Below, piece after piece: positions 1 to 27,305 of a stretch of DNA of 27,305 nucleotides (position 1 is its first letter; each line of letters starts with the position of its first letter). The notes under the pieces are model-generated. The model did not search any database. It was not told the DNA's origin and saw only the letters and a list, made by a program, of their open reading frames with translations. A program made the position numbers and the translations under genes. The stretch spans positions 1 through 27,305 of the IMG/VR virus record IMGVR_UViG_3300017765_000036. One strand, given 5' to 3'. The DNA comes from a virus.

Positions 1-32
1 TTCATCTTTGCGTTTTGAGTAAGTAAGTTCAT
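1..32 (-). CDS. Start of a further phage gene (partial, cut by window edge)
   Basis: An ATG at 32-30 opens a frame that runs off the left edge, giving MNLLTQNAKM. It follows the stop of the preceding gene by about 25 bp of A/T-rich sequence, the usual layout here. From memory, this opening resembles a Bacteroidota-phage protein family that starts with LLTQN-x-K-M-K and carries a Cys-rich core. Ten residues cannot prove that. The call as a gene start rests on position and spacing; the family is a guess. Confidence 0.5.
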   Translation of the reverse strand, partial: MNLLTQNAKM

Positions 33-57
33 TATTTATGATTTTTTATAGTTATTT

Positions 58-270
58 TTAGAATGGTAATTGATATTTCAATTCTTTTATCAATTCTTTT
101 ATTTGTTTATTTGTGTAGTCTTTAGAAGATTTAACAATGTGTAAAAGTGTTGTAATATTTGTTTTTTTCTCTAAAGATGTAAATTTGTCAATATTATTGA
201 TTTGCTCTACTTCTTGAATTATCCAGAAAGATAATTCATAAATTAAGTTTCTTTTTTGTTTTGATATCAT
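58..270 (-). CDS. Small hypothetical helical protein (70 aa)
   Basis: I do not recognise this protein. It is Lys/Glu/Ile-rich and mostly helical in character, with no membrane segment or Cys/His motif. It starts at ATG 270-268 after a short A/T-rich gap behind the zinc-ribbon gene and reads in the same direction as its neighbours. The C-terminus ends in QLPF, which superficially recalls an SSB tip but lacks the acidic residues needed, so I read nothing into it. It probably belongs to the short accessory genes transcribed from the promoter near 1283-1317. Confidence 0.55.
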   Translation of the reverse strand: MISKQKRNLIYELSFWIIQEVEQINNIDKFTSLEKKTNITTLLHIVKSSKDYTNKQIKELIKELKYQLPF

Positions 271-288
271 TGTTTATTATTTATTAAA

Positions 289-474
289 TTAGTCCGCTTT
301 TGTTTCTGTTGTTAAATATGGTTCATCTTTTGTATCTTCAAAGCAATCTTCGCAGATGCTTGTATTATCTACAAAATAGGTCTTATTCTCTTCAATGTCG
401 CAAAGTTCGCAATATCTTGGCTCTTCGTTGTAATTGATTGGATTATTGAAGTCGTTTTGTATGTAGTTTTCCAT
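289..474 (-). CDS. Small zinc-ribbon protein (61 aa)
   Basis: The frame opens further upstream (to 558), but the best start is ATG 474-472, giving MENYIQNDF. This removes an overlap with the next gene upstream and a non-conserved hydrophobic stretch. The protein has two Cys pairs, C-E-L-C and C-E-D-C, about 20 residues apart, the spacing of a small treble-clef or zinc-ribbon fold, in an acidic background rich in Asp and Glu. Such tiny zinc proteins are common in phage accessory regions and usually bind nucleic acid or protein. The partner here is unknown. Confidence 0.6.
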   Translation of the reverse strand: MENYIQNDFNNPINYNEEPRYCELCDIEENKTYFVDNTSICEDCFEDTKDEPYLTTETKAD

Positions 475-494
475 TTGTTTAAAATTTTTATTTA

Positions 495-899
495 TTAATA
501 ATTCAATTGTAAGTAAAGGCAAAAAGAAGTAAGAGTTAAAGCAGTAGCAAAAAAACAAAATAATAATATTTGTAAATTTTCGCTTGTCTTATTCTGTTTT
601 AATTCTTTTGCTATATAATAAGAGTTATTCTTATTGTTAATTTCCATGAAATTATCTTTTTCTTTTTTGTTCATAAAGTGTTTAACGTTTGTCTTTAAAT
701 TTGTTATTCTGAAATTTTTCATATTATTATAATCATCTAAACATAATACCCCATCTCCATCTTTTATTGTTTCTGTTTCCATATTATTTGTCTTTAAATT
801 ATTATACTTTTTCATAAAGTAATCTCTTGCATCTTTCATATTATTATAATCATCTAAACATAATACCCCATCTCCATCTTTTATTGTTTCTGTTTCCAT
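495..899 (-). CDS. Membrane-anchored protein with an internal duplication (134 aa)
   Basis: I do not recognise the family. Residues 1-22 (METETIKDGDGVLCLDDYNNMK) recur exactly at residues 40-61, because 84 bp of DNA are duplicated. A Lys/Asn-rich linker follows, then a C-terminal hydrophobic segment (about residues 109-131) that should span the membrane, leaving the repeats on one face. The first ATG (899-897) lies two bases past the stop of a 41-codon frame. The second repeat carries its own ATG (782-780) behind the same 17-nt leader, so a 95-residue form could also be made. The gene ends just upstream of the zinc-ribbon gene. Confidence 0.55.
   Translation of the reverse strand: METETIKDGDGVLCLDDYNNMKDARDYFMKKYNNLKTNNMETETIKDGDGVLCLDDYNNMKNFRITNLKTNVKHFMNKKEKDNFMEINNKNNSYYIAKELKQNKTSENLQILLFCFFATALTLTSFCLYLQLNY
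717..800 (-). repeat. 84-bp perfect direct repeat, copy 2 in gene order
   Basis: Identical over 84 bp to 834-917, with a 33-bp spacer (801-833), so the period is 117 bp, exactly 39 codons. It covers 17 bp of leader, the ATG and the first 22 codons. A 17-nt piece of the leader side (TTTGTCTTTAAATTTGT on the plus strand) occurs a third time at 688-704. Confidence 0.95.
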
Positions 900-917
900 A
901 TTATTTGTCTTTAAATT
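834..917 (-). repeat. 84-bp perfect direct repeat, copy 1 in gene order
   Basis: Partner of 717-800, matching base for base. It includes the leader and start codon of the 134-residue gene, plus the last codons and stop of the preceding 41-residue frame. Complete identity in an AT-rich phage suggests a recent duplication. Confidence 0.95.
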
Positions 918-1026
918 TGTAATTTTGTTTATTAAATTTAATTGCTCGGTTTGGAAGTGTTTTGTGCTCGTAATTAGACACGTCTACTTCGCAACCGCTT
1001 GTTAGAATTGTTTTCAAGTTTGTCAT
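901..1026 (-). CDS. Small hypothetical protein (41 aa)
   Basis: A 41-codon frame begins at ATG 1026-1024 (MTNLKTILTSGCEVDVSN...) and stops with TAA at 903-901, two bases before the ATG of the next gene. The leader ACTATAAAAAA-ATG is of the type seen at well-supported genes here (compare the gene starting at 6837). It fills the space between two better-supported genes, with no room left over. No motif is recognised; the product is basic with a single Cys. Length alone would not support it; spacing and leader do. Confidence 0.45.
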   Translation of the reverse strand: MTNLKTILTSGCEVDVSNYEHKTLPNRAIKFNKQNYKFKDK

Positions 1027-1043
1027 TTTTTTATAGTTTAAAT

Positions 1044-1250
1044 TTATTTAGTTTTATTTAAATTTTGATACATATTATAAACTTTATCTTGTATAGCAAA
1101 AACCATATCGCATATTTTATCTTCACTAATGCCTAAATGCTCGATATTATAATCATATTTTAATATTCTATAAATTTCTGGTTTTATATCAGTATCATAA
1201 CTAAACTCATTCACTAAATTTTCATAATCTTTAATTTTTAAATATTCCAT
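1044..1250 (-). CDS. Small hypothetical acidic protein (68 aa)
   Basis: I do not recognise this protein. It is Tyr/Asp/Lys-rich and helical, without membrane segments or metal motifs. It is the first gene after the 232-bp gap and sits about 30 bp downstream of the TATATTTG box at 1290-1283, so it should be the leading gene of the leftmost transcription unit (68 aa, 41 aa, repeat protein, zinc ribbon, 70 aa). The start at ATG 1250-1248 is the only reasonable one. Confidence 0.55.
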   Translation of the reverse strand: MEYLKIKDYENLVNEFSYDTDIKPEIYRILKYDYNIEHLGISEDKICDMVFAIQDKVYNMYQNLNKTK

Positions 1251-1282
1251 AATTTTTTATTTTTTTTAAGTTATTAATACTA

Positions 1283-1317
1283 CAAATATACATCTTTTTT
1301 AATAATACGGCAACAAA
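1283..1317 (-). promoter_or_regulatory. Bacteroidota-type promoter for the leftmost small genes
   Basis: On the minus strand the -7 box is TATATTTG (1290-1283), matching TAnnTTTG. The -33 box TTTG lies at 1317-1314 with a 23-nt spacer; GTTG at 1314-1311 would give 20 nt. The -7 box is identical to that of the promoter at 3291-3321. It faces the gene starting at 1250, with a leader of about 30 nt. The spacing is looser than at the other two sites. Confidence 0.5.
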
Positions 1318-1333
1318 TGTTGAAAATATTATA

Positions 1334-1348
1334 TTAGAATGATTCTAA
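1334..1348. promoter_or_regulatory. Perfect 15-bp palindrome, operator-like
   Basis: TTAGAAT-G-ATTCTAA is a perfect 7-bp inverted repeat around one central base. It sits 17 bp upstream of the -33 box of the promoter at 1283-1317, a usual place for a dimeric regulator to bind. The small HTH proteins encoded at 1831-2118, 2136-2327 and 5608-5850 are possible ligands; nothing shows which. Confidence 0.35.
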
Positions 1349-1385
1349 ACAAGTGACAATCAATGTGTTACAATAGGAAACAGGC

Positions 1386-1420
1386 GGGCGCGGGCGCGGG
1401 CGCGGGCGTGTGCGCGTATA
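1386..1420 (+). repeat. GCGGGC hexamer repeat with G-quadruplex motif and Z-DNA-prone tail
   Basis: Four GGG runs (1386-1388, 1392-1394, 1398-1400, 1404-1406) are separated by identical CGC loops, a canonical G3N3G3N3G3N3G3 motif on the plus strand, the template strand for all genes here. Bases 1407-1420 then alternate pyrimidine-purine without a break (CGTGTGCGCGTATA), which favours Z-DNA. This near-100 % GC patch sits inside AT-rich intergenic DNA. On minus-strand RNA it would be a C-rich tract. Confidence 0.8.
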
Positions 1421-1431
1421 GAGAATACCTA

Positions 1432-1450
1432 GCAGTTTCAGGGCAGTTTC
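1432..1450 (+). repeat. Short direct repeat (iteron-like) in the 232-bp gap
   Basis: GCAGTTTC occurs at 1432-1439 and 1443-1450, one helical turn apart (11-bp period), followed by a partial GGCAGG. Next to it (1457-1482) is a strongly A/T-rich stretch. Two copies are few, so the origin-like reading is only a suggestion. Confidence 0.35.
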
Positions 1451-1482
1451 GGCAGGATTTTTTTAAAAAAGTTTTTAGAAAA

Positions 1483-1830
1483 TTATTTTATTTTCATGTA
1501 CCAATCAAGAACATTCATACATTCTTCAAGACCCTTCACTACTTTAGCATAGTAACCAGCCTCATTAAGATATGCCACCCATTCTTTTTGTTCTTTAGAT
1601 GGATAACAAGTTTTGTCTGCTTTGATTTCTAGGAATAGTCCAGCGTATTTACTGTTAACTTTTAAGACTTGCATATCAGGAAAGCCTTTAACATAGCCAG
1701 TCTTCTTGGCTAAGACAGCCTGTTTCATAGATGTTCTAATGCCACCTAGACTAGCACAGTATCTTACATCAGGGTAAGTGTACTTCATGTATGTACAAAA
1801 GGATGATTGAACTAGGGCTTCTTTTTTCAT
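1483..1830 (-). CDS. VRR-NUC domain nuclease (115 aa)
   Basis: This is a single-domain VRR-NUC protein of the PD-(D/E)XK nuclease superfamily. Visible catalytic elements are E4 with Q8 in the first helix, G49-F-P-D52, then E68-I-K70 on the next strand, and Q81 in the following helix. Stand-alone phage VRR-NUC proteins of this length are usual; relatives (the FAN1 C-terminal domain, phage resolvase-like proteins) cut branched or flapped DNA. A role in resolving replication or packaging intermediates is inferred. ATG 1830-1828 directly abuts the TAA of the upstream HTH gene. A G-run tract lies just upstream and a G-quadruplex repeat about 77 bp downstream of its stop. It is the last gene before the 232-bp gap. 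Confidence 0.85.
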   Translation of the reverse strand: MKKEALVQSSFCTYMKYTYPDVRYCASLGGIRTSMKQAVLAKKTGYVKGFPDMQVLKVNSKYAGLFLEIKADKTCYPSKEQKEWVAYLNEAGYYAKVVKGLEECMNVLDWYMKIK

Positions 1831-2118
1831 TTATAGTTTGCTTCCTACTGCATTAGTAGATGACCCCCTACCCCCCCTAGCCCCCCTATGCCCCCTACTA
1901 TCCCCTTCAGTATAGGTAGTTCCTTTTATTAGTTGGTACATTAGAGGTTGAGACACGCTATATTTTCTGGCAAGAGATGATATAGTCATCTTCTGAGTTG
2001 AGGTTTTGTATTCGTTTCTAATAGCATCTGCTTCTTCAACAGTAAACTTTCTTCTGGAGTAGCCACCACCTCTCAAATCTTTTCTGTCTTCTAATCTTAT
2101 TTTTCTAATCTTTGGCAT
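1831..2118 (-). CDS. Small HTH DNA-binding protein with Gly/Arg-rich tail (95 aa)
   Basis: Residues about 24-68 (FTVEEADAIRNEY...SSLARKYSVSQPLMYQLIKG) form a helix-turn-helix of the resolvase/homing-endonuclease-associated type. The N-terminus is strongly basic. Residues 72-88 are a Gly/Arg tail (RGHRGARGGRG) encoded by the G-runs at 1864-1905, so the tail may be a by-product of the DNA tract or an RGG-like nucleic-acid contact. A slip of one base in the runs would end the protein only a few codons away. It is followed immediately by the VRR-NUC gene, suggesting a DNA-processing pair. Its target is unknown. Confidence 0.6.
   Translation of the reverse strand: MPKIRKIRLEDRKDLRGGGYSRRKFTVEEADAIRNEYKTSTQKMTISSLARKYSVSQPLMYQLIKGTTYTEGDSRGHRGARGGRGSSTNAVGSKL
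1864..1905 (-). repeat. Five G-runs (G4-G7) on the coding strand, G-quadruplex-capable
   Basis: The plus strand has C-runs at 1864-1868 (5), 1871-1877 (7), 1881-1886 (6), 1891-1895 (5) and 1902-1905 (4). On the minus strand these are G-runs with loops of 2-6 nt and a recurring TAGGGGG unit. The tract lies in the 3' part of the HTH gene, 34-75 nt upstream of the VRR-NUC start codon, so the mRNA could also fold a quadruplex there. Long homopolymer runs are prone to slippage. Confidence 0.85.
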
Positions 2119-2135
2119 ATTATTTTATTTTGATT

Positions 2136-2327
2136 TTAATACCTAGCACATCTTCTTGCTAAACTATTTTCAAATCTTAATTTCATTTCTTTATCTACAG
2201 CATTTCTTACTGTTTCTATGCTTATTTTAAATTCCTGAGCAATATTGCCTAATCCATTGTTTTTTGGATTACTAAAATAGTATTCAATTATTTTTTTATC
2301 TCTGCTTTTTCTTTGTTTAGTATTCAT
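2136..2327 (-). CDS. Small HTH protein (63 aa)
   Basis: The product (MNTKQRKSRDKKII...) has a basic N-terminus and a helix-turn-helix-like segment, about residues 26-48 (LGNIAQEFKISIETVRNAVD). The start is ATG 2327-2325; the TTG just before it is a worse choice. It overlaps the end of the upstream gene and is followed by the larger HTH gene at 1831-2118. Likely a DNA-binding accessory protein; no target can be named. Confidence 0.5.
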   Translation of the reverse strand: MNTKQRKSRDKKIIEYYFSNPKNNGLGNIAQEFKISIETVRNAVDKEMKLRFENSLARRCARY

Positions 2328-2574
2328 CAAATCTGTCTACTGTTTCACCATATTGATTTTCTATATCAATATTAGTTATAGTTATTTCTACCATTTCTGG
2401 TTTCTTTTTGTTTATATAACAAATTCTATCTATTATCTCTTGGTCTTTCTTTATTTCATTTATATCTGAGGTGAGAACAAAAGTATCTAAAATACCTTTT
2501 GAAAGTTTCCTAGTTATTGTTTTCTTACTTTTTATCTGGTAAGATATAAACACTCTAAAGATTGGTTTTTTCAT
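2317..2574 (-). CDS. Hypothetical protein (85 aa)
   Basis: I do not recognise this protein. It looks like an alpha/beta fold: a basic strand-rich N-terminus (IFRVFISYQIKSKK), a central helix, then a beta strand (EMVEITITNIDI) and an acidic end (DRFDEY). The ATG at 2574-2572 overlaps the TGA of the DUF1599 gene as ATGA, so the two are probably translationally coupled. This supports both being real. Confidence 0.55.
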   Translation of the reverse strand: MKKPIFRVFISYQIKSKKTITRKLSKGILDTFVLTSDINEIKKDQEIIDRICYINKKKPEMVEITITNIDIENQYGETVDRFDEY

Positions 2575-2948
2575 TTTTCCATTGACATTTTTAATAAAAG
2601 TAAGTAACCAATAATATCATCAACAGTATCTTCTGTCTTATCATCAATCCCTTTATTTTTTATCCTTGATAATTTATCATCTAGCCTAGCACATATTGCT
2701 TCTGTAGAATCTAACTTACTAAATATGTTTGCTGGATTTAAAGCAGTATTACCATACGCTGAATTTTTTTCTTTTAGCAGTTTCACTATTTTTTCAACAA
2801 CTTTATCTAAATGCCAATCAAATTTATATTTTAAAGAACCTCCTGACCATTTTTTATTTTTATCCTTTACAACCTCATCTTGCCAAGTATTATTTGGAGT
2901 CCATCCGTTCCTTCCTTCTTTCCAATAGTGTTCGCTATGTTTAGTCAT
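2571..2948 (-). CDS. DUF1599 / nucleotide-modification-associated domain 1-like protein (125 aa)
   Basis: Residues about 47-122 show the family pattern: a helix with KNSAYGN (61-67), a short ALNPANIFSK link, then RLDDKLSRI (89-96) and a final helix EDTVDDIIGYLLLL (106-119). This resembles DUF1599 (Nmad1), an all-alpha group related to MazG-like NTP pyrophosphatases and common in phages. The E/D residues in EDTVDD and RLDDK are candidates for metal binding. Residues 1-40 (Trp/Lys/Asn-rich) are an extra N-terminus. The family name suggests a link to modified nucleotides; the reaction has not been settled as far as I know. It overlaps its neighbours on both sides. Confidence 0.65.
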   Translation of the reverse strand: MTKHSEHYWKEGRNGWTPNNTWQDEVVKDKNKKWSGGSLKYKFDWHLDKVVEKIVKLLKEKNSAYGNTALNPANIFSKLDSTEAICARLDDKLSRIKNKGIDDKTEDTVDDIIGYLLLLKMSMEK

Positions 2949-3162
2949 TTTTATTTTCTTCTAATATTAATCCATCTATTAATTTAAGCATTTGATTTAC
3001 TGTATATATCCTTTCGTTTCCTTCGTATGGCTCATATATGCAGGTAAAGTTATCATCTTTATAAGTCCATAGTGTTCTTAGATTTTTTTTAATGTGAAAA
3101 TTTAATACAGATTTAATTCCTTTGTATGTTCTTTTAGTTTTTTGTTGTGTTTTAGTTTCCAT
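2941..3162 (-). CDS. Hypothetical basic protein (73 aa)
   Basis: I do not recognise the family. The N-terminus is Lys/Thr-rich, the centre has aromatic residues (LRTLWTYKDDNFTCIYEPYEG) and the end is an acidic helix. It starts at ATG 3162-3160, inside the last codons of the 44-residue membrane protein, and its stop overlaps the start of the DUF1599 gene. It is an early gene in the unit that the promoter at 3291-3321 would serve. Confidence 0.5.
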   Translation of the reverse strand: METKTQQKTKRTYKGIKSVLNFHIKKNLRTLWTYKDDNFTCIYEPYEGNERIYTVNQMLKLIDGLILEENKND

Positions 3163-3286
3163 TTTTTTTATTTGTGTTAAAGTTTTTTAGGTTTTCTTCT
3201 ATTTCATTATTGTCATTTAAAAATGTTTTTCTTATTATTATGTAAGAAATAATTAAAAAAAACAATCCTGTCATCAAAGATTTCAT
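3152..3286 (-). CDS. Membrane microprotein (44 aa)
   Basis: The frame opens at ATG 3286-3284 (MKSLMTGLFF...) and stops 11 nt inside the next gene. Residues 5-18 are strongly hydrophobic (MTGLFFLIISYIII), followed by R-K and an acidic/Asn-rich tail: a single-pass, N-in-type small membrane protein. The ATG lies five bases past the TATATTTG box at 3298-3291, so if that promoter is used the message would be almost leaderless. The function is unknown; phages often carry such peptides for membrane or superinfection roles, which is only a guess. Confidence 0.5.
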   Translation of the reverse strand: MKSLMTGLFFLIISYIIIRKTFLNDNNEIEENLKNFNTNKKNGN

Positions 3287-3290
3287 TTTA

Positions 3291-3321
3291 CAAATATATA
3301 ATTTTATAATTCATCTTCAAA
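3291..3321 (-). promoter_or_regulatory. Bacteroidota-type promoter, TTTG-N19-TATATTTG
   Basis: The minus strand reads TTTG (3321-3318), 19 nt, then TATATTTG (3298-3291). Both boxes match the -33/-7 consensus of the Bacteroidota primary sigma factor exactly, with the same spacer length as the promoter at 6866-6896. It lies inside the 29-residue microprotein frame and would give an internal start for the genes from 3286 leftwards. Confidence 0.6.
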
Positions 3322-3393
3322 CTTAGTGCAAAAATAGGCTTCTATTAAACATAGTAAAATTAGTATTCCCCATATAATTGTTAGTATCTTCAT
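3304..3393 (-). CDS. Membrane microprotein (29 aa)
   Basis: The ATG at 3393-3391 overlaps the TGA of the upstream gene as ATGA, the coupling seen at several firm genes here. The product is MKILTIIWGILILLCLIEA followed by YFCTKFEDEL: almost entirely one transmembrane helix with a short acidic tail and two Cys. Its length is below usual gene-calling cut-offs. The overlap and the clear membrane character support it; the function is unknown. Confidence 0.5.
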   Translation of the reverse strand: MKILTIIWGILILLCLIEAYFCTKFEDEL

Positions 3394-3758
3394 TTTAGTA
3401 GTTTTGGTTCTGGTCTGTAATGAGGAACTGATTTCGGATTCTCCCCTGAGTCAACTTTTGCTCTTGCATCCCATATTAAATCCTTGTGTTTTCTTAGCCA
3501 TCTCATATAAGTTGGCACATTTAAGTGTATGAAGTCTCCCTTAATAGGACTTCTAACTCCTAAGTTAAAAGCATTTTGAGCATCTTCAAAATAAAAATTC
3601 TTATAAGTTTTTGCCAAGTCACTTGCTAAACTTTGTGACATAATCATAATAGTATCTTCTTCAACATTGTTTTGTCCTAACTCTATGTAGGTTTTACTTA
3701 TTAAATCTACAGAACTCATTAATAGTTCTTCCTTAGTCATTGTCTTTATCTGTTTCAT
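3390..3758 (-). CDS. Conserved phage protein beside the replication gene (122 aa)
   Basis: A helical protein. The C-terminal part reads VPTYMRWLRKHKDLIWDAR then a Pro-rich end (VPHYRPEPKLLK). I have seen similar small proteins next to winged-helix replication genes in Bacteroidota phages. A helicase-loader or primase-adaptor role would fit the place, but no motif proves it. It starts at ATG 3758-3756, which overlaps the TGA of the replication gene (ATGA), so the two are probably made together. It has no metal or membrane motif. Confidence 0.5.
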   Translation of the reverse strand: MKQIKTMTKEELLMSSVDLISKTYIELGQNNVEEDTIMIMSQSLASDLAKTYKNFYFEDAQNAFNLGVRSPIKGDFIHLNVPTYMRWLRKHKDLIWDARAKVDSGENPKSVPHYRPEPKLLK

Positions 3759-4399
3759 TGGTTAAATTGTTTTTTAAGTTTTTCTTTTACGTTCATATTT
3801 TTTTGCAAATGAGTATGTATCTTGCTCATTCCACCAGTATTGTTTTTAGTTTGTCTTTTTTCCCATGTCCTAACACAACTTTTCCAGCACTTCATTTTGT
3901 TGCGACCTACCATCCAATTTTTACTTTCATAAAAATCATAAAAAGTTGCTGCATCTATATTATTCTCTCTTTGCTCACAATAAATTTTAATTTCCCAAGT
4001 AGTTGGTTTTTTAAAACGCACCTTATTATTACTATCTGTAAGATTAATATTAATACTTGTATTATTATCCTTAAAGTTTTCTTTAATACCCTCCCCATCA
4101 TTTTCTTTAATACCCCCTTTAAGAATACTTAAATACCTCCTATCAATTTCTTTAGTACCTTCTTTGTATTTGTAAGTAGATGATATATAGCCATTTGCAA
4201 CTAATTCGCTAATCCATTTAGATATAGTAACAATACTCTTGCCATAAAGATTAGAGAAATATTTATTTGTAGCAAAGCACTCACCATTCATGTTAAGTAG
4301 TGCAGTTATTTCAGCATATAATAATTTAGCATTTGCAGTTAGTTTTGTGTCGTACCTAACCTCAGCACTTATTATAGCATAGTAGTTTGGTTGTTTCAT
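3755..4399 (-). CDS. Winged-helix phage replication protein (214 aa)
   Basis: Residues about 10-80 form a winged helix of the HTH_36 type (SAEVRYDTKLTANAKLLYAEI...SKWISELVANGYI). After a low-complexity Asn/Lys linker (95-128) comes a C-terminal module, residues 130-180 (KPTTWEIKIYCEQR, then FYDFYESKNWMVGR, KMKCWKSCVRTWE), typical of phage replication initiator or replisome-organiser proteins in Bacteroidota and Firmicutes phages. It probably binds the origin and recruits the host helicase. No polymerase or helicase gene lies in the window, so host machinery is likely used. The neighbours are nuclease, SSB and DnaA-like genes, which agrees. Confidence 0.7.
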   Translation of the reverse strand: MKQPNYYAIISAEVRYDTKLTANAKLLYAEITALLNMNGECFATNKYFSNLYGKSIVTISKWISELVANGYISSTYKYKEGTKEIDRRYLSILKGGIKENDGEGIKENFKDNNTSININLTDSNNKVRFKKPTTWEIKIYCEQRENNIDAATFYDFYESKNWMVGRNKMKCWKSCVRTWEKRQTKNNTGGMSKIHTHLQKNMNVKEKLKKQFNQ

Positions 4400-4402
4400 T
4401 GT

Positions 4403-4912
4403 TTAATTGTTTTTTGGTATTACTAATTCATAGCACTCAGTATAAGTTGACATTACAACATCCCAATCACTAACATCTTCATGCTTAAACCAGCAAAATC
4501 TTGCGTATAAAGCGTTTAAGGGCTGTATGAACAGATAGTGCGTAACTTTCTTTTTCGTGTTGTTATGAGCCTTAAAATTAACTCTAAGAGCATTTCCATT
4601 GCTTCTTATGCCTTTTACATCAACATAATTTAATTCGCCTATTCCTTCTAAGATTATATCAGCACCGACTACTGGCTTCTTATCTATTAGTGGTGCAGCC
4701 TTATACTTAACACCTCTATTACTATCCATTATATGTCTAGCAACTAATTCTGCAAATATTCCTAGACTTTGTATAGAGTGTTCTTGATTGCCTCTATATT
4801 TTTCTGTTTTATCATTGTAAATCTCAGCAGACAACATACTCCTAACCTTAGCAAGTTCATCAGACAAGCCAATGAAAGTGCTAGGGTAAGTTGTATTTTT
4901 CCATTTAATCAT
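4403..4912 (-). CDS. PD-(D/E)XK-like nuclease (169 aa)
   Basis: The residues fit a restriction-endonuclease-like core: E55 in a helix (GIFAELVARHIM), D85 in a hairpin (VVGADIIL), and D98-V-K100 on the next strand (YVDVKG). This is the E...D...(D/E)xK order of the family. Phage enzymes of this size act as recombination exonucleases, resolvases or recycling nucleases; which applies cannot be told. The ATG at 4912-4910 overlaps the SSB stop by one base (TAATG), so the nuclease and SSB are probably co-translated, consistent with a recombination/replication pair. Confidence 0.65.
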   Translation of the reverse strand: MIKWKNTTYPSTFIGLSDELAKVRSMLSAEIYNDKTEKYRGNQEHSIQSLGIFAELVARHIMDSNRGVKYKAAPLIDKKPVVGADIILEGIGELNYVDVKGIRSNGNALRVNFKAHNNTKKKVTHYLFIQPLNALYARFCWFKHEDVSDWDVVMSTYTECYELVIPKNN

Positions 4913-5184
4913 TAAAACGGAAGGTCATCATCTACTTTTGCTGCAGTTTTTTTAGGAGCAGGTTTTGAATCCTTTGGTGGCTCATAATCATTTACATAAG
5001 CATAATGAGTTGCTCCCTTTTCTGATGGTTCTCTTCTTTCTGAAATCACCATAGAAACCCAACCATTCTTAGAGTTTGCTTGTAGTTCATCTATTTTGAA
5101 GTTTGCTACCATCATGCTTCCATACTTTGTTTCAATGTTTTTAATGCTACTTGGCAAGTAGACTTTCTCTTTTTTGTCTTTCAT
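4912..5184 (-). CDS. ssb: Single-stranded DNA-binding protein (90 aa)
   Basis: The C-terminus is KVDDDLPF, the acidic tip by which bacterial SSBs recruit partner proteins, preceded by a Pro/Ala/Lys-rich linker (70-82). The body (residues 8-65) has strand-rich segments (YGSMMVANFKIDEL, GWVSMVISER) fitting a compact OB fold, shorter than the ~110-residue OB domain of host SSB. It would coat ssDNA at phage forks and tether replication proteins. Its N-terminal codons overlap the end of the DnaA-like gene by 38 nt. The function call rests mainly on the tail and the neighbours. Confidence 0.65.
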   Translation of the reverse strand: MKDKKEKVYLPSSIKNIETKYGSMMVANFKIDELQANSKNGWVSMVISERREPSEKGATHYAYVNDYEPPKDSKPAPKKTAAKVDDDLPF

Positions 5185-5596
5185 TTTTTAATTTGTTTAT
5201 TTTATACAATTTGGTTAACGTTTTATTTATTTTATCTATCTGTTGCTCTAATCCTAATATCTCTTCATCAATTTCTACTTCAATAATTCTGTTTTCAATT
5301 CTTTCAAAGTGTTTATTTTCTTTTTTAAAATTATTTTTGTGTTCGTATTGAAACTGAAATTGTCTGGAATGATGTATTATAGATGCATGATGCAGGTTTG
5401 TGACTTCTGCTATATCTTTTAGAGTAAGTCCAAAAACTTCTCTTAATACAAATATATACAGTCTTTTAGCAAATATAATATTTCTTTTCCTGCTTCCTAA
5501 AAATATTCTATCTTTCTCTACATTGTAGATGTCTGCTATTTCATTTATAATTATCTCGTTATAATAGTCACTAAATTTTAATCTTCTTCGTTTCAT
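5147..5596 (-). CDS. Stand-alone DnaA domain IV-like DNA-binding protein (149 aa)
   Basis: Residues about 15-80 resemble DnaA domain IV: GSRKRNIIFAKRLYIFVLRE, then a helix-turn-helix LTLKDIAEVTNLHHASIIHHSRQ (58-80) that parallels the DHTTVLHA signature used to read DnaA boxes. The AAA+ domain is absent. The C-terminal half (residues 80-145) is a Glu/Lys-rich coiled coil. It might direct replication proteins to DnaA-box-like sites, or compete with host DnaA; both are inference. It sits just upstream of the SSB gene in the replication operon. Confidence 0.7.
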   Translation of the reverse strand: MKRRRLKFSDYYNEIIINEIADIYNVEKDRIFLGSRKRNIIFAKRLYIFVLREVFGLTLKDIAEVTNLHHASIIHHSRQFQFQYEHKNNFKKENKHFERIENRIIEVEIDEEILGLEQQIDKINKTLTKLYKINKLKNERQKRESLLAK

Positions 5597-5607
5597 TTGT
5601 TTTTGTT

Positions 5608-5850
5608 TTATTTTAAGTCGTACACTATTGTATCAACTATGTCCTGAACTTCTAGCCCAATAAAGTCTGCTAACTTCTTTGCATGGATAAACCTCATTTG
5701 AGGAGGATTCTCTATAAAGTTTCTGCTTGTAGCATAATTAACTTCAATTATTTTACAAAGCCTTAAATTAGATATTCCATATATTCTCAAAAAAGCCTCA
5801 AACTCATTTCTTGATTTTCGTATTGTTTCTAATGAATATTTATTTGTCAT
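5608..5850 (-). CDS. XRE/Cro-like small regulator (80 aa)
   Basis: The whole protein fits a lambda-repressor-like helical domain: the HTH LRLCKIIEVNYATSRNFIENP (about 29-50) followed by FIHAKKLADFIGLEVQDIVD, the usual last helices. There is no dimerisation or protease domain, so it is Cro-like rather than a full CI. It may act on the operator-like repeats upstream of the operon's promoter (6894-6957) or the palindrome at 1334-1348. ATG 5850-5848 overlaps the upstream stop (ATGACAAATAA). Confidence 0.55.
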   Translation of the reverse strand: MTNKYSLETIRKSRNEFEAFLRIYGISNLRLCKIIEVNYATSRNFIENPPQMRFIHAKKLADFIGLEVQDIVDTIVYDLK

Positions 5851-6097
5851 TTGTATTTAGGTATTTTTCTACTTTAGATTTCTTAACTTTAAATTTATGC
5901 TTACCTGCATAATAAAAATCTATTAACTGTTCTTTATCTAGCAGTTTCATCATATCATCTTCTACAACTTCTCCAAGCAGATGTTTTTTATTCCAAATAA
6001 TATAAGAATATACTTTTAAAAAGTGATTAAAAATCTCTATGTCCAAATACTCCTTCTCTGAACATTTTAAGCCATTGTTTTTTTGGGTCTCTTTCAT
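5840..6097 (-). CDS. Hypothetical protein (85 aa), start uncertain
   Basis: I do not recognise this protein. It is Lys/Glu/aromatic-rich (EIFNHFLKVYSYIIWNKKHLLGE) with a basic C-terminus. The ATG at 6097-6095 makes a 71-bp overlap with the upstream gene, long for this genome. No later ATG is convenient (the next is M48), so either the overlap is real or a non-ATG start near 6045 is used. The stop overlaps the start of the XRE-like gene. Confidence 0.45.
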   Translation of the reverse strand: MKETQKNNGLKCSEKEYLDIEIFNHFLKVYSYIIWNKKHLLGEVVEDDMMKLLDKEQLIDFYYAGKHKFKVKKSKVEKYLNTNDK

Positions 6098-6293
6098 ATT
6101 TGTTTTCGTTTATTATAGTTATAATTTCTTCTGCTTCAAGTTCTGTTAAATCATTAATTCGGCTGAGTATATCTGACTTCATAGATAATGGTAATGATGT
6201 ACTATCTATGTTGCTCTCAATGATAAGCCATTGGGTATCAGTAATACCACTAGGCTCACCATCAAGTAACTCATCAAACCAATCATTATTCAT
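6027..6293 (-). CDS. Conserved phage hypothetical protein (88 aa)
   Basis: An acidic helical protein: DWFDELLDGEPSGITDTQW at the front, a middle ELEAEEIITIINEN, and RDPKKQWLKMFREGVF at the end. I have a recollection of similar proteins in Bacteroidota phage replication regions, always without a function. The start is ATG 6293-6291, eight bases inside the end of the upstream gene; a TTG one codon earlier is less likely. It may be an adaptor in recombination or replication; this is a guess from place only. Confidence 0.55.
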   Translation of the reverse strand: MNNDWFDELLDGEPSGITDTQWLIIESNIDSTSLPLSMKSDILSRINDLTELEAEEIITIINENKYERDPKKQWLKMFREGVFGHRDF

Positions 6294-6837
6294 CAACTAC
6301 CTCATCTTGACCAAATACTCCTTGCTCATAGAATCCAGCAATTTTAAGAACAACTCTACTCATTGCTCTCTTTTCTGCCATAGCAACAGGGAATTTCTTA
6401 CCCCCTCCCATTAAATTAGAATCAGAAGCCTCGCCAAAACTCATAGCGTTTCTAACTTCATTACCAACTTTCATTGATGCTGCTGCTCTTAATACACATA
6501 TAGACTTTTCTGTGTCCATATTTATCACTTCATAAGCAACTGTGATATTGTTTTTTGAAACAATCTTATCAATACCAGTTCTTGTGATAATTATAAAACC
6601 TCTTTTATCTTTGTATATATCTTCTTCTGTTAAACCATTTTCTTTGTAAAGCCTTCTAAGTGCCTCTTTTCTTGTTTCTACAACTGGTTCAGGTTGTTTT
6701 CTTAATTTTTCTTGCATTGTTTTTTTTGTCATGTTATTATTATTTAATTGATTAATACTCGGTTGTTGTGCAATGTCGTGCATTGCGTTAATAGTTTCTT
6801 GTTGCATTTGTGCAAACTGTTCTTTCATTTTTCCCAT
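6286..6837 (-). CDS. Possible phage ssDNA-annealing/recombination protein (183 aa)
   Basis: This is the first gene of the operon behind the strong promoter at 6866-6896. Residues 1-50 are a Gln/Asn/Met-rich helical lead. Residues 55-175 form a domain with IIITRTGIDKIVSKNNITVAYEV strands and a conserved-looking end: SFGEASDSN (133-141), then FPVAMAEKRAMSRVVLKIAG (149-168). The GEAS-N...YP-VAMAEKRA-DR pattern is one I know from phage proteins encoded beside nucleases and SSBs, and a Rad52/Erf-like annealing role is plausible. I cannot prove it from motifs, so the function stays tentative. The start ATG 6837-6835 has a leader of about 20-25 nt. Confidence 0.5.
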   Translation of the reverse strand: MGKMKEQFAQMQQETINAMHDIAQQPSINQLNNNNMTKKTMQEKLRKQPEPVVETRKEALRRLYKENGLTEEDIYKDKRGFIIITRTGIDKIVSKNNITVAYEVINMDTEKSICVLRAAASMKVGNEVRNAMSFGEASDSNLMGGGKKFPVAMAEKRAMSRVVLKIAGFYEQGVFGQDEVVDE

Positions 6838-6865
6838 GTTTTATAGTTTAAGTTAATAGTTGATG

Positions 6866-6896
6866 CAAAGTTATAAAATTGGAATTAACTGCCAAA
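6866..6896 (-). promoter_or_regulatory. Strong Bacteroidota-type promoter for the replication operon
   Basis: The minus strand has TTTG (6896-6893), a 19-nt spacer and TAACTTTG (6873-6866): full matches to TTTG-N19-TAnnTTTG. The predicted start near 6860 gives a leader of about 20-25 nt before the ATG at 6837. It lies in a 129-bp gap where transcription would restart after the late region. It is the best promoter in the window. Confidence 0.75.
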
Positions 6897-6957
6897 CATT
6901 TTTAACATTTTTTTTATAAATGTTTATGTGCTAGGTATAAAATTGTGTAAAATTGTG
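6894..6957. promoter_or_regulatory. Operator-like repeats upstream of the replication promoter
   Basis: An inverted repeat, AAACATTT (6894-6901) and AAATGTTT (6918-6925), begins at the -33 box. A 10-bp tandem repeat TAAAATTGTG follows at 6938-6947 and 6948-6957. Both could be regulator sites, for instance for the XRE-like protein at 5608-5850. AT-rich DNA yields such repeats by chance, so this is tentative. Confidence 0.3.
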
Positions 6958-6966
6958 TGAATTTTT

Positions 6967-8058
6967 TTAGAAATAGTGTACTAAACGAGCCACTTGACCA
7001 CTTGTTTTTTCATGCAAAAATCCTTCAACTGCTTTAGGAACTCCTGTATATCCCTTTCTTGAGTGCCAACTGTCAGTTCCAGATGGGCTACGCATATACT
7101 CTACAGTAACTCCTATAAAATCTTTTGCATCTCTCCATTTGTGTTTTACCTTGTGGTGTAAATGATGTAAATACCAATATCTATATTTAGTATTACTCCA
7201 CATCTCTGGCTTTTCTTGAGCCATTAATAAAGGTAAGTTATCCATTTTAGCACCATCTCCATGTTCTAATCCTATCAAGTTACTACCATACTGATAATAC
7301 TTTCTATGTGCTACACTAATGTCAAAATCTACCTCTTTATCATTTCTAAACCAACTTTTTAATGCGTGAGCCAAATGAAACCCACTTTGATAATCATGAT
7401 TACTCATTGAATGTATAACATCTACAGGAGCAATCTCTCTTAACATCTCTACACATTTAACATATAACGCTAAAGCAATCTCAAAATGCTCCCACCATTT
7501 ACCATCTGTGTCTTGATGCGTTCCTTTAGTAGTAGTTCCGTAAACATTGTCAATATGCAATACATCATTGCCTATGCAAAACAAAACCCTTTCTACTGCA
7601 AACCCTTGAGCCTTGCTTACAAGCCCTTCTAAGCCCTCTAAAACACGCATACAGGCAGTTTCAACATCATAACCACTGCCAGTTTCAGCCCCATTAGCAT
7701 ATTTGCCTATATGTATATCTGCAGGATTTATTACTAATAAGTGATTGCCATTTTGATTTTTTCTTTTTATTGGAGGGTAGTAAGGAGAGTGCTTCTCTAT
7801 AAAATTAGCAACCTCATCCAGCATATTATTTGCATCAGCAGTTACATCTTCTTTTGTTACAATACTAAATCTATACTCGCCACTTGCAGACTGCCAATGC
7901 TTAATAGAGACTATATCTTTTTTAGATATTCCTCTTTCTGACAAGTGAATGTCTAATGCTGTATTACCATTTAGATTTGTTGTGCTTTCGGCTCTGTTTT
8001 CGTAAACCATTTCTACCTCTTCTTCAGATAGTCTAAGTCTTTTACCATATTTTTTCAT
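6967..8058 (-). CDS. Calcineurin-like metallophosphoesterase (363 aa)
   Basis: The two-metal phosphoesterase motifs occur in order: D114-I-H116 (NPADIHIGK), G163-N-D165, N220-H221-D222 (SNHD), H266-G-D268 and H299-L-H301. This is the calcineurin/Mre11-type layout, with GND in place of the commoner GD. Residues 1-95 are a separate N-terminal part beginning with an HTH-like helix (LSEEEVEMVYEN). Related proteins are frequent in Bacteroidota phages, sometimes called SbcD-like nucleases or pyrophosphatases; the substrate is unknown. It stands alone between the late terminator and the replication promoter. No SbcC partner is present. Its stop is followed by the 129-bp regulatory gap. Confidence 0.75.
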   Translation of the reverse strand: MKKYGKRLRLSEEEVEMVYENRAESTTNLNGNTALDIHLSERGISKKDIVSIKHWQSASGEYRFSIVTKEDVTADANNMLDEVANFIEKHSPYYPPIKRKNQNGNHLLVINPADIHIGKYANGAETGSGYDVETACMRVLEGLEGLVSKAQGFAVERVLFCIGNDVLHIDNVYGTTTKGTHQDTDGKWWEHFEIALALYVKCVEMLREIAPVDVIHSMSNHDYQSGFHLAHALKSWFRNDKEVDFDISVAHRKYYQYGSNLIGLEHGDGAKMDNLPLLMAQEKPEMWSNTKYRYWYLHHLHHKVKHKWRDAKDFIGVTVEYMRSPSGTDSWHSRKGYTGVPKAVEGFLHEKTSGQVARLVHYF

Positions 8059-8109
8059 ATTATTATCTGTTTATGTCCTTGCAATATATGAAAAATAACC
8101 TCTATAAAA

Positions 8110-8147
8110 TTCAAAAGTGAGATGTTTGTGAACACCCCACTCTTGAA
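8110..8147 (-). terminator. Hairpin terminator at the end of the late (structural/lysis) operon
   Basis: The minus-strand RNA can form a 17-bp stem (arms 8147-8131 and 8126-8110) around a 4-nt loop (8130-8127). Three pairs are G-U and become A-C mismatches on the opposite strand, so the fold favours the transcribed strand. UUUUAUA follows. It lies 60 bp past the stop of the last holin-like gene and about 50 bp before the metallophosphoesterase start. Confidence 0.6.
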
Positions 8148-8206
8148 AACTATAAACAATGAAAACAAAGACAGGCACAACCCTGACTTAGTCATCACAA
8201 AGATAA

Positions 8207-8485
8207 TTATTTTTCTTTACAACAAGAAGTATTACAATTATTTTTTTCAAACACAGAGAAACACAAGGGCAAAACACCTAACGCTGTTAATATTAAAGCG
8301 TTGGTATCAAGACCATTTTTTTCAATATGTAAACTAGCAGCAATTACTATTACTCCACTAACTGTTCTTTTACTGCTCCACTTACCTTTAGAGTCTGTAA
8401 ACAAGTCTTTTACTGCTTTTAACAATTCTGTTATTGGCTTAACACCACTAGACATTAGTGCGTTGCCTATCCATTTCTTTATCAT
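8207..8485 (-). CDS. Holin-like membrane protein (92 aa)
   Basis: Residues about 43-55 (VSGVIVIAASLHI) and 64-81 (ILTALGVLPLCFSVF region) are hydrophobic, giving two membrane passes, with a basic amphipathic N-terminus (MIKKWIGNALM...LLKAVKDLF) and a Cys/Lys tail (NCNTSCCKEK). The size and topology fit a class II holin. ATG 8485-8483 overlaps the stop of the preceding membrane protein (ATGA), and the M15 endolysin gene is just upstream, so this is a lysis cassette. I do not recognise the exact family. It is the last gene before the terminator hairpin. Confidence 0.55.
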   Translation of the reverse strand: MIKKWIGNALMSSGVKPITELLKAVKDLFTDSKGKWSSKRTVSGVIVIAASLHIEKNGLDTNALILTALGVLPLCFSVFEKNNCNTSCCKEK

Positions 8486-8658
8486 GACTTCTTAATGTCT
8501 GCTATTCCCTGACCTAATATTAGAGCCAAGATTGCATAGTAGACTTTTTCTACTTCTGCTTCTGAAAGTCCTAATTTAACTGAAACTGCAGGAACAAAAA
8601 TTGCACCAACAGTGTACCAAAACTTTCTTGAATTAAACATTTTTTTTAACATTTCCAT
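8482..8658 (-). CDS. Small membrane protein, holin-like (58 aa)
   Basis: This short frame runs from ATG 8658-8656 to a TGA that overlaps the next start (ATGA). The sequence MEMLKKMFNSRKFWYTVGAI has one hydrophobic segment at about 14-26 and a second at about 40-53 (VYYAILALILGQGIADI). The SRKFW-x-T entry into the first segment is common in small phage holin-like or accessory lysis proteins. It lies between the endolysin and the other holin-like protein; the pair may act as holin and antiholin, which is inferred only. Confidence 0.6.
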   Translation of the reverse strand: MEMLKKMFNSRKFWYTVGAIFVPAVSVKLGLSEAEVEKVYYAILALILGQGIADIKKS

Positions 8659-8684
8659 ATTTATTTATTTAAGTTAATAATTAA

Positions 8685-9041
8685 TTAATACAACCAAATC
8701 ACAGGACTTGGCTTGTCATATACATCTATATCTGCGTGAATAAATGATTTATGCAGACCCAGCCTCTCAAAATCTGCATATACTAAAGCATCAACAATAA
8801 TAGCCCTAGTGTTACTGTCAGTACATTTTATATCTACTGCTAATCCTTTTATATGAGAAGATGTTGGATTTTTTTTGCTTTCTGGATGATTCTCACACCT
8901 GTAACCACTTGTTATTACAAATGGCTTTTTAGCAAACTCTCTAGCCTTATCTAACATATACAATAAGTCATCACTAATAATAGTTTTGCCACATCCGCAC
9001 TTACAAGCAAATTCTGATTTCTTAAAATGCTTTAATTTCAT
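8685..9041 (-). CDS. M15-family peptidase, probable endolysin (118 aa)
   Basis: This is a compact Peptidase_M15_3-type domain. The zinc and catalytic residues are visible: S62-x-H63...A-x-D70 (SSHIKGLAVD) and H102-A-D104 (FIHADID). FVITSGYRCENHPE (41-54) is the typical lead-in, and PVIWLY is the usual end. A CxCxC cluster sits at 13-17. The family cleaves peptide bonds in peptidoglycan stem or cross-bridge peptides, which fits host lysis. The start is ATG 9041-9039 (MKLKHFKKSEF), one base after the previous stop; an in-frame opening further upstream to 9182 overlaps the previous gene and is not part of the domain. Two holin-like genes follow. Confidence 0.8.
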   Translation of the reverse strand: MKLKHFKKSEFACKCGCGKTIISDDLLYMLDKAREFAKKPFVITSGYRCENHPESKKNPTSSHIKGLAVDIKCTDSNTRAIIVDALVYADFERLGLHKSFIHADIDVYDKPSPVIWLY

Positions 9042-9042
9042 T

Positions 9043-9300
9043 TTATTTTGAATCTTTAAGGCTTTTAATAACCTCATCAAAATAATCTTCAAATTTATCT
9101 TTAATTTCCTCCTCATCTTCTGGAGTGTATTCTTCTGACTCTTGCTCACCATAAGTAAACAATATAAGCATTTCTTTATCATCTTCTTCTACCTTTACCT
9201 CTAATTCACCTTCCCCATGTAAAGTCTCCATCATTTCTTCAGTGAAGTGAAAGTGATAGTCATGCTCATCATCAGAATAGTATTTTCTTTTCTTTGCCAT
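9043..9300 (-). CDS. Possible nested gene: acidic C-terminal product (85 aa)
   Basis: The ATG at 9300-9298 lies in frame within the 222-residue gene. The preceding sequence is GATAAAAAAAAT, the A-rich leader type used at true starts in this phage. The product (MAKKRKYYSDDEHDYHFHFTEE...) has a basic start, then two beta-like stretches and a long acidic helix, clearly different in make-up from the WGGD domain. It could be an independent internal product or simply the C-terminal domain. Only protein data can decide. Confidence 0.3.
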   Translation of the reverse strand: MAKKRKYYSDDEHDYHFHFTEEMMETLHGEGELEVKVEEDDKEMLILFTYGEQESEEYTPEDEEEIKDKFEDYFDEVIKSLKDSK

Positions 9301-9711
9301 ATTTTTTTTATCTATTTGTTCTAATTTTCTTATTGCCCATTCAACACCAGCATCTCCTCCCCAAGCATCCCACATTATACCACCACATCCTTCATCATAA
9401 GGAACATCTTTGTGCTGCTGATGTCTTTTAAATGATGCCATTCTTGCTATTGTGCTTCTGCTTAACTTTTCTCTGTTTGCTAATTGTCTGGCTCTTGTCC
9501 AGCCCACGCCAGTCCCACAATCGCTACCATTTTCTTCTTTGTATTTTATTGCTCTCTTAGCGTTGGTAGTTGCTGCTTGTGGATAGTCATCATAAGTTTC
9601 TTCTGCATAATAGTCTTTATTAGCAGTTTCACACTCAGATTTAGAATCATACTCGCAATTGCCAGTTTGACCAAATCTCCATTTTCCATTTTCACATTCG
9701 TAACAAGGCAT
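9043..9711 (-). CDS. Phage morphogenesis-region protein with a conserved WGGD domain (222 aa)
   Basis: Residues 1-30 carry four Cys in two pairs (CYEC near the start, then C19 and C27), possibly a small metal site. Residues 48-132 hold a domain I know from phage head-region proteins: NAKRAIKYKEE, then GTGVGWTRARQLANREKLS, ARMASFKRH and IMWDAWGGDAGVEWA. Its function is not settled. Residues 138-222 are a very acidic, separate tail that begins with a Met behind a typical gene leader (ATAAAAAAAATATG), so it may also be made alone. Its place right before the endolysin suggests a late, possibly virion-borne protein. Confidence 0.55.
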   Translation of the reverse strand: MPCYECENGKWRFGQTGNCEYDSKSECETANKDYYAEETYDDYPQAATTNAKRAIKYKEENGSDCGTGVGWTRARQLANREKLSRSTIARMASFKRHQQHKDVPYDEGCGGIMWDAWGGDAGVEWAIRKLEQIDKKNMAKKRKYYSDDEHDYHFHFTEEMMETLHGEGELEVKVEEDDKEMLILFTYGEQESEEYTPEDEEEIKDKFEDYFDEVIKSLKDSK

Positions 9712-9722
9712 ATCTTAATTTT

Positions 9723-9848
9723 TTATCTTCCCTGACCTTTATATTTTTTCTTATAACCATTCTGACCCTTAGAAGCATTTTTACTATGAACTCCTTTACG
9801 CTTCTTTTTTGCATTGCCTGTAAACTTAAAAACTGCTTTCTGAGCCAT
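9723..9848 (-). CDS. Short basic conserved phage protein (41 aa)
   Basis: MAQKAVFKFTGNAKKKRKGV followed by HSKNASKGQNGY and a KKKYKGQGR end: about a third Lys/Arg, no hydrophobic core. I recall similar KRKGVHSK...KKYRGQGR peptides from Bacteroidota phage late regions. The ATG at 9848-9846 comes one base after the upstream stop, and the stop precedes the next gene by 11 bp, so it fills its slot exactly. It may bind nucleic acid or be a minor virion part; unknown. Confidence 0.6.
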   Translation of the reverse strand: MAQKAVFKFTGNAKKKRKGVHSKNASKGQNGYKKKYKGQGR

Positions 9849-9849
9849 C

Positions 9850-10296
9850 TTATACTGTTACACACATTAATTCAACATCTACACCATCTGTATTTGCTTG
9901 TGCTGATATATTTGTAATATCTGCAAATGCTCCAAAAGTAGTGCTTGATGCGATTGCATCCATTTCATTATCCATTAATAATATACTTTCTCCTGCTTTT
10001 ATTTTATAAAAGAAAGTGTCTCCTGTAGTGATATGTAGTGTTAAGAAATTAGTATCATCTAAATTTGTTATTCTAAAATAAGTGTAATTACTTTTATCTA
10101 CTGTTCCTCTACCATCTGCCGTGCCAAAATCTATAAGTGAGGTTATCTCAGATTGTTTTACAGCCATTACTCTTTGATAAATCTCGCCATTCGTTGTGAA
10201 AGTTTTATTGATTGTATTTCCATAAGCAACATTATTAAGAGTGTATTGTTCTGTTATTGTTACTGTTAAATTTGCTGGAGTTACTGTTGTTGCCAT
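9850..10296 (-). CDS. Beta-rich virion-associated protein (148 aa)
   Basis: The composition (Thr/Asn/Ile-rich, alternating strands such as NLTVTITEQYTL, YTYFRITNLDDTNFLTLHI, FFYKIKAGESILL) suggests an all-beta jelly-roll-like fold. There are no enzymatic motifs. It sits in the late operon between a fibre-like protein and a short basic protein, so a head decoration or fibre component is likely but not shown. The start is ATG 10296-10294 with an A/T-rich leader. Confidence 0.55.
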   Translation of the reverse strand: MATTVTPANLTVTITEQYTLNNVAYGNTINKTFTTNGEIYQRVMAVKQSEITSLIDFGTADGRGTVDKSNYTYFRITNLDDTNFLTLHITTGDTFFYKIKAGESILLMDNEMDAIASSTTFGAFADITNISAQANTDGVDVELMCVTV

Positions 10297-10312
10297 ATCT
10301 TTTTATTTTATT

Positions 10313-10546
10313 TTATTCTGTAAATATTTTTATTATCGCCCCTAAAGTTATAGTATAAATAACCCACATTGCTTTTACTAAAACTTTTCTCATAGATGTG
10401 TTTCTATTAACTCTAGCAGTCACCCCTGTGTCTGGGTTTAATAGTTTATCTGTGAGCATATCTAATTTTCCATCTAAATTATCTATCTTATCATTTATAG
10501 TTGTGATGTCTTTTTTCATTGCTATTAACTCTTCTTTTGTTGTCAT
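10313..10546 (-). CDS. Coiled-coil protein with C-terminal membrane anchor (77 aa)
   Basis: Residues 5-36 are a heptad-like coiled coil (KEELIAMKKDITTINDKIDN). GVTARVNRNTSMRK follows, and residues 54-74 form one membrane helix (VLVKAMWVIYTITLGAIIKIF). This resembles the XhlA/hemolysin-like small phage proteins with coiled coil plus tail anchor, which help holins. Its location among virion genes, about 2 kb from the lysis cassette, leaves the role open. ATG overlaps the upstream stop as TAATG. Confidence 0.6.
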   Translation of the reverse strand: MTTKEELIAMKKDITTINDKIDNLDGKLDMLTDKLLNPDTGVTARVNRNTSMRKVLVKAMWVIYTITLGAIIKIFTE

Positions 10547-11193
10547 TAGAAAGTTGTAGTTTGTATTGTTACATTAAAATATATAGTAGAGCCTGTACTT
10601 GCATTTTGTCTAATCATTGGAAATATAATATCTCCTGCTAATATATCTGCCCCAGTTATAGTTGTTTCTGCTATAGCCATTAGCGTTTGGTTACTACCAT
10701 CACTTGAAGTAACTATTATCTCATCAATAACTGTAGGCACAATAGCACTGGTACTGCTTGGATTTGGAATTCCCTTACAAATCGCAAGAGTAACAGCATT
10801 AGTACTATTACATGACAAGTGACCTTTTATAAGGACAACTTTTGATACTTCTGGCACTACAATTCCTTGACCTATTCTAAATATATTACTTGGGTTTAAA
10901 CTACCATCTGCAACAACACTAGTACCATAATCATCTGTCATTTCATAAGGAGATTTAGTGTCTTGCAAGTCCTCTCCGTATTTGTAATTAGCAGTCCCAC
11001 TAACACAATACCCTTGCATCTTATACTGAGAAACGCCCATAACAGCCTTAGACTGCCAAGATAAAGTTCCATCAGTATCTGTTGAGCCACTACCAATAGA
11101 TTTACTTAAAACTGTTTCATTAGTAGCAATTTCAAATCCTAATGGATTATGCCTATTTGCATCACTTAAATTTTTATGTTCGTTTGCAGCCAT
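10546..11193 (-). CDS. Head fibre/decoration-like virion protein (215 aa)
   Basis: The N-terminus MAANEHKNLSDANRHNPLGF is a motif I associate with Bacteroidota-phage virion proteins that start with an anchoring segment followed by a beta-rich receptor-facing part. Residues 90-215 are strands (VVLIKGHLSCNSTNAVTLAI, STIYFNVTIQTTTF) with many Ser/Thr, as in fibre or decoration domains. It follows the head-tail adaptor gene directly. A head fibre is the best guess. No enzymatic residues are seen. Confidence 0.55.
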   Translation of the reverse strand: MAANEHKNLSDANRHNPLGFEIATNETVLSKSIGSGSTDTDGTLSWQSKAVMGVSQYKMQGYCVSGTANYKYGEDLQDTKSPYEMTDDYGTSVVADGSLNPSNIFRIGQGIVVPEVSKVVLIKGHLSCNSTNAVTLAICKGIPNPSSTSAIVPTVIDEIIVTSSDGSNQTLMAIAETTITGADILAGDIIFPMIRQNASTGSTIYFNVTIQTTTF

Positions 11194-11206
11194 TTATATA
11201 TTTTTT

Positions 11207-11791
11207 TTAACAATCATCACAAGGACAGAAATTCTTCCAACTATCATAATTTCTAGTTGGTCTTGAATATATACTGTCATACATTATTATTCCATGATTC
11301 TTATAAGTGTTATTGTTACAAGGCTTATTAGATTCATAAGTAGGATATAAACCATTTTGGTCATCATCATTCATATAATCTAACATATCTTTTAAATATA
11401 TTTCAGCCTTTCTGTAAGTATCTTGCTTATAAGCATTTAATTCTGCTGGGTCTATAATAGTAGCAAACTCATCAACATTATGAACGATACCAGCACTACC
11501 ACTATTGCTTTGCACCTCATTTATAACCTCAAATCTAACAAACCAACATAAACATCTTACCAAGAAATCATCCATTAAGGTTTGATTTGCTGTAGTTAAA
11601 GTTCCAGCATGATGTTGTGTTTTTATTTCTTCATAAAACTTATTGCCTATTGCTGATTTTAGATGTGCTAACTCAGAAAGCAATATAGTATTGTCAGATA
11701 TTAAATAAGGGTCTGTATTAGCATTAGTAAAACTATTACTTATAACTTCTGCCCCTGTTACTAAAGGATTGTATTTGTTTACGTTTGCCAT
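11207..11791 (-). CDS. Head-tail adaptor/connector protein (194 aa)
   Basis: This helical protein lies right after the portal. It has an ordered series of amphipathic helices (ILLSELAHLKSAIGNKFYEEI, LMDDFLVRCLCWFVRFEVI, YRKAEIYLKDMLDYM) like the gp6/gp15-type adaptors and the DUF6712-like connectors in Bacteroidota phages. The C-terminus is Asn/Tyr/Cys-rich and ends CPCDDC. The role would be to form the ring below the portal. The start is ATG 11791-11789, two bases after the portal stop. Confidence 0.6.
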   Translation of the reverse strand: MANVNKYNPLVTGAEVISNSFTNANTDPYLISDNTILLSELAHLKSAIGNKFYEEIKTQHHAGTLTTANQTLMDDFLVRCLCWFVRFEVINEVQSNSGSAGIVHNVDEFATIIDPAELNAYKQDTYRKAEIYLKDMLDYMNDDDQNGLYPTYESNKPCNNNTYKNHGIIMYDSIYSRPTRNYDSWKNFCPCDDC

Positions 11792-11793
11792 AT

Positions 11794-13137
11794 TTATTCT
11801 TGTGTTTCGCTATTAATTTCAGTTACTTGCAAATCTCCTGCATCATCATCTCCTTTACCATCTGCATCATCATCTCTAGTAACAATAATCTGCTCTCTAT
11901 CAGTCAAGAACATATTACCCTCTTCAAGCATTGGTAAATCCTCATCTAACATTCTTCTTTGCTCGTTAATAGTAAGTATCTGCTTAGGGTCAATCTGAGT
12001 AGCAAAACTAATTGGTGGTTCATAATGAATAACTAATTCCTCTGGCAAGAAACCTAACTCTTTATATAGAACCGTTCTAATTCCATTTAATAATAAATCA
12101 GAAGTGTCTTTAATTACAGTAGTCATTGCTAAGTCATAAGCAATTCTAATCTCACTACCTGTATTATTCATTTTACCAGAACTTACTAAACCACTTAATG
12201 ATGGCTGCCATCTATGTGCAGTTACAATATTCTGGTCAGTAATACGTTGTAAGTCTATCCAACTACCTTCTTGGTCATCTTTTATAATCTGAACATTAGC
12301 CTGTGCTGAGTCCCCATTCTTAACGATAAACATTATCTTGCCATTATTCCCATCTCCAACAAACCTCTTTTGTGCTTCTCTTACTAATTTCTTTGCTTCT
12401 TCTTCTCCCATATCTCCATTAATCTCAACGATTGCTGAAGGTTGGAAGCCATTTTTAAATTTTGTGTGATTCCATTTTCCAATTTCATAATCAACTGCAA
12501 TATGCTCTAATGCAGCAACATAATCTGGTAAACCATAGAATTGGAATGTAGGCTCATAATCTTTAAATTGAACTACAAATCTACTACCTCTAACTCTTGG
12601 GTAAAGAGGAATAATAGATAACTTGTCTTTCATAGTGTTGTACTTTGCCCAGTCTGGGTGTACATACACTTCTTTCTTGTTTTTAGATGCTCTAACAGTA
12701 GTTGCATCAATATGATATAGGTTTAGTCCACCATCATATAAAACTCCTTCTAAGTAAGCATTTCCAAAAGTGTAATAATCATCTGCTAATTTCTTGAAAA
12801 ACTCTCTTAAAGATTCTCCATCTGCATTTACATCTTTTATATATTCTTTTACATCTTCATTACTCGTAACAAACTTAGCACCACTTGTAAAAACTGCCTT
12901 CTGAGCCAAAACACTTCTATGAGTAGAAGATTTACGCTTTAATTCTGCTAAGTATTGAGGGAATAAATTATTAGTACCAAAAGGAATGAACTTAGTTCTT
13001 ACCTTTGATAAGTCTTGTGGTTCTTCAATATGTTCAGGTATTGCTAAATTAAAAACACCAAACTCAAAAGTATTAGTCTTTTTTGTTTGAAGATTTTTTA
13101 CCTGACTTTTTGTCCTTGTTTGCTTTCTTTGGCTCAT
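11794..13137 (-). CDS. Portal protein (447 aa)
   Basis: The layout matches portal proteins: a basic N-terminus, then FIPFGTNNLFPQYLAEL and a clip/wing region with LADDYYTFGNAYLEGVLYD; a middle part KWNHTKFKNGFQPSAIVEIN; then QRITDQNIVTAHRWQPSLSG, the crown-side helix; and a Asp-rich end (DDDADGKGDDDAGD). The size, 447 residues, is normal. Twelve copies would form the DNA gate of the capsid vertex. The gene begins 65 bp inside the preceding small gene, with no other Met available, and is followed directly by the adaptor gene. Confidence 0.85.
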   Translation of the reverse strand: MSQRKQTRTKSQVKNLQTKKTNTFEFGVFNLAIPEHIEEPQDLSKVRTKFIPFGTNNLFPQYLAELKRKSSTHRSVLAQKAVFTSGAKFVTSNEDVKEYIKDVNADGESLREFFKKLADDYYTFGNAYLEGVLYDGGLNLYHIDATTVRASKNKKEVYVHPDWAKYNTMKDKLSIIPLYPRVRGSRFVVQFKDYEPTFQFYGLPDYVAALEHIAVDYEIGKWNHTKFKNGFQPSAIVEINGDMGEEEAKKLVREAQKRFVGDGNNGKIMFIVKNGDSAQANVQIIKDDQEGSWIDLQRITDQNIVTAHRWQPSLSGLVSSGKMNNTGSEIRIAYDLAMTTVIKDTSDLLLNGIRTVLYKELGFLPEELVIHYEPPISFATQIDPKQILTINEQRRMLDEDLPMLEEGNMFLTDREQIIVTRDDDADGKGDDDAGDLQVTEINSETQE

Positions 13138-13294
13138 CTTTAGTTTTTGTAGTTGATAATTTTTCTATTAAATCAGTCGCCCCTAAATCTTCATAAGCAT
13201 ACGCTAATTCTTCTTGCGTTGCTGATGCTGTTCTTATAACACCATTAGTTCCATGATAAATTGTTACTCTTTTTAACGCTTTATATTTTGCCAT
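13073..13294 (-). CDS. Small Lys-rich protein before the portal (73 aa)
   Basis: The frame opens at 13351, but MAKYKALKRVTIYHGTNGVI at ATG 13294-13292 is the more natural start: compact strand-rich N-terminus, then a helix (QEELAYAYEDLGATDLIEKL) and a Lys/Ser tail (residues 52-73). The folded part resembles small phage proteins placed between structural genes (FluMu/gp-like head proteins), without firm identity. Its 3' end overlaps the portal start by 65 bp. It lies downstream of a terminator-like hairpin at 13356-13415, so its upstream signals need care. Confidence 0.5.
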   Translation of the reverse strand: MAKYKALKRVTIYHGTNGVIRTASATQEELAYAYEDLGATDLIEKLSTTKTKDEPKKANKDKKSGKKSSNKKD

Positions 13295-13355
13295 AATTGT
13301 ATAAATTTTTAAGTGTGATAAATCTACAATATTATTTGAGCAATCACACATTATT

Positions 13356-13415
13356 AAAAAAATATATTAATAGGGTTACGTTTAAAACATTTTACGATAA
13401 AATACCAACCTATTA
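13356..13415 (-). terminator. Terminator-like inverted repeat after the tube-like gene
   Basis: On the minus strand TAATAGGTT (13415-13407) pairs with AACCCTATTA (13377-13368, one bulged base), enclosing a smaller TTTTA-TCG-TAAAA hairpin, and is followed five bases later by T7 (13362-13356). It lies in the 136-bp gap between the stop at 13431 and the probable start at 13294. The long loop makes it weaker than the 14061 hairpin. Confidence 0.4.
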
Positions 13416-13430
13416 GTATATATTTATTTA

Positions 13431-14024
13431 TTATGTTGTTGTTGCTGTTAAAGCAGATGTGTCAACTACAAGACCTGCACCAGTTGCTGGGTCATATTGT
13501 CTTGGAAGTTCAAATTGTCTAGCCATTAAGTTAACAGTTATACCATTCTCATCAGAATAAGCAGCACCTGTACCCCCCTCCATACTTGCTAAATTTAAGA
13601 AAGTTTGGTTTTTAGAAGGAACATCCTCATTTGCATATTTTTCACTTAACCCTACAACTAATTTTTCATCATTTGTAGTTACAATTATTGCCATCATACA
13701 AGTATTAAGCATTGCTTGTAATTCGTGCATCCTAGAATTGTTTATTTGAGGTATCATATAATTAACACCACACTCAAATGCTGTTGAGCCATTTTCTTTA
13801 GTTGCGTTTATGGTTAATGCAGCAGTTTCATTTTTAAATTCAAAAACAAACCAATTTGCTGTTGAACCACCCCCACTAGTGATTTTTGTTACATCATGCT
13901 TACCTGCAGCATTACTATAAGTAACAACATCATCAGCAGCAAAACTTCTTAAGCATATTTGCTTTATTCCGCCTGTGCTTTGTAGGGCTGTACAATCCAC
14001 CCCTATACCAGTATCTATTGCCAT
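13431..14024 (-). CDS. Major tail tube-like structural protein (197 aa)
   Basis: The N-terminus GVDCTALQSTGGIKQICLRSF, the strand pattern WFVFEFKNETAALTINATKE with G-S-T, a middle helix with IPQINNSRMHELQAMLN, and the end YSDENGITVNLMARQFELP follow a protein I know from many Bacteroidota siphophages, where it is taken as the tail tube or a major structural protein. It lies right behind the capsid gene and is framed by terminator-like hairpins on both sides, so its dose may be set separately. A head role cannot be ruled out. Confidence 0.6.
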   Translation of the reverse strand: MAIDTGIGVDCTALQSTGGIKQICLRSFAADDVVTYSNAAGKHDVTKITSGGGSTANWFVFEFKNETAALTINATKENGSTAFECGVNYMIPQINNSRMHELQAMLNTCMMAIIVTTNDEKLVVGLSEKYANEDVPSKNQTFLNLASMEGGTGAAYSDENGITVNLMARQFELPRQYDPATGAGLVVDTSALTATTT

Positions 14025-14060
14025 TTTATTATTATTTTATTAATTATTAAAAAGTAATTA

Positions 14061-14085
14061 AGAGAGGAGGACTAGCCTCCCCTCT
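14061..14085 (-). terminator. Hairpin behind the major capsid gene
   Basis: AGAGGGGAGG (14085-14076) pairs with CCTCCTCTCT (14070-14061) around the loop CTAGT, with one G-U pair. The 10-bp GC-rich stem is followed by TTAATTACTTTTT. It lies 16 bp past the capsid stop and 37 bp before the next ATG. As an intrinsic or leaky terminator it would make capsid transcripts exceed those of downstream genes; it may also protect the 3' end. Confidence 0.65.
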
Positions 14086-14101
14086 GTTATTACATTATTG
14101 T

Positions 14102-15109
14102 TTAGTAGAAGATTCCCCATTGAACAAGTGAAGGGTACAAGAATTGTACACCTAACTTGAAGTAACCTCTGAAGAACATTTTTTCTTCTAAATCATCATA
14201 GAATACTTTGAAAGAGCCTTCTGGGTCAGTAACATCAGAACCTATAATTAAGTTCTCAACTGCACAGTAACAAGCACCTTCCGTTCCATTAACACCACCT
14301 CTTAGGAACATTGCTGGGTCTGTGTCTGCTAAAATAGTATCCCACTCGTACATAGGTACTAATTCAACACCTCTAAACTTAACTACTAATACACCATCTT
14401 GTTGATTAGTAATTGCTAAGTCTGCAGAAGTTCCTTCTAAGTTTTCTAAGTAAGCATTGTAAGTCTTAGGAGATACAAATATCTTCTTGTCTCCTGCAGG
14501 AACTTGTTGTAATGCTGCTGGTGCAGAGTCATACATAGTTCTTAAAAGAGAAAGTGCTTCTGCTGCTGTAGGTGCTGTAGGTGCTACTGCACTTAACTCA
14601 GTTCTTGATGATAATGGAGTTCCTGAACCCATTAATTTCATCCATCCATCCATTTGGTTGTAATCTGATGAACCACTTGCAGTGTCGCCACCCCATGCTA
14701 ATCTTACAACATCTTGTGCAATACCATTTACAGCACGATTTACAATCGCATCTGCTAATTGAGTTCCTTCAATATTATTTACATCTACACCACTTCTATA
14801 CATTTCCTCAATGTAAGTTCCGTAAAACTGATCAGTACATTGTGATAAAGCAACTCTCATTCTTCCTGCTGTTAACACTTTGTCATCTACATTAAAAGTT
14901 CCTGCTTCAGCAGCATTACACGCTGCTTGTTTTCTTACTATTTTTGTTAGAGCAGCAGAAGTGTAAACATTCATTTTATGTTTAACATTAGGGATAACTC
15001 TATAGTTACGCATAATGTCATCACTTCTAAATACTGGCTCGTAAAATATTTCATTTAAGTTTGCACCACTATAAGTTGCTGCAATACTATTTGTTGCTAC
15101 ATTTGCCAT
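14102..15109 (-). CDS. Major capsid protein, HK97-like (335 aa)
   Basis: The features are those of HK97-fold capsid proteins: an N-terminal arm, an E-loop region near residues 40-75, the spine helix with ADAIVNRAVNGIAQDVVRLAWGGD, the P-domain DKKIFVSPKTYNAYLENLEG, a FRGVELVPMYEWD stretch, and the A-domain/strand end KVFYDDLEEKMFFRGYFKLG. It comes right after the protease-scaffold gene, the canonical pair. The leader AATAAAAAAAATG lacks a Shine-Dalgarno box. A GC-rich hairpin follows its stop. About 335 residues is typical for such capsids. Confidence 0.85.
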   Translation of the reverse strand: MANVATNSIAATYSGANLNEIFYEPVFRSDDIMRNYRVIPNVKHKMNVYTSAALTKIVRKQAACNAAEAGTFNVDDKVLTAGRMRVALSQCTDQFYGTYIEEMYRSGVDVNNIEGTQLADAIVNRAVNGIAQDVVRLAWGGDTASGSSDYNQMDGWMKLMGSGTPLSSRTELSAVAPTAPTAAEALSLLRTMYDSAPAALQQVPAGDKKIFVSPKTYNAYLENLEGTSADLAITNQQDGVLVVKFRGVELVPMYEWDTILADTDPAMFLRGGVNGTEGACYCAVENLIIGSDVTDPEGSFKVFYDDLEEKMFFRGYFKLGVQFLYPSLVQWGIFY

Positions 15110-15121
15110 TTTTTTTATTTT

Positions 15122-15532
15122 TTAGTTATTAAATTTATTTCTAATTCTTTCAGCCATTGCATTGTAAAAACCTGCATTAGCATCTTCTTTTTTGTTTTCA
15201 ACTACTGCAGGGTCTGCTTCAGTTTCAATTTCAGTACCTTTAGCATCTGCTTTGTTGATTTTAGCGTTTAACGCTTCTACTTCGCTAGTTAAAGTTTCAT
15301 TAGTTCCTTTTGCAGTCGCTAACTCTTCTTCCAATGAAGTGATTTTGCTTGACAACTCTATATTGTTAGACTCAAATTCTGAAATTTTGTTTTTTATATC
15401 ATCATTATCACCTAAGTTAACAGTTATCATAGTTTCTTCAGCAACATCTTTTGAAACTTTTACATCACCTTTTACAGTAGCAACAATTTCATCAACCTTA
15501 CTGTTAAACCATTCTTTTAACTCATTAGTCAT
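15122..15532 (-). CDS. Probable nested scaffold gene within the protease gene (136 aa)
   Basis: The ATG at 15532-15530 lies in frame (Met209), exactly at the start of the scaffold. It is preceded by ATAAATAACAAAAAAATG, the same A-rich leader as at independent genes such as the capsid (ATAAAAAAAATG). The region just before (SININNKK) is an unstructured link. Lambda C/Nu3 works the same way: full protease plus excess free scaffold from one gene. That family precedent plus the leader makes this likely; no direct proof exists here. Confidence 0.5.
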   Translation of the reverse strand: MTNELKEWFNSKVDEIVATVKGDVKVSKDVAEETMITVNLGDNDDIKNKISEFESNNIELSSKITSLEEELATAKGTNETLTSEVEALNAKINKADAKGTEIETEADPAVVENKKEDANAGFYNAMAERIRNKFNN

Positions 15533-16156
15533 TTTTTTGTTATTTATATTAATACTTAATTTATTTTGTATTTCTTCTTGTGTGATGTTTTTAAACTTAG
15601 ACACATCATACTTAGCAGCGACTTTAATAGAATCAGAGATAGTGTCAATAAAACCAAGTTCATACGCTTCTTGAGCATTTAACCAAGTTTCCTCATCCAT
15701 CATTTCAGCAAGAACATCATTAGATAATCCTGTCTTTTTTCTATAAATGTCTGTCAGTTCACTTGAGATTTTATCAAGAGTTTCTGCTGTTTTTCTCATA
15801 TCTTTAGCCTCACCCATTGTACCTCCCCAAGCGTTATGTATCATAAACAAAGAATTTTCTGCCATAACAACCTCATCTGCACCAAGAGCAATAATAGTAG
15901 CAATACTCGCTGCTATCCCCTCAATATAAACTGTAGTCTTAGCCTCTCTCCTTTTGATTACATTGTACATTGCCATACCATCAAATACATCACCACCCAA
16001 ACTGTTAATGCGTAAGTTGATCGGCATATCTTTTAAACCTTTAATGTCATTTATAAACTCTTGTGCAGTTACACCATAAGTTCCTATTTCATCAAAGATA
16101 TATACATCAGTAACATCTGATGCTTTATTTTGAATGTTATACCATTTTTCTGTCAT
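15122..16156 (-). CDS. ClpP/S49-type prohead protease fused to scaffold (344 aa)
   Basis: Residues 15-185 are a ClpP-like serine protease: SLGGDVFDG near 52-60, catalytic S84 in EGIAASIATI, H107 in LFMIHNAW, and an acid residue in the DEETWLNAQEAYELGFID block (D154 as in ClpP). Residues 209-320 are a scaffold with a long coiled coil (KISEFESNNIELSSKITSLE onward), acidic and Thr/Lys-rich. The C-terminus ends MAERIRNKFNN, like other scaffold ends that bind capsid. It matures the prohead and is then destroyed. The start is ATG 16156-16154; the capsid gene follows 12 bp later. Met209 may be a second start. Confidence 0.85.
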   Translation of the reverse strand: MTEKWYNIQNKASDVTDVYIFDEIGTYGVTAQEFINDIKGLKDMPINLRINSLGGDVFDGMAMYNVIKRREAKTTVYIEGIAASIATIIALGADEVVMAENSLFMIHNAWGGTMGEAKDMRKTAETLDKISSELTDIYRKKTGLSNDVLAEMMDEETWLNAQEAYELGFIDTISDSIKVAAKYDVSKFKNITQEEIQNKLSININNKKMTNELKEWFNSKVDEIVATVKGDVKVSKDVAEETMITVNLGDNDDIKNKISEFESNNIELSSKITSLEEELATAKGTNETLTSEVEALNAKINKADAKGTEIETEADPAVVENKKEDANAGFYNAMAERIRNKFNN

Positions 16157-16193
16157 AGAGGCAAAAATATAATTAAAGTAAAGTTTATTTACC

Positions 16194-16550
16194 TTATTTT
16201 CTTACAAAACTTTTAATATGTGACATTATTACAAGGAGCAGCCTTTTTCTTTCTTTGTAAACTATATTTTGTGATTGACTCTCGCTTATATCGTATTTAA
16301 TAGATAAATCCATCCAAGTGTGTGTTCTGCTGCCTTTATTAGTGGTCAACATTCTGTCAAAATCTACAATAACCATATAGTTTCTAAGTCTTTTAGGTTC
16401 TACAATACCCTTCTCAACAAGATGTCTAACCATATCTTTACAAGTTGGAGAGTCTCCAAATCTTTTTTCTAACTCAGTACCAAGAATTTCAATAAAGTCA
16501 AAAACTACATCTACTTTATTTTGTCTTTGCTTTTGTTTTTTTTGAGCCAT
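16194..16550 (-). CDS. HTH protein next to the head module (118 aa)
   Basis: The sequence is basic at the start (MAQKKQKQRQNK). Then come helices ending in a helix-turn-helix: TWMDLSIKYDISESQSQNIVYKER (about 81-104), similar to sigma region 4 or small-terminase HTHs. The centre DMVRHLVEKGIVEPKRLRNYMVIVDFDRML is of a kind seen in Bacteroidota phages. Its site directly before the protease is where small terminases can lie, so this is one candidate for DNA recognition in packaging, unproven. A 37-bp gap precedes the protease start; its own start overlaps the upstream gene by 35 bp. Confidence 0.5.
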   Translation of the reverse strand: MAQKKQKQRQNKVDVVFDFIEILGTELEKRFGDSPTCKDMVRHLVEKGIVEPKRLRNYMVIVDFDRMLTTNKGSRTHTWMDLSIKYDISESQSQNIVYKERKRLLLVIMSHIKSFVRK

Positions 16551-16827
16551 TAGATTTTTTAGTTGTTTTTTTAGGAGTGCTTTCTATTTCAATCCATTCA
16601 TCAACCATTGTTTCCCAAAATTTACATATTGCTTTTCTGCAAGAAGTGCAATTTATATCTTGCTTTTGTGCAGGAAACATTAAATGCCACTCTGCAAACA
16701 TTATGTTCAATGATTCAGAATGATAAGTTGTAAAGTTTCTTGTGTGTTTTTGATTTTTGATAACAGCCTCTGTCATCATTCTTCTTTTTGTTTTACTGTA
16801 ATTTTCAGCGATTTCTTTAAAATTCAT
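16516..16827 (-). CDS. Hypothetical protein with C-x-x-C pair and Lys-rich tail (103 aa)
   Basis: The start chosen is ATG 16827-16825 (MNFKEIAENYSKTKRRMMTE); an upstream TTG extends the frame to 16866 but is poor. The middle WHLMFPAQKQDINCTSCRKAICKFWE holds C-T-S-C plus one more Cys, and the C-terminus is Lys/Thr/Ser-rich and basic. I do not know the family, though small Cys-containing proteins at this place recur in related phages from memory. It is between the zinc-ribbon gene and the HTH gene. DNA or protein binding is possible. Confidence 0.5.
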   Translation of the reverse strand: MNFKEIAENYSKTKRRMMTEAVIKNQKHTRNFTTYHSESLNIMFAEWHLMFPAQKQDINCTSCRKAICKFWETMVDEWIEIESTPKKTTKKSNGSKKTKAKTK

Positions 16828-16837
16828 AGTGATTTTT

Positions 16838-17032
16838 TTACCATTTATTTTGTGGACACTTACCAAAGAACTCTTTTGTTAAAGCAGTTTTTGCATCTAG
16901 GAAGCATTTGCAATCAGCACACCTTGCTCCCCATTTTATCTTTGGTCTTTTAAGTAACATAAAGTTTCGGTAAAAACTACAACTTTTACATATATCTAAT
17001 CTTTCTAATTTGGTTTTTTTGTCAACAAACAT
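16838..17032 (-). CDS. Small zinc-ribbon protein (64 aa)
   Basis: Cys pairs ICKSCSFYRN and ARCADCKCF, with a further Cys in GKCPQNKW, give a zinc ribbon of the short phage type (CxxC-n-CxxCxC-n-C). The rest is basic. It starts at ATG 17032-17030, inside the last codons of the 28-residue membrane peptide, just downstream of the tape measure gene. Proteins with this motif are common among tail/head genes in Bacteroidota phages; their role is not known to me. Confidence 0.6.
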   Translation of the reverse strand: MFVDKKTKLERLDICKSCSFYRNFMLLKRPKIKWGARCADCKCFLDAKTALTKEFFGKCPQNKW

Positions 17033-17108
17033 TTGTTAGTATTCCTAAAGTTAATATTATTACAAGTAATGAAAGGTATATCACATATATTTTGGTTTCT
17101 TCTTTCAT
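17022..17108 (-). CDS. Membrane microprotein (28 aa)
   Basis: ATG 17108-17106 lies two bases behind the tape measure stop. The product is MKEETKIYVIYLSLLVIIL then TLGILTNVC: charged lead, then one transmembrane helix. It runs 11 nt into the zinc-ribbon gene. It resembles in type the 29- and 44-residue peptides at 3304-3393 and 3152-3286. The gap before the zinc-ribbon gene would otherwise be 78 bp, long for this operon, which helps the case. Confidence 0.45.
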   Translation of the reverse strand: MKEETKIYVIYLSLLVIILTLGILTNVC

Positions 17109-17110
17109 AA

Positions 17111-19570
17111 CTATATTCTAGCATCAGATTGTATTACACTTACTGAATTTTGACTATCTGTAATGTCAGCCTCTACTACAACTACTTTGCTTCCATTTGA
17201 CATAGCCCCCATCATTTGATTTTGTCCTATAGCATTGAATTGCTGTTGGCTAAATTGAGGTTGATTAAGCATCCCTCCATCTGCAAACTTAACACCACCA
17301 CCTGCAGCGTTCATTGCTGATAATTGATTTCTAAACATTGATGTGCTTCTTTTATTTATAACAGCCTCACCGCCTTCTAATTCAACTACTCTTCCTCCTA
17401 CTGCAAACTTCTCACCTCCCTGTGCGTGTGACCTACCATGAACCATACCACCATTGGCAAACTCTTCAATCATTCCGCCATTTGCATATTTTTGTGCCTG
17501 TATTACTGCTGCCTGTATAACACCTGCACCTATGGCAAAAGGTATTTGTGCTAATGCTATTGGTGCTGCGGCTAGTGTGAATGGATTAGATGCTAATATT
17601 GCTGCTTGTATTTTTATTTTAGCAACAGCAGCAGCAGTTTCAACTAGAATTTCTAATAGTGCAAACTTTTTCTTTTCTTCAAAAGCCTTTCTTGATATTC
17701 TTTCTACTCCTGCTTCATATTCTTCTTGAGTTATAAGTCCTGCTTCTTTTCTTTCCTCTAACAATTTTTTATCTCTCTCGGCTTGTCTGTCTATATTTCT
17801 TGCCTCTATTGTAAAAATTGCATCTGCTGCTTGAACCGCTAAATCTAATTGTTGTTGCTTTATGTCTTGTTGTTGTCTGAAAGACTCTACCTGTGCATCT
17901 GCTACTTGCTTAATTCTATCTATTTCATTATCTAATATCTGAGCATTTAGGTCTGCGGTATCATTACCAAACCTTTGGTATAAACCTAACATATTAGCCA
18001 AATGTAATTGTTCTTTGGTAAATGCTAATTCATCAAATTCATCTTGTGTTATCTGTTGATTAATAAGTTGATTTTTTAATAAAGACATTTCCTCAGTAAA
18101 ATGATTTTGTAAAAGTTTTTCATCTTCTGCAAACGCATCTTTTTCATCTTCAAGTCCCTTTACACCCCCTATTAAACCTTGAGATTGTGATGCTTTGTTA
18201 GATAATTTTAATTGTCTTTCTACTTCATCATTTGTTTTTTCTAATGTTTTATTAAAATCTTCACCATCCTCTGATGCACTTAAGTACCTAAAACCTAATT
18301 CACCTAATAAAACAGCGAGTAGTCCAACTCCTGTTCTAGCCATTGCACCCCTAGTTATTGTTAATTGTGTGTTAAGTGCAGTTGTTGCTATTCTCCAAGC
18401 GGCAGTTGCTTTTGTTGCAGCCAACACTCCTAATCTGTATAACCCAATAAACTTAATTATGTTTACTATGTTTGTAATCCACTTAGCGGTTGCATCTGAG
18501 TTGTCTGTTAATTTATTAAATAATGAAGTTAAATTTCGTATAATTCTTCTAAGTCCACCTCCTAATTTGTCTACAAGCACAATAGATAGACCTTGCGTTG
18601 CTGACCTAAATCGTTTAAAATCACCCTCTAAAGTATCACCAATAATATCAGACATTTCTTCTGCACTTCCATTTGCTCTATCTAATTCATTTGTTAATTT
18701 AAATATTCTATCTGAACCTATAATCATTTGATTGAAAGCAGCAACCTGCCTTAAATCAACTAACTCCATTATATCTGCATTTGAAAGACCTGCATCATTT
18801 AGTTTGTTTAATGCTATTTGCAAATCATCCGCACTATGAACAGTAAACCCTAAAAACTTAGAGAGGTCTGATGAGGGGTCTTGCATTTTTAAAAATATAT
18901 TCCTTAAAGATGTACCTGCAATAGATGCTTCAATACCTGCATCTGTTAATGCACCCATAACAGCAGTAGTAGCCTCTAAACTAATTCCTGCACTTGCTGC
19001 AATAGGTGCAACTTTGGTCATAGATGTTTGAAACTTTTCTATATCTAAAGCAGAAGATGTAAATGCTTTTGCCATCACATCTACCACTCTACCTGTTTCA
19101 CTAGCATCTAAAGCAAAACCTCTTACCGCAGCACCTGCTACTATTGCTGCTCTACCTAAATCAACATCTGTTGCTGTTGCTAGTAATAAAGTGGCTTCTT
19201 GAGCCTCTAATATCTCTTTAGTTGAAAATCCTAATTTACCAAAATTAGTTTGTAACTCTGCAACTTGTTGTGCGGTAAAGAATGTACTTCTACCTAATTG
19301 TTGTGCAGTTTTATTTAAGTCCCCAAAATCTTTTTCACTTGCACCAGTTACTGCTCTAACTTTCGCCATTTGAAATTCAAATTCTCTAAAACTTCTAATA
19401 GCGTTAGACACTGTTGAAGTGATTTGTCTGAAAGCAGCAACAGCACCTAAGATTCCAGCAGTCATCCTTCCAAAACTCTTAGTTGTAGTTCCAGTTCTTT
19501 TTTCTAATCTTTGTAAATCTTTTTCTCCTTGTACGACTACCTGTACTACTATCTTCTCTGTATTTGCCAT
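17111..19570 (-). CDS. Tape measure protein (819 aa)
   Basis: Residues about 55-330 are the TP901 tape-measure domain (AKVRAVTGASEKDFGDLNK, AQQVAELQTNFGKLGFSTKE, then GITLEATTAVMGALTDAG-like stretch). A hydrophobic mid-part (360-430) and long helical coils with Gln/Asp/Leu (460-640, e.g. FRQQQDIKQQQLDLAVQAAD) follow. Next is an Ala-rich hydrophobic stretch (645-690), and the end is Gly-rich (NGGM repeats, GGEAVINKRSTSMFRNQLSAM). At roughly 0.15 nm per residue, it predicts a tail near 120 nm. The gene is upstream of the head genes here, unlike the usual order. Confidence 0.9.
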   Translation of the reverse strand: MANTEKIVVQVVVQGEKDLQRLEKRTGTTTKSFGRMTAGILGAVAAFRQITSTVSNAIRSFREFEFQMAKVRAVTGASEKDFGDLNKTAQQLGRSTFFTAQQVAELQTNFGKLGFSTKEILEAQEATLLLATATDVDLGRAAIVAGAAVRGFALDASETGRVVDVMAKAFTSSALDIEKFQTSMTKVAPIAASAGISLEATTAVMGALTDAGIEASIAGTSLRNIFLKMQDPSSDLSKFLGFTVHSADDLQIALNKLNDAGLSNADIMELVDLRQVAAFNQMIIGSDRIFKLTNELDRANGSAEEMSDIIGDTLEGDFKRFRSATQGLSIVLVDKLGGGLRRIIRNLTSLFNKLTDNSDATAKWITNIVNIIKFIGLYRLGVLAATKATAAWRIATTALNTQLTITRGAMARTGVGLLAVLLGELGFRYLSASEDGEDFNKTLEKTNDEVERQLKLSNKASQSQGLIGGVKGLEDEKDAFAEDEKLLQNHFTEEMSLLKNQLINQQITQDEFDELAFTKEQLHLANMLGLYQRFGNDTADLNAQILDNEIDRIKQVADAQVESFRQQQDIKQQQLDLAVQAADAIFTIEARNIDRQAERDKKLLEERKEAGLITQEEYEAGVERISRKAFEEKKKFALLEILVETAAAVAKIKIQAAILASNPFTLAAAPIALAQIPFAIGAGVIQAAVIQAQKYANGGMIEEFANGGMVHGRSHAQGGEKFAVGGRVVELEGGEAVINKRSTSMFRNQLSAMNAAGGGVKFADGGMLNQPQFSQQQFNAIGQNQMMGAMSNGSKVVVVEADITDSQNSVSVIQSDARI

Positions 19571-19581
19571 ATCTTTATATA

Positions 19582-20109
19582 TTAAAATGCCTTAGTGATA
19601 TTTGTTTTTGGATTATTCTTTTTAATTTGTTTTGCTATCATATTTGCTACATCTACACCAATAGATGGTGCTAATTTATCTGCTACTTTTTTACTAAATT
19701 TATCTGCAGTATAACCTGCAAAATTTGTCCTTCTCATATTGTTACCTTCTGTAAACCTAACATAAGGCTGACCATAAAATCCTTTTATATTTCTTTTAGT
19801 ATTTCCAAATAATTTTCTCCATATAGGATATACTGAGTTTTCTGGCAAACCTTTTGCTCTAACCCAAGACTGAATTGCAGTTAGATTGGGTTTTTTAGCA
19901 AACTTAGGATTGTTAACTGCTTTCCAATAATCAACAGATGAGGTTACATTTAAAATACTCATACCCTTTTTTATCACATTATATTTAAGACCTCTGCTTA
20001 ATCTACCTGTAGCATTATGCTTTTGTACTTTAAGTTCATCTTGCAGCCCTTTTTTAAGCATATCGCCTACTTCTCTTAAAGTTATATTTGTATGTTTAAA
20101 TATCTTCAT
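19582..20109 (-). CDS. HK97 gp10-like neck/tail completion protein (175 aa)
   Basis: The pattern NATGRLSRGLKYNVIKKGM, a strand with LNVTSSVDYWKAVNN, then AIQSWVRAKGLPE, a helical part with IWRKLFGNTK and the Arg/Asn region before a last amphipathic helix follow the gp10-like tail-completion family. Such proteins sit at the neck, between adaptor and tail tube. The start, ATG 20109-20107, overlaps the upstream stop by one base, and the tape measure begins 11 bp later. The beta half is clearer than the rest; a minor tail role is an alternative. Confidence 0.6.
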   Translation of the reverse strand: MKIFKHTNITLREVGDMLKKGLQDELKVQKHNATGRLSRGLKYNVIKKGMSILNVTSSVDYWKAVNNPKFAKKPNLTAIQSWVRAKGLPENSVYPIWRKLFGNTKRNIKGFYGQPYVRFTEGNNMRRTNFAGYTADKFSKKVADKLAPSIGVDVANMIAKQIKKNNPKTNITKAF

Positions 20110-20828
20110 TATGTGTTAAGTACTGGATTACCTGTATTTCTTCTTAATATCTTGTGTGCGTTACCATACACATCTTCAGCGTAGACAGGAACTAAGTATT
20201 CTTCTTTGCTCTTAATTGATATTGAATATATAAATTGAGCAATTTCACTTGCTGTTTCTGTTGTATAATCTATAAGAATAATGTCACTTGCTGTAGATGC
20301 TATAAAACTGCCAGTCAATATGCTTGTAGCGTAAGGCATTGTAAAAGATATAGAATCTCCTGAGTCAACAACACTACCACCTGCCGCTTGATACCTTTTA
20401 ACTCTAATAGTACCAGCCACAGTGCCATGAGGCACAACTATAGTGATAAAATACTCCTCTCCAATTATTAGTCCAGACAACTTTTGATATATTCCAGCAA
20501 AAGAAACAGTACCACCATCTTTATGACCTTTAAATCTAGCATAATTACCACTTATATCAGGAGCATCTATGGCTGTATATACTGTTCCTGATGTGTGATA
20601 TTTATACCATATATTTGAAGTAAACCCTGCAGTAAAAGTTGTTTGAACTGCATTTAATGGAGCATCTGCTTCTTCTGTGCCTACATCTGTCGCACTATCA
20701 ATGTTGCTTGAAAACAAAGGATTTCCAAATCCTACAACCTCATCACCATATACTGTATTACTAGCAAAAACTTCTAATCCACTTAATTGTGCTATACCAC
20801 CTCCCGTTATTTGATTATTGTTTGACAT
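20109..20828 (-). CDS. Beta-sandwich tail protein, possibly carbohydrate-binding (239 aa)
   Basis: Thr/Ser/Gly-rich strands predominate: VQTTFTAGFTSNIWYKYHTS, ARFKGHKDGGTVSFAGIYQK, YFITIVVPHGTVAGTIRVKR. The SGT..Y.A......ISGNYARFKG-like layout resembles CBM-type jelly rolls found in tail tips. The last 25 residues (VPVYAEDVYGNAHKILRRNT) could be an anchor to the tail. It lies between the tail hub protein and the gp10-like protein. Receptor contact is inferred from composition and place. Confidence 0.5.
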   Translation of the reverse strand: MSNNNQITGGGIAQLSGLEVFASNTVYGDEVVGFGNPLFSSNIDSATDVGTEEADAPLNAVQTTFTAGFTSNIWYKYHTSGTVYTAIDAPDISGNYARFKGHKDGGTVSFAGIYQKLSGLIIGEEYFITIVVPHGTVAGTIRVKRYQAAGGSVVDSGDSISFTMPYATSILTGSFIASTASDIILIDYTTETASEIAQFIYSISIKSKEEYLVPVYAEDVYGNAHKILRRNTGNPVLNT

Positions 20829-20831
20829 ATA

Positions 20832-23800
20832 TTATAGACCTAGATTTCTATTATTTAATTCATTAGATACAGTTAGATTTTCATCTTCGTAAAGCCCTCC
20901 AATCACTCCAGAACCAATTTGAGGCAATGATGCTGCAAAACTAGAACCTAACTCTACCCATTCAACTAATTCAACTTGTGTTGGTTGATTTTTATGAGGC
21001 ATATAATCAACTATTTTATTTAATATCCAGTAAACACCATCAATGTGTATTAATTTTCTAAAGTTTAAGTTAACAACATCAGTCACTTTTAAATCAATAT
21101 ATACAGTTCTTAATCTTGGAGAATATTTAAACATTTCAAAAATTGGCTTATAGTAAGTCTCGTAAAGTCCTTTTACTGGTTGAGGACTGGCTTGTGTTTT
21201 TGTTTGGTCATCATATTCTGCTACATTTACATTACCATAAGATAATACTGGGCTTGATGATTTTTCTCTGTCGTAAGATGTTGCTTGAGGATAAATACTA
21301 AAACTGTTTGATGGTGCATTGCCTCCTGCTCTAATCTGACCTATACCATTACCAAACTGAAAAAAAGCCTGTCTTCCAGAGGTCACTGTTATTGCAGGAG
21401 AGTATTTATTCCAATATAAAAGTCTTGGTAAGAACTCATATCCTTTATCTGGTCTTAGAGTAGTCCAAGAACCTGTGTTTGCTGTTAGCAAAAGAGCAGA
21501 ATAAGGGGGGTTACCTATATTCCCTCTTGATGAATCTCTGTCTCTAGCATTATAAGTACCAGCAAAGAATGGGTTTTCAAAAACACTTTCCCCTTTTTCA
21601 AAGGCACTTGACAAAGTTTCTCTATAAGGGTACTCATCATGCACTCCATCAAAATACAAGTTTCCTCTATGTTTAACTGTCGCATCATTATCATCACTCT
21701 TATACTTAAATATAAGGTCTCTTTTTAAATTTGTTTTTAAAAACTTGTCTTGTATTTCTTTTGACCTGTCTAGTTTGTGTGTCCAATCTATTGCATCTCC
21801 AAAAGGCTTATAAAAAGTAGTTGCAGGTTCTATTGTGATAGTTTTACTTACATCATCTGTTGTCATTTTAAGATTAAATGCGTGTGCAATCCCTTTTACA
21901 AAGTCTATCTGAGTGTATTTAGGGGCAATAACATCTTTTAAATTATAAGTCTGCCCGTATTCAACTCTTTTTCCTTCAAGTTTCATTTCAAAACTAGCAG
22001 TATTTATAGGATTTCTCCTAAAAAAAAGATATACTGCAAAATCCTGAGTTGATGGTGTTGTTGCACCTTTTTCAAGTATTTGCACTCCTACTGAAATTCT
22101 TACCCTGTCTCCTTCATTAAAATATCTCCTAAGTTCTAAAGTTTCAAAATCTTTGTAGCCACTAAAAATAGGCTGAGAAGTTGTTGTCTGATAATTGCCT
22201 GAAGAGTTTTTTGTTTCTATTTCTATTTGTTTAGAATCAATTATCTTAAAGTTACTCTGTAAATGTGTCAAAACCTCAAAATTTAAAACAACCTTAACTT
22301 TAACAAGATTCATTATAGAGGCAGTTTGAGCAAAGGCTCTTGCCACTTTAACTTGAAAATCATCTAGTTTTACATTATAGTAGCCATGTTTTTTTATAGA
22401 AACATAATTATTAGAAAGGTCTACAGCATTTTGTTCATCTAATACTACTTGTAAATTATCGCTTGTTAAGTCTAATGTTTGCCTAGAACTACCTATTGTA
22501 AAATTAACTCCATCTGCAAATGATATATTGTTTACTAACATCCTAAAAATACCAGAATCTGTAACTGTAACACCTGCTATTGAGTTCGTTGTAAGAGTTT
22601 CTCCATTTAAAAATCTGCTAATAAGACTATTGTTATTACTTATTGTTTCTGGGTCGTTATAAACAAAGTTTGGCAATAACCACACTAACTGTTTAAACAT
22701 ATCGCTATCCATAAATTCTGAAACTATTTTATATGAACCATTATTTGTTTGAGAGAATATTTTTTCTAATGTTTCTTTTACCCAAATTGCTGGTCGCCAG
22801 TCTGGTACTGGAGGTAATGAGTTAATCCAATAACCATTATTATCATATCCATAATAAGCAGTTGAAGAGCCTGACCCCATTATAGTATTAAAATCTTCTA
22901 ACAGTTGTACTGTTCCTTCTGTTCCATCAGGATTGAAGTCCCCATAAGATGTTAATGGATAAACTATTGGAGATGTGGAAGATTGATAATTTACATCATT
23001 CCAAGTATTAGTAATCTGTCCTTTATTGTAAAGTAAATTTTCTGCAGCACTACCCCACTCTATATCATGAAGAGTTTTTTCTGCTATTCCATTAGCCCAA
23101 CCAAGATTGTTGCCATAAAAAACACACTCATAATAAGAAGAATCTTCTCCATAACCTCCTATACCAGTAACCTTAATGACTCCTGTTAATGAAAATAAAT
23201 TACCTATAGTTATCCTGCATTTTTTGTTTTCTGCTGCAGTGCTATCTCTTTTTATGTTTGGAATGTATATGTTATTTAATATTTTATTATTGTTCTTAGT
23301 TGCAGGTATTTTAAAAGATTTACTATAATCTCCAGTTGTTGAAGTTACTTTTTGTATCTCTGATATTTGAAAAGTTAAAGCAAGGGGAAATTCTGAATGG
23401 TCAGCAACATCAAGTTCTCCAATTATACTTTGAGTCAAATCAATATCAGTATTTAAAGTGTTATTTATAAGTTTTACATCCTTTATTTTTATATCTTTCT
23501 TTGCTTGGTCACCATTAGTCATTTCAAAATAAACATCTACTACACCAGAATTGTTGTTTTGAGAAGCATCCATTGTAAATGTGTATCTCCTATTTGAAAC
23601 TGTAATATCATGAACACCAATTGGTCTGTAGGCAGTACCACCACCACCTAGACCCCTAATATAAAAGCGTGAAGGGGATAGACCATTATTGTCTAAAAAA
23701 CTACACTTATATGAAATAGTATAAGAATGGTTGTTATTAAGATTTATATTATCAGAACCAAAAGCCGAATCAGATGAAGAAACTCCTGCTGTAGATGATA

Positions 23801-23942
23801 TATAAACACCATTACTTCCTGCTGAATTAATTACTGATGTAATACCTGTTCCATTATTCCAACCACTTATAGAATCATTGCTCCAAGTTAATTGATTAGT
23901 TTTTATATATTTGTAATCTAATACCTCTATCTTTACTGACAT
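20832..23942 (-). CDS. Large tail-tip/baseplate hub-like protein (1036 aa)
   Basis: The first 15 residues (MSVKIEVLDYKYIKT) are followed by an inserted beta module with Trp, Gly and Asn (about 16-160), resembling a carbohydrate-binding domain. The core then begins: IIGELDVADHSEFPLALTFQ, ISEIQKVTSTTGDYSKSFKI, PATKNNNKILNNIYIPNI, a signature I know from Bacteroidota tail proteins, continuing with FYGNNLGWANGIAEKTLHDIEW. Further on come strand-rich parts and the end with KLIHIDGVYWILNKIVDYMP. It probably forms the distal tail with the 619-residue protein. The long single frame, ending at 20832, is intact. Confidence 0.65.
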   Translation of the reverse strand: MSVKIEVLDYKYIKTNQLTWSNDSISGWNNGTGITSVINSAGSNGVYISSTAGVSSSDSAFGSDNINLNNNHSYTISYKCSFLDNNGLSPSRFYIRGLGGGGTAYRPIGVHDITVSNRRYTFTMDASQNNNSGVVDVYFEMTNGDQAKKDIKIKDVKLINNTLNTDIDLTQSIIGELDVADHSEFPLALTFQISEIQKVTSTTGDYSKSFKIPATKNNNKILNNIYIPNIKRDSTAAENKKCRITIGNLFSLTGVIKVTGIGGYGEDSSYYECVFYGNNLGWANGIAEKTLHDIEWGSAAENLLYNKGQITNTWNDVNYQSSTSPIVYPLTSYGDFNPDGTEGTVQLLEDFNTIMGSGSSTAYYGYDNNGYWINSLPPVPDWRPAIWVKETLEKIFSQTNNGSYKIVSEFMDSDMFKQLVWLLPNFVYNDPETISNNNSLISRFLNGETLTTNSIAGVTVTDSGIFRMLVNNISFADGVNFTIGSSRQTLDLTSDNLQVVLDEQNAVDLSNNYVSIKKHGYYNVKLDDFQVKVARAFAQTASIMNLVKVKVVLNFEVLTHLQSNFKIIDSKQIEIETKNSSGNYQTTTSQPIFSGYKDFETLELRRYFNEGDRVRISVGVQILEKGATTPSTQDFAVYLFFRRNPINTASFEMKLEGKRVEYGQTYNLKDVIAPKYTQIDFVKGIAHAFNLKMTTDDVSKTITIEPATTFYKPFGDAIDWTHKLDRSKEIQDKFLKTNLKRDLIFKYKSDDNDATVKHRGNLYFDGVHDEYPYRETLSSAFEKGESVFENPFFAGTYNARDRDSSRGNIGNPPYSALLLTANTGSWTTLRPDKGYEFLPRLLYWNKYSPAITVTSGRQAFFQFGNGIGQIRAGGNAPSNSFSIYPQATSYDREKSSSPVLSYGNVNVAEYDDQTKTQASPQPVKGLYETYYKPIFEMFKYSPRLRTVYIDLKVTDVVNLNFRKLIHIDGVYWILNKIVDYMPHKNQPTQVELVEWVELGSSFAASLPQIGSGVIGGLYEDENLTVSNELNNRNLGL

Positions 23943-23945
23943 ATA

Positions 23946-25805
23946 TTAATTTCTTTGTGTTAATACTTTATGTGCTAAAGTATATTCAATATTAAATTTA
24001 ACTAATCCTGCTTCCTGATTAACAGTTTCAACATCACTATTTGTTATGATTACAGGAATATATCCCTTAGTAGAAGGTCGTAAATATGGATTTATATGAT
24101 TAGGTCTTTGGGTTGCTTCTGTGTCCATTTCTATCCAAACATTAGGAGATAAAAATATTTCTTGCAGCCACTTTGACATTTGAGTGTTTAAAGGTTCTGT
24201 ATATACACTTCTAGTTTTCTCTGCATTTACATTTATCACCTCTCTACCTCCTTTGTATATGTCTCCCCCTCTCATTGTATCAGAAATGTACTGTCCATTA
24301 TTAGATACGCTATAAGGAGACTGCATAAAAGTTCTGTCTACACTTTTTCTTTCAACAGTCTCTCTACTTACTGTTAGTGCCTCCACAACATCTCTTTTTG
24401 CTGTATAACTATCAATACCTCCTAAAGAGTTTAACCAATGAAATCTAACAAATTCATAAGGTGCTTTTGCATCTTCTCTATCTATAACATAATATCTATA
24501 TCTTGTTGCTCTTCTTTCGTTAAATGGAGAAAAAAACGCAATTTTAACACATTCAACTCTGTAGTAAAGAGTATTGGCTGTTATTTTGCTACCAGTATAA
24601 GCGTTCCAATAAGGGAATGTCTGTGATGTATGACTAGCCTTACTTGCTCCTATAAGGTTAGTAGTATTGTTAATGTAATATGGAGAGATATTTTGAATAA
24701 ACATAAAGTCTTGGTCATCATTAAAATAACTTACATTACCAGCAGAATTATGTCTTTGTAGATTTTCTTCAAAATCTCTCATGTAAAATGTATTTTCAAC
24801 TCCACTAGCATCATAAGTAGTTATTTTTAAACCCATAGCACCAACACCATCAGGGTCAGCACTTGAGTTTATATTTCTCCATGTTGTATTTCGTATATAA
24901 AACTGTAAAAACTCAGCCTGTTCATCTATTCTTACTGGTTTCATAAAAGGAGAAGATGGTTCAGTAAAATAACTATTTGGACACCTACTTAGAAAGTCAG
25001 TATCGTATAAAAGACTAGAACCTGAATATTCATCTATAGCATACCCAATAGAATTTTTCCCAAAATAGTATGTGTCATCTCTTTCAAAATGATTTACAGA
25101 ATTTATAATACTTAACTCATCAAAGGTTTTTGATGCAGTGCCATCTGCTAAAACAATCTCTCCATCTCCATTTAGTATTTCAAAAGTGCATACAACACTT
25201 AACTGTACACAAGTTCCATTATGAGAAACATTATAATTGCTTATACTATTTCCCACAGCACCATTATTACCAAGAACATTATCTTGCATTACAGCACCTC
25301 CATTCATCCCTCCATAAAAATCATGATTTTCATCACTTATTGAAGTTGCTCCTCTGGACTGCCAAGTTCCTTTGTTTATAGGGCAAAGACTGTATGAAAG
25401 TTCATTTTGAACTAAACGACTTACATCAACAGTAAACCTATGACCAGTTGCTGGAGTTTGGTCATCATATTTTTTATTAATTATATCTCTTTGCTTTCTA
25501 ATAGTTGCTAATGTCCTATAACTATCATTATGAGTAGCCCTTACTCTGACCTCAAAAATAACACTCACTAAATCTCCTGATTCATTATTTGGGTCATAAT
25601 TTGCTTTTGTTGGCTCTGTTGCCTCTGTATATCCAGATGGATGCCATTGTATTTGATACCTTAAAGGGTCGTAAACACTCTTTAAAATATTTGCTCTTTG
25701 TATAGCCCCATCTTGATTGAAAGAACCTGCTAAAGTTGTCCCTGCATTTGCTCTTGGGCGAAACCCTCTTGTTAAAAGACCTGCCGACCTTACTTTATAT
25801 GCCAT
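23946..25805 (-). CDS. Distal tail protein (619 aa)
   Basis: Basic at the start (MAYKVRSAGLLTRGFRPRAN), then beta-rich with FEVRVRATHNDSYRTLATIR, a FTVDVSRLVQNELSYSLCPI block, and near the end SKWLQEIFLSPNVWIEM, PVIITNSDVETVNQEAGLVK and FNIEYTLAHKVLTQRN. This end pattern (strand-turn blocks with SDVE...) occurs in Bacteroidota-phage tail proteins. It is upstream of the hub-like gene by three bases. No enzymatic motif is seen. I am sure of its being a structural tail protein, not of its exact place. Confidence 0.55.
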   Translation of the reverse strand: MAYKVRSAGLLTRGFRPRANAGTTLAGSFNQDGAIQRANILKSVYDPLRYQIQWHPSGYTEATEPTKANYDPNNESGDLVSVIFEVRVRATHNDSYRTLATIRKQRDIINKKYDDQTPATGHRFTVDVSRLVQNELSYSLCPINKGTWQSRGATSISDENHDFYGGMNGGAVMQDNVLGNNGAVGNSISNYNVSHNGTCVQLSVVCTFEILNGDGEIVLADGTASKTFDELSIINSVNHFERDDTYYFGKNSIGYAIDEYSGSSLLYDTDFLSRCPNSYFTEPSSPFMKPVRIDEQAEFLQFYIRNTTWRNINSSADPDGVGAMGLKITTYDASGVENTFYMRDFEENLQRHNSAGNVSYFNDDQDFMFIQNISPYYINNTTNLIGASKASHTSQTFPYWNAYTGSKITANTLYYRVECVKIAFFSPFNERRATRYRYYVIDREDAKAPYEFVRFHWLNSLGGIDSYTAKRDVVEALTVSRETVERKSVDRTFMQSPYSVSNNGQYISDTMRGGDIYKGGREVINVNAEKTRSVYTEPLNTQMSKWLQEIFLSPNVWIEMDTEATQRPNHINPYLRPSTKGYIPVIITNSDVETVNQEAGLVKFNIEYTLAHKVLTQRN

Positions 25806-25811
25806 AATATA

Positions 25812-26981
25812 TTAGTATATTTTATATTTATAATTTAGATAACCAACAATATCATTAACCTCTACATCTGTCAATGCTCTATTGTAAATTATCAATTCGT
25901 TAAATTCACCACTAAGGAATTCAGCCTGGGCTGTTCTAGCCCCAATATGAAATACAGCACTATTAAAAGTTGCTGCAACACCAGATGCTGTTGATGTGCT
26001 TGTTTTTTGATTATTAGCATCGTAATACAAAACTTTTAAAGCATCAGTAGAGTCTCCTCCAGTTCTTCTAACAACACCAATATGAGGTTCGTTTTTAAGT
26101 TGTGTACCAGATGCTAGTGTTATTGTAATCTCTTGTCCTCCATAAGAATTTATAACCTTAAAATCATCATTAGCATCTAATCCTATATCAATATTTGAAG
26201 ATGTGCCTTCATGAGCAGAAGAAAACATAACTTCGCTTGTATCTCCAAATTTACTCACTTCAAAAATAGTAAAACTATCACCAGTTATCTGTAAAGAACT
26301 TTCTGAAGTTAAAACATCTGTAGTGCCATTAAAATTAAGATATGTTTTATCATTTATCCCATCATAACCTATTCTTAATGGTTGTTTTGTTTTAGTTGAT
26401 TGAAAAACATTAGCACTTACTGTATGACCACTTCTATCTCCTAAAGCACTTACTTTTTTGTTTGGTATATCAAATGTAGCAAGACTATCTGCACTTAGCC
26501 AACCAACCAAGTCTGAGTAGTCTGTTGGGAAGTTAGATGTTGGTCTAAAGCATTTAGTAAATCCACTCATTGTAAATGTTAGTTTTATCTGAACTAATTT
26601 GTCATTAGCAACATCTTTTACTCTTTCAATCTCAATACTCTCATCATTTAGATAAGCCTCTACTGTAGAGTCTTGATAATTTTTTAACATAAAGTCTAGC
26701 CACTCGTTAGCCAAGTCTTGTAGGTTGTCCCACCTTTTTTGTAGTGAAACTACTGAGTGTGCTGCCTGATGATACAGATTATAGAAATTTATTTCAAATT
26801 CATACTCTTCTCTTCCTTCATAAATTACAGGCATTATTGATGTTGGAGGTTCTATGAGCATTAATGGGTATTTTGTGTCGTGGTCTTGGTTTACATCACC
26901 ATCATACCCAAATTTTACATCTCCATAAACCCATTTGTTCTCAAATACTGTTACTAAGTCTGTTAATCTTGTTATTGCCAT
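25812..26981 (-). CDS. Tail terminator-like protein fused to a LamG domain (389 aa)
   Basis: Residues 1-145 look like a tail-completion/terminator fold: WVYGDVKFGYDGDVN, then YPLMLIEPPTSIMPVIYEGR, a strand EYEFEINFYNLYH, a long helix LQKRWDNLQDLANEWLDFML and strands to FTMSGFTKC. Residues 155-389 are a concanavalin/LamG-type beta jelly roll: WLSADSLATFDIP, TYLNFNGTTDVLTSESSLQI, FTIFEVSKF and the hallmark FNELIIYNRALTDVEVNDIV. Such glucan/LamG modules bind sugars on tail or head surfaces. The N-terminal part is inferred from similarity of layout; the C-terminal call is firmer. Confidence 0.7.
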   Translation of the reverse strand: MAITRLTDLVTVFENKWVYGDVKFGYDGDVNQDHDTKYPLMLIEPPTSIMPVIYEGREEYEFEINFYNLYHQAAHSVVSLQKRWDNLQDLANEWLDFMLKNYQDSTVEAYLNDESIEIERVKDVANDKLVQIKLTFTMSGFTKCFRPTSNFPTDYSDLVGWLSADSLATFDIPNKKVSALGDRSGHTVSANVFQSTKTKQPLRIGYDGINDKTYLNFNGTTDVLTSESSLQITGDSFTIFEVSKFGDTSEVMFSSAHEGTSSNIDIGLDANDDFKVINSYGGQEITITLASGTQLKNEPHIGVVRRTGGDSTDALKVLYYDANNQKTSTSTASGVAATFNSAVFHIGARTAQAEFLSGEFNELIIYNRALTDVEVNDIVGYLNYKYKIY

Positions 26982-26983
26982 TA

Positions 26984-27305
26984 TTACAATGTTATATTAT
27001 TTTTATTGTGTATTTTTTCCTGAACAGCAATTTCATAGTCATTTTTAGCACTATTCCAACTTAAATAAGTCAAGACTTTATATAAATCTGTTTTCTTCAC
27101 ACTATCTATGTCGTTTTCACCATTCACTCTAAATATTCCTTTTTCTGCAACCATATACAAACTGTTTAGCCATCCGTATGGTTTTATGAACTTGTTGTAG
27201 AGTCCAACTGTAGAAACTCTATTTTTGCCTCCTCCACTTCTTCCTCTGTTTTCCCCAAAAACATTTGGAAAGTCCTTGTTAATTTTACGCTTTGCATTGT
27301 CAAAA
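26984..27305 (-). CDS. Phage protein, C-terminal part (cut by window edge)
   Basis: An open frame enters from the right edge and ends with TAA at 26986-26984, two bases before the next ATG. At least 106 residues are present: FDNAKRKINKDFPNVFGENR, then GRSGGGKNRVSTVGLYNKFI, PYGWLNSLYMVAEKGIF and a terminal helix DLYKVLTYLSWNSAKNDYEI. No family is recognised from this part; the KVLTYLSWNSAKNDYE helix looks like that of small tail-assembly proteins, with little weight. Close spacing puts it in the same operon as the tail genes. Confidence 0.6.
   Translation of the reverse strand, partial: FDNAKRKINKDFPNVFGENRGRSGGGKNRVSTVGLYNKFIKPYGWLNSLYMVAEKGIFRVNGENDIDSVKKTDLYKVLTYLSWNSAKNDYEIAVQEKIHNKNNITL

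Follow-up and report, generated by a model that had tools for sequence, protein, structure and literature searches.

Phage module boundary sequences are short conserved sequences at the borders of homology. At Neisseria pilE, recombination is directed by a G-quadruplex, and the lambda nin region is known for its Holliday-junction resolvases. Chi occurs at a density of 0.2/kb in phages without recombinases (PMC3784561), and T4 origins consist of a promoter plus an AT-rich unwinding element with an R-loop (PMC3016281).

The locus described here resembles each of these systems in some respects and differs from each in others. Its core is a cluster of the octamer GAAACTGC at the end of a phage replication module. 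The reading we favour, tentatively and with considerable doubt, is that the locus is a Chi-like signal for recombination or replication, specific to phages and situated next to a Holliday-junction resolvase gene, and that the patch following the octamers lies in a swapped promoter module. No description of the word or of the locus was found in the literature, where all papers listed in a search for the word were unrelated.

Layout of the locus

The DNA analysed (the window) is an entire IMG/VR record of 27,305 bases, listed as linear and hence possibly a fragment. It belongs to a tailed phage. Every plausible gene in the mechanically derived ORF list lies on the minus strand. The template strand is therefore, as originally stated, the G-rich one of the GC-rich repeat that drew attention to this gap. 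A 42-bp match between the window and Polaribacter phages, together with Bacteroidetes-type promoters, points to a Bacteroidetes host. A search with the VRR-NUC protein encoded next to the gap yielded 80 related loci, 77 of them with comparable gaps.

Read along the genes (minus strand), the gap comprises the nuclease stop codon, two to seven copies of GAAACTGC, a variable patch, an operator-like palindrome and a promoter. The features of the window are as follows.

1831-2118, minus strand: small HTH protein (weak Mor/HTH matches), whose 3' end carries the G-tract array
1864-1905, minus strand: G-tract array GGGGATAGTAGGGGGCATAGGGGGGCTAGGGGGGGTAGGGGG, a larger G4 motif identified by its G-run pattern, 413 bp upstream of the GAAACTGC array
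1483-1830, minus strand: VRR-NUC gene of the stand-alone Holliday-junction-resolvase type, between the arrays (Pfam VRR_NUC, E 4e-5; PDB 4qbl, E 1e-9)
1432-1450, minus strand: GAAACTGC array, here of two exact units (1443-1450 and 1432-1439), in relatives of 2-7
1406-1420, minus strand: strictly alternating pyrimidine/purine run TATACGCGCACACGC, 15 nt, starting 19 nt past the start of the last GAAACTGC unit
1384-1416, plus strand: GCGGGC microsatellite, 5.5 copies (TRF), a lineage-specific GC-rich form of the variable patch
1334-1348, minus strand: operator-like palindrome TTAGAATCATTCTAA
1283-1317, minus strand: Bacteroidetes-type promoter TTTG-N23-TATATTTG of the next operon, matching the Bacteroidetes promoter consensus (PMC6847099)
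1044-1250, minus strand: 68-aa ORF, the first of the exchanged downstream module, as placed by the ORF list and alignment ends

Positions 714-935, in ORF 495-899, also contain a direct duplication of 105 nt (91%, spacing 117) that duplicates METETIKDGDGVLCLDDYNNM.

The GAAACTGC units of relatives are mostly spaced by 11, 12, 9 or 13 bp. A pattern scan revealed such arrays in many further viral contigs, and some records have two locus units, each a G-array plus a GAAACTGC array. In L293 (1492-1517) and L327 (1369-1403), a second GAAACTGC array lies within an apparent short coding (ETA) repeat, ~8 kb upstream of the noncoding array. Both arrays are absent from three cultured phages (Nonlabens P12024S, Polaribacter P12002L and Flavobacterium mymlan6-1), and no match came up when 50,697 phage records were searched with the array region (blastn, limited by its simple-repeat filter). 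Array triplets in bacterial genomes were considered as further loci and set aside; those inspected with their surroundings proved to be satellite or coding repeats that lack the unit.

The GCGGGC repeat and the variable patch

The original prediction described a GCGGGC repeat with four GGG runs, a strictly alternating pyrimidine-purine tail, and a GC-rich patch set in an AT-rich part of the window. All of this holds. The repeat is detected by TRF at 1384-1416, the strict G4 motif GGGCGCGGGCGCGGGCGCGGG with its four GGG runs occupies 1386-1406 of the plus strand, the alternation is unbroken over 15 nt, and GC content in the surrounding 500-bp windows is 23-26%. A 30-nt stretch of ≥93% GC arose in none of 200 dinucleotide shuffles of the window, and a G4 motif in 5 of 200; hence, the GC patch and the G4 are not due to chance. 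An alternating run of ≥14 nt arose somewhere in 117 of the 200 shuffles, so the tail is notable solely by its conserved position in relatives.

The proposed functions fared differently. Of the explanations weighed here, the least credible is that the function lies in the GCGGGC quadruplex itself, whether as a polymerase stall, a transcription end or an origin mark, although the motif is real and unlikely to be a chance product, and C-rich, G4-capable patches stand at the same place in a few distant lineages. The strict G4 is present in 1 of 77 homologous gaps, that of the window, and missing from the other 76, in a set of relatives that may lack records very close to the window. The nearest relative (L402, the L003 contig) is 96.4% identical to the window across 13.8 kb, and past its last GAAACTGC unit the same gap contains neither the GCGGGC repeat nor any other GC-rich patch. 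The comparison of this gap among relatives, which the prediction itself had proposed, thus turned out against it. No terminator-like structure was found at the repeat, and its single-strand folding was no better than that of shuffles. An Rfam covariance-model search of window positions 1-3000 gave no match up to E=1.

In the relatives, the patch consists of an alternating pyrimidine/purine run of ≥14 nt (up to 47), CA-rich or TG-rich, at 40 of 77 loci, and at 26 of 75 loci its start-to-start distance from the last GAAACTGC unit is exactly 19 nt; the window has a GC-rich version. For one 29-nt patch type (n = 17, 7 distinct), 11 of 11 variable columns are transition-only, compared to 10 of 22 in the flank (P = 0.002). 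Alternation is therefore kept as the sequence changes within this one type, and this suggests selection for it in the 29-nt patch lineage. Of the predicted Z-DNA-prone tail, then, what survives is the recurrence, among relatives, of an alternating patch set at a constant distance from the array; run length alone does not distinguish it.

In about three distant lineages (L293/L315, L307 and L327), a C-rich, G4-capable tract on the same strand lies just after the array, which leaves room for some role of GC-rich structure. The flagged repeat is best read as a one-off form of the variable patch, itself the first part of a promoter module that would begin just past the GAAACTGC array. On the same reading, the G4 and Z character of the window patch is a lineage-specific elaboration with a helper role at most.

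The G-tract array and the gene between the arrays

A putative quadruplex-forming array that is conserved at the same place in relatives, and stronger than the G4 of the flagged repeat, lies at 1864-1905. It is positioned just before the nuclease gene and overlaps the end of the small HTH gene. At least three runs of ≥4 G are seen at this place in 74 of 78 loci, compared to 15 of 3741 background windows. These arrays occupy all three reading frames and extend partly past the stop codon. In 8 of 11 complete or long records, a strict G4 occurs at the G-array and nowhere else (bar the window's own repeat), and in the remaining 3 the G-runs miss the strict pattern.

Across all viral loci collected, a GAAACTGC array follows 105 of 115 G-clusters at a distance of 413±27 bp. 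Of the other ten, five are followed by GAAACTG-type repeats (approximately +403 to +435) and five are themselves C-rich patches that come after the array. G-runs alone were rejected as a marker of the unit, as G-arrays found by pattern in unrelated viruses (L395 and L397-L400) are not followed by GAAACTGC arrays.

The gene between the arrays varies. At least five kinds are found, namely VRR-NUC, a WYL_2 Sm-like gene (Pfam), RusA (Pfam E 1e-14) and at least two others. RusA takes the place of VRR-NUC in L355, and given that stand-alone VRR-NUC proteins cut four-way junctions (PMC4103454), the two are likely functional equivalents. The L355 record contains two adjoining units on the minus strand (10101-11555), one around the RusA resolvase gene and the other around a WYL_2-like gene. 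Short genes between the arrays tend to be accompanied by longer spacers (r = -0.57, 25 representatives), indicating partial compensation of length. The small HTH protein, whose motif is present at 89 of 105 loci, is a candidate DNA-binding partner. As an obligate partner it is not proven, the motif not having been found at 12 of the 105.

GAAACTGC outside the arrays

Copies of the octamer are also dispersed through the window:

2777-2784, 5941-5948, 7655-7662, 9623-9630, 13822-13829 and 17634-17641, minus strand: dispersed GAAACTGC copies

Over 365 kb, the gene-sense strand has 71 such copies outside arrays and the opposite strand 3, and the density outside the array is 0.19/kb. The majority of dispersed copies read Glu-Thr-Ala. 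A sixth-order Markov test gave little excess (71 versus 61.5 expected). Codon choice was more informative. Glu-Thr-Ala is spelled GAAACTGC in 128 of 144 unique contexts (89%), whereas GAAACT is used for Glu-Thr before other residues in 44% (P = 2e-25). The corresponding figure for Glu-Thr-Ala is 6 of 23 (26%) in 400 kb of a Winogradskyella genome, taken as control, and 1 of 5 (20%) in three cultured flavophages without the locus. In another frame, Lys-Leu is written with the rare Leu codon CTG in 15 of 19 cases (79%) where this choice completes the word, compared to 22 of 891 (2%) elsewhere (P = 2e-19); in the Winogradskyella control, CTG completes the word in 0 of 9. Taken together, these patterns of codon choice show selection of GAAACTGC at the nucleotide level in two reading frames, with the word kept on one strand, in this phage group. 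Together with the host control, the codon-choice tests rule out a mere codon habit. In every genome compared, the 6.4 kb immediately downstream of the array are free of dispersed copies.

A Chi-like density of GAAACTGC was seen in 0 of 119 Bacteroidia genomes; the word occurs there, and in 13 Winogradskyella-family genomes, at ~20-90 per Mb. This is too sparse for a host Chi, in a sample that may not include the true host. Because the tested Bacteroidia chromosomes are not enriched for GAAACTGC, a phage-encoded reader would be likelier than host RecBCD or AddAB. Nearly all genes point one way, so a DNA word is inseparable here from an RNA word or a transcription signal.

Homology breaks at the array

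When related locus pairs are aligned, their homology tends to end at this element. In the bins up to 50 nt from the last GAAACTGC unit, internal homology ends reach 106-138 per 100 bp, compared to 0-62 in all other bins; locus pairs share ancestry, and hence these counts are not independent. The modes, at +1, 0, -10/-11 and -22 relative to the last unit, are unit ends. Examples include L008/L010 (99.6% over 5 kb) and L019/L027 (98.8% over 5.3 kb), and the homology between the window and L402 likewise ends at the last GAAACTGC unit. The next groups of ends lie 100-200 bp downstream, corresponding to the promoter and first gene, and 1-2 kb upstream of the array. At the VRR-NUC loci, ends and starts of homology gather a second time ~1000-2000 bp upstream of the array, which suggests a further exchange site among the small genes that precede the HTH gene.

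On these alignments, the GAAACTGC array appears to be the junction of gene swapping between these marine phages. As breaks fall at unit ends and also at the promoter and first gene, the array stays with the upstream replication module, and what follows it (patch, operator and promoter) often belongs to the downstream module that is exchanged. The break positions could in part mark the border between core and accessory genes, since conserved modules must end somewhere. The original idea of a special site is borne out for the gap as the end of a replication module with a repeat array, a promoter and a recombination junction, but not for a conserved quadruplex.

Twelve of 80 contigs (L003-L082) stop no more than 500 bp past the nuclease gene on its downstream side, compared to 3 of 80 on its upstream side, and these may be assembly forks or real ends. 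Such an asymmetry, together with repeat clusters and gene-free DNA, would be in line with a packaging start (pac), or a genome end that is fixed, close to the array. This we regard as very improbable, given that the array is interior in four complete records, whose ends carry repeats of 99-127 bp, that the small terminase gene lies ~3.2-3.7 kb downstream, and that some phages have two units.

Promoter, operator and AT-rich DNA past the array

Nearly all complete records have a promoter 130-190 bp downstream of the array, and the pattern is found in 43 of 105 regions, compared to 1.5 in shuffles. A longer form of the operator-like palindrome occurs in 38 of 105 regions and in none of the shuffles. 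Some relatives have unrelated palindromes in the same place, 60-110 bp past the array (TTTAGAATnATTnTAAA, TTAGTGTA..TACACTAA and TCTAGTGT..), as if operator types had been swapped. GC content drops from 0.42 to 0.13-0.18 at 70-130 bp past the array, and the DnaA-box-like word TTAT[CT][CA]ACA is present in 34 of 105 regions (6 in shuffles). Upstream of the locus, the window encodes two proteins of possible relevance to replication:

3755-4399, minus strand: replication initiation / helicase-loader-like gene of the upstream module (PHROG, HTH_36)
5147-5596, minus strand: protein with a DnaA domain-IV DNA-binding fold (Bac_DnaA_C, by domain match)

Flavobacterium phage mymlan6-1 also has a gene annotated as a DnaA helix-turn-helix protein, comparable to that at 5147-5596 (minus strand).

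The main rival to the Chi-like reading is a replication origin. In that case, a phage initiator (the DnaA-domain-IV-like, the helicase-loader-like or the small HTH protein) would bind GAAACTGC units as iterons, the AT-rich DNA past the patch would melt, and the G-tract array, on the non-template strand, would favour an R-loop primer. AT-rich DNA does adjoin direct repeats whose spacing (11, 12, 9 and 13 bp) is close to one helical turn, the fall in GC content and the DnaA-box-like words are where an origin would have them, replication and initiator-like genes lie upstream, and T4 provides a precedent in its promoter, AT-rich unwinding element and R-loop (PMC3016281). We nonetheless consider an origin unlikely: neither fourfold-site nor intergenic GC skew switches cleanly at the locus, some phages have two such loci, and polar copies of GAAACTGC dispersed inside genes genome-wide are not iteron-like.

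The promoter and palindrome bear on another explanation, in which GAAACTGC serves as DNA activator sites, or as an RNA processivity or stability signal (GAAACUGC), and governs the handover from the replication operon to the operon that follows. The promoter past the array, the operator-like palindrome, the small HTH gene that adjoins most loci and the location of dispersed copies on the transcribed-sense strand are all consistent with this. Yet a transcription or RNA signal does not predict homology breaks at unit ends, nor that the array keeps to the upstream module while the promoter is exchanged, and a simple activator model gives no place to a G-tract array 410 bp away. On balance, we judge this explanation to be rather improbable.

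A possible mechanism

Under the favoured reading of a Chi-like signal locus, a polar DNA machine, probably phage-encoded, would read GAAACTGC in infected cells. Clustered copies would act as a Chi-site cluster, where the machine loads recombination proteins or stops degrading. Exchange, and perhaps recombination-primed replication, would concentrate at the array, and the resulting junctions would be cut by the neighbouring VRR-NUC or RusA. The G-tract array may help to open or pause the DNA via a quadruplex or R-loop, and the patch, operator and promoter would move with the swapped downstream genes.

A more far-reaching version is possible but, in our view, doubtful. A large uncultured group of marine Bacteroidetes phages might have a private Chi-like system, in which the polar octamer GAAACTGC is present in genome-wide codon choice, its array is paired at ~410 bp with a G-quadruplex array across the resolvase gene, and a phage-encoded reader steers recombination and the exchange of modules to one or two fixed sites in each genome. 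If true, these phages carry a private recombination word in their codons that fixes where modules exchange, which would offer a direct, testable mechanism for sharp phage module borders. One abundant marine phage group could then be found by this marker, and a natural G4 array of conserved position would be available for study.

Comparison with known systems

Like Chi, GAAACTGC is a polar octamer that is selected in coding DNA and appears to be linked to recombination, and its density (0.19/kb) is close to that of Chi in phages (0.2/kb; PMC3784561). It is over-represented on one phage strand (71:3; P = 2e-25 and 2e-19 in the two codon-choice tests). Unlike Chi, it is not enriched in the tested Bacteroidia chromosomes. 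As host enrichment is a defining feature of Chi, we do not class GAAACTGC as such. Its copies, moreover, form an array with a G-tract array as partner, and while Chi is recognized by RecBCD or AddAB, the reader here is putative.

The locus shares with iteron and R-loop origins such as T4 oriF (PMC3016281) repeats about one turn apart, AT-rich DNA, a promoter, initiator-like genes and a G-rich non-template strand. It departs from them in its dispersed polar copies, in the two loci of some phages and in showing no clean skew switch. As in phage module boundary sequences, a short conserved sequence stands at a sharp homology border between related phages; here, however, it is a tandem array of a word selected genome-wide, with breaks at unit ends and a fixed partner array ~410 bp away. 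The likeness to Neisseria pilE lies in a G4-capable array beside a site of frequent exchange, although in the present case there are many more G-runs, the exchange point is ~410 bp distant, the partner array is of a different word and no antigen gene is involved. Finally, the lambda nin region likewise has its resolvase gene where the replication module gives way to late or accessory genes, and non-homologous resolvases substitute for each other there, whereas substitution at the locus described here preserves two flanking cis arrays at constant spacing.
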